Shown here: in pieces, positions 1 to 64,000 of the stretch
How positions within the stretch are numbered: the first letter of the stretch is position 1
Layout: each line of letters opens with the position of its first letter
Assembly: GCF_001306455.1 (NCBI RefSeq)
Contig: NZ_LGTQ01000005.1
Span: 434,001-498,000 of the forward strand
Length of the DNA: 64,000 nucleotides
Source of the DNA: Jiulongibacter sediminis
GTDB lineage: Bacteria; Bacteroidota; Bacteroidia; Cytophagales; Spirosomataceae
Direction: 5' to 3'
Program-made: the position numbers and the translations under genes
The notes under the pieces: generated by a model
Seen by the model: only the letters and a program-made list of their open reading frames with translations
Databases searched by the model: none
What the model was told of the DNA's origin: nothing

Positions 1-1340
1 CTCAATCCGACACTCATCTTTTTTTTAGAGCTAGTTTTGATGGAATTGACAATATTTATGCTGTGCCAAAAGATGGGAGTAAAAGGATCTCAAAGGTGAC
101 CTCAGCCAAAATTGGAGCTGGTTTTCCCTTTGTGAATGGGCAAGAATTAATCTTCTCTGATTATCATGTTAAAGGAAATAATCTGGCCAAGACACCATTG
201 AGCCTTCAACCGTATCAACCGCATTCTCCCAAATCCATGGAAATTTATTCGGCAGTTAATGGTCTGCCCGAAAATGATTTGATTCTGAATCATTTGCCTG
301 ATAAAAACTATCAACCTGAGAAATACAATTCGATCATCGGTGGATGGCGATTTCATTCCTGGGGTATTTTGCCAGCCTTCAGTCAGGCCGAAGGACAAGG
401 TTTTCCAGGTTTAAGTCAGGCTGAAGGATTTGTGCGAATGGATAATTTGCTCAGTACACAGGCTCTAAATCTAAATACCACCTATTTTTTAAACGAAGGA
501 GAAACCGAATATGGCTTCGATTACTCTCTGGCAGCATTTTTCCCGGTTATTCAGGTGGGGTATAATTTCAGAGACCGAAGTGTGCCTGCTCCAAGGGGCA
601 ATCGATTGCTGGAATTCAAAGAACAGGAAGCCCATGCAGGAATCAGAATTCCATTAGAAACAGTAAAGAATAACTTTACCTACAGTACAAACCTTGGAGC
701 CTTTTGGAAAGGAATTCAACCGTTTCAACAGACAGGGCCTGATTCTTATCTGAATGATCCTTTTGGCCTGTACGAACTGAACGGCTCTTTCTCAGTTCTC
801 AGAAGAAGAGCATACCAAAACCTTCAATCACGTTTTGGAGCCTCTGTAAGTGGGACATTCAGTCAGTCTTTGCAGCAGGGAATGGCGGGCCTGTACAGGT
901 TTGGAGGTACAGTTTATTTGCCAGGTGTTAGTCTGAACCATGGCGTCAGAATCACAGCGGCCACACACTTTGAAAGTCTCGAAAACACCTACCAGTTTCC
1001 GGATAATTTTAGCTCAGCCCGAGGATTCGCCGTAGGTGGATTAGAACAGGTAAATCGACTGGCTTTTAACTATCAATTGCCACTATTATATCCTGATTTG
1101 GGCATTCCCGGAATAACTTATATCCGTCGACTTAGGGCAAATCTTTTTTATGATGTCGCTGAAATAAGAAACTCCACGGCGAAGACTAACATTGCTTCTG
1201 TGGGGATGGAGTTGTTGGCAGATCAGGTAGCACTGAATATTTTACCCATACCAGTCGGTGTCCGTCTTGGCTATCGTTTAAAGAATGATCTCATTAGTTA
1301 TGACTCGCCATTTTTCATCAATCTGATGATAGGAGAGTAA
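1..1340 (+). CDS. Outer-membrane beta-barrel protein with propeller-like N-terminus, 5'-truncated
   Basis: The reading frame is open from base 3 with no credible start, so the true start lies before the window; an internal GTG at 63 is not the real start. The visible 445 residues begin with repeats of the type seen in TolB/WD40-like propellers (LFFRASFDGIDNIYAVPKDG). From about residue 150 the protein has alternating hydrophobic/aromatic strands, as in Bacteroidota surface barrels, and it ends in a strand (PFFINLMIGE). It probably sits in the outer membrane. The role is unknown; it may be a peptidase-like or surface-antigen-like propeller-barrel protein. Residues coded by 381-428 hold a short duplicated motif (SQAEG twice), described under findings. 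It faces leuS tail to tail. Confidence 0.6.
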   Translation, partial: QSDTHLFFRASFDGIDNIYAVPKDGSKRISKVTSAKIGAGFPFVNGQELIFSDYHVKGNNLAKTPLSLQPYQPHSPKSMEIYSAVNGLPENDLILNHLPDKNYQPEKYNSIIGGWRFHSWGILPAFSQAEGQGFPGLSQAEGFVRMDNLLSTQALNLNTTYFLNEGETEYGFDYSLAAFFPVIQVGYNFRDRSVPAPRGNRLLEFKEQEAHAGIRIPLETVKNNFTYSTNLGAFWKGIQPFQQTGPDSYLNDPFGLYELNGSFSVLRRRAYQNLQSRFGASVSGTFSQSLQQGMAGLYRFGGTVYLPGVSLNHGVRITAATHFESLENTYQFPDNFSSARGFAVGGLEQVNRLAFNYQLPLLYPDLGIPGITYIRRLRANLFYDVAEIRNSTAKTNIASVGMELLADQVALNILPIPVGVRLGYRLKNDLISYDSPFFINLMIGE

Positions 1341-1465
1341 AAAGTTGAATAGTCTGAAAGTTAAAGAGTTTAGAGGTCAAAGAGTTTGAAAGTTGACCAA
1401 CAGATAATAAACCAACTTAAAGACTTTATACTTCCAGACTTATAGACTTCCTAAATTTCAGACTT
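1341..1465. repeat. Facing purine-rich degenerate repeats between convergent genes
   Basis: This 125-bp gap between the barrel gene and leuS holds degenerate units of the type AGTCTGAAAGTT and GAGTTTGAAAGTTG on the plus strand from about 1343 to 1397. The same kind of unit (GAAGTCTGAAATTTAG, GAAGTCTATAAGTCTG) lies on the minus strand from about 1465 to 1415. Each gene is thus followed on its own coding strand by the same purine-rich repeat, and the two arms are imperfectly complementary. The transcripts could form a long weak hairpin that works as a bidirectional terminator. No classical GC-rich terminator is present. Confidence 0.5.
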
Positions 1466-4261
1466 CTACACCACCACGTTCACAATTCTCTTCGGCACCA
1501 CGATGATTTTTCGAAGGGGCTTTCCATCCATCCATTTGATGACTTCGGCGTTGGCCAGAACTTCTTTCTCGATTTCTTCCTTTGTTGCTTCCGCCGGGAA
1601 TTGCAACTGTACTCTCACTTTTCCACCAATCTGAATAGGGTAGGTGATACTGTCTTCTTTCAGATAATCAGCATTAAACTCAGGGAATGCAGCTTCAGTA
1701 ACACTTTTGTCATTACCTAGTTGATGCCAAAGCTCTTCAGAAATGTGCGGAGCATAAGGCGAAAGTATGATCATCAACGCCTCAAGAATGGCTTTTTTAT
1801 GACATTTCAGGTCGGAAAGCTCATTCACGCAAATCATAAACGTACTTACCGAAGTATTGAAAGAGAAATTCTCAATGTCTTCACCAACTTTTTTGATGGC
1901 CTTGTGAAGGGCTTTCAACTCTTCTTTCGTCGGTTCAACTTCGGTTACCAAAGAGTTTTGATCCTGATCAAAGAACAGTCTCCAAAGTTTCTTCAGGAAG
2001 CGGGAAGTGCCTTCAATGCCTTTGGTATCCCAAGGTTTTGCTTCTGTCAATGGCCCGAGGAACATCTCATACAAACGCAAAGTGTCGGCTCCGTAACGCT
2101 CAACCAGATCGTCTGGATTTACCACGTTAAACTTGGATTTGGACATCTTCTCTACCTCGCTACCGCAGATGTATTTCCCGTTTTCCAGGATAAACTGAGG
2201 ATCATCTCCAATATCATTTCTGGTGGCTTTGAATTGCTCAATATCCAGAATGTCATTGTCAACAATATTGACATCCACATGTAGCTTGGCGGTATTGTAC
2301 TCTTTTCTTAATCCGTAGGAAACAAAAGTCGGCTTATCCGCATCTTTCACACGATACACAAAACTTGAACGGCCCTGAATCATTCCCTGATTGATCAGCT
2401 TTTTGGCAAACTCCTCTTGTTTTACAAAACCTCTGTCTTTCAGGAATTTATTCCAGAAACGGCTGTACAAAAGGTGACCGGTAGCGTGCTCTGTACCTCC
2501 AAGGTAGAGGTCGACATCCTGCCAGTAATCCAGAGCCTCTTTGGATGCAAATTCATTTTCATTTTGCGGGTCCATATAACGGTACCAATACCAGCTACTG
2601 CCCGCCCAACCCGGCATGGTGGAAAGCTCATATTCATGCCCCTGGTAATTCCAGTCTTTGGCACGGCCCAGTGGCGGCTCACCGCTCTCGGTCGGTTTAT
2701 ATTCATCAATTTCAGGTAATACCACCGGTAGATCTTTTTGATCAACCAGATAAGGTAGATCGTTTTTGAAATACACCGGCACGGGCTCACCCCAGTAACG
2801 TTGACGAGCGAAAACGGCATCACGAAGTCTGTACTGAATTTTCCCTTTTCCAATTTTATTGGCTTCCAGATGTTCAATCAACGTGTTGACAGCATCTGAA
2901 TAGTTTTTACCCTCGATCATTCCGTGCAGATAAATTCCTTCTTTGGTATCATCGGCAGCCTCCTCAAGGTTTTGCTGAGCATCAGAAACGGCAGGAATCG
3001 GCAAATCAAAATGAGTGGCAAAAGCCCAGTCACGCTGGTCTCCACTTGGCACGGCCATTACCGCTCCAGTACCATAACCTGCCAATACATAATCAGCAAT
3101 CCATACCGGTACTTTTTCACCAGTCAAAGGATGTACGCAGTAAGCTCCTGTGAAGGCTCCTGAAACCGTTTTGACATCAGACATACGATCTAACTCCGAT
3201 TTTTTCGCAGTTTCAGCGATGTAAGATTCAATGGCCTTTTTTTGCTCAGCAGTCGTAATCTTAGCCACCAATTCATTCTCCGGAGCTAAAACCATAAAGC
3301 TTACGCCGTAAATGGTGTCAACTCGAGTGGTGAAAACTTCAACATGATTCACTGTTTCGCCTTCAAGTTCAACTGCATTTTCCAATAGGAATTTCACAGA
3401 AGCACCTTTTGAACGACCGATCCAGTTTCGTTGCTGATCTTTTAGGGAAGGTGACCAGTCAACCTGATCAAGACCATCAATCAGACGGTGACAATAGGCC
3501 GTAATACGCATCATCCACTGACGCATTTTCTTTTGAATAACCGGATAGCCGCCACGCTCGGAGACTCCATCTTTGACCTCATCGTTGGAAAGTACCATTC
3601 CCAGCTCAGGGCAGAAATTCACCACCGAATCAGAGAGATAAGTCATCCGGTAATCCAGAGTGATTTTGTATTGCTCTTCTTCTGAGAATGAGTTCCACTC
3701 CTCAGCTGTAAACTCAGGCAAATCATCAGCACAAACGGCGTTTGCGGCAGCAGAGCCACCTTTTGAGAAAAGAGCCTTCAGCGTCTCAATATCTTCGGCT
3801 TTATCGGTGTCTTTATTATACCAGCTATTGAAAAGCTGCATAAAAATCCACTGCGTCCATTTGTAATACTCTGGAGAAGATGTTCTTATTTCTCGAGACC
3901 AATCGTAACCAAACCCAATGTTTTTGAGCTGTTTGATGTAAGTCTCAATATTTTTCTCCGTCGTAATGGCCGGGTGCTGACCGGTTTGAATGGCGTATTG
4001 CTCAGCCGGCAAACCAAAGGAATCAAAGCCCATGGGATGCAGCACATTAAAGCCTTTCAGCTTTTTGTATCTGGCGTAAATGTCAGAGGCGATATACCCT
4101 AGCGGGTGACCTACATGAAGCCCGGCACCAGACGGATATGGGAACATGTCAAGCACATAAAATTTGGGTTTAGAAGGGTCAATATCAACCTTATAAGTCT
4201 GGTTGTCTTCCCAATATTTCTGCCACTTTTTCTCTATCGTCTGATGTTCGTAAATCGCCAT
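1466..4261 (-). CDS. leuS: Leucyl-tRNA synthetase
   Basis: Class I aminoacyl-tRNA synthetase that charges tRNA-Leu in the cytoplasm. The 931-residue length fits the bacterial family. The HIGH-type signature is HVGH at residues 49-52 after MFPYPSGAG, and the KMSKS loop is exact at 705-709. The central CP1 editing domain is recognisable by the threonine/arginine-rich stretch TTRVDTIYG and by AVMAVPSGDQRDWAF, which carries the conserved Asp that clears mischarged amino acids. A C-terminal anticodon-binding helical domain follows. The ATG at 4261 gives the normal N-terminus (MAIYEHQTIEKKWQKYWE). It is monocistronic with its own promoter at 4289-4318. Several long antisense frames inside it are shadows. 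Confidence 0.98.
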   Translation of the reverse strand: MAIYEHQTIEKKWQKYWEDNQTYKVDIDPSKPKFYVLDMFPYPSGAGLHVGHPLGYIASDIYARYKKLKGFNVLHPMGFDSFGLPAEQYAIQTGQHPAITTEKNIETYIKQLKNIGFGYDWSREIRTSSPEYYKWTQWIFMQLFNSWYNKDTDKAEDIETLKALFSKGGSAAANAVCADDLPEFTAEEWNSFSEEEQYKITLDYRMTYLSDSVVNFCPELGMVLSNDEVKDGVSERGGYPVIQKKMRQWMMRITAYCHRLIDGLDQVDWSPSLKDQQRNWIGRSKGASVKFLLENAVELEGETVNHVEVFTTRVDTIYGVSFMVLAPENELVAKITTAEQKKAIESYIAETAKKSELDRMSDVKTVSGAFTGAYCVHPLTGEKVPVWIADYVLAGYGTGAVMAVPSGDQRDWAFATHFDLPIPAVSDAQQNLEEAADDTKEGIYLHGMIEGKNYSDAVNTLIEHLEANKIGKGKIQYRLRDAVFARQRYWGEPVPVYFKNDLPYLVDQKDLPVVLPEIDEYKPTESGEPPLGRAKDWNYQGHEYELSTMPGWAGSSWYWYRYMDPQNENEFASKEALDYWQDVDLYLGGTEHATGHLLYSRFWNKFLKDRGFVKQEEFAKKLINQGMIQGRSSFVYRVKDADKPTFVSYGLRKEYNTAKLHVDVNIVDNDILDIEQFKATRNDIGDDPQFILENGKYICGSEVEKMSKSKFNVVNPDDLVERYGADTLRLYEMFLGPLTEAKPWDTKGIEGTSRFLKKLWRLFFDQDQNSLVTEVEPTKEELKALHKAIKKVGEDIENFSFNTSVSTFMICVNELSDLKCHKKAILEALMIILSPYAPHISEELWHQLGNDKSVTEAAFPEFNADYLKEDSITYPIQIGGKVRVQLQFPAEATKEEIEKEVLANAEVIKWMDGKPLRKIIVVPKRIVNVVV

Positions 4262-4288
4262 TTTTGCTTCGGATTCTTAAAATTTTGG

Positions 4289-4318
4289 CAAAAATAGGGA
4301 AAATGAACTGAGCATCAA
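4289..4318 (-). promoter_or_regulatory. Bacteroidota-type promoter of leuS
   Basis: On the minus strand a TTG (4318-4316) is followed by 19 bp and then TATTTTTG (4296-4289). This matches the primary sigma consensus of Bacteroidota (TTG or TTTG at -33, TAnnTTTG at -7). Transcription would start about 20-25 nt upstream of the leuS ATG. The -7 element sits in CCCTATTTTTGCC, a wording shared with other promoters in this window. Confidence 0.6.
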
Positions 4319-4351
4319 CGCGAAAAACTAAAAAGCCGAAGCCCGCTGAGT

Positions 4352-5329
4352 TTAACTCAAACATGCCTTGGCATAATCCACACATTTTTTCACTTCCTGA
4401 ACGGCGTCAGAGCCATCCGGAATCGGGTATTCCAGCTCAACAGAAACCGGAATATTATAACCTTTGTCTTTCAAAAGGTTCAAAACCTCACAAATCGGTG
4501 TATCGCCGGTGCCCCAGGCCACATTATCTCCTCCGTTTTCTTTGTTTTTGCGATCTTTAAGATGCATGCTGCTGATACGGTCATGATGCTTTTCGATCAG
4601 TCTTAACAAACTTTCCGTCGTGTTATCTCCACCTGCTGCGATATAATGGCCGCAATCCAGATTCAACGTATTATATGGAGATTGAGCTAACGCTTCATCC
4701 CATAGTGTATCAGTAGCCTGAAGGTGAGCGTGGTAGCCAACAAATACGCCATGTTTTTCGCCAAATTTCCCCAGTCTGGCCGACTGTTCTGAATTTCTTG
4801 GAAGCTCCACAGTAACTGAAGGAGAACCTAAAATTTTCGCCACCTTCATGCCGTACTCGATTTCAGCATCGGTATTGTTTTCACCAAAAGTGGAGGGTTT
4901 AAATGCATATACTGTTATACCAGCTTTCTTGAGTTTTTTAGCAGCCTTTTTAAAAGGGGCCATTGAAACAGTCGTCCGCCAATTACTTAAATCATTACGG
5001 TATTGCTCCATTTGGCTTCTTTCCTCATCGGTGAAAGGTCTTCTGCCGTTGGCAAAAACCTTTCTGAAATCAATTGGGTTTTCAGGTGCTCCGGCAAAAC
5101 TTTCAATGGGGTCACCCATCAATTCAATGGCATTCATGCCGCATGTTTTGCAATAGGCAATCACTGAATCCAGATCACTTTCCATGCTTCTGAATGAATA
5201 GGTGATGGCTCCAATGGGCGGACCAGCCACCGCTGAAGTTTGAAAAAAGGAAGCTAAAGCCTGATTGGCAATCAATGTAGTGCCACCAATGGCAAAACCG
5301 GTATTACGTAAAAAGTCTCTTCTGTTCAT
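4352..5329 (-). CDS. Exported sugar phosphate isomerase/epimerase-like TIM-barrel protein
   Basis: A 325-residue protein of the xylose-isomerase-like TIM barrel superfamily (AP endonuclease 2 fold). It starts with a Tat-type signal (MNRRDFLRNTGFAIGG, ending near ALASFFQ), so it is probably periplasmic. Candidate metal ligands lie in the usual places: Glu in VTVELP, Asp/His in NLDCGHY, His/Asp in MHLKDR and Glu in SVELEYP near the C-terminus. It is the last gene of a three-gene operon, 12 bp after the GH109-like oxidoreductase. In Bacteroides thetaiotaomicron, members of this family act as 3-keto-glycoside 1,2-lyases next to Gfo/Idh oxidases, so a role in oxidative glycoside cleavage is a fair inference. 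The exact substrate cannot be read from sequence. Confidence 0.8.
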   Translation of the reverse strand: MNRRDFLRNTGFAIGGTTLIANQALASFFQTSAVAGPPIGAITYSFRSMESDLDSVIAYCKTCGMNAIELMGDPIESFAGAPENPIDFRKVFANGRRPFTDEERSQMEQYRNDLSNWRTTVSMAPFKKAAKKLKKAGITVYAFKPSTFGENNTDAEIEYGMKVAKILGSPSVTVELPRNSEQSARLGKFGEKHGVFVGYHAHLQATDTLWDEALAQSPYNTLNLDCGHYIAAGGDNTTESLLRLIEKHHDRISSMHLKDRKNKENGGDNVAWGTGDTPICEVLNLLKDKGYNIPVSVELEYPIPDGSDAVQEVKKCVDYAKACLS

Positions 5330-5341
5330 ATTTCTTAGGGT

Positions 5342-6685
5342 TTAATAATCGTCGTTTAATCCAAAAATTCGCTTGTTTGTTTTCCAGGCACCCCGGGTGA
5401 AATCAGGAATCTCTACCGGTGAGCTGCCACGGGCAATAGAAAGCTCCGATAAAGGACTGATGGCCGACCAAACAGCGGCATCGTAAACATCAATCGGAGG
5501 AGCTACTTTATTTTTAATGGCCTCAATAAAACCTCTAAGCACAAAGAAGTCAATTCCACCATGTCCTGCATTTTCGGCTGATTCGGCATGCTTTTTCCAT
5601 AAAGGGTGGTCATATTTCTCGGCATATTCATCAAAAGACTCCCAACGGTGAGCTTTTTCTGAAACATTTTGAAGGTAGATGGAATTGTTATCCCGCATCC
5701 AAACGCCTTCTGTGCCTTGTGCCCTAAAACCCAGTGAGTAGGGTCTTGGAGAGTTTGTGTCATGAATGAGTACAATGTTTTCGCCATTCTCGCAAGCAAT
5801 GGTTGTTGTTACAATGTCACCCAACTTAAATTTGACTTTGGCATTCGGGTGATCTTCGCCGGCCTGGTCAACAATGTGTTTGTGCAGTCCGCGGGCCTTA
5901 GTTGCCATGGAAGTCAGATAATTGAACTTGTTACCACGATTAATGTCGAACCAGTGAGCCACAGGACCTAGACCATGGGTGGGGTAGATGTCTCCATTTC
6001 GGTCAATGGAGTGTTGCGTACGCCAGCGAGCCTCGGCCAAAGCTTTTTCTCCGAACTCAACACCACCTCCGTTATAGTTTTTTCCGTCATTGAATTTTAC
6101 ATCTCTCAGGTCATGCTGGTAACCACAATGGGCATAGAGCATTTCTCCAAACATTCCTTTCCGAATCATATTCAGAACCGTCATGACATCACGGCGGTAA
6201 CAAACGTTTTCCAGAATCATACAGTGGGAGCCGGTCTCTTCAGCGGTATTGACTAAGTCCCATGATTCTTGTAAAGTTACCGTTGCTGATACTTCTACGG
6301 CAGTATATTTACCTGCTTTCATGCCGTCAACAGCCATAGGTACGTGCCATCTCCATGGAGTGGATATCACAATACCGTCGAGATCTTCCTTTTTGCAAAG
6401 CTCTTTATAGGCGTAGTCATTTCCGGTATACACTTGTGGAGCTTTAACTCCTTTGTCTTCAAATAATTTAAGGGTTCTTTTTACTGCATCAGCATCAATA
6501 TCGCAAATGGCCGGAATTTCAACATCATCTCTGAAAAGGGCCTGCATCACATGGCTGCGGCCTCTGAAACCAGTACCGATAAAGCCAAGTCTTATTTTAG
6601 AATCTGACCTTTGACTAAATTTGAAAGGAATGTAAGGCAGAGCGGCTGCTGAGGCTGTCTTTGAGATAAATGATCGTCTGTTCAT
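5342..6685 (-). CDS. Exported Gfo/Idh/MocA oxidoreductase, GH109-like
   Basis: A 447-residue NAD(P)-binding sugar oxidoreductase. It has a Tat-like leader (MNRRSFISKTASAAALP) followed by a Rossmann motif (LGFIGTGFRGRSH) and the C-terminal alpha/beta domain. The stretch GDIYPTHGLGPVAHWFDINR matches the hallmark of glycoside hydrolase family 109, where the histidine and tyrosine act in an NAD-dependent oxidation/elimination route on glycosides such as alpha-N-acetylgalactosaminides. The signal suggests folded export with bound cofactor. It sits 15 bp after the lipoprotein gene and 12 bp before the TIM-barrel gene, so the two enzymes very probably act in sequence on one sugar. Either GH109 hydrolysis or plain glycoside 3-oxidation would fit. 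Confidence 0.85.
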   Translation of the reverse strand: MNRRSFISKTASAAALPYIPFKFSQRSDSKIRLGFIGTGFRGRSHVMQALFRDDVEIPAICDIDADAVKRTLKLFEDKGVKAPQVYTGNDYAYKELCKKEDLDGIVISTPWRWHVPMAVDGMKAGKYTAVEVSATVTLQESWDLVNTAEETGSHCMILENVCYRRDVMTVLNMIRKGMFGEMLYAHCGYQHDLRDVKFNDGKNYNGGGVEFGEKALAEARWRTQHSIDRNGDIYPTHGLGPVAHWFDINRGNKFNYLTSMATKARGLHKHIVDQAGEDHPNAKVKFKLGDIVTTTIACENGENIVLIHDTNSPRPYSLGFRAQGTEGVWMRDNNSIYLQNVSEKAHRWESFDEYAEKYDHPLWKKHAESAENAGHGGIDFFVLRGFIEAIKNKVAPPIDVYDAAVWSAISPLSELSIARGSSPVEIPDFTRGAWKTNKRIFGLNDDY

Positions 6686-6700
6686 AGGGTTTAATAGGGC

Positions 6701-7216
6701 TTATCGATGAAAAATATATTTTACGTTTCTGTACCTCATTTCATTTTCAGGATAGTCTGGTTTGAGACCAGCCCAATGGTAATCGAGAAGAAAAAACATT
6801 TCAAAAAATAAGTAGGCCTGAGGACTATCAAGACTAAACTGGTCGTCTTGTGCATCTATTACCGCCGATTGGAAAATCAGGTTGTCTTTTTCTTTTGACA
6901 CAGTGAATGTTAGCTGAAAATCTTCGTCTGCTACTGTAATTTTTCCAGATGCCCGATTATAAGAATATTGACCTGTAAAGGCATATGCACTGCTTTCAAA
7001 GTTGAAAGTGCCATCCTCCTTGAAATCATAGCAAAGTTTGTTGTAACCGTTTTGAGCTATTGATGCATCACTAATTTTGATAGAGTGTAAGTCAGATTCC
7101 ACATAAATAGACCCAATTTTCCAAAGCCCCAGAAGTTCATTGGGTTTAACCAACGCATCACTCTCGCAGGCTATCAGCAGGACGGATAACAGTAGAAAGG
7201 TATATCGTTTAATCAT
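6701..7216 (-). CDS. Lipocalin-like lipoprotein of unknown function
   Basis: A lipoprotein of about 171 residues. A longer frame begins at 7234, but the Met at 7216 is preferred because it gives a compact signal (MIKRYTFLLLSVLLIAC) ending in a clear lipobox with Cys at residue 17, and it is preceded directly by AACCCT as in the next two genes. The mature part starts with a GLWKIGSIYV-type strand and is rich in short beta strands, resembling lipocalin-like domains of Bacteroidota (inference by pattern only). It is first in the operon with the GH109-like oxidoreductase and the TIM-barrel isomerase, so it may bind their substrate or serve envelope homeostasis. No catalytic motif is visible. Confidence 0.65.
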   Translation of the reverse strand: MIKRYTFLLLSVLLIACESDALVKPNELLGLWKIGSIYVESDLHSIKISDASIAQNGYNKLCYDFKEDGTFNFESSAYAFTGQYSYNRASGKITVADEDFQLTFTVSKEKDNLIFQSAVIDAQDDQFSLDSPQAYLFFEMFFLLDYHWAGLKPDYPENEMRYRNVKYIFHR

Positions 7217-7464
7217 AGGGTTAATTTTCAGCAATTAAATTGAGAAAAAATTATGGTTTATCAGTCGCGAACAGATGTTTAAAATTATTTCGTAGCTCAA
7301 AAAAGCTTTAAAAGTATTTTGTCTAACTTTTTATATTAAAAACTTAAACAAAAGTTTTGCGGAGCCGAACCAATTTGAATTCTGAAAATGTTATACCTTC
7401 GAATCCTATCGAATTGAGTCAAACAAAACTCGTCGGTTTCATGATGTAGGGTACAAACTTTACC

Positions 7465-7911
7465 GTGGATCAGGAATCGGAAAATGAAAAACAAGTGAGA
7501 AAAAAAGTAGCTGTATTCAGAAGAGAGCATTTCAATGCTGCTCACAGGCTTCATAACCCAGAATGGTCTGATGAAAAAAATCAGGAAGTTTTCGGGAAGT
7601 GCAATAATCCGAACTATCACGGCCATAACTACAACCTTGAGGTGAAACTTACAGGTGAAATTGACCCGGCCACGGGCTACGTTTATGATATGAAAATGCT
7701 CTCTGATCTTATCAATGAGCATGTTTGTGATCGTTTTGACCATAAAAATCTCAATCTCGATGTGCCTGAGTTCAAAAATTTAAATCCATCTGCAGAAAAT
7801 ATCGTGGTGGTGATTTATGAAATATTAGAGAAAGCAATTAACAATTCAGAGTTGACTTTAAGTGTCAGGCTCTATGAAACTGAAAGAAACTATGTCGAGT
7901 ACCCAGCATAA
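7465..7911 (+). CDS. queD: 6-carboxy-5,6,7,8-tetrahydropterin synthase (PTPS/QueD family)
   Basis: A 148-residue pterin synthase-fold protein. It would convert 7,8-dihydroneopterin triphosphate to 6-carboxytetrahydropterin, the second step of queuosine synthesis. The three zinc-binding histidines are visible in REHFNAAHRLH and NYHGHNY, and the catalytic Cys is in FGKCNNPN. Acidic C-terminal residues (LYETERNYVEYPA) fit the family. No in-frame ATG precedes the conserved core and a stop lies at 7447, so the GTG at 7465 is the likely start. The gene overlaps folE, whose product makes its substrate. A role in folate/biopterin-type metabolism instead of queuosine is possible but less likely, since queG is also in the window. 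Confidence 0.9.
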   Translation: MDQESENEKQVRKKVAVFRREHFNAAHRLHNPEWSDEKNQEVFGKCNNPNYHGHNYNLEVKLTGEIDPATGYVYDMKMLSDLINEHVCDRFDHKNLNLDVPEFKNLNPSAENIVVVIYEILEKAINNSELTLSVRLYETERNYVEYPA

Positions 7912-8584
7912 TGATAGAAAAGTGGACGAGATTGGCGATGACCATATTTCTTCTAACATTTTTGATACTCCATTAAGGCCTGATGCTTTTGAGATGGATG
8001 ATGAAACAAAAATGGCCAAAATTGAGGAGCATTTTCGAGAAATCATGCACATCATGGGTCTTGATCTTGCTGATGATAGTCTGAACGGGACGCCGCGAAG
8101 AGTGGCGAAAATGTACGTGAAAGAGCTGTTTAGTGGTCTAAATCCGAAAAATCTACCTTCACTGACACATTTTAAAAATCATTATAAGTACAAAGACATG
8201 CTTGTAGAGCGGGATATCATGTTCCACTCTAACTGTGAGCATCACTTTGTACCTATCGTGGGCAAAGCCCATGTGGCTTATATCGCAAATGGACATGTTA
8301 TAGGATTGTCAAAATTACACCGGATTGTCAATCACTTTGCCAGAAGGCCTCAGGTTCAGGAGCGTATGACCATTCAGATTGGTGAAGCACTTAAAACTGT
8401 TTTAGGTACAGAAAGCGTCGCAGTAATTCTGGATGCAGACCATATGTGTGTTTCTTCAAGAGGAATAAACGATCAAACATCATCTACCGTAACTTCCTTT
8501 TACGGAGGCGAGTTTAATAACACGGATACTCGAACTGAGTTTATCAAAATGGTGGGTTTGAGGCAAAATGGGATGAAATATTAA
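7892..8584 (+). CDS. folE: GTP cyclohydrolase I
   Basis: Converts GTP to 7,8-dihydroneopterin triphosphate, the shared precursor of folate and queuosine. The zinc and catalytic motifs are clear: NCEHHFVPIVGKAHVAYIA with the ligand Cys/His, IGLSKLHRIVNHFARRPQVQ, and HMCVSSRGI with the second zinc Cys. The frame is open from GTG 7862, but the ATG at 7892 is chosen, giving 230 residues with a normal variable N-terminus. It overlaps the end of queD by 20 bp in another frame, so the two are probably translationally coupled. This places FolE output directly beside QueD. A terminator follows at 8611. Confidence 0.95.
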   Translation: MSSTQHNDRKVDEIGDDHISSNIFDTPLRPDAFEMDDETKMAKIEEHFREIMHIMGLDLADDSLNGTPRRVAKMYVKELFSGLNPKNLPSLTHFKNHYKYKDMLVERDIMFHSNCEHHFVPIVGKAHVAYIANGHVIGLSKLHRIVNHFARRPQVQERMTIQIGEALKTVLGTESVAVILDADHMCVSSRGINDQTSSTVTSFYGGEFNNTDTRTEFIKMVGLRQNGMKY

Positions 8585-8610
8585 GTCGCTATTACACTTC
8601 ATAAATAAAA

Positions 8611-8647
8611 AGAGCGGATCGTTGTAAAACGACCCGCTCTTCTGTTT
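8611..8647. terminator. Bidirectional terminator between folE and DUF1080 gene
   Basis: The stem AGAGCGG pairs with CCGCTCT (8611-8640), with inner pairing CGTT/ACG around a short A-rich loop. A-rich flank on the left and T-rich flank on the right let it serve both convergent genes. Confidence 0.8.
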
Positions 8648-8661
8648 TAAACCAGATAATA

Positions 8662-9351
8662 TTACAGCTCTCTGATTCGGATATTTCTAAAAGAAACTAC
8701 ATTTCCGTGGTCTTGTAAGCCGATTTTGCCGATAGAATACTTTCCGAAGTGTTCCCAGCCTTTGAATTTGCTGTTTTCTACCATGGCATCCCAACCTTCA
8801 CCAGAAGTAGGATAGGTGACTGCCAAAACTCCGTTTTGCCAGATGGTAATGATATTGTCTTTTCTTTTGATGGTTACAGAATTCCACTGATCATAAGGTT
8901 TTGCGGCTGATGCAGAAGGAATCATGTCATACAGAGAGCCACCTTTACGGTTATTATTCTTGCCCTGTTTGGCATCAGGGTGATTTTCATCATCAAGTAC
9001 CTGAATTTCAGGGCCACTCATGTATGGAGTATGCAATTTTTGGTCTTCAATAACACCGTAAAAAATTCCACTATTGCCGCCTTTTCCGATTTTCCACTCG
9101 AGCTGAAGCTCAAAATCTTCATAGTCCTCGTTGGTAACAATATCATTTACATTCCAGTCACTGCTTCCGTTTGGGTCAAAAACAAAAGCTCCCTCTTTAT
9201 CGATTGTCCATTTGCTACTTACAGGTTCGCCAGGATGATTATAAACATGCCAGTGATCAAAGGTGCCGTCAGAGAGATTTGTCCACGCACTTTGAGCTGT
9301 TAATTGAAATGAAAAAAAGAGGGCAGAAAGAATGAGTAAATACTTCTTCAT
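8662..9351 (-). CDS. Secreted DUF1080 protein (3-keto-disaccharide hydrolase family)
   Basis: A 229-residue exported protein. A Sec signal (MKKYLLILSALFFSFQLTAQ) precedes a single concanavalin-like jelly-roll domain of the DUF1080 family. Family landmarks are FDHWHVYN near the start, the ELQLEWKIGKGGNSGIFYGV core with the conserved GNSGIFY turn, GPEIQVLDDENHPD, and the closing GLQDHGNVVSFRNIRI. Characterised relatives act on 3-keto-glycosides or hydrate 3-keto-glucal. The next gene is a diverged paralogue 35 bp upstream, and both are transcribed together. With the Gfo/Idh and TIM genes at 4.3-6.7 kb it forms a plausible oxidative glycoside-degradation set. Confidence 0.85.
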   Translation of the reverse strand: MKKYLLILSALFFSFQLTAQSAWTNLSDGTFDHWHVYNHPGEPVSSKWTIDKEGAFVFDPNGSSDWNVNDIVTNEDYEDFELQLEWKIGKGGNSGIFYGVIEDQKLHTPYMSGPEIQVLDDENHPDAKQGKNNNRKGGSLYDMIPSASAAKPYDQWNSVTIKRKDNIITIWQNGVLAVTYPTSGEGWDAMVENSKFKGWEHFGKYSIGKIGLQDHGNVVSFRNIRIREL

Positions 9352-9386
9352 TGATTGAAATTAGAGTTTGATTGTTTAACTCAAAA

Positions 9387-10124
9387 TTAGAGTTCTAAAA
9401 TTTTAATATTTCTAAAAGTAACACCATTTGACCAATATTGAAGACCAATATGCCCTTTTTCAAACTTTCCGAAATCCGGGGAATCTTTGAATTCGCTGTG
9501 TGCTATCATTTCGGTCCAGTCTGGTTCATTCATATCTACCTCACTGGAGATTTCGCCATTAAGCCAGAATGAAATGCGGCCGTCCATTTGTTGAATGCGG
9601 GCTTCATTCCATTCGCCTGTAGGATTCGGTTTAGGGTCCTCTCCATATGAGCAGAATCCATATACTGCTCCACTCCAGCGTGTTGGGTTTTTGTAGAAGT
9701 TGCCTTCTTCCAGGAGCTTATGATCCAGTATTTGATACTCAAGCCCTGTGTTCCATGATTCTTTATATTTCGGATCTTCCTGTACATTAATAAAAACCCC
9801 ACTATTACCTCTGTTGCTGATTTTCCAGTCAAACTTTAGCTCAAAGTTTTTGAATTGGCGATCAGTAATAAGATCACCGTGTTTAACATCAATGGTATAA
9901 GGATAACAGCCTAATTCTCCATCTTTTACAAACCAGGCTGAAGGTACCTTACCACGATTATATAAATGCCAGCCCTGCATAGATTTACCGTCAAATAGCA
10001 GCTCCCAGCCCTGAGCCTTTTCATTTTCTGTCAAAACATTGTGCGGGCTCAGCTCACCCTCACATGAGATAGCGATAAAGCTGCCAAAAAGAATTGAAGT
10101 GATTAGTTGATAAAAGGGCTTCAT
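9387..10124 (-). CDS. DUF1080 lipoprotein (3-keto-disaccharide hydrolase family)
   Basis: A 245-residue lipoprotein paralogous to its downstream neighbour. The frame is open to 10163, but the Met at 10124 yields a proper lipoprotein signal (MKPFYQLITSILFGSFIAISC). The domain begins with the canonical GWELLFDGKSMQGWHLYN, then FELKFDWKISNRGNSGVFI, GLEYQILDHKLLEEG and HIGLQYWSNGVTFRNIKI. Histidine/aspartate positions in EYQILDHK correspond to QVLDDENH of the paralogue. Lipid anchoring here versus free secretion in the paralogue suggests different locations or substrates. It lies 48 bp downstream of the CDF exporter gene and may share its transcript. Confidence 0.87.
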   Translation of the reverse strand: MKPFYQLITSILFGSFIAISCEGELSPHNVLTENEKAQGWELLFDGKSMQGWHLYNRGKVPSAWFVKDGELGCYPYTIDVKHGDLITDRQFKNFELKFDWKISNRGNSGVFINVQEDPKYKESWNTGLEYQILDHKLLEEGNFYKNPTRWSGAVYGFCSYGEDPKPNPTGEWNEARIQQMDGRISFWLNGEISSEVDMNEPDWTEMIAHSEFKDSPDFGKFEKGHIGLQYWSNGVTFRNIKILEL

Positions 10125-10172
10125 TATTTCTATTTCAATAGATAGTTCCGGGGTTAGGTTCAAAGGTTAAAA

Positions 10173-11150
10173 TTAATAATCGAAATGTTTTACATTGGAC
10201 AAAATTCGTTCTTCTGTCCATATTTTTTTTCCAGTAAACTGCTCTTTTCTGACACTACAATTCTTTATCATGCAATAGTGACAACATTGGGGTATACAGG
10301 GGTCACTATGTATGAAGATTTCAACCTCAAAAGGATAATTGCTTTGTACCATCCGTTCAAATCGGGTGACTTCCTCGTGAGCATCTTCAAGGCTCAAATA
10401 ATAAGGCAATGTCAGGTGACAATCTACATGAATGTCAGGTCCGTATTTCTGGACTCTAAGGTTGTGAACATCTATCCAACGGTCCTCTCTGTTTTTATTC
10501 AGGATTTCTAAAAGCTGTACAAAAGTCTTTTCATCAAGTTCATCCATCAGGCCACTGATTGATTTTTTGACAATCCGGTAGCCGTTATAGATGATAATTA
10601 CAGCTAGAATGAGGGCCAAAATGCCATCGATATAGGTCTTTTGAGTCAGTTTGACCAGAAACAAACCTGCGATCAGGATTACAGTACTAAGTGCATCCAC
10701 CATGAGGTGTTTGCCATCGGCCTGCAGGGCAATGGAGTCATTTTTCTTGCCAATGTTGATAAGGTAAAGTCCCACACCGGCATTAATAACCATAGTTATA
10801 GCCACCAGCCAGATGCCTTCATTCAGGTGACTTACTTCGTTAGGTACAAAAAATGAATAAATTGTCGGCCCAATCATGAGTAACCCGGCAAGAATAATCA
10901 AAGTGCCTTCAAGGCCGGAGGAGAAAAATTCTACTTTCCCATGCCCGTAGGGATGATTTCGGTCTTTTGGCTGACTTGCCAGATAAATAGAATAGAAAGC
11001 AAAAGCTGCAGCAGCTACATTAACGACAGATTCAAGAGCATCAGTCAGAATTGCCTTTGAGTCTGTTAAATAATAGGCCACAAACTTGATGGCCATTAAT
11101 AGCAGACCCACAATCAGGGAGACTCCAATAGCTTTTTTATTACTGTTCAA
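10173..11150 (-). CDS. Cation diffusion facilitator (CDF) metal exporter with Cys-rich tail
   Basis: A 325-residue inner-membrane divalent-metal/proton antiporter. Six transmembrane segments span about residues 5-200. Metal-site signatures are LTDALESVVN in TM2 and HLMVDALSTV in TM5, with the HPYGHGKVEF loop between TM2 and TM3. The cytoplasmic C-terminal ferredoxin-like domain includes the HVDCHLTLP strand. It ends in a tail with five cysteines (CIPQCCHYCMIKNC), which may bind metal. No ATG precedes the first helix and a stop lies just upstream, so the TTG at 11150 is used. A TATATTTG promoter element is at 11182-11175. Zinc or cobalt/iron efflux is likely, but specificity is not readable. 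Confidence 0.9.
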   Translation of the reverse strand: MNSNKKAIGVSLIVGLLLMAIKFVAYYLTDSKAILTDALESVVNVAAAAFAFYSIYLASQPKDRNHPYGHGKVEFFSSGLEGTLIILAGLLMIGPTIYSFFVPNEVSHLNEGIWLVAITMVINAGVGLYLINIGKKNDSIALQADGKHLMVDALSTVILIAGLFLVKLTQKTYIDGILALILAVIIIYNGYRIVKKSISGLMDELDEKTFVQLLEILNKNREDRWIDVHNLRVQKYGPDIHVDCHLTLPYYLSLEDAHEEVTRFERMVQSNYPFEVEIFIHSDPCIPQCCHYCMIKNCSVRKEQFTGKKIWTEERILSNVKHFDY

Positions 11151-11174
11151 AAGTTTTTTCTAAGAAACCGAGGA

Positions 11175-11182
11175 CAAATATA
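11175..11182 (-). promoter_or_regulatory. Candidate -7 element of the CDF gene
   Basis: TATATTTG on the minus strand matches TAnnTTTG and lies 24 bp before the TTG start. No clear -33 TTG is at the right distance (only a TTTA-like match), so support is partial. Confidence 0.35.
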
Positions 11183-11224
11183 TACAGACCCTTAAACTTA
11201 AGAAAATACCCTATTTTCGCAGAT

Positions 11225-11779
11225 ATGAACGAGCAAAAAAATCCCTGGACTACGATCAGAGAAGAAGTGGTTTATGCCAACAACTGGATAGAGGTTGTGC
11301 ACAAAGATGTCTTAAATCCAAACGGAAATCCGGGGGTATACGGACAGGTTAATTTTAAGAATATTGCCATTGGGGTAATTCCCGTGGATGAAGAAGGCAA
11401 CACTTGGCTGGTAGGTCAATACCGCTTTCCTTTGGAAGAATACAGCTGGGAAATACCCGAAGGTGGTTGCCCCGAAGGTGAAAATATGTTAGATGCTGCT
11501 AAAAGAGAGTTAAAAGAAGAAACCGGTATGGAAGCCGGCTCTTATGAAATGATCTGTAAGATTCACACTTCAAATTCAGTGTGTAAAGAAGTGGCTTATA
11601 TCTATTTGGCCAAAGACCTTAAGCAAGGTAAAGCAGAACCTGAAGATACCGAACAGTTAGTTGTAAAGAAGGTCAAGCTTTCGGAAGCCATTCAAATGGT
11701 CATGGAAAACAAAATTACGGACTCAATGAGTGTAGCAGGGCTTTTGAAAGCCGAGCGTTTTCTCAAAGGAGAGGTTTAG
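11225..11779 (+). CDS. NUDIX hydrolase, ADP-ribose pyrophosphatase-like
   Basis: A 184-residue NUDIX enzyme. The Nudix box is complete: G-x5-E-x7-REUxEExGU in GGCPEGENMLDAAKRELKEE followed by TGM. The glutamates of REL and EE bind the magnesium ion. The upstream strand (WLVGQYRFPLEEYSWEIPEG) is typical of the ADP-ribose/NDP-sugar pyrophosphatase subgroup, so hydrolysis of ADP-ribose or a related sugar nucleotide is likely. The ATG at 11225 follows a TATTTTCG element by only five bases, so the transcript may be almost leaderless. Its stop codon overlaps the stop of surE on the other strand by four bases. Confidence 0.9.
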   Translation: MNEQKNPWTTIREEVVYANNWIEVVHKDVLNPNGNPGVYGQVNFKNIAIGVIPVDEEGNTWLVGQYRFPLEEYSWEIPEGGCPEGENMLDAAKRELKEETGMEAGSYEMICKIHTSNSVCKEVAYIYLAKDLKQGKAEPEDTEQLVVKKVKLSEAIQMVMENKITDSMSVAGLLKAERFLKGEV

Positions 11780-12546
11780 AACTTCCAGCCTTTTAAGGTT
11801 TCAATGGCTTCATAGTCAGTCATGTCTGTTTTACAAGGCACTATACCGACATAATTGTTTTCCATGCACCATACGTCGGTGTCCTGACTTTCAGGTTCAT
11901 GATTGATGAACTCGCCACCCATCCAGAAATACGGGCGACCGTGTGGATCCTCACGGGCATCAAACTCTTCTTTCCAAAAACCGTTAGTCTGACGCACCAC
12001 TTTCATTCCTTTTATTGGCTCTTCTGATTTTTTCGGGAAATTGACATTCAGAGCTCTATGCTTTGGTAAACCGTTTTTGATAGTTGCCTCACAAACTTTT
12101 CTGATAAAAGGCATGGTGTGTGAGAAGTCTGCGTCGTAATGAAAATCGTCAATGGAGAAACCAACTGCAGAAATGCCTTCAATTGAAGCCTCTCTGGCCG
12201 CGGCCATTGTTCCACTATAAATAACAGATATTGAAGCATTATGCCCATGATTAACTCCACTCACAACGAGGTCAATTTTTCGGCCTTTAAGCAAGTGATG
12301 TTTGGCTAGCTTAACACAATCTGCCGGTGTACCACTACATTCGTAGGCGTCAATATCACCGAAAATATTTGATTTTTTGATATGTATAGTGCTGTCAACG
12401 GTAATGGCATGACCCATTCCTGAATTTGGGCTGTCAGGTGCTACTACAAAAACTTCCCCTATTTCTTTTACAACAGAAATCAGAGACGCAATACCTTTAG
12501 AAGTGATACCATCGTCATTGGTAACAAGAATAAGTGGTTTTGACAT
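11776..12546 (-). CDS. surE: 5'/3'-nucleotidase SurE
   Basis: A 256-residue metal-dependent survival protein that dephosphorylates nucleoside monophosphates. The N-terminal motif ILVTNDDGITSKGI carries the two Asp metal ligands. APDSPNSGMGHAIT gives the Ser/Asn site, and LVVSGVNHGHNASISVIYSG carries the conserved Asn and substrate loop. Length is normal. It is convergent with the NUDIX gene with a four-base stop overlap. In many bacteria surE is near pcm; no pcm is visible here. Confidence 0.96.
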   Translation of the reverse strand: MSKPLILVTNDDGITSKGIASLISVVKEIGEVFVVAPDSPNSGMGHAITVDSTIHIKKSNIFGDIDAYECSGTPADCVKLAKHHLLKGRKIDLVVSGVNHGHNASISVIYSGTMAAAREASIEGISAVGFSIDDFHYDADFSHTMPFIRKVCEATIKNGLPKHRALNVNFPKKSEEPIKGMKVVRQTNGFWKEEFDAREDPHGRPYFWMGGEFINHEPESQDTDVWCMENNYVGIVPCKTDMTDYEAIETLKGWKF

Positions 12547-12587
12547 GTATTATAAAATTTCAGAATGTTGATGAAGTGTGAGTCGAT

Positions 12588-14087
12588 TTATTTTGTCAAT
12601 AGTTCAAACTCTTTTGCATAATAATTTTCTCTCCCCGCGATCTCATTATCTACAACCTGGACATAACCATTGTCTTCCGTATAATTTTTCCATTCAGGTA
12701 GGCCCTCAGCATTTGGGTTGCCTGTTTTAATGAAATTCAGATAATAACTTGATAAAACCTCCTGAACTTTCATGTCATGGTCTTGCCAAGGTCTGTCCCA
12801 GGTGTGCAGATTCCTTAGTGCATAGGGTACATCTGAGGTGTGAAACGCACCATAATGTGGAAAATCAGGCTTATCAGTAGGTGCGTGTGCTACCTCATAA
12901 ACAAACACAGGCTCATTGCTACTCAATGCCAGTTTTCTGGCAGGAACACCAGCAAAGCCGAGAGTGCTGATTCGTGTTTGCATTTTTGCAGCATCTTCAT
13001 CTGTTTCCGCATTAAATACTGTCAGGTACTCGTCTGCATTTTCGGAATATCTTTCTTTGATGTTGTTTGTGTATTGCTCCAGTGTCATTTGGGGCCCAGC
13101 CAAAAATCCACCGTCGTCCTTTGTCCAACCAGTTAGTACCGGAACCACACTGGCCTTATTTTCATATGCCCCCTCAGGTAACATATAACCATCGGTAACC
13201 AATGCAAATCTCCCCTGAACTTTGCTAACTGCTTCCTGAATTTGTTCCGAAGACATAGATCGCATGTCTGCAAGGTCTTCAGCTCCAAGGGCTTCCTGTA
13301 GCTGTACACCGAGAGCATCAGCATCAGCCTGTGCAAATGTCCTCAAAGCAGCTCCATATCCACCACTCATTGCTATGGCCTTATTGAATAAACCTTTGGC
13401 TAATGGAGAAGCCATTAATGCATGAACAGCCATTGATCCAGCAGATTGCCCCCCAATAGTCACATTCTCCGGATCTCCACCGAAAGCTTCTATGTTTTCC
13501 TGTACCCATTTCAGGCCAGCTACCTGATCTAGCAAACCATAATTACCGCTATGACCACCCTGTTCTTCAGTAAGTTCAGGATGTGACATAAAGCCTAGCG
13601 GGCCAACTCGGTAGTTCAGACTAACGAAAACAACACCGTCCTTTGCATATTCTTCACCATCATAAATGTCGCAGGCGGTAGAGCCTGAGTTAAACCCGCC
13701 TCCGTAAATCCAAACAAATACAGGTCGCTTTTCGTCGGTGTTTTTAGCTCCTGTCCAAACATTCAGGTAAAGACAGTCTTCAGAAAGTGGTTCTGGCGGA
13801 GCAATAAACTCTTTCGACCAGCAATAAAACGGCTGCGGATTATTTTGAAATGGACTCGCAGAAAAAGCTTTTGTTTCTTTGATTCCATCCCAGGATTCCA
13901 GAGGTTGTGGCTCTTTCCAGCGTAAATCACCCACGGGTGGTGCCGCAAAGGGTATTCCTTTATAAATGTGCAGATTGTCTTTGGTATAGCCTTCTATCTG
14001 GCCACCTTCAACGTTAACAACTTCAGCAATTTCAGGTTGGCAAGAGGCCAGGATTGCTACAGAGAAAAGAAGTAAAATGTATTTCAT
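12588..14087 (-). CDS. Type B carboxylesterase lipoprotein
   Basis: A 499-residue alpha/beta hydrolase of the cholinesterase/carboxylesterase type B family, exported as a lipoprotein (MKYILLLFSVAILASC). The oxyanion-hole loop is VWIYGGGFNSGS and the nucleophile elbow is NVTIGGQSAGSMA, where GQSAG replaces the more common GESAG. The His of the triad is in GAFHTSDVPYAL, and the EDCLYLNVW signature is present. It probably cleaves small esters in the periplasm or at the cell surface. It stands alone with a promoter at 14112-14141. AAACCCTATA lies before the start, as in other genes here. Confidence 0.92.
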   Translation of the reverse strand: MKYILLLFSVAILASCQPEIAEVVNVEGGQIEGYTKDNLHIYKGIPFAAPPVGDLRWKEPQPLESWDGIKETKAFSASPFQNNPQPFYCWSKEFIAPPEPLSEDCLYLNVWTGAKNTDEKRPVFVWIYGGGFNSGSTACDIYDGEEYAKDGVVFVSLNYRVGPLGFMSHPELTEEQGGHSGNYGLLDQVAGLKWVQENIEAFGGDPENVTIGGQSAGSMAVHALMASPLAKGLFNKAIAMSGGYGAALRTFAQADADALGVQLQEALGAEDLADMRSMSSEQIQEAVSKVQGRFALVTDGYMLPEGAYENKASVVPVLTGWTKDDGGFLAGPQMTLEQYTNNIKERYSENADEYLTVFNAETDEDAAKMQTRISTLGFAGVPARKLALSSNEPVFVYEVAHAPTDKPDFPHYGAFHTSDVPYALRNLHTWDRPWQDHDMKVQEVLSSYYLNFIKTGNPNAEGLPEWKNYTEDNGYVQVVDNEIAGRENYYAKEFELLTK

Positions 14088-14111
14088 GAAAATAGTTTAT
14101 AGGGTTTTGGT

Positions 14112-14141
14112 CAAAGTTAAAGAAAACTCAGATTGAGTAAA
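14112..14141 (-). promoter_or_regulatory. Candidate promoter of the carboxylesterase gene
   Basis: TAACTTTG (14119-14112, minus strand) fits TAnnTTTG. A TTTA (14141-14138) 18 bp upstream is a one-mismatch -33 element. The start codon lies about 25 bp downstream. Confidence 0.45.
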
Positions 14142-14157
14142 CCATTTGACAAATAAA

Positions 14158-14179
14158 AGCCCCCTGTTTTCAGGAGGCT
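14158..14179 (-). terminator. Terminator of trhO
   Basis: A nine-pair stem (AGCCCCCTG with CAGGAGGCT, one mismatch) with a TTTT loop lies just after the trhO stop, followed on the minus strand by TTTTATTTG. Confidence 0.75.
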
Positions 14180-14185
14180 AAAATT

Positions 14186-15172
14186 TTATTCGCATAAACC
14201 GAGTTTTTCGACGATATGGAGCTTTTTGGTGTTCTTTCTCGTTCGGGCGGCAATTTCAGGTTTGTATCCGGTTTTATCTTTTTGATAATATCCGGTACCG
14301 TCATAAGGTCGCTTTTTCGGATGCTCCTTACATTCGGCAGAGCAGGCACCTTCCATTTCTTCCCCACACTTTTCACACATGGGCATGTGCTCGTTGCACT
14401 CGGGGTTGGCACAATTGACCATCCGGTCGCATTTTTCGCCACAAACATGGCAGGTTGAAATTACTTCAGGGTTCACTTTATTGACATCCGTTGTTAAACG
14501 TCCATCAAATACGTAGCATTTTCCGTCAAAGTTCTCTCCACCTTCCTCTAAACCATATTTAATAATACCACCATGAAGCTGATAAACATTTTCAAAACCC
14601 TGCTGCAGCAAATATGCTGACGCCTTTTCACATTTTATTCCGCCCGTGCAGTAAGTGATTACCTTTTTATTTTTCAAATGCTCAATTTCATGCATATGAT
14701 CAGGCAACTCCCTAAGGTTTTCCATGTCAAAAGTTACGGCACCTTTGAAACGCCCAACATTATGTTCGTAATTCGATCGCATGTCAACCAACACCACGTC
14801 CTCATCGTTCAGCATTTGCTTGAATTCGGCAGGTTCAAGGTGTTTTCCGGTTTGTATTCTTGGATCAACCGGTAACTCAGAGTGAACGATTTCCTTCTTG
14901 ATTCTCACATAAAGCTTCTTGAAAGCGTGGCCTTCATGTTTTTCCACTTTAAAGTCAATAGTTGTAAAACGAGGGTCAGACTTTACCCACTTCATGTAAG
15001 CTTCGCAATTCTCTTTTGTACCTGAAACCGTACCATTAAGACCTTCGGGGGCCACAATGATTCGCCCGAGTAATTCATTATCAAGACAAAATTGGTGGTG
15101 TATGTCCCGATACTCCACAACATTTTCTATAGGTGAATAGATGTAGTACAATAAAACGCTGAACTCCTGCAT
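14186..15172 (-). CDS. trhO: tRNA uridine(34) hydroxylase TrhO (YceA family, rhodanese domain)
   Basis: A 328-residue protein of the TrhO/YceA family, which hydroxylates uridine-34 of certain tRNAs using oxygen. An N-terminal acylphosphatase-like domain (about 1-95) is followed by a rhodanese domain with the active-site loop ITYCTGGIKCEKASAYL around residue 170. A C-terminal tail follows with many cysteines (CHVCGEKC, CANPEC, MCEKCGEEM, CSAECKEH), which looks like two zinc sites. VDMRSNYEHNVGRFKGA and QLHGGIIKYG are family hallmarks. The ATG at 15172 is supported by the conserved start LLYYIYSPIEN. It is divergent from the deoxynucleoside kinase across a 103-bp region with a promoter on each side. 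Confidence 0.93.
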   Translation of the reverse strand: MQEFSVLLYYIYSPIENVVEYRDIHHQFCLDNELLGRIIVAPEGLNGTVSGTKENCEAYMKWVKSDPRFTTIDFKVEKHEGHAFKKLYVRIKKEIVHSELPVDPRIQTGKHLEPAEFKQMLNDEDVVLVDMRSNYEHNVGRFKGAVTFDMENLRELPDHMHEIEHLKNKKVITYCTGGIKCEKASAYLLQQGFENVYQLHGGIIKYGLEEGGENFDGKCYVFDGRLTTDVNKVNPEVISTCHVCGEKCDRMVNCANPECNEHMPMCEKCGEEMEGACSAECKEHPKKRPYDGTGYYQKDKTGYKPEIAARTRKNTKKLHIVEKLGLCE

Positions 15173-15194
15173 ACTATCAAACTGATTTGGGCTG

Positions 15195-15202
15195 CAAAAT
15201 TA
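15195..15202 (-). promoter_or_regulatory. Candidate -7 element of trhO
   Basis: TAATTTTG on the minus strand matches TAnnTTTG, 22 bp before the trhO ATG. No matching -33 element was found at 17-23 bp. Confidence 0.35.
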
Positions 15203-15246
15203 CAAAAGGCTTTACGGAATTCTATGATTGCTGACAGCAAAAGCCC

Positions 15247-15254
15247 TATTTTTG
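15247..15254 (+). promoter_or_regulatory. Candidate -7 element of the deoxynucleoside kinase gene
   Basis: TATTTTTG inside GCCCTATTTTTGC matches TAnnTTTG exactly. A TTG lies 16 bp upstream (15228-15230), slightly short for the consensus. The ATG is 21 bp downstream. Confidence 0.45.
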
Positions 15255-15275
15255 CAAAAAAACAAGCTCTGAATT

Positions 15276-15905
15276 ATGCATATTGCCATCACCGGGAATA
15301 TCGGTGCCGGAAAAACCACATTAGCTGAGAAACTTGCTGAACATTATGGATGGGAGGTGTATTATGAGGCAGTAGATGGAAATCCTTACCTTGCTCCCTT
15401 CTACAGCGATATGCAGAAATGGTCGTTTCACCTCCAGGTTTTCTTTCTCAATAGTCGTTTTGAGCAGGTATTGAAGATAAAATCAAAAGAAGATCAGACG
15501 ATAATTCAGGATAGAACCATCTATGAAGACGCCTACATCTTTGCTCAGAATTTGTATGAATCAGGTCACTTGAATGAAACAGACTTTCAAACGTACAGAT
15601 CACTATTTGAAACTATCATGCAGGCTATCACACCGCCTGATTTGATGATTTACCTAAAAGCAGATATTCCCAAACTTGTAAGTCAAATAAAACTTCGTGG
15701 TCGCGATTATGAGGCGACAATCGACCCAAACTATCTTCATAGCCTGAATCAGCTTTATGAACAGTTTACAGATAAATATGATCATGGAAAGCTGATTGAA
15801 ATTGATGTTAACGAGCTTGATTTTGTAAGTAATCAGGACCATTTTCTACATATCACGAAGCAAATTGAGAAAAATGTAAACCTTGGTAAACAGCTCAAGA
15901 TTTAA
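15276..15905 (+). CDS. Deoxynucleoside kinase
   Basis: A 209-residue kinase of the dCK/dGK family that phosphorylates deoxynucleosides for dNTP salvage. The P-loop GNIGAGKTT is at residues 7-15. The substrate-binding EAVDGNPYLAPFY follows, and IIQDRTIYEDAYIFA carries the DRxxxED catalytic/sugar-binding motif. LRGRDYE forms the LID arginine region. The family is widespread in Bacteroidota, where it usually accepts deoxyadenosine or deoxyguanosine; the exact base preference is not readable. It is a single gene ahead of the large DUF2723 gene, about 106 bp away. Confidence 0.92.
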   Translation: MHIAITGNIGAGKTTLAEKLAEHYGWEVYYEAVDGNPYLAPFYSDMQKWSFHLQVFFLNSRFEQVLKIKSKEDQTIIQDRTIYEDAYIFAQNLYESGHLNETDFQTYRSLFETIMQAITPPDLMIYLKADIPKLVSQIKLRGRDYEATIDPNYLHSLNQLYEQFTDKYDHGKLIEIDVNELDFVSNQDHFLHITKQIEKNVNLGKQLKI

Positions 15906-16011
15906 CAACTATTAAATAGTGACATGAAAAGCCTTTGGACTGAATTTTGTTACTTTGACCGAAATATCCCTAAAATCAATTATAAACTATTATCCAATCA
16001 TTCTAATTCAT

Positions 16012-18996
16012 ATGGATTTTAAGAAGTTAAACACAATAGGCGGGTGGGTTGCTTTCCTGATAGCCTTGGTAACTTATACAATGACTGTGGAACCCACGGC
16101 GAGTTTTTGGGACTGTGGCGAGTTCATTGCCTGTGCTTATAAACTACAGGTTCCACACCCGGCTGGTGCTCCTTTTTTCCTATTACTTGGTCGGCTAGCC
16201 TCGCTTTTTGCGGGCGGAAACGTTGAGAATGTCGCCTTGATGATCAATATGCTCTCGGTTCTTGCCAGTGCATTTACTATCTTATTTATGTTCTGGTCCA
16301 TCTCATTACTGGCCAGAAAAATAGTGGGCAAAAAAGCTTCTGAACTAAATGGCTCAGAAATAATAATGGTTATGGGAGCCAGTATGGTGGGTTCTTTGGT
16401 ATATACCTGGTCAGACTCTTTCTGGTTTTCAGCAGTTGAAGCTGAGGTTTATGCCATGTCGTCCTTTTTTACGGCAATAGTAATATGGGCCGTATTGAAA
16501 TGGGAGTTGATTGAAGATGAGGCTGCAGCTAATAAATGGCTCATTTTTGTGGCTTACCTTGTTGGTCTGTCTATTGGTGTTCACCTTTTGAACCTTGTTA
16601 CTATCCCGGCCTTAGGCCTTTGGATTTATTATAAGAAATCTAAGAAAGTAAGCTGGGCAGGTGGTATATCCGCTTTTGTTATTGGACTGATAATCCTTGG
16701 TGTAGTCATGGTTGGTGTAATCACCGGCATTCCATCTTTCAGTTTTGCCTTTGATAAGTTTTTTGTGAATACCCTCGGTATGCCTTTTGGGTCGGGTATG
16801 ATATTCTTCATTTTGGCTCTTATTGCAGCCTTGGTGTATGGAATAATTCGTACGGCTAAAACAGGGAAGGTATGGGTGAATACGGCCTTACTTTCATTTG
16901 CCTTTATTCTTGTAGGCTATTCTACTTATACCGTTGCGTTAATTCGTTCAAACTACAATCCTCCGATTAATGAGAATGACCCAAGCGATGTTCTAGGGTT
17001 TACTTATTATCTTAAAAGAGAACAATACGGTAGCCGACCGCTGATGTACGGGCCTGTTTTCTCTTCAAGACTTACCGCGATAGACCGTGGTGCCCCAAGC
17101 TATAAGATGGGAGAGGAGAATTATGAGATTTACGACTATACTCCGGAATATACCTGGGCCAATGAAATGCTTCTGCCACGTGTGTGGTCACAAGATCCAA
17201 ATCACGTACGACTTTACAGAAGTAAACTGGGCTTGAATGAAACTCAGGTGCCGAAAATGGGAGATAATTTAAGGTTTATGTTCAGTCATCAGCTGGGCCA
17301 TATGTACTGGAGGTACTTCCTTTGGAATTTCTGGGGCCGGGCAAGTGATATTGAGGGCTCGTCAGCTACAGATATTTTTGAATCCAATGCGGAATTGCCT
17401 GATTCAATACAGAATAACAGGGGAAGAACTAATTTCTACGCTCTGCCAATTATCCTTGGAATCATTGGTTTGCTTTATCAGTATTTCAAGAGAGACCGTG
17501 ACTTTATTGTTATGGGTTTACTCTTCCTGTTAACGGGTATGGGTCTGGTGGTTTATCTGAATTCTCCTCCGGTAGAACCGAGAGAGCGTGATTATATCTA
17601 TGTAGGTTCTTTCTACATTTTTGCCATGTGGGCGGGTCTAGGTGTGATGGGACTTGCTGACTGGGCCATGAAATTCCTCAAAGCCGGAAGCACAAAGTCA
17701 GTTTTAGCTTCAGTTGTTGGCCTTTTGGTACCGGTTCAAATGGTGACCCAAACGTGGGCCGGCCATGATCGTTCTGATCGTGTTCATCAGGTTGACTTTG
17801 CGAAGAACCTTTTAAATTCAGTAGCACCAAACGCTATTCTTTTCACAGGTGGTGATAATGACACTTTCCCTTTATGGTACGCTCAGGAAGTGGAGGGGAT
17901 AAGAACCGATGTTAGGGTGTGTAACCTCAGCCTTTTGGGTACCGACTGGTACATAGATCAAATGAAGCGTAAGACGTATGAGTCTGAAGCTCTGCCTATC
18001 TCTTTTACCAAAGATATGGTATTAAAAGGCGTTAATGATCAAATCCCATTTGTAGAGAACCCGAATGAGCAGGTGAAAGCCGGTATCAATCTGAAGCAAT
18101 ATCTGGGTCTGGTGAGAAATAATGAAAGAGCTATTCAAATGGCTGTTTCTTCCGGTGAAATGATCAATACGCTGCCGTCTTCTAATCTTTTTCTCGAGTA
18201 TGATCCTGAGGCGGTTAAGGCTGCCGGGTTTGTGCCGGAAGAGTATGAAGCTGGTCTTAGCGGCATTATGCGTTGGTCAATCGGAGAACGTGACCTATTG
18301 AAAAATGATTTGATGGTTCTTGACATCATCGCTCAAAATAACTGGGAGCGTCCGATTTATTTTGGAGGTACTCTTGCTCCAAGTGCCTATCTCAACCTAA
18401 AAGATCATATGCAGCTTGAAGGTTATGCCTACAGACTGACTCCTGTGAAAATCCAGGGTGCCCGAGACGGTGTAGTGAATACTGAAGTGATGTATAATAA
18501 GGTGATGAATGAGTTTGCCTGGAGAAACCTTGATAATCCTAATGTTTACTACGACTCAGAGACATACCTTAAAGTACCGATCATCACAGCCAGGTATGCC
18601 TTCCTTCGTCTTGCAGATCAATTGGTCAGAGAAGGCGATAGTGACAGAGCCGAGCAAGTGCTTGATCGCTGTCTTGAAGTTATGCCAAATGAAGCTGTTC
18701 CGTATGATCAACTGGCGGCTAACTTTACCACTTTTTATTATGCTATTGACAAACCAGAGAAGGCAAAAGCTATTTCAGATGTTATTGCCAAACGTGCAGA
18801 TCAGGAGTTAACTTATTTTATCAATAAGAGTAAATCAGGTAATATTAGTGAGTGGGGGGCAGATAATGTTCAGCAGTTTATCCAATCGAACCTGCGTGAT
18901 CTTAATATGATAGTGAACATCACGGAACGGGATGATCAGGCTTTGGCGAATGAGTACAGGGCTATTTATGATAAACACTCAGCAGCTATTCAATAA
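16012..18996 (+). CDS. DUF2723 polytopic membrane protein, putative glycosyltransferase
   Basis: A 994-residue inner-membrane protein. The frame opens at 15955, but the ATG at 16012 (MDFKKLNTIGGW) gives the family's normal N-terminus. The hallmark motifs FWDCGEFIACAYKLQVPHP and AGAPFF follow the first helix, and about a dozen hydrophobic segments fill residues 10-560. A periplasmic part has TGGDNDTFPLWYAQEVEGIR and, at the C-terminus, TPR-like helices (RADQ, EGDSDRAEQVLDRCLEVMPN). DUF2723 is related to eukaryotic TMEM260 O-mannosyltransferases (GT-C fold), and the Asp/Glu of WDCGE would be catalytic. A role in protein O-glycosylation of exported proteins is an inference. A strong terminator follows. 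Confidence 0.85.
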   Translation: MDFKKLNTIGGWVAFLIALVTYTMTVEPTASFWDCGEFIACAYKLQVPHPAGAPFFLLLGRLASLFAGGNVENVALMINMLSVLASAFTILFMFWSISLLARKIVGKKASELNGSEIIMVMGASMVGSLVYTWSDSFWFSAVEAEVYAMSSFFTAIVIWAVLKWELIEDEAAANKWLIFVAYLVGLSIGVHLLNLVTIPALGLWIYYKKSKKVSWAGGISAFVIGLIILGVVMVGVITGIPSFSFAFDKFFVNTLGMPFGSGMIFFILALIAALVYGIIRTAKTGKVWVNTALLSFAFILVGYSTYTVALIRSNYNPPINENDPSDVLGFTYYLKREQYGSRPLMYGPVFSSRLTAIDRGAPSYKMGEENYEIYDYTPEYTWANEMLLPRVWSQDPNHVRLYRSKLGLNETQVPKMGDNLRFMFSHQLGHMYWRYFLWNFWGRASDIEGSSATDIFESNAELPDSIQNNRGRTNFYALPIILGIIGLLYQYFKRDRDFIVMGLLFLLTGMGLVVYLNSPPVEPRERDYIYVGSFYIFAMWAGLGVMGLADWAMKFLKAGSTKSVLASVVGLLVPVQMVTQTWAGHDRSDRVHQVDFAKNLLNSVAPNAILFTGGDNDTFPLWYAQEVEGIRTDVRVCNLSLLGTDWYIDQMKRKTYESEALPISFTKDMVLKGVNDQIPFVENPNEQVKAGINLKQYLGLVRNNERAIQMAVSSGEMINTLPSSNLFLEYDPEAVKAAGFVPEEYEAGLSGIMRWSIGERDLLKNDLMVLDIIAQNNWERPIYFGGTLAPSAYLNLKDHMQLEGYAYRLTPVKIQGARDGVVNTEVMYNKVMNEFAWRNLDNPNVYYDSETYLKVPIITARYAFLRLADQLVREGDSDRAEQVLDRCLEVMPNEAVPYDQLAANFTTFYYAIDKPEKAKAISDVIAKRADQELTYFINKSKSGNISEWGADNVQQFIQSNLRDLNMIVNITERDDQALANEYRAIYDKHSAAIQ

Positions 18997-19018
18997 AGCT
19001 TAAAGAATTTGAGTAAGA

Positions 19019-19049
19019 ATACCCGATCATTTTGATTGGGTATTTTTTT
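19019..19049 (+). terminator. Terminator of the DUF2723 gene
   Basis: ATACCC-G-ATCA pairs with TGAT-T-GGGTAT (19019-19043) around a TTT loop, followed by a run of T to 19049. Confidence 0.85.
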
Positions 19050-19064
19050 GTCAAAAAATGCATT

Positions 19065-19079
19065 TGCAACATTGTTGCA
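19065..19079. promoter_or_regulatory. Operator 1: perfect 7-1-7 palindrome (Fur-family-like)
   Basis: TGCAACA-T-TGTTGCA is a perfect 15-bp inverted repeat with one central base, the geometry bound by Fur/Zur/PerR dimers. It covers the probable -33 element (TTG 19072-19074) of the lipoprotein/TonB-receptor operon. A second copy lies 36 bp downstream, centre to centre. Confidence 0.7.
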
Positions 19080-19102
19080 TTTGAATTTCATTTTTATATT
19101 TG
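19072..19102 (+). promoter_or_regulatory. Promoter of the lipoprotein/TonB-receptor operon
   Basis: TTG (19072-19074), 20 bp, then TATATTTG (19095-19102) fit the Bacteroidota consensus. The -33 lies in operator 1 and the end of the -7 overlaps operator 2, so a bound repressor would block polymerase at both ends. Confidence 0.6.
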
Positions 19103-19115
19103 CAACAGTGTTGCA
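19101..19115. promoter_or_regulatory. Operator 2: perfect 7-1-7 palindrome (Fur-family-like)
   Basis: TGCAACA-G-TGTTGCA differs from operator 1 only at the central base. It starts within the last two bases of the -7 element and covers the likely transcription start. Confidence 0.7.
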
Positions 19116-19136
19116 TTAATAATCATAAACCGAAAT

Positions 19137-19679
19137 ATGAAAAAACTATTTTTTATTACACTTGCTGCTTTCGCATTTACTGCCTGTGAGAAAGACGATC
19201 CTATCATTCCAAATGAAGAAGAACTTATTACTACATTGATCTATACGCTGACCCCGGATGGAGGTGGTAATCCGGTTGAGCTCAAATTTCAGGATCTTGA
19301 CGGAGATGGCGGAAATGTACCGGTAATTAGCGGAGGAACTTTGACATCGAACACAACATACAGCGGTTCATTAAAACTATTAAATGAAATTGAATCTGAA
19401 GATATCACTCTGGAGGTTGAAGAAGAAGGTGATGAACACCAGTTTTTCTTTTCTGTTTCCGGTTTAAATGCCAATGTGGATTATGCAGATACTGATGCCA
19501 ACGGAAAGCCTGTAGGTATTAATACAACTTTAACTACCGGAGCAACTTCAAATGGACAATTAACGATAACTTTGAGACATGAACCAGCCAAAGACGCAAG
19601 TGGTGTAGCTAACGGAGACATTACAAATGCGGGAGGCGAAACAGATATTGAGGTTACTTTTGATGTCGCTATTCAATAA
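19137..19679 (+). CDS. Lipoprotein of a TonB-receptor operon
   Basis: A 180-residue lipoprotein (MKKLFFITLAAFAFTAC, Cys 17) starting at the ATG at 19137, not at the upstream start of the open frame, because the operators and promoter lie between the two. The mature part is acidic and beta-rich, with LIYTLTPDGGGNPVELKFQD and a C-terminal TDIEVTFDVAI strand. Relatives commonly sit directly before a TonB receptor in Bacteroidota, sometimes under the name 'type 1 periplasmic binding fold' protein. It overlaps the receptor gene by 17 bp. It probably helps capture the receptor's ligand at the outer membrane. The upstream operators suggest metal regulation. Confidence 0.75.
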   Translation: MKKLFFITLAAFAFTACEKDDPIIPNEEELITTLIYTLTPDGGGNPVELKFQDLDGDGGNVPVISGGTLTSNTTYSGSLKLLNEIESEDITLEVEEEGDEHQFFFSVSGLNANVDYADTDANGKPVGINTTLTTGATSNGQLTITLRHEPAKDASGVANGDITNAGGETDIEVTFDVAIQ

Positions 19680-21975
19680 AATCAGCTTACTGCTCTTACT
19701 TATTCCTTTTGCAGGTTTAAGTCAAAATAACTGTAATATAAGTCTTCATGGGCAAGCACTAGATGAGGTAACGGGTAAACCGTTACCTTTTGCTTCTATA
19801 TACCTTGAAGATATTCAAAAAGGTACTTCTGCTGATGCTGATGGGTATTTTGCCTTTGATGGCTTGTGTCCTGATACCACACACATCCGTATCTCACATG
19901 TGAGCTGTGAGCCACTGAGACAGTACCTGATCATCCAAAAAGACACAATTCTTAATCTTTACTTGCATCACCACGAAGAGCTAATGGATGAAGTGCTCGT
20001 TCATGGCCGCCATTCTGATCAAACTATTGAGAATAGCGGTACTATTGATAAAGACTTAATTAGTCAGAGGAGTAATCAGGATCTTTCGAAGGTTATTGAG
20101 GAAATTACAGGAGTCAGCACTTTAAATACGGGTTCAGGTATTTCAAAACCCATAATTCATGGTTTATATGGTAACAGAATTGCCTTGCTAAACAATGGCG
20201 TGGCTCAGGCTGGTCAGCAATGGGGGAATGATCATGCCCCGGAGATTGATGTGTTTTCTGCTGATCATATTTCAGTAGTGAAAGGGGTTGGTGCTTTGGC
20301 TCTTCCGGGGTCATCATTAGGCGGTGTGGTTTTGATAGAGCCGGGAGCTACTTCTGAAGACCCTCACCTTCATGGAAGTACTAATCATGTTTATCAAACT
20401 AACGGCAGAGGGTTTACGGTCAATCTGGAGCTGGAACAGGGAGGTTTAGAAAAGGCCATAAGGTTTAATGGAACGCTAAAAAAAGGAGGAGATTTACATA
20501 CGCCCGATTATTTCCTCAATAACACAGGAAAAGAGGAATCAAATGCTTCTTTATTTTATGAGTTTGGTAAATCAAAAGCCTGGCAAAAGAAGCTTTATGC
20601 AAGTACCTTCAATTCTACAATTGGTATTTTACGTGGAGCACATATCGGTAACCTCACAGACCTTCTCCTTAGTTTTGAAAGAGAAACCCCGTTTTTCACA
20701 GAGGAGGTTTTTTCATATGAAATCGAGGCTCCGAGGCAAAGAGTACATCATCATTTAGCTAAACTGGAGGCTGAAAACGCCTGGGCTGGAAATCAAAAAG
20801 TGTCATTGACTTATGCCGCTCAGCTGAATCAAAGAGAGGAGTTTGACGTGAGGAGAAGCGGACGCAGCGACACACCGGCTCTCAGTTTGATCCAGTTTAA
20901 TCAACAGGCCAGTGCTCTTTATGAACGCAACTTCTCAAAAGGATTACTTCTCAGAACAGGCCTGAACGGTGCTTATACGGATAATACGAATCAACCGGAA
21001 ACAGGGATTTTACCTCTGATTCCTGACTTTAACCGTTTTGATGAAGAGGCCTTTCTGATTATTCAAAATGAGAAAGCCAAACTATTGACAGAAATAGGAG
21101 GGAGGTTGAGTTTAAATCAGCTTCATGTGGTAACGATTTCAAGAGACTTACCCAGAAGAATTGAACGCTTTAATCATCAATTTTCTAATGTAAACCTTGC
21201 TGGTGGTCTGGCTTACAGCCCTTCAAGGGTTCTTAAACTATCTGTAAACGGCGGATATGTTGAAAGAGCTCCTGCAGTGAACGAGTTGTATAGTTTTGGA
21301 TTACATCAGGGTGTAAGTAGCCTTGAAGTTGGCAACCAAAATCTGGAGAAAGAGAAATCTCTTAAAACAACCACTTCACTCGATATCAATTGGAATGATA
21401 AGCTCTTTTTACAGTTGCTGGGGTATGCTCAAAGTATCCGTAATTATATTTATTTGAAACCTGCACCAGAACCGGAATTGACAATTCGGGGAGCTTTTCC
21501 ATTGTTTAACTATGATCAAGCTGATGCTTTTTTTAGGGGTTTTGATGCTTTATTATCCCTTGAGCCAGTAGAGTCAGTGCGATTGGTTTCAAAACTCTCT
21601 TTACTGAAAGGGACAGACCAATCGAATGGAATACCTTTGGTTTTTATGGCTCCAAATAACTTGTCCAATGAGATATCGCTTTCTTTGCCGGATGGTCAAA
21701 GATTGAAAAACAGCCGTATCTCGGGTAGGTTAAAGTCTGTTTTTGAGCAAAAAAACTACATTGAAGGTCTGGATTTTGTAAATCCGCCCCCCACTTATCA
21801 TCTTTTTGAAATGGAGTTTCACACGGCTTTGAGCACAGAGAAAAATGCATTTCATTTTTCGATAAGGGGAGAGAATCTATTGGATGTTAGCTATCGTGAT
21901 TACCTGAACAGACAACGCTATTTTGCCGATGAATTGGGTAGAAATTTGACCTTCAGGGTTCAATGGGAATTTTGA
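19663..21975 (+). CDS. TonB-dependent outer-membrane receptor, probable metal or metallophore importer
   Basis: A receptor of about 770 residues. The ATG at 19663 gives a Sec signal (MSLFNKISLLLLLIPFAGLS); an earlier start in the same frame would lengthen it unhelpfully. After the signal comes a carboxypeptidase-D-like domain (HGQALDEVTGKPLPFASIYL). The plug follows (TGVSTLNTGSGISKPIIHGL, GNRIALLNNGV, ISVVKGVGALALPGSSLGGV), then the 22-strand barrel ending in NLTFRVQWEF. It is histidine-rich near the plug and in loops (LHHHEEL, VHGRH, HLHGS, VHHHL), as in zinc receptors of the ZnuD type. It overlaps the upstream lipoprotein gene and shares its doubly-operated promoter. Zinc is the leading guess; copper or iron chelates are alternatives. 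Confidence 0.88.
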   Translation: MSLFNKISLLLLLIPFAGLSQNNCNISLHGQALDEVTGKPLPFASIYLEDIQKGTSADADGYFAFDGLCPDTTHIRISHVSCEPLRQYLIIQKDTILNLYLHHHEELMDEVLVHGRHSDQTIENSGTIDKDLISQRSNQDLSKVIEEITGVSTLNTGSGISKPIIHGLYGNRIALLNNGVAQAGQQWGNDHAPEIDVFSADHISVVKGVGALALPGSSLGGVVLIEPGATSEDPHLHGSTNHVYQTNGRGFTVNLELEQGGLEKAIRFNGTLKKGGDLHTPDYFLNNTGKEESNASLFYEFGKSKAWQKKLYASTFNSTIGILRGAHIGNLTDLLLSFERETPFFTEEVFSYEIEAPRQRVHHHLAKLEAENAWAGNQKVSLTYAAQLNQREEFDVRRSGRSDTPALSLIQFNQQASALYERNFSKGLLLRTGLNGAYTDNTNQPETGILPLIPDFNRFDEEAFLIIQNEKAKLLTEIGGRLSLNQLHVVTISRDLPRRIERFNHQFSNVNLAGGLAYSPSRVLKLSVNGGYVERAPAVNELYSFGLHQGVSSLEVGNQNLEKEKSLKTTTSLDINWNDKLFLQLLGYAQSIRNYIYLKPAPEPELTIRGAFPLFNYDQADAFFRGFDALLSLEPVESVRLVSKLSLLKGTDQSNGIPLVFMAPNNLSNEISLSLPDGQRLKNSRISGRLKSVFEQKNYIEGLDFVNPPPTYHLFEMEFHTALSTEKNAFHFSIRGENLLDVSYRDYLNRQRYFADELGRNLTFRVQWEF

Positions 21976-21983
21976 TCAAAAAA

Positions 21984-22012
21984 AAGCCCGGCAATCATAT
22001 GATTCCGGGCTT
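21984..22012. terminator. Bidirectional terminator between TonB receptor and katG
   Basis: AAGCCCGG-C-AATCAT pairs with ATGATT-CCGGGCTT. An A run on the left and T run on the right serve both convergent genes. Confidence 0.85.
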
Positions 22013-22033
22013 TTCATTAAGTGTATTACTAAT

Positions 22034-24223
<2,190 letters not shown>

Positions 24224-24281
24224 TCAAAGGGTTTATTGTGAATACTCAATTTTCGAACTGGTTGTCTTATTTGAAGACCCA

Positions 24282-24321
24282 CAAAGATACCTACCAGATA
24301 GGTTATCAATCAAATTGATTG
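24282..24321 (-). promoter_or_regulatory. katG promoter with two overlapping dyad operators
   Basis: On the minus strand TTTG (24314-24311), 21 bp, then TATCTTTG (24289-24282) fit the Bacteroidota consensus. A perfect 7-1-7 palindrome CAATCAA-A-TTGATTG (24307-24321) covers the -33 element. A second dyad (24286-24307, GATACCTA...TAGGTTATC, one bulged base) covers the spacer and the start of the -7 element and contains GATAGGTT, a half-site resembling OxyR boxes. PerR- or OxyR-type control fits a katG gene. In the remaining gap (24322-24507) I see only AT-rich sequence and a weak hairpin near 24486-24502. Confidence 0.55.
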
Positions 24322-24507
24322 TTCTTATATAAATATAGACATAAACTATAATGTATACTTCTACTCTTTACGTATCTCGTTTGTAGTTCAGTACTTAAGT
24401 TAAGCATCAATTTTGAAGCTTTCAATCTTTCAAAAGAAATCTTGACCGAACCTGATAGAGATCAAATTTTGTAATTTAGAATAAGGGCAATGGTTAGTTG
24501 CCACCTC

Positions 24508-24831
24508 TTATTTTGGAGGCAGATTCATTACATACTGATAACTCTCCTGAAGCAGTTGAGCTGCCGTATCAATATCTTCCAAAAGCTTCACCGGAATTAT
24601 GATATAACCTCTCATTATCGCACCATAAGATTTGAAGACTGCCGTGCTAAGCTCCTCTAAGTATTTCTCTTTGACCTCTTCGGAAAAACGGAAACCAATT
24701 TCACCAGCCTTGTTTAATTGAGAAAACATGTGGCCATTGGCTGAGGTGTAAGGCATTGTTTTACCCTTGAGTTTAATTTCTGGGCATTTGTCAATGATTT
24801 GGCGATAAAGCTTTAGATTCCTCTCATACAT
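24508..24831 (-). CDS. Small TfoX/Sxy-like protein
   Basis: A 107-residue cytoplasmic protein. The pattern TMPYTSANGHMFSQLNKAG followed by EIGFRFSEEVKEKYLEEL and SYGAIMRGYIIIP resembles a short family annotated as TfoX N-terminal-domain-like (a two-layer alpha/beta fold related to YjbR/MmcQ). Real TfoX regulates competence in Proteobacteria; no such role should be assumed here. It is monocistronic, between katG and the dnaJ operon on the same strand as both. The start ATG at 24831 is the first of the frame and follows an A/G-rich stretch. Function unknown. Confidence 0.65.
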   Translation of the reverse strand: MYERNLKLYRQIIDKCPEIKLKGKTMPYTSANGHMFSQLNKAGEIGFRFSEEVKEKYLEELSTAVFKSYGAIMRGYIIIPVKLLEDIDTAAQLLQESYQYVMNLPPK

Positions 24832-24878
24832 ACCACAATTTAAGAAAAAGGAGGAAAAGTATGGGTTACGAAAAAGTA

Positions 24879-24903
24879 AAGGCTACCCAATGGGCAGCCT
24901 TTT
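24879..24903 (-). terminator. Terminator of the grpE-dnaJ operon
   Basis: AAGGCT-A-CCCA pairs with TGGG-C-AGCCTT. On the minus strand it is followed by TACTTTTTC, a moderate T tract, about 25 bp after the dnaJ stop. Confidence 0.65.
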
Positions 24904-24928
24904 ATGTGTTTTAAAAAAAATGTCGGTT

Positions 24929-26089
24929 CTATTGGAAGAAGTCTTTCATTTTATCAAAAATTGATTTGTTGTTAGCTCCTTTCTTTGGTTCAAAGTTTGG
25001 AGACTCTCTCAAATCTTCGAGAATTTTCTTTTCCTCTGAGCTTACCGATGTAGGGGTGAAAATGTTGATGTGCACCAACTGATCTCCGGTACCATATCCG
25101 TTAAGGTTTGGCAAACCTTTTCCTCTTAAACGAAGGACTTCTCCGGCTTGTGTGCCGTTTTTCACCTTGATTTTAACTTTACCGTCAACAGTAGGAACTT
25201 CAACTTCACTACCTAAAACGGCATCTACGAAGTTTAATGGTAAATCAAAAAGGATATTATTTCCATCCCTCTTCAGGTCAGGGTGTTCTTCTTCTTCTAT
25301 TACAATCAATAAATCACCCGGTACGCCTCCTCTTACAGGTACGTTACCTTTACCGCTCATACTCAGCTGCATACCTTCAGCCACACCAGCCGGGATTTTA
25401 ATTTGGATTTGATCCTCGGTTAACTGACGGCCCTCACCGAAACAGGCTTCACATCGTTCAGTGACCGTTTTCCCTTCTCCATTACAGGTAGGACAGGTGC
25501 TGGTAGAAACCATCTGACCCAGCATGGTTTGCTGAACGCGTCTGACCTGCCCCTGGCCGTTACAAGTTCCACAGGTATTTAAAGAGGTGCCATTTTTGGC
25601 CCCGTTTCCACCACAGGTATTACAAGAAGTATATCGTTTTACTTTGATTTTTTTCTCGAGGCCTTTTGCTACATCAGAAAGACTCATTTTGAGCTTGATT
25701 CTGAGGTCAGAGCCTTTTCTAACTCCTCTTCTTCCGCCTCCACCACCACGGCTGCCTCCAAAGAAACTACTGAATGGACTATCATCGCCGAAAATATCAC
25801 CAAACTGGCTGAAGATATCATCCATTGTGAAACCTCCCTGGCCCCCGAAACCACCTGCACCACCCATGCCGGCGTGGCCATACTGATCGTATCTGGCCTT
25901 TTTCTGAGGATCAGAAAGTACAGAATATGCTTCCGCTATTTCTTTGAATTTTTTCTCAGCTTCGGCATCACCCGGGTTTTTATCCGGGTGATATTTTATG
26001 GCGAGCTTTCGGTAAGCTTTTTTCAGTTCTTCAGCAGAGGCTCCTTTTGATACACCAAGAACCTCATAATAATCTCTTTTTTGTGACAT
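24929..26089 (-). CDS. dnaJ: Chaperone DnaJ
   Basis: A 386-residue type I J-protein co-chaperone of DnaK. The J domain spans residues 1-70 with His34-Pro35-Asp36 in [10 protein letters not shown] long glycine/phenylalanine linker (about 75-115, ending in [10 protein letters not shown]) follows. The zinc domain has four CxxCxGxG repeats: [24 protein letters not shown] and CEACFGEG. The C-terminal substrate-binding and dimer domains complete the normal length. It lies 53 bp after grpE in the same direction, the usual grpE-dnaJ operon; dnaK is not in the window. Confidence 0.98.
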
Positions 26090-26142
26090 AATGTGTCTTT
26101 AAATCCTGTTTGGCTTACTGCCGGTAATTTTTTTGTTCGTGA

Positions 26143-26682
26143 TTAGCTTCCGACCACAACTTTGGCGTATCTCACCACTTTGTCATTCAGGTAGTAACCA
26201 TTTTCCACGACGTCAATTACTTTCCCTTTTTGTTCCTCACCGCCATCAAACTGTGTAATACATTCGTGAACTTCGGCATCAAAATCAGTGCCTTTTGAGT
26301 CCATAGGCCTCAGACCTTTGTTTTCTAAAGTTCTTTTGAGTTTACCATAAACCAACTCAACTCCTTCTTTGATTGCTTCAATATCTTTTGCATTCTCAAA
26401 GGACTGCTGAGCTCGTTCAAAATCATCCAGAACAGGAAGAAGTTCTTTGATCAGGCCTTCAGAGGCATTCATGACAATATCAACTTTTTCCTTGGCTGTG
26501 CGACGTCTGAAATTTTCAAACTCAGAGTAAAGACGAATAAATTTATCTTTTTGTTCTGCTAGTTCTACTGATAGCTTTTCCTCTTCTGAAAGCTCTTCAT
26601 CCGTGGTTTCAGTTTCTTCCGTTGTCAGCTTTTCTTCTGCCAATTCTTCCTTAATTTCTTCTGTGTTGTTCTTTTTTGACAT
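26143..26682 (-). CDS. grpE: Nucleotide exchange factor GrpE
   Basis: A protein of about 179 residues that releases ADP from DnaK. A frame start at GTG 26691 is possible, but the ATG at 26682 (MSKKNNTEEIKEE) is preferred. The N-terminal 50 residues are an acidic, disordered tail; a long coiled coil follows (LAEQKDKFIRLYSEFENFRR, then RTAKEKVDIV). The beta domain ends with GYYLNDKVVRYAKVVVG, the standard GrpE terminus. It heads the grpE-dnaJ operon. In the upstream region an imperfect dyad (CTGTCA-ATA-TGTCAG) is present, but no CIRCE element is seen. Confidence 0.95.
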   Translation of the reverse strand: MSKKNNTEEIKEELAEEKLTTEETETTDEELSEEEKLSVELAEQKDKFIRLYSEFENFRRRTAKEKVDIVMNASEGLIKELLPVLDDFERAQQSFENAKDIEAIKEGVELVYGKLKRTLENKGLRPMDSKGTDFDAEVHECITQFDGGEEQKGKVIDVVENGYYLNDKVVRYAKVVVGS

Positions 26683-26837
26683 GTTTTTCACGTTTAATGA
26701 AGCAGTAATGAAGAATCAAGAATTAAACCAGTGGCTTCAAGGCTGTCAATATGTCAGAATTGCTTTTCGATCGAGTCTCTCGCTGCCACTTTTTTGTCAC
26801 GAAAGTTAAGTCCTGTAAGTGTGTCTTAAAAAAGAAA

Positions 26838-26866
26838 AAGCCTGTCTTCCATCGGAAGGCAGGCTT
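26838..26866 (-). terminator. Terminator of the coiled-coil protein gene
   Basis: AAGCCTG-T-CTTCC pairs with GGAAG-G-CAGGCTT around an ATC loop, followed on the minus strand by TTTTCTTTTTT. Confidence 0.85.
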
Positions 26867-26886
26867 ATAATATAGCAACAGTTAAC

Positions 26887-27276
26887 TTAGAAAGTCTTTC
26901 TGGCAAACTCCTGAAATTCGGATTTCAGTTCTTCAAAAAGTGGAGCAAAGATTTCCATTCTCTCACGGAGCGTTTTATCGTCATCCATTTTTCGGTGTTC
27001 TATGGCTACCGGGTTACTGATAACCTCTTTTTCAAGTTCATCTTCATTCACATTAATGAAGTGATTCAATCTGTCAATTTCATCTTTCTGAATGATAAAT
27101 TGGTTTTGAAATTTCTCCACCATCACTTTGAGATCGTGTGAGGTATTTTTGGCACTTATATCAGCCAGTTGTTTTGTGTAAATCCGTAATTCATCGTCAT
27201 AGAAAGCAAGCTTCTTTTTCCATTCAACATGATCTTTATGAAGTTCCGGGATATAATCCTGTGTTAAATCTTTCAT
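26887..27276 (-). CDS. Coiled-coil protein of unknown function
   Basis: A 129-residue soluble protein with no signal peptide. The sequence is almost wholly helical and charged, with heptad-like spacing through KKLAFYDDELRIYTKQLADI and EKFQNQFIIQKDEIDRLNHF. A short segment EREMIEFAPLF-type follows toward the C-terminus (as RERMEIFAPLFEELKSEF). I do not recognise the family. It is monocistronic between grpE and the divergent queG, with its own terminator. A structural or regulatory scaffold role is possible, but nothing specific can be said. Confidence 0.7.
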   Translation of the reverse strand: MKDLTQDYIPELHKDHVEWKKKLAFYDDELRIYTKQLADISAKNTSHDLKVMVEKFQNQFIIQKDEIDRLNHFINVNEDELEKEVISNPVAIEHRKMDDDKTLRERMEIFAPLFEELKSEFQEFARKTF

Positions 27277-27427
27277 TGTCCTTTTGTTTTGTTGATAACA
27301 AAGTTTTTCAAAATATACTCTTACACTTATGACCGAAATCAGAGTATGTACTGCCCTTAATCAAACGCACTCCGACTTTTCTCAACTTTTTACCCATTAT
27401 TGGCTAAATGATTTCTAGTTTCGCTCA

Positions 27428-28360
27428 ATGAGCAGGGCTTCGCAATACAGTAAATTGATAAAGGCAAAAGCCAAAGAGCTTGGATTTGATTTCTGTGGTA
27501 TTTCAAAGGCTGATTTCCTGGAAGAGCAGGCTCCAAGACTCGAGGATTGGCTGAAGAGAAATTATCATGGAGAAATGGCCTGGATGGCCAATCACTTTGA
27601 TAAGCGTTTAGATCCAACCAAGCTGGTGCCAGGGGCAAAATCAGTGATCTCTGTGATGCTCAATTATTATCCTTCAAAGCGATTGCCAGAGGGCGGGGAG
27701 GATTTTAAAATCTCAAAATACGCATACGGAACTGATTATCATTTTGTCGTAAAAGATAAACTAAAACAGCTTTTTACGTTTATTCACAAGGAAATAGGTG
27801 CGGTAGAGGGTCGGATTTTTACGGATTCAGCTCCTGTCATGGATAAAGTTTGGGCAGAAAAGAGTGGCCTTGGATGGATAGGTAAGCATAGTAATTTGCT
27901 GAACAGGCAAAGCGGTAGTTTTTTCTTTTTAGGAGAAATTATTTGTGATCTGGAGCTGGAACCTGACGGGCCGGTAAAAGACTACTGCGGTACATGCACT
28001 GCTTGTTTGGATGCTTGTCCCACAGACGCCATTACAGGGCCTTATGTGGTGGATGGTAGCAAATGCATATCTTATTACACCATTGAGCTTAAAGATGCCA
28101 TTCCTGAAGAGGCTAAAGGCAAAATGGAAAACTGGATTTTTGGTTGTGACATTTGTCAGGATGTTTGCCCATGGAATCGTTTTTCAAAACCACATCAGAT
28201 AGAGGAGTTTGAGCTAAAGGACGGTTTAGTCGAAATGTCTAAAAAAGACTGGGAGGAAATTACAGAAGAAGTCTTTAAAGAGCTTTTCAAAAAGTCTCCA
28301 ATCAAAAGGACGAAGCTGCAGGGTTTAAAAAGGAATATTGAATTTGTTAAGAAAGCCTAA
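27428..28360 (+). CDS. queG: Epoxyqueuosine reductase QueG
   Basis: A 310-residue cobalamin-dependent iron-sulfur enzyme that reduces epoxyqueuosine to queuosine in tRNA, the last step of the pathway started by FolE and QueD in this window. The N-terminal cobalamin-binding domain has [15 protein letters not shown] and the catalytic Asp region [19 protein letters not shown]. Two [4Fe-4S] sites follow: [16 protein letters not shown], then [13 protein letters not shown]. The start ATG at 27428 lies four bases after a TAGTTTCG element, so the message may be leaderless. Its stop overlaps the histidine kinase stop by four bases. Confidence 0.96.
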
Positions 28361-29727
28361 ACATGAGGTAGTACCACTATAAACATGCTGCCTTTGCCCA
28401 CTTCACTTTTAACAGAAATTTTACCATCAAGCATTTTGACGATTCGGTGACAGATAGAAAGGCCAATACCGGAACCTTTGTACTGGGTGGCGTTTTTGGT
28501 ACGGTAGAAAGGTTGAAAAACATTTTCAATTTCATCATGTGGAATACCAATGCCTGTATCACTTACAGATACGATACAATTGTCTTTATTCGCCTTAATT
28601 CGCACGTCAGCCCGGTGATTGTCTGAATATTTGCAGGCATTATCAATAAGATTACCAAAAACGGTTTGAATTAAGGTTTGCTTAGCGAAAACGGTAACCC
28701 AGTTGATGTCCTCCGGAATATCCTCGTAGTCAATATTCACTTGAAACTTGGGCTGACTGTGCATAGTGTCTTCCTGAATCTTGAAAAGAATTTCATCAAT
28801 TCTAACGTTTTCGGTCAGTACATCCTCTTTATTATTTTCAGATTTGGCCAATTGTAGTAGACCATTGGTTAGTTGTATAAGTCTTTGATTATCAGATAAA
28901 AGTGATTTTAAGACATTTTTATATTCTTCAGGAGTACGCTCCTTTTGCAGGGCAACCTGTATCTCACTTTTCACAGCAGCCAGGGGGGTTCTCAACTCAT
29001 GAGAAGCGTTAGAAACAAAGCTTTTCTGAAGTTCAAAAGACTGATCGAGCCTCGAGAGCATTTTGTTAAAATTAACTGCAAGAGTGGCTAGCTCATCTTT
29101 ATTATTCCCTGTATCCAGCTTTCTACGGAGGTCGCTGGCCGTGATTCTGGAAATTTCTTCATTCATCTCAGAGATGGGTTTAAGGGATGAACCTGCAAAG
29201 AAGAAACCTGACAAAATGGTCAAAAGCACTGCTCCAAGATATCCGACTATCATGGTGTCTTTAATGTTTTCAAGCTTTTGTTTTCCATACACATCTTCTG
29301 CCTGAGCGAGTACCACGAAGTTCTGACTGAGAGTATCCTGATACATAGTACCAACCACTTCTTTATCGCTAAAAGCAGTTTCTACATAGCGATTTTCACG
29401 TATTCGATTGAGGAGTTCAGGGCTATAGTAAACGGTGTCAGCCTCATAATTATAGTAAGCTACCTGATTGGAATCATTAAAAACCAGTACCTGAGCCGGA
29501 TAGAGCGTCGTTAGTGTATTTCTGTCAATAACTTTAAGGAGCTGACGGTCAATTTGTGGCTCTTTTATCAGTAATCGTGCCGTAGTTAATGCTCTGTCTC
29601 TAAGGCTATTGTAAAACTCTTTTTGACGGTAGTTTGCAGAAAGTAAGTAAATAGCAATTGAAAAAAGGGCCAGAATGAGGGCCACAATTAGCGTAAACTG
29701 AATAGCTATTTTAGTTCTGATTTGCAT
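28357..29727 (-). CDS. Sensor histidine kinase
   Basis: A 456-residue membrane sensor kinase. Two transmembrane helices (about 8-28 and 150-172) flank a periplasmic sensor region. A HAMP linker follows ([15 protein letters not shown] region), then the phosphorylated His in [19 protein letters not shown]. The ATP-binding domain has the N box ([13 protein letters not shown]), G1 box ([13 protein letters not shown]) and G2 box ([14 protein letters not shown]). It lies three bases after the response-regulator gene and is the last of an operon that includes a sodium/solute symporter, so it may sense the symporter's substrate or its transport state. It is convergent with queG. Confidence 0.95.
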
Positions 29728-29730
29728 GAC

Positions 29731-30426
29731 TTACTCCACACGCATTACATAACCCATACCTGATTTGGTATGGATAACTTTGGGCTCAAAGTCTTTATCG
29801 ATTTTCTTCCTCAGGAAGTTGATGTATACTTCGATAACATTTAGGCTTTGGCTGGCATTCTGATCCCAGATGGCTTCAGCTATTTCAGCCTTCGAAACTA
29901 CTTTTCCCTGATTTTTGACCAAATACTCTAAAAGGCCGAATTCTTTCGGTGTCAGTTGGATAGGTTGATCGTCTCTGAAAACTAGTTTGGCGTCGAAATC
30001 CACTTTAAGGTTTGCCAGTTCAACAATGTGGTTTTCTTCTTCCTGAGCACTTTTGCTTCTTCTCAGGAGAGATTTTATCCGAACTAACAGCTCTCTGAAA
30101 TCAAACGGTTTTACCAAGTAGTCATCAGCTCCCTTTTCAAAACCTTCAACTTTGTCTTCAGTCTCACCAAGGGCGGTGAGCATCAGAATAGGTACTTCTG
30201 TATTTTCTTTCCGAACAATTTCCGCAACCTGATAGCCGTTCAGTTGAGGCAGGTTAAGATCAAGAAGAATAAGGTCAAATTGACCGCTTAAGGCATATTT
30301 GGCCCCAATTTTTCCATCGTAGGCCACCTGCGTTGTCATGCCTTGTTCCTGCAAGCCTTTGCTAATGGTTTCAGCGATACGCTGATCATCCTCAATGATG
30401 AGTATTTGCTTATTCTTCACGAACAT
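29731..30426 (-). CDS. OmpR/PhoB-family response regulator
   Basis: A DNA-binding response regulator of about 231 residues. The frame is open to 30483, but the ATG at 30426 is chosen because the receiver domain starts right after it (FVKNKQILIIEDDQRIAE). The phospho-acceptor Asp is in FDLILLDLNLPQLNGYQV and the conserved Lys in DDYLVKPFDF. The winged-helix domain carries IQLTPKEFGLLEYLVKN and IHTKSGMGYVMRVE. The start overlaps the symporter gene by 17 bp, which implies translational coupling. The partner kinase follows three bases downstream. Confidence 0.95.
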   Translation of the reverse strand: MFVKNKQILIIEDDQRIAETISKGLQEQGMTTQVAYDGKIGAKYALSGQFDLILLDLNLPQLNGYQVAEIVRKENTEVPILMLTALGETEDKVEGFEKGADDYLVKPFDFRELLVRIKSLLRRSKSAQEEENHIVELANLKVDFDAKLVFRDDQPIQLTPKEFGLLEYLVKNQGKVVSKAEIAEAIWDQNASQSLNVIEVYINFLRKKIDKDFEPKVIHTKSGMGYVMRVE

Positions 30427-32110
30427 CTTTTTTGGTAAACAACTGAATGAGCCATGCAAAAGCAAAAACCAATGCACAACCAATTGGGTTCAGCCAAAGG
30501 TAGGCCACTAATTCAATTTTCCAAATGACGATAATAAGAATCTGGGAGATTATGGCACTGATAAGTATAGCTTTGGCTCCAATACTTTTGTTATAAAAAG
30601 CCACGAGAAAGATGCCCAAAATTATTCCATAAAACCATGAACCAAGAACATTGACTAATTCAATCATACTGCTGCCAAGCTTATTGGCATAGTATGCTAC
30701 CACGATGCAGAAAACCGCCCAGAAGACGGTAATGAGCTTAGAAATCATCAATTCCGATGATTCAGACCTGATTCTTTTGTTCGATTTCTTGAAAACATCA
30801 ACCATTGTTGTTCCAGCGAGAGCGTTATAGGCTGATGCCACAGAACCCATGGAGGCTGAAAAAATGACTGCAATGAGCAATCCAATAAAGCCGTGCGGCA
30901 GGTGATCAAGAATAAACCGAAGAAAAATATAATTGACATCTCCGGAGTCACCACCAGGGTTACTTTTCTCAATCAACTCTGAGACTTTAGATTTTAATTC
31001 TTTATACCGGTTTTCAAAAGAGAGAATAGCGTTTTGAGAATTCTCAACAGCCGTGGCATCATCAGCTTCTAAAGCTTCATGAAGCTTATACATTTCAGCT
31101 TTTTTCAGTTCAGCGTTTGTATTGTGCTCAGTCTCCAGAATTCTGTATTCAGTAGCATATTCGCTTCCTAATAGCTTTTCGGTTTCTACCTGATTGAAGA
31201 ACAGAGGGGCTGTATTGAATTGATAAAAAACGAAGACCAAAACCCCGATAAACAGAATCCCGAACTGCATCGGAATTTTCACCAAACCATTAAAAAGAAG
31301 TCCTAACCGACTTTGAGTAATACTTTTAGCCGTTAAATAACGGCCAACCTGAGATTGGTCTGTACCAAAATAGGAGAGTTGTAAAAAGAAACCGGCCAGC
31401 AAACCTGACCAAACGTTGTATTTCTCCTGTGGATTAAATTCAAGGTCAATAATATTAACTTTTCCTGCTTTACCCGCCACACGGACTGCGTCAGCCACTC
31501 CAATATCCGGTGGCAAAAGATGAACCACCATATACCCCGCAAAGACCATAGCACAGGTGACGATCAACATTTGCTGAATATGGGTGTAAGAGATGGCTTT
31601 GGTTCCACCAATAAGAGTGTAGGTCAAAACCAGGCCGCCCATCAAGGCATTGGTCCAGAAAATATCCCATCCAAAAATGGTGGAAAGAATAATGGAAGGT
31701 GCATAAATGGAAATACCGGTAGAAAGGCCGCGTTGAATCAAAAAAAGTAAGGCAGTGAAAACTCTTACTTTGCTGTCAAAACGACTTTCAAGATACTCAT
31801 AAGCCGTGTACACTTTAAGACGGTGAAAAATAGGGATGAACGTAATACTCAGCACAATCATGGCCAGTGGAAGGCCAAAATAGAACTGTACGAACCGCAT
31901 GCCGTCTGTAAAAGCCTGGCCGGGAGCAGATAAAAAAGTAATGGCACTGGCCTGAGTTGCCATAACTGAAAGACCTACGTGATACCAGGGTAAAGATTTA
32001 TTACCTAGAAAAAAGCCGTCAAGATTGGAGTTTGAACGGTTTTTATAAATTCCGTAGAAAATTATAAAGCCGAGCGTTCCACATAGGAAAATCCAGTCTA
32101 AGGTGGTCAT
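30410..32110 (-). CDS. Sodium/solute symporter (SSS family)
   Basis: A 566-residue polytopic transporter with about thirteen hydrophobic segments. SSS landmarks include YHVGLSVMATQASAITFLSA in TM2, a GGTKAISYTHIQQMLI loop, and FFLQLSYFGTDQSQVGRYLT, which corresponds to the sodium-site helix. Between about residues 305 and 395 is a highly charged helical insertion (YATEYRILETEHNTNAELKK and following), longer than in classical SSS members. The substrate is unknown (sugar, amino acid or sialic-acid-like compounds are all possible). It shares a four-base ATGA junction with the upstream 39-residue membrane protein and overlaps the response regulator downstream. Confidence 0.92.
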   Translation of the reverse strand: MTTLDWIFLCGTLGFIIFYGIYKNRSNSNLDGFFLGNKSLPWYHVGLSVMATQASAITFLSAPGQAFTDGMRFVQFYFGLPLAMIVLSITFIPIFHRLKVYTAYEYLESRFDSKVRVFTALLFLIQRGLSTGISIYAPSIILSTIFGWDIFWTNALMGGLVLTYTLIGGTKAISYTHIQQMLIVTCAMVFAGYMVVHLLPPDIGVADAVRVAGKAGKVNIIDLEFNPQEKYNVWSGLLAGFFLQLSYFGTDQSQVGRYLTAKSITQSRLGLLFNGLVKIPMQFGILFIGVLVFVFYQFNTAPLFFNQVETEKLLGSEYATEYRILETEHNTNAELKKAEMYKLHEALEADDATAVENSQNAILSFENRYKELKSKVSELIEKSNPGGDSGDVNYIFLRFILDHLPHGFIGLLIAVIFSASMGSVASAYNALAGTTMVDVFKKSNKRIRSESSELMISKLITVFWAVFCIVVAYYANKLGSSMIELVNVLGSWFYGIILGIFLVAFYNKSIGAKAILISAIISQILIIVIWKIELVAYLWLNPIGCALVFAFAWLIQLFTKKDVREE

Positions 32111-32226
32111 GAATAGATTAGAGTTAACTGGTGAAAAAGAATAATGAGAATCACCAATACCCCTGCGACTAGCAAGTAGATATTAGACCATTTGCCGAGA
32201 ACGGGCGGTTTTTCGTCTTCATTCAT
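32107..32226 (-). CDS. 39-residue single-span membrane protein
   Basis: Read directly from the minus strand: ATG at 32226, stop TGA at 32109-32107. The peptide begins MNEDEKPPVLGKWSNIY, then has one hydrophobic helix (LLVAGVLVILIILF) and ends HQLTLIYS. Its stop overlaps the symporter ATG (ATGA), and its start lies one base after the SprE/PorW-like stop, so it is wedged between two real genes with no wasted space. Hydrophobic-helix composition, coupling and fit argue that it is translated. A small accessory subunit of the symporter is the natural inference. It was too short for ordinary ORF calling. Confidence 0.7.
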   Translation of the reverse strand: MNEDEKPPVLGKWSNIYLLVAGVLVILIILFHQLTLIYS

Positions 32227-32227
32227 T

Positions 32228-34444
32228 TCACTTCTGTTTGGTTAGGGCTGTTAGCATATCAGAGACTCTGGGTTTCAGATTACTGGAAGGGTAACTTCTC
32301 ATAAAATCCATTAGGGCAATTCGATAGGCGTTGTTCTGGCCATTTTTTGCCAGCATCATAATTCGCATCATCGCTATTTTGTCTTCGATGCTTGTGCCGG
32401 TGTAATCGTACAATGCCTTTTCTGCTTTTTTCAAGGCTACCTGGTAGTTCCCCTCTCTGTAATCTTTAAAAAGGTCTTCGTAAGCTTTGGCAGCGTTGCT
32501 TTCGGTATCAGCGTTGACTTCTACTTCACCTCTTTTTAGCTGCCTTGCGTAGCTAGACATCGGATATTTATCGATCAAACGAGACTTCCAGATATTCTGC
32601 TTGGAGTTTACATCCATCAAAGCCAGAAAATAAAGGACTTCCTGTTCATATTGAGTATCGGGGTATTTTTCAAGAAGTGTTACAAATGTCTTACGGGCAT
32701 TGTCTTCTTCCTCAAATTGTAGTCGATAGATTTTCCCTAATTGATAATAAGCTTCTTCCTGCCTTCTTTTTGAAATCGCCAGTTGCTGTTGGCTTGTTGG
32801 TATTTTACCCAACATTGCTTGTTTTTTTGACTCAAATTCAGCCAGTTTTCTGGCCTCTTCTTTCTTTTTTAGTTCTTCCTGATCTTCCTCAACGTCATCA
32901 ACACCCACAATACCCTTTTCAACTTTAAAGCTGATACTTCCCACCTCTTTATCTTTCCTTCGCCAATCATCCTCCAGAGGTCGGTTTCCCCATTCTCTGA
33001 TAAAGGCTGAACGGGCTTTAGTTAACCTGACCTGATCATAGAAAAACCAGGCATTGGGGTTTGAAGAACCTGAGTTTCCTGAAACGGCCCTTCTTTCCTC
33101 GGCTTCACGTAGGGCGGCAGCTTCTTCTGAAAGACGCTTCTCTTTTGCCTCTTCAGCCCTGATCATGTTTTCAATTTTTTCCTCCAGGGCCAGAGGATTC
33201 ATGGCTGCAAGTTGCTGTAAACTGTCTTCCGTTGCCAATATTTTCTGATAGCGAACAAACTGCTCCAATGAGCGAGCTTTGTCTTCCACTTTCTCAAAAT
33301 TCGGCATAACAGGACTCATGTTCTGAAGTGTACTGTCATAATATTTCGCCGCATTTTCATAATCGCTAAGTGGGCTGTAATAAATTTCCGCGATTTTGAG
33401 GTAGGCATTCGCTCTTTGATTTTTATCTGTGGCCAGTCTGACGGATTGAGTGTAGTCTTCAATAGCCTCCTTATACCGACCTTTCTCTGCTTTGACCTCA
33501 CCCATTTTGAAATAAATCTTGTCTTTGAGGTCGCTGTTTTTACGATCCTCCAGCATTTTGGCAAAATTCAGATTGGCGTTAGCTCCTAAATCGCTCGAGA
33601 GCATGAGTAGTTCTATTCCGCTGTTGAATTCAAGTTCATAAGTAGGTTTGTTTTTGACTACTTTTTTCCAGTTTTCTCTAGCCTGAGATCCTCTTCCGAG
33701 TTTGTCATACAACTGCCCTGCAATAAAATGACCTCTTGCTTTTTTTGTGGATTTCTTCATGTTTTTGAGAGCTTCCTCCAAAAAAACAACGGCCAGAGCT
33801 TCTTCACCCTTTTTTTGATGAAAAGAGGCCTTTATTTGATAAAAATCTGCCTTATTTCTGGTTGAAAGGTTAAGCTTGGCCAGTTCCTGAGCCACTGCAT
33901 CAGCCTTGTTCATATCTTTATTTTCCATGTAGGCCCGCATCAGCCAGATCAGTGCAGCATGTTGATATTCCTCTCTTTTGTGGTTTGAATTGAGGTATTT
34001 GAAAACTTCAATGGCATTGATGAAGTCTTGTTTATAAAGCCTCGCTTTACCCAATAATAAGTAAGCCTTATCCAAATGTTTTGAATTGCTGTGTCGCTCA
34101 GCTACAAGGGAAGTGAGCCTTATCACTTCATCAAGTTCTGGTTTTGAGATTACCGTCTGATTCGAGTCAATTCGCGGTAAAATCGGAAGAATATTGCTGT
34201 AGTCTTCAATTTGAACAGAGTCGATCTTGTGGATGGCATAGTCGTAATAATCACGGGCATCTATGGTAGCATTAAACTTGGCATTCATATTATGCCAGGC
34301 CTTGCTGGTAGGAGAATTGCTAAACTGTGAACAGGATGCCACAGCAAAAGCTGAAAAAAGAAGGAGTAATTTGTTAAACAATCGAGGTGGCTTTTGCTTT
34401 AAAAAACGTAATACCAGAGTCAAAATTATCCATTTTAATGCCAA
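32228..34444 (-). CDS. SprE/PorW-like TPR lipoprotein of the type IX secretion system
   Basis: A lipoprotein of up to 738 residues (lipobox FAVASC) that carries TPR repeats through most of residues 100-400 and again at 540-735. A coiled, charged middle section contains NPNAWFFYDQVRLTKARSAF then EWGNRPLEDDWRR. That combination matches SprE of Flavobacterium johnsoniae and PorW of Porphyromonas gingivalis, which are needed for type IX secretion and gliding. No ATG is available at the N-terminus: the frame opens with TTG at 34444 and a second TTG at about 34423 would give a more normal signal length. It lies 37 bp after the patatin gene and one base before the 39-residue protein gene. Confidence 0.83.
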   Translation of the reverse strand: MALKWIILTLVLRFLKQKPPRLFNKLLLLFSAFAVASCSQFSNSPTSKAWHNMNAKFNATIDARDYYDYAIHKIDSVQIEDYSNILPILPRIDSNQTVISKPELDEVIRLTSLVAERHSNSKHLDKAYLLLGKARLYKQDFINAIEVFKYLNSNHKREEYQHAALIWLMRAYMENKDMNKADAVAQELAKLNLSTRNKADFYQIKASFHQKKGEEALAVVFLEEALKNMKKSTKKARGHFIAGQLYDKLGRGSQARENWKKVVKNKPTYELEFNSGIELLMLSSDLGANANLNFAKMLEDRKNSDLKDKIYFKMGEVKAEKGRYKEAIEDYTQSVRLATDKNQRANAYLKIAEIYYSPLSDYENAAKYYDSTLQNMSPVMPNFEKVEDKARSLEQFVRYQKILATEDSLQQLAAMNPLALEEKIENMIRAEEAKEKRLSEEAAALREAEERRAVSGNSGSSNPNAWFFYDQVRLTKARSAFIREWGNRPLEDDWRRKDKEVGSISFKVEKGIVGVDDVEEDQEELKKKEEARKLAEFESKKQAMLGKIPTSQQQLAISKRRQEEAYYQLGKIYRLQFEEEDNARKTFVTLLEKYPDTQYEQEVLYFLALMDVNSKQNIWKSRLIDKYPMSSYARQLKRGEVEVNADTESNAAKAYEDLFKDYREGNYQVALKKAEKALYDYTGTSIEDKIAMMRIMMLAKNGQNNAYRIALMDFMRSYPSSNLKPRVSDMLTALTKQK

Positions 34445-34481
34445 GATGCGAAATGCCGGAGGATAATTCGGACGATTGATA

Positions 34482-35249
34482 TTAAATGGCCGACCAATCC
34501 ACTTCTTTCAGGATTTTTAAGGCTGTTTTATAGCCCGTCTCAAATAATGGTTCCGCCTCTTTCAGTTTAAAACCGTCAAATCGCATAATTCCTTCGGGTT
34601 CTATAATAAGGTTGGCTTTAGCCGCTCTTTCACGGGTCTGTTGATCCAAAGAAATATAAACGGCTTTGAGAATTGCCGATTTCATGGATTTTACCGGCAA
34701 TCTTGGATGAAATGGCGTAACATTAACGGCGATATTGTAGTTGCAGTCTTCAAGAGGTTCTAAAGGTAAATTATTGCTTAAGCCACCATCAAGGTATAAA
34801 TCCCCATTAATTTTCACTGGCTTAAAAATTACAGGAACGGCGGCCGAGGCAATGACGGGCTCTGAAAGCTTGCCTTGGGTAAAAAAGTCGGCTCTTCCCT
34901 TGCTGATATTGGTGGCACAGACAGCAACGGGAATTCGTAAGCTTTCAAACGTGTTTTTAGAATGTAGTTGCTCGAGAATATTCTTTGTTTTGGCCAGGGA
35001 CATAAAACCCATTTTTCCGGGCCTAAAAGCGGCATAACTCCAAAAATTTCTTTTCTGGATGATTTCCAGACTTTCAAAAGGCGAATAACCCGCAGCATAA
35101 AAAAAGGCAGCAAAAGCACCTGCACTTGATCCACTTATCTTGGCAATCGGTATTTCTAATTCATCAAAGGCCTGAAGAACGCCCAGATGAGCAAAACCAC
35201 GGGCTCCGCCACCGGATAGGCACAATCCTATTTTTTTGTTATAAGTCAT
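34482..35249 (-). CDS. Patatin-like phospholipase
   Basis: A 255-residue patatin-fold acyl hydrolase. The oxyanion loop is GLCLSGGGARGFAHLGVL, the nucleophile elbow ISGSSAGAFAAF (GxSxG with Ser), and the Asp of the dyad is in YLDGGLSNNLPLEPL. There is no signal peptide and no C-terminal barrel, unlike PlpD-type enzymes, so it is probably cytoplasmic or peripheral. Its ATG shares one base with the stop of the subtilase gene (TAATG), so the two are translationally coupled. A role in membrane lipid turnover alongside surface export is an inference. Confidence 0.93.
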   Translation of the reverse strand: MTYNKKIGLCLSGGGARGFAHLGVLQAFDELEIPIAKISGSSAGAFAAFFYAAGYSPFESLEIIQKRNFWSYAAFRPGKMGFMSLAKTKNILEQLHSKNTFESLRIPVAVCATNISKGRADFFTQGKLSEPVIASAAVPVIFKPVKINGDLYLDGGLSNNLPLEPLEDCNYNIAVNVTPFHPRLPVKSMKSAILKAVYISLDQQTRERAAKANLIIEPEGIMRFDGFKLKEAEPLFETGYKTALKILKEVDWSAI

Positions 35250-36877
35250 TAAAATCTGAAAATTGCTTCTGTTTTTGCTTCTGTGACGTTTTCAATGCGA
35301 AGAATGACGCCTGGCAAGATTTCATTACTTGCAATTTCTTCATCATGATTTTCGGATGTTAAAACAAAGGAATTTTGGTGAATAGTTTGTTTCAATTGAA
35401 GGTTAATAATGCTAATTCGTAGTTCTTTTCCTACCAGATTATTGGCAAAAGAAAACTTTAATTTCCCTTTTGATGAAGGAAGCAGGCCAACACTTTTGAT
35501 AGAGTCAAGAGCCTGTAAAGAGCGTATTGGGAAATTGCTCTCAGCTGTATGATAAGCTCTGACAAAATTCGCCATTCCATAACCGTAATCATTATCCGGT
35601 GTGAAATATTGGTCACCCGATTTTCGGATACTTTCCAAAACCTCGAAGGCTGTAAGGTAAGGTCTGCTTTGCCAGAAACCAGTGACCATGGCGGCCGTTA
35701 GTGGCGAGGAAAAAGATGTTCCCTGACTGGTACCTGTGGTGTTATTGGTAAAACAGAGGGCTGTTTGCCGACCCACAGCCATCACGTCTGGTTTAAAGGC
35801 TCCGTCGGTTGCCGGACCTCGCGAACTGAAACCAACAATTTCACCTGTTCGGGTTGTTGCACCTACCGCTAAAACCGAATCACCATCAGCTGGAGCTGTA
35901 ATGATGTTCCATGAAGTACCACCAGAGTTTCCTGCTGAATTTACAACGACCATTCCTTTTGAAGCGGCTAAATCTGCCGCACGGGTGATGATGGTGGTGT
36001 TTCCATCCATATCAGAAGTGGAATAATTGTCAGCAGTGTTATCAAAAGTGCTATAGCCAAGGGATGTATTGATGACGTCAACGCCAAGGCTGTCCGCACG
36101 TTCAGCGGCAATGAGCCAATAAACTTCCTCAGCTTTAGATTCCGAAAAATCATCCTCTGTTCTGAAAAGGACATAGTCAGCTCTGAATGCCGGTGCTATT
36201 AATGAACCTGGCACATATCCAGCCATGCAGCTTAAAACATTAGTGCCGTGACCACCATCGGAGAAAACACTACTGTCTTTATCAACAAAATCGTAAATTT
36301 CAAGAACATGATTTTTGCTAAAAAGTGTGTCAAGGCAATCAATTGTGTTGGCATTAAGAAAGCCATTGTCCATGACTGCGACTAACATATTTTCTCCGTA
36401 AAAACCAGCATTATGCATACTATCAACACCTAGAAGGTTGATCTGAGCGGAGGCATCGCCGTAATTCAATGATGATGTTTCTTCAATGGAAAATTTACTT
36501 TCTCTTGTGGCCTTTCTAACCTGCTTCAGAGGCGTGTTAAATTCAACCGCATTAACAAAGGATAATTGAAGAATGCTGTCTTTTTGAGCTTCGGTGCCCT
36601 GTATCAAAGCTCCGTTCAGCCAACGAGTAGGGTAGATAACCAATACACCTTTGGACTTTAGGCTATCTAAATAATTAGTATTAGGTGGGAAATCATTTTC
36701 AGTGACTTGAATTCCTTGTTTCCCTCGTCTTTCAATAGCTCTTTGAGATAAAAAGGCTGATGGGTTACTGACCGAATATGGTGAGCCAGCTTTATCGGTG
36801 AAACGGACGAGATAACGGTAAGTTTGCCCTTTGGCAAAACTGCAGGAACAAACCAATATGACGATGAACCACCTCAT
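35249..36877 (-). CDS. Secreted subtilisin-like serine protease (S8)
   Basis: A 542-residue exported protease (signal MRWFIVILVCSCSFAKG). The triad is Asp170 (VAVMDNGF), His210 (GGHGTNVLSCMAG) and Ser388 (GTSFSSPLTAAM), with the oxyanion Asn in VVNSAGNSGG. An N-terminal prodomain of about 110 residues includes SQRAIERRGKQGI. The last 75 residues form a beta-sandwich-like module (KLKFSFANNLVGKELRISI, then ILPGVILRIE) that resembles a type IX secretion sorting domain but lacks the usual PNP start and closing lysine motif. It overlaps the trypsin-like gene upstream by one base and the patatin gene downstream by one base. Confidence 0.92.
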   Translation of the reverse strand: MRWFIVILVCSCSFAKGQTYRYLVRFTDKAGSPYSVSNPSAFLSQRAIERRGKQGIQVTENDFPPNTNYLDSLKSKGVLVIYPTRWLNGALIQGTEAQKDSILQLSFVNAVEFNTPLKQVRKATRESKFSIEETSSLNYGDASAQINLLGVDSMHNAGFYGENMLVAVMDNGFLNANTIDCLDTLFSKNHVLEIYDFVDKDSSVFSDGGHGTNVLSCMAGYVPGSLIAPAFRADYVLFRTEDDFSESKAEEVYWLIAAERADSLGVDVINTSLGYSTFDNTADNYSTSDMDGNTTIITRAADLAASKGMVVVNSAGNSGGTSWNIITAPADGDSVLAVGATTRTGEIVGFSSRGPATDGAFKPDVMAVGRQTALCFTNNTTGTSQGTSFSSPLTAAMVTGFWQSRPYLTAFEVLESIRKSGDQYFTPDNDYGYGMANFVRAYHTAESNFPIRSLQALDSIKSVGLLPSSKGKLKFSFANNLVGKELRISIINLQLKQTIHQNSFVLTSENHDEEIASNEILPGVILRIENVTEAKTEAIFRF

Positions 36878-37737
36878 CAGGTTTCGTTAAAACTTACATG
36901 ATGTTGGCGTAAAAAATCTTTGATAACATCAACGTGGATACATTCTCCGAGGTGAATAAATGAATAATCATTGATTTTCTTCTTTTTACCGGCGGCAAAA
37001 ATCTCTTTATTTTCCAGGTCAAAACCCAAATGAAGATGCTTAGTTCGGCTTTGCATGCCACAAACCACTCCGTTTTCATCGAAAAGTGGTCCACCGCTTT
37101 GGCCTTTTAATCCGGGAGTACTTAACTCTATTCCGTATTTAAAACGCTGCTGATCCAGCTGAAACCGGGTAACCATTCCTTCGATAGGGAAGCTGGGAGA
37201 TTGCCGATTCCCTTGGCTGGTCCATTGAATATCATCCTGAGCTTCATTGTATTTGAAATTATTGAACTCAGGAAATGGATAACCTAAGCGACACAAGAAC
37301 TTGCCTTGTTTGATTTCATTTGCATCTTTTTTGAAAACAGCAAACTCGTTCACCATTAGTTTCTCGAAACCATTGAATTTGATGATGGCCAAATCGTATT
37401 TTGGATGAACATGAGTTGTGAAACTTTGTAATTTGTCAACGCAGTCTACAAAAGTGTTTTTTAATTGAAGCGGCTGAGTCCTGTTGATTTTATATTTTCT
37501 TTCAATCTCGCCCTCAGAGGCATGCTTTTCAGACTTAATCAAGCTAAAACGTTTATTGATTTGCTCGGCTTGCAGAAGTAAATTAACAACATGTTTGCAG
37601 GTAAGAGCATAGCCTTCTTCATTGACAAAAAACAGGGTAGCAGCACCCGGAAGAATCTCTTTGCTTTTAAACAACCTGCTTATGGTGTGAATAGGGCGGG
37701 TAAATTGCTTTGCCTTTTCAATGGCCTCTACAAACAT
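36877..37737 (-). CDS. Trypsin-like (S1-fold) protease without signal peptide
   Basis: A 286-residue protein of the trypsin/HtrA fold. A full triad is visible: His49 in ALTCKHVVN, Asp115 in HPKYDLAIIKF and Ser214 in GLKGQSGGPLFD. There is no signal peptide, transmembrane segment or PDZ domain, which is unusual for HtrA relatives and suggests cytoplasmic action. The N-terminus has ILPGAATLFFVNEEGYAL, the entry strand of the fold. The MBL gene ends one base upstream, and the protease gene's stop overlaps the subtilase start (TGATG). Chains of such coupling suggest co-produced proteins; the target is unknown. Confidence 0.85.
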   Translation of the reverse strand: MFVEAIEKAKQFTRPIHTISRLFKSKEILPGAATLFFVNEEGYALTCKHVVNLLLQAEQINKRFSLIKSEKHASEGEIERKYKINRTQPLQLKNTFVDCVDKLQSFTTHVHPKYDLAIIKFNGFEKLMVNEFAVFKKDANEIKQGKFLCRLGYPFPEFNNFKYNEAQDDIQWTSQGNRQSPSFPIEGMVTRFQLDQQRFKYGIELSTPGLKGQSGGPLFDENGVVCGMQSRTKHLHLGFDLENKEIFAAGKKKKINDYSFIHLGECIHVDVIKDFLRQHHVSFNET

Positions 37738-37738
37738 A

Positions 37739-38590
37739 TTATTGAATTAAATGTTGATGAAGTGTGCCTTCATTGAGGGGGCGATAGCCTTTTTCTGTTT
37801 CTTCAATTTGACAAACCTCATAAAAAGGATCATGATCAAAGTACAAAAGCCATTTCTCTTGAACACATCGGTCCAGAATTAACTTTTTTTCCTTCATAGT
37901 CTCGAGTGGCCGGACATCATAACCCATAACCCAAGGGATGTGAATATGGGCGTGTGAGGGTATGGTATCAGCAATGAAAAGTACCTTTTGATTACCGGTA
38001 TTGATCAAAGGCATCAGCATTTTTTCTGTATGCCCGTCAGCCATTAAAAACTCAATATTCGGTGGTAAGTCATTCTGGTTTGCATCAGTAAAATAAAGAG
38101 CTCCATGCTCCTTCAGGGGCATGATATTTTCTTTGAGAAATGTGGCAGCTTCGCGGTCGTTAGGGTTTGTTGCCCATTTCCAGTGATCAGAGTGTGTCCA
38201 GTACCGGGCATTTGGAAAGGTTAGTTCGAGTATGTCTTTGTGATCAATCCATTGAACGGCCCCTCCGGCGTGATCAAAATGAAGATGACTAAGAATAACG
38301 TCGGTTATCTGATTCTCATGAAACCCTTTTTCTCTAATCGATGGAATTAAGTCGCCCTCTCCATGTCTGAAATAGTAGCCAAGCCACTTTTCGGACTGTT
38401 TGTTGCCCATTCCGGTATCAATGAGTGTGAGCCTGTTACCATCTTCGATAAGCAGGCAACGCATTTTCCAGCTACAGAGGTTTAGGTCATCGGCCGGTAT
38501 TTTTTTTGACCATAAAGTTTTGGGTACCACCCCAAACATAGCTCCGCCATCTAATTTGAAATTGCCGGCGTCTATCACGTGAAGGTTCAT
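37739..38590 (-). CDS. MBL-fold metallohydrolase
   Basis: A 283-residue metallo-beta-lactamase-fold hydrolase. The metal motif HxHxDH is present as HLHFDHAGG, with further ligands at HSDHWKW, DGHTEKM and IADTIPSHAHIHIP. The family (quorum-quenching lactonase-like and related) cleaves lactones, thioesters or phosphoesters; the exact activity is not readable. No signal peptide is seen. It is first in the run MBL, trypsin-like, subtilase and patatin. A TAGTTTTG element at 38646-38639 is a possible promoter, but its -33 spacing is poor. Confidence 0.9.
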   Translation of the reverse strand: MNLHVIDAGNFKLDGGAMFGVVPKTLWSKKIPADDLNLCSWKMRCLLIEDGNRLTLIDTGMGNKQSEKWLGYYFRHGEGDLIPSIREKGFHENQITDVILSHLHFDHAGGAVQWIDHKDILELTFPNARYWTHSDHWKWATNPNDREAATFLKENIMPLKEHGALYFTDANQNDLPPNIEFLMADGHTEKMLMPLINTGNQKVLFIADTIPSHAHIHIPWVMGYDVRPLETMKEKKLILDRCVQEKWLLYFDHDPFYEVCQIEETEKGYRPLNEGTLHQHLIQ

Positions 38591-38677
38591 TTATAGCGTG
38601 TTTGATTAAACCAAGTCTTAAGTTCTCAGGCTCTCTTACAAAACTAAGCATACTATTCTGCAAACGACAGAAAAAAA

Positions 38678-38697
38678 GCCAGACTGTAAAGTCTGGC
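38678..38697 (-). terminator. Terminator of the SQR gene
   Basis: A perfect eight-pair stem (GCCAGACT with AGTCTGGC) with a GTAA loop, followed on the minus strand by seven T. Confidence 0.9.
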
Positions 38698-38724
38698 CCG
38701 TTTGAGGAAGTGTATGAGGTTTAT

Positions 38725-40029
38725 TTAAACATTTTGACCCTTCATCATTTTGTTCCAATACAGATAAGGGAGCATATATTTTTTCAACATCCATAGACGC
38801 CAATGCTCTTTTGACGAGTCTGAAATAAGCATCTGCTTAAGTTTTGGATCGGGTATGAAATTATTTTGATAATCAAACTCAGCCAAGACCATTTTACCAT
38901 AACCAGTAACAAGTGGACATGAAGAGTAACCGTTGTAGGCCATTTCGCCAATTTTATCACTCTCAATTAAGGTCATCACATTATCAACCACTATAGGAAC
39001 CTGCTTTCTGATAGCCGCACCAGTTTTTGCTGTTGGTAGAGCTGCCACATCACCTAGTCCGAAGATATTTCTGAACTTATTATGCTGCATGGTTTTATGA
39101 TCTACATCGAGCCACTTTGCATCATTTACCAATGGTGAGTTCATAATAAACTTAGGAGCAGTTTGTGGCGGAGCCAGGTGCATCATATCATAATGAATAC
39201 CAAATCTATTACCCTCTACCTCAACCTTGACATCTTTATAATTGTACTGAATGTTCTGGTCAATTTTGTCAGTTTTTGAATCTTCAATAACCACACAACC
39301 GCCAGTCTCTACTTCTTTGGTGACCTCATACCATGCAATTTGCTTTTCAGCATCTATCTCAACCAATTTATGGAAGAAACGAAGGTTAATGTCTTTTCTG
39401 TCAACCACTTCCATTAAGGTTTGCTTAATTTCAGGTACTGCAAAGATGGTGGTACCAGGAGTGGCGAAAACGATATCAGTTTTACTTCTTACACCCGACT
39501 TTCTGAAGTGGTCATCGGCCAGATACATGATTTTTTGCGGAGCTCCTCCACATTTTATGGGTGTCGCCGGTTGTGTAAATACGGCTGTACCACCTTTGAA
39601 GTTTTTGATAACTTTCCAGGTATGTTCAGGATCAGTATAGTTACTGCAAACCACACCTTTATCAATAGCCTCGGCGAGACCTGGTATTAGCGAATGGTCA
39701 TAGACAAGTCCCGGGGCTACTACGAGGTAATCGTAGGTGATATTTCCACTGCTTTTTGTGCTAACCGTATTTTTTTCAGGATCGAAACCCTCTGCGTAGT
39801 CTTTAATCCAGTCAACTCCGGCAGGAATCAAGGATTTCATTGGGCGTGCCGTGCTTTTAAAATCGTAAGTACCAGCTCCAACCAGCGTCCAGGCAGGTTG
39901 ATAATAATGGGTGTCGGCTGGTTCAATGAGTCCGATTTCTAAGTTTCTGTCTTTTTCTCTCAATTGAGCAGCAACCATAATACCAGCGGTTCCGCCACCA
40001 ATAACTAACACCTGATAATGACTTTTCAT
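38725..40029 (-). CDS. sqr: Sulfide:quinone oxidoreductase
   Basis: A 434-residue flavoprotein that oxidises sulfide to polysulfide or persulfide and passes electrons to quinone. The frame is open to 40068; the ATG at 40029 is chosen because the FAD Rossmann motif starts at once (YQVLVIGGGTAGIMVA). Two redox cysteines are Cys160 (TPIKCGGAPQKI) and Cys371 (YSSCPLVTGYGKM), the pair used by SQRs of the mitochondrial-like type. The second FAD motif is IFGLGDVAALPTAKT. The C-terminal amphipathic part (LKKYMLPYLYWNKMM) may contact the membrane. It is followed by a perfect terminator and preceded by palindromic sequence. The rhodanese gene upstream would accept the persulfide sulfur. Confidence 0.93.
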   Translation of the reverse strand: MKSHYQVLVIGGGTAGIMVAAQLREKDRNLEIGLIEPADTHYYQPAWTLVGAGTYDFKSTARPMKSLIPAGVDWIKDYAEGFDPEKNTVSTKSSGNITYDYLVVAPGLVYDHSLIPGLAEAIDKGVVCSNYTDPEHTWKVIKNFKGGTAVFTQPATPIKCGGAPQKIMYLADDHFRKSGVRSKTDIVFATPGTTIFAVPEIKQTLMEVVDRKDINLRFFHKLVEIDAEKQIAWYEVTKEVETGGCVVIEDSKTDKIDQNIQYNYKDVKVEVEGNRFGIHYDMMHLAPPQTAPKFIMNSPLVNDAKWLDVDHKTMQHNKFRNIFGLGDVAALPTAKTGAAIRKQVPIVVDNVMTLIESDKIGEMAYNGYSSCPLVTGYGKMVLAEFDYQNNFIPDPKLKQMLISDSSKEHWRLWMLKKYMLPYLYWNKMMKGQNV

Positions 40030-40058
40030 AGGGCTTTGATAAGATTTAAATATTGAAG

Positions 40059-40070
40059 TATTGTACAATA
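40059..40070. promoter_or_regulatory. Palindrome upstream of the SQR gene
   Basis: TATTGTACAATA is a perfect 12-bp palindrome 30 bp before the SQR start. A further AT-rich near-repeat (ATTATTGTATTA) follows it, and a 5-1-5 dyad TCACA-C-TGTGA lies at 40106-40116. A sulfide- or persulfide-responsive repressor could bind here; no regulator gene is adjacent. Confidence 0.4.
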
Positions 40071-40124
40071 TTATTGTATTATACCAAGCCTTAAAGTGAT
40101 ATGTGTCACACTGTGAACAAAAAA

Positions 40125-40153
40125 AGAGGCCGTTTCCAGAAGAAACGACCTCT
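40125..40153 (-). terminator. Terminator of the rhodanese gene
   Basis: AGAGG-C-CGTTTC pairs with GAAACG-A-CCTCT around a CAGAA loop, followed on the minus strand by TTTTTTTG. It separates the rhodanese transcript from the SQR promoter. Confidence 0.85.
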
Positions 40154-40175
40154 CAGAATATCAACCCTAACCTTA

Positions 40176-40466
40176 TCAGTTACTTAAACATTGAGACTGG
40201 TAGTAGTTTACATCTAACCAGCTACCGCCATTTACGCACTCTATTCCCTGAGCTGACAGATAACCTGTGGCCTGACCACTTCTGTTACCCGATGCACAGC
40301 AAAGGATAATTGGTGCCTCCAATGATCTGAACTCCTCAACTCTTGAGGGTACTTCGTTCAATGGAATATTTTTGGAACCTGCTACATGACCACCTTGAAA
40401 CTCACCTAGCGTTCTTACATCAACGATGGTTCCTCTATTTTGCTCTATTAATTCTTTTACGTTCAT
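40176..40466 (-). CDS. Single-domain rhodanese
   Basis: A 96-residue cytoplasmic sulfurtransferase. The domain is complete: TIVDVRTLGEFQGGHVAGSK near the start, then the active-site loop CCASGNRSGQA, where the second Cys carries the persulfide. It lies upstream of the SQR gene on the same strand but is separated by a terminator, so the two are neighbours with separate transcripts. It could move sulfur from SQR-derived persulfide to thiosulfate or thiols. Two extra cysteines near the C-terminus (GIECVNGG, SQCLSN) have no assigned role. Confidence 0.9.
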   Translation of the reverse strand: MNVKELIEQNRGTIVDVRTLGEFQGGHVAGSKNIPLNEVPSRVEEFRSLEAPIILCCASGNRSGQATGYLSAQGIECVNGGSWLDVNYYQSQCLSN

Positions 40467-40588
40467 TTTATTTCCTTTGTTTTTGATAGAACAAATATCA
40501 TAACTGCCTGAAAAGGAATACGTGATGAAAGTTACATTAAGAAATTATGATTAAATGAAACTTTCTAACAACCTATTATTAATTAATG

Positions 40589-40596
40589 TACATTTG
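40589..40596 (+). promoter_or_regulatory. Candidate -7 element of the RNA-binding protein gene
   Basis: TACATTTG matches TAnnTTTG. It lies 104 bp before the ATG, which implies a leader of about 100 nt. A weak TTTC is 23 bp upstream in place of the -33 TTTG. Confidence 0.4.
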
Positions 40597-40651
40597 CCGC
40601 CGTAAAGAGTATTATTTGTTTTATAGCATTTCTGGAATCAATTTCCTTTAA

Positions 40652-40666
40652 ACCTATCAAATAGGT
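40652..40666 (+). promoter_or_regulatory. Leader hairpin before the RNA-binding protein gene
   Basis: ACCTAT-CAA-ATAGGT is a perfect six-pair stem with a three-base loop in the predicted leader, about 35 bases before the start codon. It is not followed by a T run, so it is not a terminator. It could be a binding site for the protein itself or a temperature-sensitive structure. Confidence 0.45.
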
Positions 40667-40700
40667 CCTGCTCTCCATTTTTTACTAATTATTATATTTA

Positions 40701-41000
40701 ATGAACATTTTTGTTGCAAAATTAAGCTTCAATACAGACGATGAAGGTCTTAGAGAAGCATTTGAAGAGTTTGGATCAGTAGATTCTGCTAAAGTTATTA
40801 TGGACAACCAAACAGGAAGATCTAAAGGGTTTGGTTTCGTGGAAATGGAAAATGATGATGAGGCTCTTGAAGCAATTCAAGCTTTGAATGAATCTGAACT
40901 GGATGGCCGTACTATCGTTGTGAAGAAAGCAGAGCCGAGAGGTGAGCGTTCTGGCGGCGGTGGTAACCGTGGTGGTTACGGTGGAGGAAGAAGATATTAA
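40701..41000 (+). CDS. RRM-domain RNA-binding protein
   Basis: A 99-residue protein with one RNA recognition motif and a glycine/arginine tail. RNP2 is NIFVAKLSF at the N-terminus and RNP1 is KGFGFVEM around residue 44. The tail RGERSGGGGNRGGYGGG is typical of the small single-RRM proteins (Rbp type) of cyanobacteria and Bacteroidota, often linked to cold or stress. The gene is monocistronic with a long leader containing a hairpin and a strong terminator downstream. Autoregulation through the leader is a reasonable guess. Confidence 0.95.
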   Translation: MNIFVAKLSFNTDDEGLREAFEEFGSVDSAKVIMDNQTGRSKGFGFVEMENDDEALEAIQALNESELDGRTIVVKKAEPRGERSGGGGNRGGYGGGRRY

Positions 41001-41025
41001 TCTTTCTCTGGCAAAAGAATAGTAA

Positions 41026-41053
41026 AAGAGCAGCCCCTAGGGTTGCTCTTTTT
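41026..41053 (+). terminator. Terminator of the RNA-binding protein gene
   Basis: AAGAGCA-G-CCC pairs with GGG-T-TGCTCTT (one wobble pair) around a CTA loop, followed by TTT. Confidence 0.85.
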
Positions 41054-41091
41054 GTTTTAACAGGCATCTTTGTCCTAAAAAAACTTTACAA

Positions 41092-41544
41092 GTGAATAAA
41101 CTACGATTACTTTTCTTGTCTTTATGTTTTACAGCCTTTTTGTCCTGCGAAAAAAGTGAATTCAGCGGAACAGAAATTGAACAAATAGATCAATATATAG
41201 CGGCGAAGAATCTTCAGGTTTCAGAGAGCTTCTCATCTGGTCTGAGAGTCGCTGTTACCAAAGAAAACCCTTCCGGAACAACTCTTTCAAAAGGAAACTA
41301 CGTAACTGTAGCTTATGCTGGTCGCTTACTGAATGACAAAGAGTTTGATAGCGGAAGTTTCAGTTTTGTACTAGGAGCGGGTCAGGTAGTTCGTGGTTTT
41401 GACGAAGGAGTGGCTCAGCTTAAAACCGGTGAGCAAGGCACTATTATTTTCCCTTCAGCATTGGGTTACGGAAGCATGAAACAAGGTTCTATTCCTAAAA
41501 ATTCTCCACTGATTTTTGATATTGAGATTTTAGGGGTGCAATAG
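41092..41544 (+). CDS. FKBP-type peptidyl-prolyl isomerase lipoprotein
   Basis: A 150-residue lipoprotein (LFLSLCFTAFLSC lipobox) with a single C-terminal FKBP domain. Domain landmarks are GNYVTVAYAGRLLNDKEFDS, the core VVRGFDEGVAQLKTGEQGTI, FPSALGYGSMKQGSIPKNSP and the closing LIFDIEILGV. It would catalyse proline isomerisation and help folding of envelope proteins. The frame begins with GTG at 41092, which gives a proper signal. A CATCTTTG element (one mismatch to TAnnTTTG) with a TTG 19 bp upstream lies inside the preceding terminator region and may be its promoter. Confidence 0.92.
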   Translation: MNKLRLLFLSLCFTAFLSCEKSEFSGTEIEQIDQYIAAKNLQVSESFSSGLRVAVTKENPSGTTLSKGNYVTVAYAGRLLNDKEFDSGSFSFVLGAGQVVRGFDEGVAQLKTGEQGTIIFPSALGYGSMKQGSIPKNSPLIFDIEILGVQ

Positions 41545-41607
41545 TTCTTTATCCTGCTTTTCCAGAGTTTTTCTTAGACATTTAGGTGTAAATCAAAAGG
41601 AGGGTTT

Positions 41608-43422
41608 TTACTCTGCTTCTTTTAAGAAGTCTCTTATTTTTTTGGTTTTGTGTTTACCCAGAATTTCAATAAGCTCATCATCAGATGCGTTTCTGATATT
41701 CTGGATGGTTTTAAAGTGCTTCAAAATTTTAGTAGCCGTGGGCTTCCCTATTCCGGGAATGCCTTCTAATGAGCTTATCAAAAATCCTTTACTTCTTCGA
41801 TTTCGGTGATGTGTAATACCGAAGCGGTGAGCCTCATCACGGGCCCTCTGAATCAATTTTAATGATTCCGATTTTTTATCAATATAGAGGGGGAGTGTAT
41901 CCTCAGGGAAGTAGATTTCTTCCAGTCTTTTAGCAATACCAATAATTGGTATTTTTCCATATAAATCAAGCTCTTTCAGTGCTTCAACTGACGCAGATAG
42001 CTGTCCTTTTCCACCATCAATTACGATAAGATCAGGCAGGTCTTCTTTTTCTTCAAGTAGCCTTTTATATCTTCTGAAAACCACCTCTTTCATGGTACCG
42101 AAATCATCAGGCCCAGTTACCGTTCTCGGGATATAATGCCGGTATTCTTTTTTACTCGGCTGACCGTTTCTGAAAAGCACCATGGCACTTACGGGATTGG
42201 TTCCCTGAATGTTTGAGTTATCAAAACACTCAATATGCCGGGGCAATTCTTTCAGCTGTAGGTCTTGCTTTAATTTGATCAGAACACGGTCACGCTTATT
42301 GGTTGCTCCACTTTTGGCAATGGCGTCACGCTCCGCTTTTTCATGCCTGTAGTACATGATATTGCGAAGCGACATCTCAATTAACTTCTTTTTGTCACCA
42401 ATTTTCGGGACTACTACTTGTGCTTTTAAGTCGGTATCCAGCTCAATATTACTGAAGATTTCTTTGGCTTTACTTTCGTATTTCTGACGCACCTCAAACA
42501 TTACCTTTTCAAGGATTTCGTCATCGGGTTCTTCCAATTTCTTTTTAACCTCGAAAGTTTGTGTTTGTGTAATCGTACCATTGCTAATCTTCAGATAGCA
42601 GATATAGGCTGCATCGGCATCTGATTGAATTCCAAAAACGTCAGCATCTGATATTGAGGGGTTAACTACTGTTGCTTTTGACTGGTAGTTCTGTAAAAAC
42701 TCCAGCTTTTGCTTGAACTCATGAGCTTTCTCAAAAGCCATTGAGATTGCAGCTTCCTCCATTTTTTCTTGAAAATACTCCTTTGCAGGTGCAATGTTCC
42801 CTTTCAAAATATGGTGAACCTGTTCTATTTCTTTCAGGTAATCGCTTTCTTCTTGCAAACCCTCGCAGGGCCCAAGGCAATTGCCAATATGATACTCAAG
42901 GCAGAGTTTAAACTTGTGGGCGGCCACGTTTTCCTCTGATAGTACATATTTACAAGTACGAATGGTGTAAAGCTGGGTAAACATATCCAGCAAGGCGTGC
43001 ATGGCCTTCACATTCACGTATGGTCCGTACATTTTACCCTTTTTACGGTCGTCTATCTGACGGGTTTTAACGAGTCTGGGGAAACGTTCGTTGGTTACAC
43101 AGATGTAAGGGTAGTTTTTATCATCTTTTAACATGATGTTGAACTTCGGCTGAAGCTCCTTTATCATGTTATTTTCAAGCAATAGAGCATCATATTCGGA
43201 GTGTACAACGGTGTACTCCAGATTATGAATGTTCATGACCAGTCTTTTCGTTTTCCGATCGGCCCGATCAAAATTATAGAAATAGCTGCTTATTCTGTTT
43301 TTGAGGTTTTTGGCCTTTCCAACGTAAATTATGGTCCCTTTATGATCAAAATATTTATATATCCCAGGTTCATTGGGTAACAGCGGAATTTGGGTTTTAT
43401 AATCAAATTTTATGGAAGCCAT
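41608..43422 (-). CDS. uvrC: Excinuclease ABC subunit C
   Basis: A 604-residue nuclease of nucleotide excision repair that makes both incisions around a UvrB-bound lesion. The N-terminal GIY-YIG domain shows PGIYKYFDHKGTIIYVGKAK. A UvrB-binding UVR motif is in the middle. The RNase H-like domain has ECFDNSNIQGTNPVSAMV and LIVIDGGKGQLSASVEAL with catalytic Asp residues. A tandem helix-hairpin-helix (SSLEGIPGIGKPTATKILKH) ends it. The ATG at 43422 is preferred over the TTG at 43428. It is the last gene of the RiPP-like operon, 17 bp after the nucleotidyltransferase gene. Confidence 0.97.
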   Translation of the reverse strand: MASIKFDYKTQIPLLPNEPGIYKYFDHKGTIIYVGKAKNLKNRISSYFYNFDRADRKTKRLVMNIHNLEYTVVHSEYDALLLENNMIKELQPKFNIMLKDDKNYPYICVTNERFPRLVKTRQIDDRKKGKMYGPYVNVKAMHALLDMFTQLYTIRTCKYVLSEENVAAHKFKLCLEYHIGNCLGPCEGLQEESDYLKEIEQVHHILKGNIAPAKEYFQEKMEEAAISMAFEKAHEFKQKLEFLQNYQSKATVVNPSISDADVFGIQSDADAAYICYLKISNGTITQTQTFEVKKKLEEPDDEILEKVMFEVRQKYESKAKEIFSNIELDTDLKAQVVVPKIGDKKKLIEMSLRNIMYYRHEKAERDAIAKSGATNKRDRVLIKLKQDLQLKELPRHIECFDNSNIQGTNPVSAMVLFRNGQPSKKEYRHYIPRTVTGPDDFGTMKEVVFRRYKRLLEEKEDLPDLIVIDGGKGQLSASVEALKELDLYGKIPIIGIAKRLEEIYFPEDTLPLYIDKKSESLKLIQRARDEAHRFGITHHRNRRSKGFLISSLEGIPGIGKPTATKILKHFKTIQNIRNASDDELIEILGKHKTKKIRDFLKEAE

Positions 43423-43439
43423 AGGCAAACAAAGCTAGC

Positions 43440-44582
43440 TTAACGCCTGAAGGTTTTTTCTATTAGATAAGACAAAATTTTGCTCATAAAGTTCAGGATT
43501 CTGAATCGCTTTGGGAAGTTGATGATTCGTTTGCTTTCAATGGGATTTGGCTCTGAATAGGCTTCAAAAACCCTTTTAAGGTATTTCCATTTGCTAAAGC
43601 CGTGATCCTGAGACTTTATAAGAATCTGTTCATAAGCTAATCGCGGGAAAGACTTTCCCCAGTGATTTCCCTTGTTCCAAAAACTTACAACATGTTTTTC
43701 ACAGGAATGACTTCTACTTCCAATACTATTTGTAAGCGTTCTCGGGAGTTCAATTTTGAGGTTCTTCTCAATCAAATAAAGGCCATTTTTGAAGGCTCTA
43801 TCATACCCGAATTCTTTACACTTTCCTACAGTGGTCAGCCAGTCAAAATTTTCATCAACTTTGAGAATGAAGGCACCTAGATCCATTAGGTTTTTAAGTC
43901 GAAGCCAAAACTCTTTAGCACCATGGTGTGTAAGTAAAATCCAAAATATTTTCTCTTTTTCATCCAGATCATCATGAAAAAGGATGTCTGAAGGCATTTT
44001 GTATGGAAGAAAAGGATAATGCAGGCCCCAATGTAAATCAACGTGTGTCTGATTTTTGATCAATGGGAGCTCAACCTGTCCATGAGCATCTCTTAATTCT
44101 TCAAAGCTAACTTCTCCCAAACTGTTTCTTTGTTTTTTAACATTCAAATCAAATCCGAGGTCTCTAAAAATATTTAAAGCTTTGACCAGATTTACTCTGT
44201 CAACAATCAAGTCTAGATCTCCACCGGCCCTTATACTTTCATTGTAAAGGAAGTTACTGAAACGAATTCCCTTAAAGTCCTCAATGTGAATGTGGTTTTG
44301 ATGAAAAGCCTGTTTGATTTTTAAAAGCTCTGTTTGAAGGACCAGATTCATAGCAGCTTGGCTCAAACCGAAAGTTTCCAGTTTATCAGCATAGGCAGTG
44401 GGTGGTTTGAGATCAAATTTCTTTATCGTTTGAAAAACCAAAGGCTCCAAACCATGAAAATTAATAAACCTGAGCAGATCAGGGTCTTGTAAAGCCCCAA
44501 AGTGGTTATGTGCTAAAGGTTGTTTTAGCAAATAGGCCCGAATGCTGTCGAGCAGAAATTCCGTTTTAGCATTGGGCCGCAT
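43440..44582 (-). CDS. Nucleotidyltransferase-fold protein of a RiPP-like cassette
   Basis: A 380-residue protein of the uncharacterised nucleotidyltransferase family found with lasso-peptide B2 proteins (NTP_transf_5 type). The N-terminal helices are followed by the family lysine motif FKGIRFSNFLYN (about 103-114) and the catalytic acidic signature RAGGDLDLIVDRVN (about 119-130), where the two Asp residues bind magnesium-nucleotide. HVDLHWGLHYP is a further family landmark. In paeninodin-type lasso pathways an NTase of this kind accompanies the kinase. Its start overlaps the kinase gene by 17 bp. Substrate here is unknown; a phospho-peptide or a carrier is possible. Confidence 0.82.
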   Translation of the reverse strand: MRPNAKTEFLLDSIRAYLLKQPLAHNHFGALQDPDLLRFINFHGLEPLVFQTIKKFDLKPPTAYADKLETFGLSQAAMNLVLQTELLKIKQAFHQNHIHIEDFKGIRFSNFLYNESIRAGGDLDLIVDRVNLVKALNIFRDLGFDLNVKKQRNSLGEVSFEELRDAHGQVELPLIKNQTHVDLHWGLHYPFLPYKMPSDILFHDDLDEKEKIFWILLTHHGAKEFWLRLKNLMDLGAFILKVDENFDWLTTVGKCKEFGYDRAFKNGLYLIEKNLKIELPRTLTNSIGSRSHSCEKHVVSFWNKGNHWGKSFPRLAYEQILIKSQDHGFSKWKYLKRVFEAYSEPNPIESKRIINFPKRFRILNFMSKILSYLIEKTFRR

Positions 44583-45468
44583 ACTGCTCTACAAAGTGTT
44601 TAAGGTTTTCAAATCCCTCAGGGCGTTTCAATAGATTGATTTTGACCGTTTTCGATAAGGTAATGGAATCCTGGAAATGGCTTCTGATCAGAGCACCGGA
44701 TAGCAATTGATTTGGCAAAGGAAAATGTTTCAAAAACTCTATTGGAGCTTTGAAAGTTGGTAAATCGCCTGACTCCTCAAGGTTGAGAATGTTGATTTGA
44801 GCAATATCGATGACTTTTTTCTCAAATTTCTCGAAATCTTGGGTTATCAAATACTTGTCACGACCCTCAAAAGATGGTTTAAGATTTTTGAGATCAATTC
44901 TAAGACCATCAAGGGCATTTTGCCAAACTTTGAATTGAGGGAATGCGGGTAGAAGAGTAATGTTATTTTGCTCAATTTTCAGAGCAACCAGGTCATCTGT
45001 CAGAACAGGAAATCCGGCCTGCCAAAAAGCAGTGGCCATGGTGGACTTTCCAGCTCCGGGTTCACCCAAAAAAAGATGAGCCTTATTTTTAATTTTAACT
45101 GCACTGGCATGAAGCATGAAAAAGCCTAGTTGAAACAAAGCTATTCCTATAGCTTCACTCAGAAGAAAAAGTTTTAACGTTTGGGGCTCGTCGCAATAAG
45201 ATTGATAACGAATTTCTTGCCCTTCAGTTATTTCAAATGTGGCAATTGAAGGCCAGTGAAGGCGGACCGTTTCTGAATCTATATTGATTTCTGCCTGCGT
45301 ATCTTTTCTGAAAACCTGTGTTTTTTCGTATGATCTTGGCGGAATCGTGGTCTCAGAAATAAATAAATCTGCCTTTTCAGAGCAGATCATAGGTAGCATA
45401 TCTGAAAGGTCTGGGTCGCTTTGAATACAGAGGCCGAATGCTTTATATGTTGTGCTATTTATTCCCAT
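44566..45468 (-). CDS. HprK-like serine kinase of a RiPP-like cassette
   Basis: A kinase of about 300 residues related to HPr kinase/phosphorylase. The frame begins with TTG at 45474; the ATG two codons later (45468) is preferred. The core reads FFMLHASAVKIKNKAHLFLG and on into GEPGAGKSTMATAFW: the His after the strand, the P-loop at about 135-142, then VLTDDLVALK with the DD pair of the active site. It lacks the C-terminal HPr-binding motif of true HprK, as do the lasso-associated kinases that phosphorylate peptide serines. It overlaps the B2-like gene by 10 bp and the NTase gene by 17 bp, so the set is translationally coupled. Confidence 0.82.
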   Translation of the reverse strand: MGINSTTYKAFGLCIQSDPDLSDMLPMICSEKADLFISETTIPPRSYEKTQVFRKDTQAEINIDSETVRLHWPSIATFEITEGQEIRYQSYCDEPQTLKLFLLSEAIGIALFQLGFFMLHASAVKIKNKAHLFLGEPGAGKSTMATAFWQAGFPVLTDDLVALKIEQNNITLLPAFPQFKVWQNALDGLRIDLKNLKPSFEGRDKYLITQDFEKFEKKVIDIAQINILNLEESGDLPTFKAPIEFLKHFPLPNQLLSGALIRSHFQDSITLSKTVKINLLKRPEGFENLKHFVEQYAAQC

Positions 45469-45869
45469 GTCCAAAGAGGTAAATAGTTGAAATCAGGAAC
45501 GTCGCCAATTAAAACCTCGCCTTTTTTCTCAATCCAGGCATGGGCATCGAGTTTTGCTACTCCAGGCTGTACTCCAATAACTAATTTATATTCAGACGCT
45601 TTTCCTTTCATTTTTTTGAAAGCGAGTGCCTGAGGAAGGCAGGTGAACATACCCGGATAAATGATGGAGGCTTTTGAAATAGAGGCAGAAAGCAATTCGT
45701 CATCTTGAATTGATTCATCTTTAAGGGAGTTTTTGAACCATTTTTTGAAGTTCTCAAATGAGCGAAAACGTAGGTTCAAATAAACCCAAATAAGCTGTAA
45801 TATCGCCTTTTTTAGTGTTTGACGTTCTCTGATACCGAGCTTATTGTATTTTTTCAACCAATTGTTCAT
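45459..45869 (-). CDS. Lasso peptide B2-like (transglutaminase-fold) leader peptidase
   Basis: A 136-residue protein of the lasso biosynthesis B2 family (Transglut_core3), which in lasso pathways removes the leader from the precursor. The Cys-His-Asp triad is intact: Cys77 in MFTCLPQALAF, His110 in LDAHAWIE and Asp126 in VPDFNYLPL. The IGV strand before the His (YKLVIGVQPG) is typical. A hydrophobic helix near residues 22-32 may touch the membrane. The start overlaps the PqqD-like gene by 29 bp. Cognate B1 (PqqD-like) precedes it, which is the usual order for a split B protein. Confidence 0.88.
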   Translation of the reverse strand: MNNWLKKYNKLGIRERQTLKKAILQLIWVYLNLRFRSFENFKKWFKNSLKDESIQDDELLSASISKASIIYPGMFTCLPQALAFKKMKGKASEYKLVIGVQPGVAKLDAHAWIEKKGEVLIGDVPDFNYLPLWTWE

Positions 45870-46113
45870 TCACTAAATCATCTAGAACACTTTGAATATC
45901 AGGAAGGCATTCATGTGCAGATACGTCATATTCCTCCGCCACCTTTTCAGCTAGAAAAGGAGCATCAGCTTCCTGTTTTTGAAGGACATTCCAAATCAGT
46001 GTACCTACTTCATTGAGATTGTAATATGTGCCTTTAGTATGGTTTAAAATGACGGACTCTTCTGAAAATGAAGTGGACACTTGCTGGTCGCTTAATTTAT
46101 ATTTGGTTGACAT
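45841..46113 (-). CDS. PqqD-like RiPP recognition element (lasso B1-like)
   Basis: A 90-residue winged-helix protein of the PqqD family, which binds leader peptides of ribosomal natural products. The pattern SVILNHTKGTYYNLNEVGTL then IWNVLQ is the beta-wing followed by the recognition helix, and YDVSAHECLPDIQSVLDDLV is the closing helix pair. No radical-SAM partner is near, so it belongs with the B2-like protease that overlaps it. The gene begins six bases after DUF3822. The leader it recognises is not encoded beside it. Confidence 0.9.
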   Translation of the reverse strand: MSTKYKLSDQQVSTSFSEESVILNHTKGTYYNLNEVGTLIWNVLQKQEADAPFLAEKVAEEYDVSAHECLPDIQSVLDDLVNEQLVEKIQ

Positions 46114-46119
46114 TTTACT

Positions 46120-46887
46120 TTATTTTGGCTTTGCGGCAGCAAAAAGTAGATAATAGCGGTGTATGGGACATTCCTGAAAATATTGAGAGAAAGTAAGTCC
46201 GGGTACTTTATCAGCCAAGGCTACTGAAGAAAACTGGGCTGCCAATTGTTTGAACTCTAAGGCATAAGCAGTTACCTCACCAATGACTTTGAAGTTTTGA
46301 ATCTCCTTTTCCTTTAGGATAGGAATGGTATTAGCATAAGACGATGCATAATAGCTGTTCATTCCTCTGTTGAAAAGAAACAAACTCAAACCAAACTGGT
46401 GAAAAATCAAAGTATTCTCTTCTAATTCACTTTCAGCGAGAACTATTTCAGGCTCCCTCTCCGGATAGAATTCCTGAAGAAAAGTTGTTAACTCTTCTTC
46501 CGCTTCAAAAGCAAATGAGCCTTCCTTGGTTTTTGAGATTAAGACACTTTCAAATTTACTTTTGAACAGAGTTTGCAGAATTTGAGATGCTTGTTCCTCA
46601 TTGATATCAGCCGGAACAAAACACTTTTTACTGCTATGAAGCAGAACTTTTATTTTTTTCCAGAACCTCACGCTCAGTAACGGATGATCACTGAACAATT
46701 GTTGGATACGCTTGAGTTTACTTTGCGGGTAAAGTGGGAAATCCTCAAGCCAGACAATTCGATTCTGAGAGTCGGCAATGCTAAAATGTAAGAATGAATC
46801 GCTTATTTCTATGAGTAATTGAGAATCAGGTATTTGCTCAATGGTAAAACGATCGTCTTTGACCGAGTAACTGGCCTCAATATGCAT
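46120..46887 (-). CDS. DUF3822-like protein
   Basis: A protein of about 255 residues. The frame opens with TTG at 46902, but the ATG at 46887 leaves the NUDIX gene clear and gives a normal start (MHIEASYSVKDDRFTI). Features such as LLIEISDSFLHFSIADSQNR then IVWLEDF near the start, and TLIFHQFGLSLFLFNRGM in the second half, resemble DUF3822, a Bacteroidota family with an actin-like duplicated fold and no known activity. DUF3822 members are often next to rsmD, coaD and NUDIX genes, and here the NUDIX neighbour is kept. It precedes the PqqD-like gene by six bases. Confidence 0.6.
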   Translation of the reverse strand: MHIEASYSVKDDRFTIEQIPDSQLLIEISDSFLHFSIADSQNRIVWLEDFPLYPQSKLKRIQQLFSDHPLLSVRFWKKIKVLLHSSKKCFVPADINEEQASQILQTLFKSKFESVLISKTKEGSFAFEAEEELTTFLQEFYPEREPEIVLAESELEENTLIFHQFGLSLFLFNRGMNSYYASSYANTIPILKEKEIQNFKVIGEVTAYALEFKQLAAQFSSVALADKVPGLTFSQYFQECPIHRYYLLFAAAKPK

Positions 46888-46894
46888 GTTTTCG

Positions 46895-47344
46895 TTAACC
46901 AAACTGGATATATTCCTTTAAAAAATCAGGTTTACTTTCAGGGTCAATTTGCTCAAATTCAGCTTCGGAAAACCATTTAAGCTGACTAAGGATTACTACG
47001 TTTTCAGGATCTGAACCAAGTTTTGCTTCCCCGCCCAAAAAACTGACTTCAAAATAGAACTCAATGGCATGTAAAGGAGGCTGAATGAATTCTCTCTGGC
47101 AAAGTAACCCGCCAATTTTTACATTTAAATGGGTCTCTTCCTCAAACTCTCTCAAAAGAGCCTTTTTCAATGATTCTCCTTTTTCGGGTTGACCTCCGGG
47201 GACATTCCAATAATGTCCTTTTGGCCCAATTCCTTCATGACGAAGCAGTAGGATCTTCCCATCTTTTAGCAGACAACCACAAACTCGTACCCGTATTTTG
47301 TTTCCGTACTTTCGGGCGATTTCCTGTTGAAGGTTGTCTGTCAT
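46895..47344 (-). CDS. NUDIX hydrolase
   Basis: A 149-residue NUDIX enzyme and the first gene of the operon. The box reads GGQPEKGESLKKALLREFEE then ETH (GX5EX7REUXEE with His in place of the usual Gly-hydrophobic end). The preceding HEGIGPKGHYWNVPGG is the common entry. Substrate is unknown: many such enzymes clean nucleoside diphosphate derivatives. A TAATTTTG promoter element lies 18 bp before the ATG. It overlaps or nearly touches DUF3822 downstream. Confidence 0.88.
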   Translation of the reverse strand: MTDNLQQEIARKYGNKIRVRVCGCLLKDGKILLLRHEGIGPKGHYWNVPGGQPEKGESLKKALLREFEEETHLNVKIGGLLCQREFIQPPLHAIEFYFEVSFLGGEAKLGSDPENVVILSQLKWFSEAEFEQIDPESKPDFLKEYIQFG

Positions 47345-47361
47345 TTTCTACTTATTTCGAT

Positions 47362-47369
47362 CAAAATTA
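47362..47369 (-). promoter_or_regulatory. Candidate -7 element of the NUDIX-to-uvrC operon
   Basis: TAATTTTG on the minus strand matches TAnnTTTG and lies 18 bp before the NUDIX ATG, implying a very short leader. No clear -33 element was found. It is the only promoter-like signal before seven tightly spaced genes. Confidence 0.4.
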
Positions 47370-47406
47370 GCGTATTTGGCGACCTGTTTATAGTGAATTC
47401 CTAAAA

Positions 47407-48825
47407 ATGGCTGAAGAAATCATTAATCCATATCAATTACTCCTTAAAAAGTTTAAACACGAGCCCACCTTTGGGCAAGCCAAGTTGTTTAGCCTGATGG
47501 ATGATTTTCTAAAAAATGAAGATAAAGATCGCCATATCTTTGTACTTAAAGGTTATGCAGGTACCGGGAAAACCACCTTTGTGAGTGCCTTAATCAAGGT
47601 GCTGCCCAAATTTGGCTGGAAGTCAGTATTGCTTGCTCCTACCGGAAGGGCAGCAAAAGTGATGGCGAATTATTCGAAAAGAAAAGCTCAGACCATTCAC
47701 AAAAAAATTTACAAACAGACCGAAGATAGTTACTCTGGGAACTTCGTTTTTGAACGTCAAAAAAACTATCATGAAGGCACTTTGTTCATTGTTGATGAGG
47801 CTTCCATGATTGCCGATCGAAGGGAGTTTGGTCGAGACAGTCTTCTTCATGACCTCATTGAATATGTTTTTGAAGGAGAAGAAAATAAGTTAATGATTAT
47901 CGGTGACGAGGCTCAGCTGCCACCGATTGGTATGGAGTACAGTCCGGCCTTAAATGCTGAGCATTTGTCGAATCAGTATTTTTCTGATGTGATGGTTCAT
48001 TCACTCACGGAAGTTACCCGCCAACAAAAAGACTCTGGAATATTAGCCAATGCTACCAAAATAAGAGAGTCACTTTCTGATGATAAACCGGTTGTAAAAT
48101 TTGACACAAAGGCTTTTAAGGATATTTACCGAATGACTTCAGAGCGTATTGAAGATGGGTTACGGTATGCTTATGATAAATATGGACAGGAAAACTGCAC
48201 GGTAATTACTCGTTCAAATAAGAATGCGGTACAGTATAATCAGTACATCCGAAACCGCATTCATTCTTTAGAAAACGAGCTTGAAATTGGTGATATTCTG
48301 ATGGTTGTGAAAAACAATTATACAGTCATTGAAGAAGGTTCAGAGGCAGGTTTTATTGCCAACGGCGAATTTGCTGAGGTTACTCATTTGGGTCGGGAGG
48401 AAGAAATGCACGGCTTTCGTTTCCAGCATGTTAGTATGAAACTGGTGGATTACCCAAACGATCCGGAGTTTGATTCCATGATCATTTTGGATACTTTGAA
48501 TTCACATTCACCCAACCTCACAAGAGAAGAAAATAAACAGCTTTATGACTCGGTTTTGAAGGATTATTTCTGGGTAAAATCAAAAAAAGAGAGGGCTGAA
48601 CTACTTGCTGCTGATCAATATCTCAACGCTCTTCAGGTCAAATACGCCTATGCTTTGACCTGCCATAAATCACAAGGTGGGCAATGGGAGGCCGTTTTTG
48701 TGGATCAGGGGTATATTCCAAATAACACGATTGACCATGATTATTTGAGATGGTTATATACAGCTGTTACACGAGGTGCAAAAGAGGTATTTCTGGTCAA
48801 CTTCAACTCTGGTTTCTACAATTAA
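47407..48825 (+). CDS. RecD-like ATP-dependent DNA helicase
   Basis: A 472-residue superfamily 1 helicase. The Walker A loop is GYAGTGKTT (49-57) and motif Ia APTGRAAKVM. The Walker B and following motif are FIVDEASMIADRREFG and IGDEAQLPPIG. The C-terminal UvrD-like box has YALTCHKSQGGQWEAVFVD and WLYTAVTRGAKEVFLV. No RecB/C partner or nuclease domain is present, so it is a stand-alone RecD2/Pif1-like helicase, probably for replication or repair. It is divergent from the NUDIX operon across 62 bp and followed by corA after about 60 bp. Confidence 0.93.
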   Translation: MAEEIINPYQLLLKKFKHEPTFGQAKLFSLMDDFLKNEDKDRHIFVLKGYAGTGKTTFVSALIKVLPKFGWKSVLLAPTGRAAKVMANYSKRKAQTIHKKIYKQTEDSYSGNFVFERQKNYHEGTLFIVDEASMIADRREFGRDSLLHDLIEYVFEGEENKLMIIGDEAQLPPIGMEYSPALNAEHLSNQYFSDVMVHSLTEVTRQQKDSGILANATKIRESLSDDKPVVKFDTKAFKDIYRMTSERIEDGLRYAYDKYGQENCTVITRSNKNAVQYNQYIRNRIHSLENELEIGDILMVVKNNYTVIEEGSEAGFIANGEFAEVTHLGREEEMHGFRFQHVSMKLVDYPNDPEFDSMIILDTLNSHSPNLTREENKQLYDSVLKDYFWVKSKKERAELLAADQYLNALQVKYAYALTCHKSQGGQWEAVFVDQGYIPNNTIDHDYLRWLYTAVTRGAKEVFLVNFNSGFYN

Positions 48826-48884
48826 GGTTGTTTACCTTCTTCAGAAACTAACTATCTTAGTCAGGTTTACAAACTATTTTGCTG

Positions 48885-49964
48885 ATGGGAAAAAAGAAAA
48901 ATCGCCTCAAAACGCCAAAACAGAAGCCATTTGCAGCTCCCGGGAGCTTAACCTATATCGGGAAGGAAGTTTTTGAAAAGACCCTTATTCAGCTTACCGT
49001 TTATAATCAGGAAACCTGTGATCTGGCCATGATTCAGCAGCTAGATGATCTTAAACCCGATTTTAATGACCGCCTCAGCTGGCTTGATGTGGATGGAGTT
49101 CATGAGCCGGCCGTAATTGAGCATATTGGCAAGAAATATCAGCTACATCCACTCTTGCTGGAAGACGTACTAAATACTACGCAAAAGCCCAAAATTGAAC
49201 TGTTTGAGGAAGAAAATCAGCTTTTTGTAGTCCTTAAAATGCTTCATTTCGATGAAGAAAACCTTGAAATAGAAGCAGAACAAATCAGCCTTATCCTTGG
49301 CAAAAGCTTTTTGGTCTCATTTCAGGAACAGGATCAAACGGACATCTTTGTAGCTATTCATGAGCGAATTAAACAAGCGACGAGCCGAATCAGAAAGTTT
49401 GAGTCCGATTATCTACTTTATGCACTGATTGATCTCATTGTCGATCATTATTACATACTTCTTGAAAAACTGACAGAGAAACTCGAAACCCTGGAAGCCA
49501 ATGTTTTAAATGACCCTAAGGCTGAACATCAAAATCAGATTTATAATCTCAAAAAGGAAATGGCTTTCATGAAGAGAAACATTTTACCTCTTCGTGATAT
49601 TATTGGTACTCTGATCAGAGAAGATTCAGAACTGGTGGGAAATAAGGTGAATGTTTACCTTCGGGATGTTCATGACCATGTAATTCAGACACTGGAAACC
49701 CTTGACAGCTACCGCGAAATGGCGGATAGTATTATGAATAACTATCATGCTTCACTGAGTAATAAGATGAACTCTGTCATGAAAACTTTGACAGTATTTA
49801 CGGTTCTCTTTATGCCTTTGAGCTTCATCGCAGGGCTTTATGGGATGAACTTTGTAAATATGCCTGAGCTTGAGAACCCGAACGGTTATTTCTACGCCTT
49901 AGGAGCTATGGCTTTGATTAGCATTGGTTTATGGTTTTATTTCAGGTGGAAGAAGTTTGTTTAG
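48885..49964 (+). CDS. corA: Magnesium/cobalt transporter CorA
   Basis: A 359-residue CorA-family divalent-cation channel. The large cytoplasmic domain is followed by two C-terminal transmembrane helices, with the signature YGMNF in the loop between them (FIAGLYGMNFVNM). LHPLLLEDVLNTTQKPKIE is the conserved cytoplasmic motif. A TTG lies two codons before the chosen ATG at 48885 (MGKKKNRLKTPKQ). A short TATTTTG stretch just upstream could drive an almost leaderless message. Its stop overlaps the stop of the convergent lipoprotein gene by four bases. Confidence 0.95.
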   Translation: MGKKKNRLKTPKQKPFAAPGSLTYIGKEVFEKTLIQLTVYNQETCDLAMIQQLDDLKPDFNDRLSWLDVDGVHEPAVIEHIGKKYQLHPLLLEDVLNTTQKPKIELFEEENQLFVVLKMLHFDEENLEIEAEQISLILGKSFLVSFQEQDQTDIFVAIHERIKQATSRIRKFESDYLLYALIDLIVDHYYILLEKLTEKLETLEANVLNDPKAEHQNQIYNLKKEMAFMKRNILPLRDIIGTLIREDSELVGNKVNVYLRDVHDHVIQTLETLDSYREMADSIMNNYHASLSNKMNSVMKTLTVFTVLFMPLSFIAGLYGMNFVNMPELENPNGYFYALGAMALISIGLWFYFRWKKFV

Positions 49965-50692
49965 AGCTGATAGTCATTGATTTGAGTTTGATTCTTTACA
50001 ATCTCTTCCCTGCCGTCTTCCATCAGGTCAATTTCGTTCGATTCCAATTTTATTATGAGTTCAGATCCATTTAAAGTTGAGCTGATTGGGTTGTAGACGG
50101 CTACGGGCGGATCAACCGAGGAGAAATTAGAACCAACCTTAAAAGTCCTTTTTAGTTTTTGATTTTCAAAAACAGAGAGATAGAGATCTAATCCATGATA
50201 ATAGGGGCAGGCCTCGTATGAAGAATACCAGATCCCCCACAGTGCTCCTTTCTTATCATTTCCTAATGAAGCGATCCCAATCTTGAAGGCTTTGGCATCC
50301 CGTATCATTCCGATATCAAGGGACTGGGTGTAGGCTTCATGGCTATCCGCTCCTTTTAAACTATCAATTTTGAGGAAATCAGAGATGTGTTCATATTGAT
50401 AAATCTCTGTTTCCGGTTGATTATAACCCTCAAAAAGCTCTTTGACCGTGGCGGAATTCAAATCGGGAATGTCTTGATATTTTGACTCCAGATTCTCAAG
50501 GTATATGGAGTCAATTATGTTTATGTCAATTTCTGAGAAATTGGATATTTCCTCAAATAAAGGATTTTCTTCACCAGTCTCGAATTTTATGTTTTGACAG
50601 GCGAGAATTGACATTGAAAAAGAAACAAAGAAAATTCCCCAAATCGAGAAGTTTGCTTCAGGCAGAAGGCGTGTTGTTTGGTATTTAATCAT
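49961..50692 (-). CDS. Lipoprotein of unknown function
   Basis: A 243-residue protein with a hydrophobic segment and lipobox (FFVSFSMSILAC), preceded by about 18 extra residues from the chosen ATG. The mature part is acidic at first and ends in short beta strands: GIASLGNDKKGALWGIWYSS, YYHGLDLYLSVFENQKLKR and AVYNPISSTLNGSELIIKLE. I do not recognise the family. Its start overlaps the end of the upstream gene by eight bases, so it shares an operon with the methyltransferase. A cell-envelope role is likely from the lipobox only. Confidence 0.65.
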   Translation of the reverse strand: MIKYQTTRLLPEANFSIWGIFFVSFSMSILACQNIKFETGEENPLFEEISNFSEIDINIIDSIYLENLESKYQDIPDLNSATVKELFEGYNQPETEIYQYEHISDFLKIDSLKGADSHEAYTQSLDIGMIRDAKAFKIGIASLGNDKKGALWGIWYSSYEACPYYHGLDLYLSVFENQKLKRTFKVGSNFSSVDPPVAVYNPISSTLNGSELIIKLESNEIDLMEDGREEIVKNQTQINDYQL

Positions 50693-51089
50693 ACGGCAAT
50701 AAATCAGGTTCTAAATACTCCTTTTTTGCTGATTCATGAGTGAACCTCTCCAAACTGTAATGTTGCTCAATTAAACCTTTGAAATTGTTTTCCAGAATAG
50801 GAAACTCGCTCAAAAACTCTTCAAAATCAGAGGATTTTGATTTCAATATAAAATGTCGGACGGTTCTGATGCTGGCCACAGTCAATGTTTGGTGGTATTT
50901 GTCCGCAACTCCTAAATGACTAGTGTAGGCTTTGAGTAGTTCGCAAGCTTTATAAACCGCTTTAGCAGCTTCGTTCTCACAAAGAAGCTCCCAAGCCAAC
51001 CTGAGGTGAGTCTTGTGTTTAAAATCTTCAGGTTTCAGTGTGAAATCCTGAATGCTTTGAATGGTTTCAAGCGGCTTTTTGAAGAACAT
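50685..51089 (-). CDS. Conserved helical protein of unknown function
   Basis: A mostly helical soluble protein of 134 residues if the ATG at 51089 is used (147 residues from the ATG at 51128, which would overlap the methyltransferase gene by 62 bp). It carries a pattern with two histidines, KTHLRLAWELLCEN, and later KYHQTLTVASIRTVRH, which look like a paired metal or substrate site. Similar HLxxAW...YHxTLT proteins occur in diverse bacteria without an assigned function. It is translationally coupled to the methyltransferase upstream and to the lipoprotein downstream. Confidence 0.7.
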   Translation of the reverse strand: MFFKKPLETIQSIQDFTLKPEDFKHKTHLRLAWELLCENEAAKAVYKACELLKAYTSHLGVADKYHQTLTVASIRTVRHFILKSKSSDFEEFLSEFPILENNFKGLIEQHYSLERFTHESAKKEYLEPDLLPYD

Positions 51090-51963
51090 AAATGACAGAG
51101 CTGGCTTTCTTTGAATTAAAGATAGCATTTAGCCACGAAACTCCTCCTACCAGAAAACCTTTGATAGTTTCAAACATATTTTTCTTGTATTTCTCACTCA
51201 GCAGAGCCACATAAAAGGAGTCAAACGGTAAAATCCGATGCTCCTTAATTTCCCATCCATGCTTTTTGGCTAAAACCTGCATTGAAGTCGGAGTAAAATG
51301 CCATAAATGACGTGGAACATCCAGACCCGCCCAATCCTCTTCATAGTATTGTCCATCAAAAGAGTCTTTGTTGGGCACCGCAATGATTAACGTGCCATCA
51401 TCTTTAAGAGAGGCCTTAATCTGTGACATATATTCGTCCAGATTGTAAAGGTGCTCCAAAACATGCCAGAGAGTAATCACATCAAATTCCTTACTGGCTG
51501 GCTGCTCAAAAAAAGAAGTTGGAGAAACGACGTCCAGTCCAAATTTGTCTTTTGAAAACTCGCGGGCCTGATCATTGATTTCAACTCCCCGGGATTTAAA
51601 ACCATTATTTTTCATTGTGTTCAGGAAATACCCGGTACCGCTCCCAATGTCCAGAATTGAATTGCCTTTAGACTTGCTCTTCACAAGTCCTGCTTTCTTT
51701 TGAAGCATAAAGCTTCGCACTTTATGATAGATGGAATTGATCAACCCTTTTTTGCTATCTGAGTGTGAAACGTAATCCTCACTGATATAATAGGGCCCGA
51801 CATTTTCTGGTGAAGGAGGGTTTTGTGTAAACGTAAACTGGCAGCTCTGGCAGGTCACCAGATCAAAAGTTTCCTTGCTGATGGAATGGTCTTTGACCAA
51901 AATTGTCTCTGAAAGCTCTTTTGAGGAGCAAAGAGGGCACTCAGAGTGAAAAATGTTCTTCAT
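51067..51963 (-). CDS. Class I SAM-dependent methyltransferase with N-terminal zinc ribbon
   Basis: A 298-residue methyltransferase of the Methyltransf_23 type. The first 45 residues hold a four-cysteine zinc ribbon (CPLCSSKE and CQSCQFTF). The SAM-binding motif is ILDIGSGTGYFL, followed by VITLWHVLEHLYNLDEY and LIIAVPNKDSFDGQYYEEDW. Enzymes of this layout methylate sugars or small envelope metabolites. It has its own promoter at 52032-52060 and leads the coupled genes to the lipoprotein. A GT2 gene upstream on the same strand fits a cell-surface polysaccharide context. Confidence 0.9.
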   Translation of the reverse strand: MKNIFHSECPLCSSKELSETILVKDHSISKETFDLVTCQSCQFTFTQNPPSPENVGPYYISEDYVSHSDSKKGLINSIYHKVRSFMLQKKAGLVKSKSKGNSILDIGSGTGYFLNTMKNNGFKSRGVEINDQAREFSKDKFGLDVVSPTSFFEQPASKEFDVITLWHVLEHLYNLDEYMSQIKASLKDDGTLIIAVPNKDSFDGQYYEEDWAGLDVPRHLWHFTPTSMQVLAKKHGWEIKEHRILPFDSFYVALLSEKYKKNMFETIKGFLVGGVSWLNAIFNSKKASSVIYVLQKAA

Positions 51964-52031
51964 ATATTATTAGAAAGCCAATGGCATGCTGAATGTTAAA
52001 AACGAAAACCATGCCTCATATGATTGTGTAG

Positions 52032-52060
52032 CAAAAATAGGCAATCTATTTAAACTCAAA
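52032..52060 (-). promoter_or_regulatory. Promoter of the methyltransferase operon
   Basis: TTTG (52060-52057, minus strand), 17 bp, then TATTTTTG (52039-52032). The -7 element sits in GCCTATTTTTGC, like the leuS promoter. The start codon is about 68 bp downstream. Confidence 0.6.
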
Positions 52061-52066
52061 CAGCTT

Positions 52067-53050
52067 TCAATAATCCCTTCCTTTCCATCTTATTTTACCT
52101 GGTAATAGGGTATAAATACCAATCAAAAACCATGAAAATGGCAGATAAACTACAAAAAGTGGAAGGTATTTCAGAAGTCTGACTTCTTTGATTTTAGAAG
52201 TCCAAAATACCGTCAAAATACCAAGAACTACGATTTGAAGAGCAAAGGCAGGTAGTAATAAGCTTTTGGCAAAAAAGTAGAAAGCAATTAGCAGCGGCAG
52301 CCATAGGGTTTGAAGTAAAGCGGGTATAAGTAAGAAACTACCGCTTTGAAAGCCCCCCTTTAACCATCTCTTGCGTTGCACCAAAAAGTTTTCGGGTGGT
52401 AGAGTATAAGCCAGTGAGTCTTTATCAAATAATTGAGCGAAGCCAAATCCTTTATCAATAATGGCTTTAAAGAGAGTATAATCCTCAACAATAGAAAAAG
52501 GAAGGTTTTCATAGCCGCCAATGGAGTCGTAAGCTGTTTTACTCAGCGCCATGTTATTTCCCATTCCTGTTCCGGGGAAATTGATTTTTGAAAGCAGATG
52601 TAAAATGTATAAAACAGTAAGCCATTCCATACTTTGGAGGGCCATATTGGCGGATTCAGCCTTCATTCCTGTTATCCCAATGACCACTCCCATATTCTTC
52701 TTTTGAAAGCCATTCATCATTGATGGAATCCAGTTTTCAGGAAGCTCAATATCTGCATCGGTGAAAAACAAATACTCACCTTTAGCCTTACCGGCTAAAA
52801 AAGCCAGAACTCTGGCTTTTCCCTTTTGGCTACTGGTGTCCTCCGGTACGTCGAAAGCTTTTGCAAAGGTTCGCTTGTAAGCATATTCGTGTATCAGCTT
52901 GCTCGTAGAATCTTCCGATAGGTCATTTCCCAGTAAAATTTCAAATTCATATCCATTAGACTCCAATTGATCGATTGAGTTGAGCAATCGAGGAATATTC
53001 TTTTCCTCATTTCTAAGGGCTATAAGTATGCTTATTTTGGGTAATTCCAT
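52067..53050 (-). CDS. Glycosyltransferase family 2, membrane-anchored
   Basis: A 327-residue inverting glycosyltransferase with a GT-A catalytic domain. The donor site is ISILIALRNEEKNIPRLLNS, the DxD is YLFFTDADIELPENW, and the acceptor/Q(R)xRW-type motif is VQRKRWLKGG. Four hydrophobic helices follow at the C-terminus, so it is a processive-type or polyisoprenyl-linked enzyme at the inner membrane. It probably elongates a surface glycan. A TAGATTTG element at 53084-53077 may be its -7; no good -33 was seen. It is divergent from the ECF sigma gene. Confidence 0.92.
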   Translation of the reverse strand: MELPKISILIALRNEEKNIPRLLNSIDQLESNGYEFEILLGNDLSEDSTSKLIHEYAYKRTFAKAFDVPEDTSSQKGKARVLAFLAGKAKGEYLFFTDADIELPENWIPSMMNGFQKKNMGVVIGITGMKAESANMALQSMEWLTVLYILHLLSKINFPGTGMGNNMALSKTAYDSIGGYENLPFSIVEDYTLFKAIIDKGFGFAQLFDKDSLAYTLPPENFLVQRKRWLKGGFQSGSFLLIPALLQTLWLPLLIAFYFFAKSLLLPAFALQIVVLGILTVFWTSKIKEVRLLKYLPLFVVYLPFSWFLIGIYTLLPGKIRWKGRDY

Positions 53051-53177
53051 GCACCCTGAAGAGATTAAAATTGACCCAAATCTAGGTAATAATGATGTTA
53101 GTCATGATAATTGTGGAAACAACCCAACTGTTTTGTATTGGCATCCGTCTGAAGATTAACCCTCAAAACAACCTCTT

Positions 53178-53714
53178 TTGTCCGTTAACGAAGATACTAT
53201 AAAGCGAGCTCAGAAAGGCGACGAAATTGCTTTTCAGATACTCTTTGATGCCTATGCATCATTAGTTTTTTCGGTTTGCATGCGGTATATGAAGGACAAT
53301 GAAGAAGCTAAAGATTTAATGCAGGAGGTATTTGTGAAGCTTTTTTCAAAGTTAAAAGATTATAATTTCAAAGGTTCCTTTGAGGGCTGGTTACGCAAAA
53401 TGACGGTGTTTGCGGCTATTGACGAATTAAGAAAAAGAAAAGAAATAATTCAGAGTTTAGATGAGGCGGTAAGGCCCGGTCTTGAAGCAGATCATAGCTC
53501 TGTAAATGTATTGGAAGCTCTGGCTGCTGAGGATTTAATGATTCTCATAAGAGGGTTGCCCAGAGTATATGGTTTGGTTTTTAATTTATATGCTATTGAG
53601 GGTTATAAGCATCATGAAATAGCCCAAATGCTCAATATCTCAGAAGGAACAAGCAAGTCTAACCTGCACGACGCCCGACGAATCTTAAAATCGAAATTAA
53701 AAGTTATTGGATGA
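53178..53714 (+). CDS. ECF RNA polymerase sigma factor
   Basis: A 178-residue extracytoplasmic-function sigma factor. Region 2 reads LFDAYASLVFSVCMRYMKDN, EEAKDLMQEVFVKLF and GWLRKMTVFAAIDELRKRK. Region 4 reads LPRVYGLVFNLYAIEGYKHH, then EIAQMLNISEGTSKSNLHDA. No in-frame ATG precedes region 2, so the TTG at 53178 is the likely start, which could keep expression low. The next gene, 22 bp downstream, is its probable membrane partner. The genes at 55.2-64 kb follow on the same strand and are natural candidates for its regulon. Confidence 0.92.
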   Translation: MSVNEDTIKRAQKGDEIAFQILFDAYASLVFSVCMRYMKDNEEAKDLMQEVFVKLFSKLKDYNFKGSFEGWLRKMTVFAAIDELRKRKEIIQSLDEAVRPGLEADHSSVNVLEALAAEDLMILIRGLPRVYGLVFNLYAIEGYKHHEIAQMLNISEGTSKSNLHDARRILKSKLKVIG

Positions 53715-53736
53715 TTAAATCTTTACTGTAACGAGG

Positions 53737-55158
53737 ATGAAAGAAAAGGATGAGCTGGATAAGGCCTTCCGAAAGGCCTTTAATGAGTACAAACCCGCTG
53801 TTCCGGCTGATAGCTGGGCGGCCGTAAAAGGGGGTATCGCCAAAGTACGCCTTGAGGATGCAGTACGGTTAAAAAATCGTTACAGAAATCTGTCTGTCCT
53901 ATTGACAGCATTTCTGCTTGGCTCTCTTGCTTATTTTTTGTGGAATGATGATTCAAAAAGTGTTGCCGAAGGGACCCAAAAAGGTCAAAATTTCGATTCC
54001 GAAAGTCAATCTCAAATTTCTCAGTCACCTGTCGATACTGTTGTAAAATATATAACCCTCTACCAAACGGATACTGTTTACCTGACTAAAATAATGAAAA
54101 CAAGATCTTCTTCGGGATTGACTCAGAAAGACTTGGATTTTGCTCTAGAGCACCCGGAGTGGAGAGAAAGAGTTCTGGAGTACCTCTCAAAAGATTATAG
54201 TTTTGAGACAAAAAATAAATCCACAGATGAAAGAACTGAAGAAGAAGAAGTCAAGGTTGCCTCGTCTCACTTGGGGCCTCTGAGGGATCGGTGGAGTTCC
54301 TTCCCGAAACAAAGTCCCCTCAATATTTCTTTGATTGACATTCAATGGCCGAACCGCACTTTGACAGAAGTTGATATCCCCAACCATAAACAGAAAAAGA
54401 GAGAGCTAAAAGAGCATATCCCATTAAAAGAGCGTATTTTTTATCAGGTCGCAGGGGATTTAAGAAATGGTAAACTAGTTCTCAATAACAAGCAAGGTAG
54501 CTTTGGTAGTAATCACGGTTTTACCGGAGGTATATATGCCGGAGTGCGTCTATCACCACGACTATGGATAAAGACTGGTTTGAACTTTGATGTTGTGGAA
54601 TACGCTTTAAGTCCTGATGGTAGAACTAGAATTAACTCAGAACTGGTCAATGGCACTTACGAGTATATTTATCGTTCTCCGCTTGGGAATTTGGTGATCC
54701 CAAATGATCAGTTGCTCCATCCTGCCTCTGAGTTTTCACACATTGAAATTGAGTCTCATTATGATAACCGCGAGTATGAATTAAACATCCCACTACAGTT
54801 AAACTATGATTATATGCTGAAAGATGTGAAATTTTTGGGCTATTATCGGCAATTGACTGGTTATGCAGGGCTTAATTTATATCTTCAAAGACCCCTGAAG
54901 AATTCCGTTAGTCTGGAGGTTTACGAGTCAGATGGCTCAGAGTTTGAACTCAGAACGGATAGCTTCACTAGTATCAGTAACCTATCAATAGGCGGTGGCT
55001 TACAAACGGGTCTTAAGCTCGAAGTTTACCCCGGCTGGAAACTACTTTCAGAAATTGGTTATATGAGAAATTTGACCTATCGTGTTAATAATGAGTACTT
55101 TCAATCCTTCAGTAGGGAGCTTTCTTTTTCCGCAGGGCTCGAAATTCATTTAAAATGA
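53737..55158 (+). CDS. Single-span anti-sigma-like protein with C-terminal barrel-like domain
   Basis: A 473-residue protein. The cytoplasmic N-terminus has the AFRKAFNEYKPAVPADSWAAV pattern of Bacteroidota anti-sigma partners, followed by one transmembrane helix (SVLLTAFLLGSLAYFLW, about 51-67). A long polar linker follows. From about residue 230 are strands with Tyr/aromatic-rich alternation (GIYAGVRLSPRLWIKTGLNF, ELSFSAGLEIHLK) like outer-membrane beta-barrels. So one chain seems to reach from the inner membrane to a barrel-like end. It follows the ECF gene by 22 bp and probably holds that sigma factor. The topology is unusual; the barrel could be a periplasmic sensor domain instead. Confidence 0.8.
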   Translation: MKEKDELDKAFRKAFNEYKPAVPADSWAAVKGGIAKVRLEDAVRLKNRYRNLSVLLTAFLLGSLAYFLWNDDSKSVAEGTQKGQNFDSESQSQISQSPVDTVVKYITLYQTDTVYLTKIMKTRSSSGLTQKDLDFALEHPEWRERVLEYLSKDYSFETKNKSTDERTEEEEVKVASSHLGPLRDRWSSFPKQSPLNISLIDIQWPNRTLTEVDIPNHKQKKRELKEHIPLKERIFYQVAGDLRNGKLVLNNKQGSFGSNHGFTGGIYAGVRLSPRLWIKTGLNFDVVEYALSPDGRTRINSELVNGTYEYIYRSPLGNLVIPNDQLLHPASEFSHIEIESHYDNREYELNIPLQLNYDYMLKDVKFLGYYRQLTGYAGLNLYLQRPLKNSVSLEVYESDGSEFELRTDSFTSISNLSIGGGLQTGLKLEVYPGWKLLSEIGYMRNLTYRVNNEYFQSFSRELSFSAGLEIHLK

Positions 55159-55218
55159 TTTGAATCACCCAACGATAATACATTCCATTTTCGTCTTTGA
55201 TCCAAACAACGACAAAAA

Positions 55219-55638
55219 ATGGAAAAATCAGCAGAAAACATTAGCCGCCTGCAATTCCTAAAGTCTTTAGGTCTCGGAGGGTCGGCATTAATGGCCGTTT
55301 ATTTAAGCTCTTGCGTAAACGAAATTGTTGGCCCTTCCGGTGCCACGAATACTTTGGATCTAAATGATGCCGCTAATGCCGGTTTACTCTCAGATGGCGG
55401 ATATGTCATTTTAGGGAATATCGTGGTAGCCAATATCGGTGGTGGCCAGTATGCCGCCGTCACTCGAATCTGCAGTCATGAGGGGCAGAAGAAAGTGGTT
55501 TACAGAAATGGGGAATTCTACTGCTCAGCTCACGGAGCCAGATTCAGTAACACAGGCAGCGGGCTTAATTCTACCGGTAGCAAAGGCCTGACCACCTATG
55601 ATGTTTCTCAAAACGGATCTGTACTAACAATATCATAA
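55219..55638 (+). CDS. Rieske [2Fe-2S] lipoprotein
   Basis: A 139-residue exported electron-transfer protein. The two Rieske ligand pairs are Cys/His in RICSHEGQKK and FYCSAHGARF (CxH and CxxH). The N-terminus has a Tat-like start (SRLQFLKSLGLGG) and a lipobox (YLSSC), which fits export of a pre-folded cluster and anchoring to a membrane. It is a stand-alone high-potential [2Fe-2S] carrier, not an oxygenase alpha subunit (no catalytic iron domain). It starts the group Rieske-DUF5777-YceI-haem lipoprotein that follows the ECF pair, so envelope electron transfer under stress control is plausible. Confidence 0.9.
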   Translation: MEKSAENISRLQFLKSLGLGGSALMAVYLSSCVNEIVGPSGATNTLDLNDAANAGLLSDGGYVILGNIVVANIGGGQYAAVTRICSHEGQKKVVYRNGEFYCSAHGARFSNTGSGLNSTGSKGLTTYDVSQNGSVLTIS

Positions 55639-55707
55639 TCTCAATGAAACCGACATGATTGAAATAATCATTATTCACACAGGAGAATGAATATTTCAGT
55701 CATCAAA

Positions 55708-55726
55708 CCTGCCTGCGTCTGGCAGG
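55708..55726 (+). repeat. GC-rich hairpin between Rieske and DUF5777 genes
   Basis: CCTGCC-TGCGTCT-GGCAGG is a perfect six-pair stem, GC-rich against AT-rich flanks. A second weaker stem (ATGATT-GAAAT-AATCAT) lies at 55655-55671. Neither is followed by a T run. They may be a mRNA-processing signal or an interspersed repeat element. Confidence 0.5.
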
Positions 55727-55765
55727 GGTCGCATGTGACTATTAAAATAAATAGAAATTAAATAC

Positions 55766-56695
55766 ATGAAATCAGTCTTGAAAAATACGGGTAAACTGAC
55801 ACTGTTTATTCTTTTGTTTGGCTTTAGACACCTTCATGCTCAAGATGTGGATGACCTTCTGGGGGAACTTGATGAAATTTCACCAGATCAGGCACAAAAC
55901 ATAACTGCAACTTTCAAATCAACCCGAATTATAAATGGGCACTCGATAGAAACGGTAGCTAAAAATCACCTGGACTTCAGGATTTCTCACCGTTTCGGTA
56001 CGCTTAACTCGGGTTATAATAATCTTTTTGGTTTGGATGAGTCGAGAATTAGAATAGGTCTGGAATATGGAATAACAGACGATTTGATGATAGGAGCGGG
56101 CAGAAGCAGCTATTTGAAAGAGTATGATTACTTTCTAAAATACCGATTCCTCCATCAAAAGACAAAGGGGCTTCTCAATCCGGTAACGGTAACACTTTTA
56201 GTCTCGGTTTCTACCAATACAATGGATACCTCGCCGACGATGCAATTTTTCAACAATCTGGAGCGTCAGAGCTACGTGGGCCAGCTGATGATCGCGAGAA
56301 AATTTGGTGAGCGATTGTCACTGGAGGTCAACCCTACGGTGGTTCATCGCAATAAAACAGAAACGCCAATAGACGCCAACACACTCTATGCAATGGGAGT
56401 AGGCGGCCGCTTAAAACTCTCAAAAAGAACAACTTTCAACGCCGAGTACTTTTATGTAGCCAATAACCTTATCGGTAACGGTTTTGAGCGGGATCCTGCT
56501 TTTAGAAATAACCTTTCACTGGGTTTTGATATAGAAACCGGTGGCCATGTTTTTCAATTGCACATTTCAAATTCAAGAGGCATGATTGAGAAACAATTCA
56601 TCGGTGATACCCAAGATGAATGGCTCAAAGGTGGTCTTTATTACGGTTTTAATATTTCAAGAATTTTCAGTTTCGACAAGAAAGAAAAACACTAA
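55766..56695 (+). CDS. DUF5777 outer-membrane beta-barrel protein
   Basis: A 309-residue exported barrel protein (signal ending near FGFRHLHAQ). DUF5777-type landmarks are NHLDFRISHRFGTLNSGYNN, LFGLDESRIRIGLEYGITDD and LMIGAGRS. A regular beta-strand alternation runs to LYYGFNISRIFSFD. The family occurs beside YceI and cytochrome-like genes in Bacteroidota. A role as porin or scaffold for small redox or quinone-linked proteins is an inference. It precedes yceI by 12 bp, so the two are co-translated. Confidence 0.85.
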   Translation: MKSVLKNTGKLTLFILLFGFRHLHAQDVDDLLGELDEISPDQAQNITATFKSTRIINGHSIETVAKNHLDFRISHRFGTLNSGYNNLFGLDESRIRIGLEYGITDDLMIGAGRSSYLKEYDYFLKYRFLHQKTKGLLNPVTVTLLVSVSTNTMDTSPTMQFFNNLERQSYVGQLMIARKFGERLSLEVNPTVVHRNKTETPIDANTLYAMGVGGRLKLSKRTTFNAEYFYVANNLIGNGFERDPAFRNNLSLGFDIETGGHVFQLHISNSRGMIEKQFIGDTQDEWLKGGLYYGFNISRIFSFDKKEKH

Positions 56696-56707
56696 AACTT
56701 ATCCATT

Positions 56708-57259
56708 ATGAATAGATTAATCAAAACAAATCTTACGCTCTTGCTGATCATCATCAGCATGACTGGTTACACTCAGAAATACATCTGTAAGAATGGAGAA
56801 ACCTCCTTTTTCTCTGAAACACCGATGGAGGATATTTCAGCTCTGAACACCAAAGTGGTGAGCCTGATCAACACCGAAGACGGTTCACTGGCGGTAAAAA
56901 TGAATATCATTGATTTTGAGTTTCCGAATAAGTTGATGCAGGAGCATTTCAATGAAAACTACCTGGAAAGCGAGAAGTATCCTAAATCTGTTTTTTCGGG
57001 TAAAATTCTTGAGAAAATTGATTTCTCTAAGGACGGCAAACACAAGGTTACGGGCCAAGGAAATATAGTTATTCATGGTCAAGCTCAGAAAGTAAATCTG
57101 GAGGGTACATTAACGGTGAATGGAGACCAATTAATTCTTGAAGCCGCTTACCTCATTAAACCTGAGGATTATAACATTGAAATTCCCTCTTTAGTGATCA
57201 CCAAAATTGCCAAAGAAATCAGTGTGAAATCAAAATTCGTGTACAATAAGCTTTCCTGA
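56708..57259 (+). CDS. YceI-family lipid-binding protein
   Basis: A 183-residue exported protein (MNRLIKTNLTLLLIIISMTG) with the YceI lipocalin-like barrel. Landmarks are ETSFFSETPMEDISALNTKV, NYLESEKYPKSVFSGKI, GNIVIHGQAQKVNLEGTLTV and a closing strand near IAKEISVKSKFV. YceI proteins bind isoprenoid quinones or other long isoprenoids. Its place between DUF5777 and a haem-motif lipoprotein supports a role in quinone or electron handling in the envelope. Confidence 0.9.
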   Translation: MNRLIKTNLTLLLIIISMTGYTQKYICKNGETSFFSETPMEDISALNTKVVSLINTEDGSLAVKMNIIDFEFPNKLMQEHFNENYLESEKYPKSVFSGKILEKIDFSKDGKHKVTGQGNIVIHGQAQKVNLEGTLTVNGDQLILEAAYLIKPEDYNIEIPSLVITKIAKEISVKSKFVYNKLS

Positions 57260-57302
57260 AACTAAAGAGCGGACGGCTTTTCTATTAACAATAAATTGAC
57301 TC

Positions 57303-58079
57303 ATGAAAAACAAAATATTAGTATTGGCTTTGGCCATGCTTCTGGCTTCTTGCCTTTATGAAAAAGGTGGAGTAATTAATCCGGAAAATGTGACCGGGAC
57401 TACCAATACTGGTTCAGCTTCAACCATTGATACGGGTACGGCTATCTGCGACCTTTTGAGCGGTACGGGCGGCTCGGCGGCTACGAATGAGAATGGAGAA
57501 ATCTGTTTCGATACTCAAATTTTACCCCTCATTGTAAGTAATTGTGCTACTAGCGGCTGCCATGATAGTCAGTCCAAAAGAGATGGGTACGACCTTACTT
57601 CTTATGATAAAATTGTGAGAAAAGGCGTAACAGCAGGAAATGCCTCCAAAAGCAAACTTTACAGAGTGCTTAATGATACCGGAGAGGATCGCATGCCACC
57701 TGCTCCCAAAAGTAGATTGAGTGCATCTCAAATAAAGCTTATAGGAGACTGGATAGATCAGGGTGCTAAAAACATCTCATGTAACACCAGCTCAAGTACC
57801 GGCGGTACTTTGCCGGACAGCGTTCAGATAAGTTTCAGCAATCACATCAATCCCATTCTTGATTTCTATTGCGTAGGTTGTCACACCAGCGGTTCTGCCT
57901 CTGGCGGAGTAAACCTGAATTCGTACGCCAACGTGAAAACTTATGTCGATAATGGTCGACTGTATGGTAGTATTGCTCAGCAACAAGGCTATTCGGCAAT
58001 GCCGGTTGGTTCAAAATTGTCGGATTGCCAGATCATGGCCTTCAAACAATGGATAGATCAGGGAGCATTGAATAATTAA
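57303..58079 (+). CDS. Lipoprotein with two haem-binding-like cytochrome motifs
   Basis: A 258-residue lipoprotein (LALAMLLASC). Two similar modules each hold a haem-type motif: NCATSGCHD (C-x4-CH) near residue 80 and YCVGCHTSG (CxxCH) near residue 193. Each is followed by a met-ligand-like turn, RMPPAPKSRLS and AMPVGSKLSDCQ, then an IGDWIDQGAKN or FKQWIDQGALN helix. This layout is that of planctomycete-type cytochrome c domains in Bacteroidota. The C-x4-CH form in the first module is a known variant. It would transfer electrons in the envelope; a terminator follows. Confidence 0.88.
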   Translation: MKNKILVLALAMLLASCLYEKGGVINPENVTGTTNTGSASTIDTGTAICDLLSGTGGSAATNENGEICFDTQILPLIVSNCATSGCHDSQSKRDGYDLTSYDKIVRKGVTAGNASKSKLYRVLNDTGEDRMPPAPKSRLSASQIKLIGDWIDQGAKNISCNTSSSTGGTLPDSVQISFSNHINPILDFYCVGCHTSGSASGGVNLNSYANVKTYVDNGRLYGSIAQQQGYSAMPVGSKLSDCQIMAFKQWIDQGALNN

Positions 58080-58089
58080 CATCAAAAAT

Positions 58090-58122
58090 AAAGGTGCTCG
58101 TTTTCCTTATTCGGGCATCTTT
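58090..58122 (+). terminator. Weak terminator after the haem lipoprotein gene
   Basis: AAAGGTGCTCG pairs with CGGGCATCTTT with two wobble pairs, around an AT-rich loop. The trailing T run is short, so some read-through into the Czc genes is possible. Confidence 0.5.
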
Positions 58123-58137
58123 AATTAGTATTGTAAA

Positions 58138-58530
58138 ATGAAATCATTCATCGCAATGGCTCTTGCCCTTCTCTTTGTGGGAGAAAGCTTTTTCCCGAGG
58201 GGGCTTGCTATGTCTGAGATTTCAAAAGTCTACGAGCTCATAGAGCATTATCAGGAGCATTTAGTAGAAATAGGGGACGATATCAGTTTCGCTGAATTTC
58301 TCTGGATGCACTATAATCCGGCCTCAGATCATGAGGATGCATCCCATCACCACGAACGCCTTCCTAAATTAACCTTAGGTTCCGGTTTTGTGAGTATATG
58401 TCTGCCAGTGGTACAGAATATGCTTCAGTTAAATACGGTTACTAAATATCTTACTTCTTTACAGCCTTTAGAGTACACTAACGGGTACTACTACCTGTTC
58501 TTCAATGATGTGCTTAACCCACCGCAGTAA
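58138..58530 (+). CDS. Small exported histidine-containing protein before the Czc pump
   Basis: A 130-residue protein with a hydrophobic N-terminus (MKSFIAMALALLFVGESFFP), so it is exported or membrane-tethered. A middle stretch has a histidine-rich metal-binding-like motif (PASDHEDASHHHERLP). A second hydrophobic stretch (GSGFVSICLPVVQNMLQL) precedes the C-terminus. I do not recognise a named family; similar small proteins are found just upstream of Bacteroidota CzcA/CusA genes. It is 76 bp before the pump gene on the same strand and may sense or chaperone metal. Confidence 0.7.
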   Translation: MKSFIAMALALLFVGESFFPRGLAMSEISKVYELIEHYQEHLVEIGDDISFAEFLWMHYNPASDHEDASHHHERLPKLTLGSGFVSICLPVVQNMLQLNTVTKYLTSLQPLEYTNGYYYLFFNDVLNPPQ

Positions 58531-58593
58531 ATCACTTTTTAGGTCTTTCTGAAAATCCGGTTTTTACATTCCGGGTTGATTCCTTAGTGATTT
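58529..58593 (+). repeat. Inverted repeat in the leader of the CzcA-type gene
   Basis: AAATCACT (58529-58536) and AGTGATTT (58586-58593) are perfectly complementary across 49 bp, with two TCCGG copies inside the loop. The right arm ends 13 bp before the pump ATG. It could hide the start region in a folded leader. Confidence 0.4.
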
Positions 58594-58606
58594 AATCTGC
58601 TTAATC

Positions 58607-61600
58607 ATGTTTGAAAAAATAATTGAATTGAGCATCAAAAATAAGGTCGTACTCGGCTTTGTTTTGATACTCGTACTGATATGGGGAGCCTTTTCATTGC
58701 GTCAGCTGCCCATTGATGCCATCCCTGATGTTACTAATAATCAGGTGGTTATATTGACGCAATCGCCCGCTTTGGCCACAGAAGAAGTGGAGCAATACAT
58801 TACGGCACCGCTAGAGCTTCAAATGGCTAACCTACAGGGTGTTACCGAAATTCGCTCCACGTCAAGACAAGGCCTCTCGGTGATTACGCTCGTTTTTGAG
58901 GAGGATATTGATATGTATCTGGCTCGCCAAATGGTTGCGGAGCAAATCAAAATAGCTGAGGGTGATATTCCTCAAAATTTCGGTTCACCCGAGCTCGCCC
59001 CTATCACCACAGGCCTTGGCGAGATTTATCAATATACCCTGGTACCCCAAAAAGGAAGTGAGGATAAGTATTCACTGACAGACCTCAGAACCATTCAGGA
59101 CTGGGTGGTGAAACGCCAGCTGGCCGGGGTAGAAGGCGTTATTGAGATCAGTAGTTTTGGCGGTTATGTCAAACAATATGAGATAAAGGTCAACCCGGAG
59201 AAATTGAAGGCCAATGACATTAGCCTGAGTGAGTTATATGCTTCTTTGCAAAGCAATAATGCCAATATAGGCGGTAGCTATATTGAGAAGAACAGTCAGG
59301 CTTATTTTATTCGTGGTCAGGGTGTTGTATCGAGTCTCGATGATATCGGACAGATTGCCGTCGGTCAAAAAGGTGGCCTACCGATCAGAGTGAAAGATGT
59401 GGCAGATCTGGGTTTCGGTCATGCCATTCGCTATGGGGCTATGACAAGAAACGGAGAAAGTGAAGCTGTTGGTGGTATTGTATTGATGCTCAAAGGAGCC
59501 GACTCTGAAAAGACCATTGAGGCTGTAAAAGAACGTATCAGTCGGATTTCCGAATCTTTACCTGAAGATGTTCAGATTTCAGCTTTCATTGATCGTACCA
59601 AGCTGATTGATAAATCGATAAGTACGGTTGAGAAAAACCTATTGGAAGGAGGTTTGATTGTCATTTTTGTACTGGTAATGCTCATGGGTAGTATCAGGGC
59701 CGGCTTGCTGGTGGCCTCGGTAATTCCCATTACCATGCTCATCACCTTCGGTATCATGAATCAGGCGGGTATTTCGGCTAACCTGATGAGTCTCGGTGCT
59801 ATGGATTTCGGTTTGTTGGTTGACTGTTCAGTGATTGTGGTTGAAGCCGTTCTATTCAAACTACACCACGATAAACAGTATAAAGTCCCTAAAATAGAAG
59901 CCGGAAAGATGGATAGTATGGTGAAACACTCCGCTACTTCCGTTTTGTCTTCAGCGGTCTTCGGTGGATTTATCATTTTGCTGGTTTATCTGCCTATTCT
60001 GAGCCTTGAAGGAATTGAGGGAAAGATGTTCAGACCCATGGCTCTGACGGTGAGTATAGCTATCATGGTCGCTATTTTGCTTTCGCTGACCTACATTCCG
60101 ATGGCTTCTGCTCTACTCTTGAGAAAGGAGGGAAACAAGCATTTCAAAATCTCAGATAAGATTGTCAATAGCATTTATAGGGTCTATGAACCGATATTTC
60201 TGGGAGCAATCAGAATGAAGAAAACCACCGTGACTGTGGCTCTACTTTTACTTGCTGCGGCTATTTTTACCTTTACCCGGATGGGTGGTGAGTTTATCCC
60301 GACACTCGATGAAGGCGACCTTGCGGTGGATTTCCAAACAGCTCCCGGTTCCTCTTTAACCACTACGGTAGATGCGACCTTAAAAGCTCAAAAAGCTCTG
60401 CTCAATAAGTTTCCTGAAGTCAGGCAAATTGTGGGTAGAGTAGGGGCCTCAGAAGTACCTACCGACCCAATGCCACCTGAAATGGCCGATTTGATGATCA
60501 ACCTTAAAGACGCTGAAGAATGGACATCAGCCGGGTCAAGGGAAGAATTGGTTGAGAAAATGGCGGCTGTTTTGGAGGAAGAAGTTCCGGGAACCAGCGT
60601 GGAGTTCACACAACCTATTCAAATGCGTTTCAATGAGATGATTTCGGGTGCTAAATCTGAAATTGTAGTCAAAATTTTCGGGGAAGATTTGAATATACTC
60701 TCAGATTTAGGAGAGAGGGTCAATCAGGCCCTGCGAAAAATCAACGGCGTGGCCAGCGTAAAAGTTGAACGCGTAGCCGGTTTGCCTCAAATTAAAGTTG
60801 ATTATGACCGCGATGCTCTGGCACGCTATGGTTTGAGTATTGAGGAGTTAAACACAACTTTGAATACAGCCTTTTCAGGTCAGACAGCCGGTGTTGTTTT
60901 TGAGAAAGAAAAGCGTTTTGATATGGTCATGCGTTTTGATGAATCTTTCAGAAAAGACATCGAAAATGTTCGTCAATTGCCGGTGAAAACGGCTTCAGGG
61001 GCTTTTGTTCCTTTTGCGGCCTTAGGTAATATTACTTACCAGACTGGTCCGGCCCAGATTTCAAGGGAAGGTACTAAACGCCGTATCAATGTCGGTATTG
61101 GTGTTTTAAATCGTGACGTGGAGTCTCTGGTAGAAGAAATTCAGGAAACGTTGAAAAACGAGGTTAATCTGCCAACAGGCTATTATTTTGAATACGGCGG
61201 TGCTTTTGAAAACCTGCAGATGGCTAAAGACCGACTGATGATTGCCGTGCCTATTGCCCTTGCTCTCATTTTTGTGATGCTCTACTTCACTTTCCATTCA
61301 CTGAAAAAGTCACTGATCATCTTCACCGCCATTCCGTTTTCGGCTATCGGTGGGGTGTTTGCTCTTTACCTCAGAGGCATGCCTTTTAGTATTTCTGCCG
61401 GGGTTGGTTTCATTGCTCTTTTCGGGGTTGCTGTACTGAACGGTATTGTTTTGTTGGGCTACCTGAGTGATTTGGAGAAAGATGAAACGATGAGTCTTAC
61501 GGAACGTGTCAAAGCTGCTGTCAAAGTACGTTTCAGGCCTGTGATGATGACCGCTTCTGTGGCCTCTTTGGGCTTTTTGCCAATGGCTATTTCAACTTCT

Positions 61601-62890
61601 GCGGGTGCTGAAGTTCAGAAACCACTGGCCACCGTTGTGATCGGTGGGCTAATTTCTGCCACTCTGCTGACCTTGGTGGTTTTACCCGTTTTATACATGT
61701 TATTCAATCGGGAAGAAAAGAACTCACATTTTAGTAAAACACTGGCTACCATTGGTTTTATTGTGCTTCTTCCGGCTTTGGGTAATGCTCAAATGACTTT
61801 AAGTCAACTACTGGAAAAGGCTGATCAGAATAACCCGGGGTATCAATTGAAAGATGCTGAAATCGCCATCAGAAAGCAGGATGTGTTGGCCTCAAAGTCG
61901 GTGCCTACCACTGATTTCAGTTTGCAATACGGTAATCTTCAGAATCCGGGAGCCAATGATTACGTGCTGGGAGTTGAGCAAGGAATTCGAAATCCAGCTA
62001 AAAATAAGAGTTTAAAAACCTATTACGAGAGTCTGATAGGTGTAGCAGAAGCTGATAAAAAGTTGTCAAAAGCTGCTCTCCATCGGCAGGTAAGGCATTT
62101 CTACTTTTCGATGGTGAATACCAATAGAGAAATGAATATTCTACAGGAGCAGCTTACCGTCTATGGTCAATTGCAGGATTTTGCTCAAAAACGTGCCAAT
62201 GCCGGGGCGGCCTCAAAAATGGATGCTCTGATGGCAGGAAACGAAATGGAGGCTCTTAAAACTCAACTCAATCACAAAGAGGTATTATTTCAGTCCGACC
62301 TCAATGCATTGAAAAAGTTACTCAATGTGGATGAAATTGAGCTTGACTTTGATGGTACTGTACCTATTGCTGCAGCCTTGGAGAACCCCAATTTATTATT
62401 GATTCAGGCCAATGAGAATGCCGCAAAAAGTGCCATTGAAGTAGAGCAGTCGAAGATGAAGCCTGATTTTAGTCTCGGCTTTTTTAATCAAAGTATGGTC
62501 TCAAAACTCAATCAATTTTATGTTGGTGGTGGCATTCAGATTCCCATTTTCAAATCGGCCGAAAAGGCTCGTGTGGAGTCGGCCCGATTAACTCAGGCTT
62601 TGATAGGTGAGCAATACAAAGTGGCTGAATACGAGTTATCCAAAGATTTAATGAGGCTACAAGCTGAAGCTGAGGGTGTGAAGGCCTCAGAGAACCGCTA
62701 TAACACTATTTTGGAGCAAAGCGAATCAGTGATTTCGATGGCTCAGAAAAGGTATTTGGCGGGTGAAATCAGCTTTCTTGAATACCATCAGCCTTTGCTT
62801 CAGCAGTTAAACTTTAAGCTGAATAAGCAGAGTTTAGGGCACCAGTTTAATCTTATCCAAAATGAAATTCTATGGCTTCAGGGCCAATAA
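58607..62890 (+). CDS. CzcA/CusA heavy-metal RND pump fused to a TolC-like domain
   Basis: A 1427-residue fusion. Residues 1 to about 1040 are a metal-efflux RND pump: AIPDVTNNQVVILTQSPALA at the start, two periplasmic porter sections, and twelve helices. The proton-relay helix AMDFGLLVDCSVIVVEA carries two Asp and one Glu, with Cys407 where most relatives have Gly. After the last helix a second signal-like segment (LATIGFIVLLPALGNAQ, about 1046-1062) leads into about 365 residues of a TolC/CzcC-type outer-membrane efflux protein (MTLSQLLEKADQNNPGY to ILWLQGQ). Such pump-channel fusions are known in Bacteroidota. It would export Cu(I)/Ag(I) or Zn/Co/Cd; adaptor follows 11 bp downstream. Confidence 0.93.
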   Translation: MFEKIIELSIKNKVVLGFVLILVLIWGAFSLRQLPIDAIPDVTNNQVVILTQSPALATEEVEQYITAPLELQMANLQGVTEIRSTSRQGLSVITLVFEEDIDMYLARQMVAEQIKIAEGDIPQNFGSPELAPITTGLGEIYQYTLVPQKGSEDKYSLTDLRTIQDWVVKRQLAGVEGVIEISSFGGYVKQYEIKVNPEKLKANDISLSELYASLQSNNANIGGSYIEKNSQAYFIRGQGVVSSLDDIGQIAVGQKGGLPIRVKDVADLGFGHAIRYGAMTRNGESEAVGGIVLMLKGADSEKTIEAVKERISRISESLPEDVQISAFIDRTKLIDKSISTVEKNLLEGGLIVIFVLVMLMGSIRAGLLVASVIPITMLITFGIMNQAGISANLMSLGAMDFGLLVDCSVIVVEAVLFKLHHDKQYKVPKIEAGKMDSMVKHSATSVLSSAVFGGFIILLVYLPILSLEGIEGKMFRPMALTVSIAIMVAILLSLTYIPMASALLLRKEGNKHFKISDKIVNSIYRVYEPIFLGAIRMKKTTVTVALLLLAAAIFTFTRMGGEFIPTLDEGDLAVDFQTAPGSSLTTTVDATLKAQKALLNKFPEVRQIVGRVGASEVPTDPMPPEMADLMINLKDAEEWTSAGSREELVEKMAAVLEEEVPGTSVEFTQPIQMRFNEMISGAKSEIVVKIFGEDLNILSDLGERVNQALRKINGVASVKVERVAGLPQIKVDYDRDALARYGLSIEELNTTLNTAFSGQTAGVVFEKEKRFDMVMRFDESFRKDIENVRQLPVKTASGAFVPFAALGNITYQTGPAQISREGTKRRINVGIGVLNRDVESLVEEIQETLKNEVNLPTGYYFEYGGAFENLQMAKDRLMIAVPIALALIFVMLYFTFHSLKKSLIIFTAIPFSAIGGVFALYLRGMPFSISAGVGFIALFGVAVLNGIVLLGYLSDLEKDETMSLTERVKAAVKVRFRPVMMTASVASLGFLPMAISTSAGAEVQKPLATVVIGGLISATLLTLVVLPVLYMLFNREEKNSHFSKTLATIGFIVLLPALGNAQMTLSQLLEKADQNNPGYQLKDAEIAIRKQDVLASKSVPTTDFSLQYGNLQNPGANDYVLGVEQGIRNPAKNKSLKTYYESLIGVAEADKKLSKAALHRQVRHFYFSMVNTNREMNILQEQLTVYGQLQDFAQKRANAGAASKMDALMAGNEMEALKTQLNHKEVLFQSDLNALKKLLNVDEIELDFDGTVPIAAALENPNLLLIQANENAAKSAIEVEQSKMKPDFSLGFFNQSMVSKLNQFYVGGGIQIPIFKSAEKARVESARLTQALIGEQYKVAEYELSKDLMRLQAEAEGVKASENRYNTILEQSESVISMAQKRYLAGEISFLEYHQPLLQQLNFKLNKQSLGHQFNLIQNEILWLQGQ

Positions 62891-62901
62891 AATATAAGCA
62901 G

Positions 62902-64000
62902 ATGAAAAATTTAAAATATCTATTTCTGTTGGCCGGGCTTGCTTTAGGAGCTTGCACCGAGCAAAAAGAAGAAACTGTTACAGAAGAGGTAGAAACGCAG
63001 GATTCAGCAAGTTCTGAAGTCGTATTGACCAAAACCCAATACGCCAACCTTGACGTTACTCTGGGAAATGCTGAAAGCCGGATGATGAGTTCAGCGATTA
63101 CTGCCAATGGAATGGTAGATGTCCCACCGGAAAATATTGCCAAAGTAAGTACTGTGGTTAATGGCAAAATTGCCCGTATTACACACAACGTATTGCCAGG
63201 CAAATACGTCAAAAAAGGTAGTGTGCTGGCTCTGGCCACGAGTACCGAGCTTCTGGATATTCAGCAAAACTATCTCGAGAGTTACCTCAAAAACGATTTC
63301 CTAAAAAAGGAGCTTGTACGTCAGCAGCAGTTGATTACTGAAAATGCCGGTGTTGAGAAATCACTTCAAAGTGCTCAGAATAACCTTAAAATGAATGAGG
63401 CAGTACTGGCCGGTTTAGAAGCGAAACTGAAGCTTTCCAATGTCGATCTGGCTTCTCTGCAGTCAGGTAAAATACAGGAGCAGTTTTATGTCTATTCTCC
63501 CATTTCAGGATATGTGAAAGAGGTCTTTATCAACACCGGAAGTAATTTTTCGCCAACAGATGTGCTTTTTGAGCTTATCAGCAACGAGCACCTTCATGTG
63601 GAGTTACAGGTTTTTGAGAAAGACGCCATGTATCTCAAAGAGGGGCAAAAGGTCATGTTATCGGGGGCGGGCCTATCCGGCCAGACGGAAGGAAGTGTTT
63701 TTCTTATCGCTAAAGTTTTTGATGATCAAAGTAAGGCTATACGAGTTCATGTACATTTAAATGACCATAATGCCAGAGAGGCGTTGATTCCGGGACAGTT
63801 TCTGACGGGCGAGATACAGATTGATGAACATGAAGTGAAAGCTCTGCCTGAGTCCTCTTTATTAAGAGAACCCGACGGAACCTATATTTTGAAACTCAAA
63901 AGTGAAGGTGAAGAAATTATTTTTGAGAAAATGGAGGTAGAGACAGGTGCTGTTCAGAACGGCTGGGCCGAGATTATAACGCCAGGCAGTTTCGAAAATA
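62902..64000 (+). CDS. RND efflux periplasmic adaptor (CzcB/CusB type), 3'-truncated
   Basis: Read directly from the sequence, starting at the ATG at 62902 and still open at base 64000; about 366 residues are visible. A lipoprotein signal (MKNLKYLFLLAGLALGAC) is followed by an acidic stretch. The first half of a lipoyl-like domain (GKIARITHNVLPGKYVKKGS), an alpha-hairpin (LLDIQQNYLESYLKNDFLKK and on) and the returning half (FYVYSPISGYVKEVFINTG) come next. The beta-barrel domain shows LHVELQVFEKDAMYLKEGQK and ALIPGQFLTGEIQI. It links the fused CzcA pump to its outer-membrane channel domain. No histidine-rich CusB-type N-terminus is visible, so metal preference is open. Confidence 0.93.
   Translation, partial: MKNLKYLFLLAGLALGACTEQKEETVTEEVETQDSASSEVVLTKTQYANLDVTLGNAESRMMSSAITANGMVDVPPENIAKVSTVVNGKIARITHNVLPGKYVKKGSVLALATSTELLDIQQNYLESYLKNDFLKKELVRQQQLITENAGVEKSLQSAQNNLKMNEAVLAGLEAKLKLSNVDLASLQSGKIQEQFYVYSPISGYVKEVFINTGSNFSPTDVLFELISNEHLHVELQVFEKDAMYLKEGQKVMLSGAGLSGQTEGSVFLIAKVFDDQSKAIRVHVHLNDHNAREALIPGQFLTGEIQIDEHEVKALPESSLLREPDGTYILKLKSEGEEIIFEKMEVETGAVQNGWAEIITPGSFEN

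Follow-up and report, generated by a model that had tools for sequence, protein, structure and literature searches.

A probable lasso-type peptide pathway coupled to type IX secretion cargo, with its genes split across the genome of Jiulongibacter sediminis

Most work on lasso peptides concerns free molecules with antimicrobial or signalling roles, each produced by a single gene cluster, and in peptides of the paeninodin type the C-terminal serine of the core is phosphorylated. We know of no peptide pathway that feeds PorU, the sortase of the type IX secretion system (T9SS). For the lasso peptide pseudomycoidin, PsmN is required for the addition of hexose to the phosphorylated peptide (PMC9266682). 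The linear polyphosphorylated peptides (LPP) are made with an RRE, an HprK-like kinase, an NTP transferase and a short precursor; these clusters have no cyclase and use a signal-peptidase-like enzyme (PMC13381572). In the T9SS of P. gingivalis, PorU removes the CTD and A-LPS is attached (PMC8545088).

The window analysed here is a stretch of 64,000 nucleotides from J. sediminis. An earlier note on this DNA had described four fused genes in it, coding for a PqqD-like protein, a B2 protease, an HprK-like kinase and a nucleotidyltransferase (NTase), and had likened them to B1, B2, K and N of paeninodin-type lasso clusters. We found the four overlapping minus-strand ORFs at 43440-46113 just as it had described them, in the order B1, B2, K, N, with overlaps of 29 bp (B1/B2), 10 bp (B2/K, counting K from the ATG at 45468) and 17 bp (K/N) (Table 1). 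The block sits between a DUF3822 gene and uvrC in the window's genome (G000) and also in G019, G021, G034 and G014. There is also a NUDIX gene upstream of the block, which is outside the pathway.

Table 1. The B1-B2-K-N block and its flanking genes, in positions of the window.
Feature	Position	Strand	Description
B1	45841..46113	(-)	PqqD-like leader-binding protein (RRE), 90 aa
B2	45459..45869	(-)	Leader peptidase, transglutaminase-like fold, 136 aa
K	44566..45474	(-)	HprK-like kinase; 302 aa with TTG as start (300 aa if the ATG at 45468 is used)
N	43440..44582	(-)	Nucleotidyltransferase-fold protein, 380 aa
DUF3822 gene	46120..46902	(-)	Upstream boundary, outside the pathway; in congener G045 181 bp from uvrC with nothing between
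uvrC	41608..43428	(-)	Downstream boundary, outside the pathway; flanks the block in G000, G019, G021, G034 and G014

Family profiles agreed with the proposed gene identities, weakly in the case of the kinase, and by these family assignments the analogy with paeninodin-type clusters holds. B1 matched PqqD (PF05402) with 57.7 bits against a cut-off of 23.4 and lasso_PqqD_Bac (NF033536) with 59.5 bits, under the cut-off of 80; its closest solved structures are lasso B1 proteins, for example TbiB1 (5v1u). B2 matched lasso_biosyn_B2 (NF033537) with 57.2 bits (cut-off 33), while comparing it with solved structures gave no match, and N matched NTP_transf_5 (PF14907) with 106.6 bits (cut-off 31.2). 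K is weakly HprK-like, with a match to Hpr_kinase_C at E=0.0015 and a match to HprK_rel_A that is also weak. We rejected an HPr-rel-A system as an identity for the block on the scores for HprK_rel_A (the TIGR04352 kinase; 36.6 bits, cut-off 200) and PqqD_rel_X (TIGR04353; 21.8 bits, cut-off 35). The window's genome has one PqqD and one B2, and homologues of K are present in 50 of the 121 Spirosomataceae genomes.

When the catalytic residues were checked across 39-58 homologues, the Cys and His of B2 and the motifs of K and N were retained. The kinase P-loop and DD pair (G142 K143 S144 and D160 D161) are kept in 57-58 of 58 homologues, and the active-site residues of the NTase (D122 and D124) in 38 of 39. 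The triad Cys77/His110/Asp126 proposed for B2 held up in part: Cys77 and His110 are conserved in 46/46 homologues, as is Trp112, but position 126 is Asp in only 6/46. Position 123 is Asp or Glu in 29/46 and, judging by the alignment, would be the better candidate for the third catalytic residue.

There is no precursor in the block or elsewhere in the window by a leader-motif scan, and neither a cyclase nor an ABC exporter was found there, in agreement with the earlier note, which had suggested that the substrate is encoded elsewhere. The relatives' loci contain short ORFs with a YxxPxL...G...LT leader and a core with GSxxD (the relatives that we name are Spirosoma, Runella, Emticicia and Dyadobacter). 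When the window's genome was searched with a profile of these short ORFs, a single match came up, MEKTKKKYVKPELKKLGNVKTITLKTGSVSDFGSNQFQP on contig C4 (E=3e-12), which is a canonical lasso-type precursor, so the substrate does lie outside the window. It scored 17.2 bits against the leader model NF033521, slightly under the cut-off of 19. Among 390 genomes of the order Cytophagales, precursors of this type were found in the Spirosomataceae alone.

The core of this precursor is KTGSVSDFGSNQFQP. A set of 24 precursors shares, without exception, the Tyr, the Gly, the Thr at -2, Lys1, Gly3, Ser4 and Asp7. By analogy with paeninodin, which has Thr at -2, Lys1 would be the first residue of the core and Asp7 the one on which the ring closes, giving a 7-residue ring at the small end of the known lasso rings. 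The last residue is Pro, not Ser, and most homologous cores end in other residues. G021, from a related genus, has three unlinked precursors, two of which have cores letter-for-letter identical to this one; among the three, identity is 91% in the cores and 54% in the leaders. We also considered a conserved Lys1 as a general sortase nucleophile and rejected it because the cores of Dyadobacter and some of those of Runella have no Lys there.

The genome encodes two Asn_synthase proteins, and one of them, with 568 aa on contig C5 and unlinked to the block, is the genome's one lasso-cyclase-like protein. Its SGGLDS loop is intact and the alignment shows that the N-terminal glutaminase Cys is absent. 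Of the NCBIfam models, the lasso cyclase model NF033535 fits it best, yet with 138 bits against a cut-off of 525. A lipoprotein gene overlaps that of the cyclase, and facing the cyclase gene in convergent orientation is one for a C25 peptidase, which is PorU2, a homologue of the T9SS sortase (NF052324, 754.9 bits, cut-off 450) with His593 and Cys626 conserved in 8/8 aligned copies. There is one such lipoprotein and one PorU2 in this genome. The predicted model of the lipoprotein has a pLDDT of 84 and only a weak best match in the PDB (4fvs, TM 0.46).

Looking within about 4.5 kb, we found PorU2 at all of the lipoprotein-cyclase loci (35, of which 34 are distinct); the 20 lipoprotein loci that have no cyclase all lacked it. 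The lipoprotein is found in 93 of the 121 Spirosomataceae genomes and PorU2 passes its cut-off in 94 of them, and for that reason we rejected the use of either one by itself to mark the pathway. Because both are widespread in the family, the specific trait is their pairing with the cyclase. In Spirosoma, a second PorU2 tends to go with the presence of K (two copies in G004, G039, G067 and G097, one in G078), and genomes of this genus without K have one.

Downstream of the precursor on C4, in the same orientation and 88 bp away, is a gene for a 338-aa protein with a T9SS type A sorting domain, a domain with about 40 matches in this genome. With an independent NCBIfam model for this domain (TIGR04183, E<=0.001), 32 of 46 precursor neighbours matched, compared with 2 of 46 control genes lying further off in those loci (Fisher p=3e-11), which leaves 14 of the 46 neighbours with no sorting domain at this threshold. 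Precursors of Dyadobacter and some of Runella adjoin the cyclase or the lipoprotein, not a cargo. The N-terminal domains of the cargos vary, some being ice-binding-like, and their common part is the C-terminal region with the sorting signal. The peptide is thus constant while its partner varies. In G021 the three unlinked precursors are beside cargos with unrelated N-terminal domains.

Our reading of these parts is that they belong to a phosphorylated lasso-type peptide pathway that is coupled to T9SS cargo and is split up in this genome, and we give it a probability of about 0.72. On the best reading of the block, B1-B2-K-N supplies the half that binds and cleaves the leader and tailors the peptide, with the precursor A and the cargo on C4 and the cyclase C, the lipoprotein and PorU2 on C5. 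What it builds on can be read directly in the genomes: which parts exist and with what motifs, how they occur and vanish jointly, and how their genes are paired. Several observations count against this reading: the cyclase is under its curated cut-off and the precursor under the leader cut-off, the core has no terminal Ser, no exporter was found at the loci searched, the K1-D7 ring is small, 14/46 neighbours have no sorting domain, and PorU2 and the lipoprotein occur in many genomes that lack the lasso genes.

It is possible, if unlikely, that the product is an ordinary secreted lasso peptide acting as an antimicrobial or a signal. The T9SS protein would then be an immunity protein, a receptor or a carrier, and PorU2 and the lipoprotein a surface protease or part of immunity, with no role in linking peptide and cargo. 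Accessory proteins are common in lasso clusters, and the cyanobacterial relatives of the cyclase adjoin A and K, usually with an ABC exporter, as in ordinary clusters. However, the three cores of G021, 91% identical and beside unrelated cargos, fit one component used in common better than three separate pairs of peptide and immunity protein. Export also argues against an ordinary peptide: by phmmer scan a dedicated ABC exporter is absent at 57 of the 61 Spirosomataceae cyclase loci and at all three of the loci in this genome (the window, L035 and L173), and one is present at 9 of the 12 cyclase loci with K in other phyla.

The genes of the proposed pathway are seen in one piece in Spirosoma. 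In three records of this genus (L194-L196), nine contiguous genes over roughly 10 kb code for PorU2 (+), the lipoprotein (-), the cyclase (+), and then N, K, B2, B1, the precursor and a T9SS cargo (all six -). From this contiguous form it is plain that the four genes of the window belong to a larger set. It also bears on a linear, phosphorylated product like the LPP of Bacillota, with another role for the Asn-synthetase-like gene. Such a product would account for a cyclase that is unlinked here and below its model cut-off, and K and N recur in that cyclase-less RRE family (PMC13381572). We consider it improbable, since LPP clusters use a signal-peptidase-like enzyme with no cyclase whereas here there are B2 and an intact cyclase, the cyclase adjoins B1-B2-K-N in Spirosoma and is decayed where the block has gone, and Asp7 and the Thr at -2 are invariant in the 24 precursors.

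Natural losses are informative about whether the dispersed parts work together. The congener G045 has a UvrC that is 91% identical, and its gap of 181 bp between the DUF3822 gene and uvrC has no trace of the block. No precursor, lipoprotein or PorU2 was found in this genome, and the cyclase ORF is kept, but NGGIYS replaces SGGLDS so that the catalytic loop is lost. It seems, then, that G045 lost the scattered parts as a set, and the failure of several unlinked parts at once is the strongest argument for a single pathway. In G019 the cyclase at the same (uvrD) site has decayed to VNDLDS, and there is a second, intact cyclase with PorU2, the lipoprotein and precursors. Across the 121 genomes of the family, K is present in 37 of the 38 that have a precursor and in 13 of the 83 that do not (p=6e-19, with relatedness ignored).

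The decayed cyclases at the uvrD site of G045 and G019, together with the single precursor left in the window's genome, could also mean that the split lasso pathway is a relic, defunct in this genome. This is quite unlikely in our judgment, because all of the catalytic motifs are intact here, the four genes are translationally coupled, and the core is letter for letter the same as two of the three cores of G021. Least credible is the stand-alone set of the earlier note, which was to phosphorylate or nucleotidylate a substrate that might be a host protein: no precursor, cyclase or exporter lies within the window, but we rejected this very improbable idea once the lasso-type precursor and the unlinked lasso-cyclase-like gene were found on other contigs of the same genome and clustered with the block in relatives (the Spirosoma records). 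A cyclase and precursor beside the block is the finding that the earlier note had named as refuting a stand-alone system, and a leader peptidase would be pointless with no precursor.

For the coupled pathway, the sequences suggest the following order of events. B1 would bind the YxxP leader of A and present the precursor. K would phosphorylate a serine of the core, for which the invariant Ser4 is a candidate, and N may add a further group, either a nucleotide or a sugar, as its relative PsmN suggests. B2 would then cleave after Leu(-1), which follows the Thr at -2, and the cyclase would close the Lys1-Asp7 ring in KTGSVSDFGSNQFQP to give a presumably threaded product. This first half, the maturation of the peptide, is well supported by what is known of the families. 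The surface half we infer from the pairing of genes: once at the cell surface, the peptide would act together with the T9SS cargo encoded beside it, as an anchor, a tag or a partner, and PorU2, by homology to PorU (PMC8545088), would process the paired cargo there.

What PorU2 does with the peptide is a more tentative matter. As a homologue of a sortase that swaps a sorting domain for an anchor, it may handle cargo and peptide jointly, which is the role we would name first for it. That it joins the two is something we only infer. Somewhat more doubtful still is the use of a lasso-type peptide to anchor or tag T9SS surface proteins covalently, where PorU2 would remove the sorting domain and join the cargo to the peptide instead of to A-LPS. 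If true, a lasso peptide would here be the basis of a system for sorting proteins.

In the pathway described here the enzymes lie apart, each precursor has its own surface-protein gene as partner, and in Spirosomataceae PorU2 is always with the lipoprotein-cyclase pair. If the link between them holds, a lasso peptide gains a role in the handling of cell-surface proteins and PorU2 gains a candidate partner; it would also explain why genome mining based on clusters misses such precursors. Our search of the open-access literature found nothing on lasso peptides with type IX secretion, on RiPPs with T9SS and a sorting domain, or on PorU2, and the pairing of these two known systems was not found in it.

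The paeninodin and pseudomycoidin clusters (A, B1, B2, C, K, N, D) share with this pathway the B1, B2, K and N families, the YxxP leader, the Thr at -2 and a cyclase (PMC9266682). Unlike those clusters, here the genes are in three places with no dedicated exporter, the core has no terminal Ser, the precursor is paired with a T9SS cargo, and PorU2 and the lipoprotein accompany the cyclase. One published lasso system likewise has genes outside a single operon, and its title states no link to T9SS. The LPP have the RRE, the HprK-like kinase, the NTP transferase and the short precursor in common with this pathway, but B2 and the cyclase are present only here (PMC13381572). As for PorU of P. gingivalis, PorU2 is homologous to it with the His and Cys conserved, and the cargos here carry type A sorting domains, while the attachment of A-LPS belongs to PorU (PMC8545088).

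Precursors at three loci in the same genus as the Runella record (L043, L044, L049) are variants whose cores, GMGSGGGD and AMGSAGGD, lack Lys1, the first residue of the putative core. They adjoin a cyclase gene or an MsbA-like ABC gene, and we found no sorting-domain partner for them at these loci. At four loci in the same genus as the Dyadobacter records (L139, L142, L189, L190), lipoprotein, precursor and cyclase form a single operon accompanied by two tandem PorU2-like (T9SS sortase-like) genes. No cargo gene adjoins the precursor there, and the B1-B2-K-N block is sited elsewhere. Seven of 46 precursor-adjacent proteins carry, as T9SS cargo, the ice-binding-like domain PF11999, an adhesin-type domain (alignment A5).

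The lipoprotein family typified by L035, a locus of the window genome, has no match in Pfam or NCBIfam. Its C-terminal part holds invariant Cys-Gln and Cys-x-Gly motifs. The predicted structure (pLDDT 84) is all-beta and, compared with solved structures, weakly resembles the putative Parabacteroides lipoprotein 4fvs (TM 0.46), with LolA-like matches ranking below it.

Two cyclase ORFs, from a congener lacking the block (G045) and a relative with it (G019), are still open despite having lost the SGGLDS loop. These may be genes in decay, or else proteins with a new role.

Coordinates of features in the window genome and in relatives
Feature	Position	Remarks
Three tandem precursors	L072:10537-11358	Long glycine-rich tails; K (HprK-like kinase) gene immediately downstream
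Cyclase ORF, G045	L124:9154-10803	Adjoins uvrD-like helicase; NGGIYS in place of SGGLDS
Cyclase ORF, G019	L128:9237-10955	Adjoins uvrD-like helicase; VNDLDS in place of SGGLDS
Uncharacterised lipoprotein	L035:8595-9251 and homologues	Alignments A3, A7
1427-aa ORF	window 58607-62890	Judged by eye a fusion of a heavy-metal RND pump (CusA-like) and a TolC-like outer-membrane domain

Eight cyanobacterial loci (L204, L206, L209, L210, L211, L223, L226, L262) place a cyclase, a short precursor and an HprK-like kinase side by side, with an ABC exporter in six of the seven checked. These are ordinary clusters that share the same kinase type.
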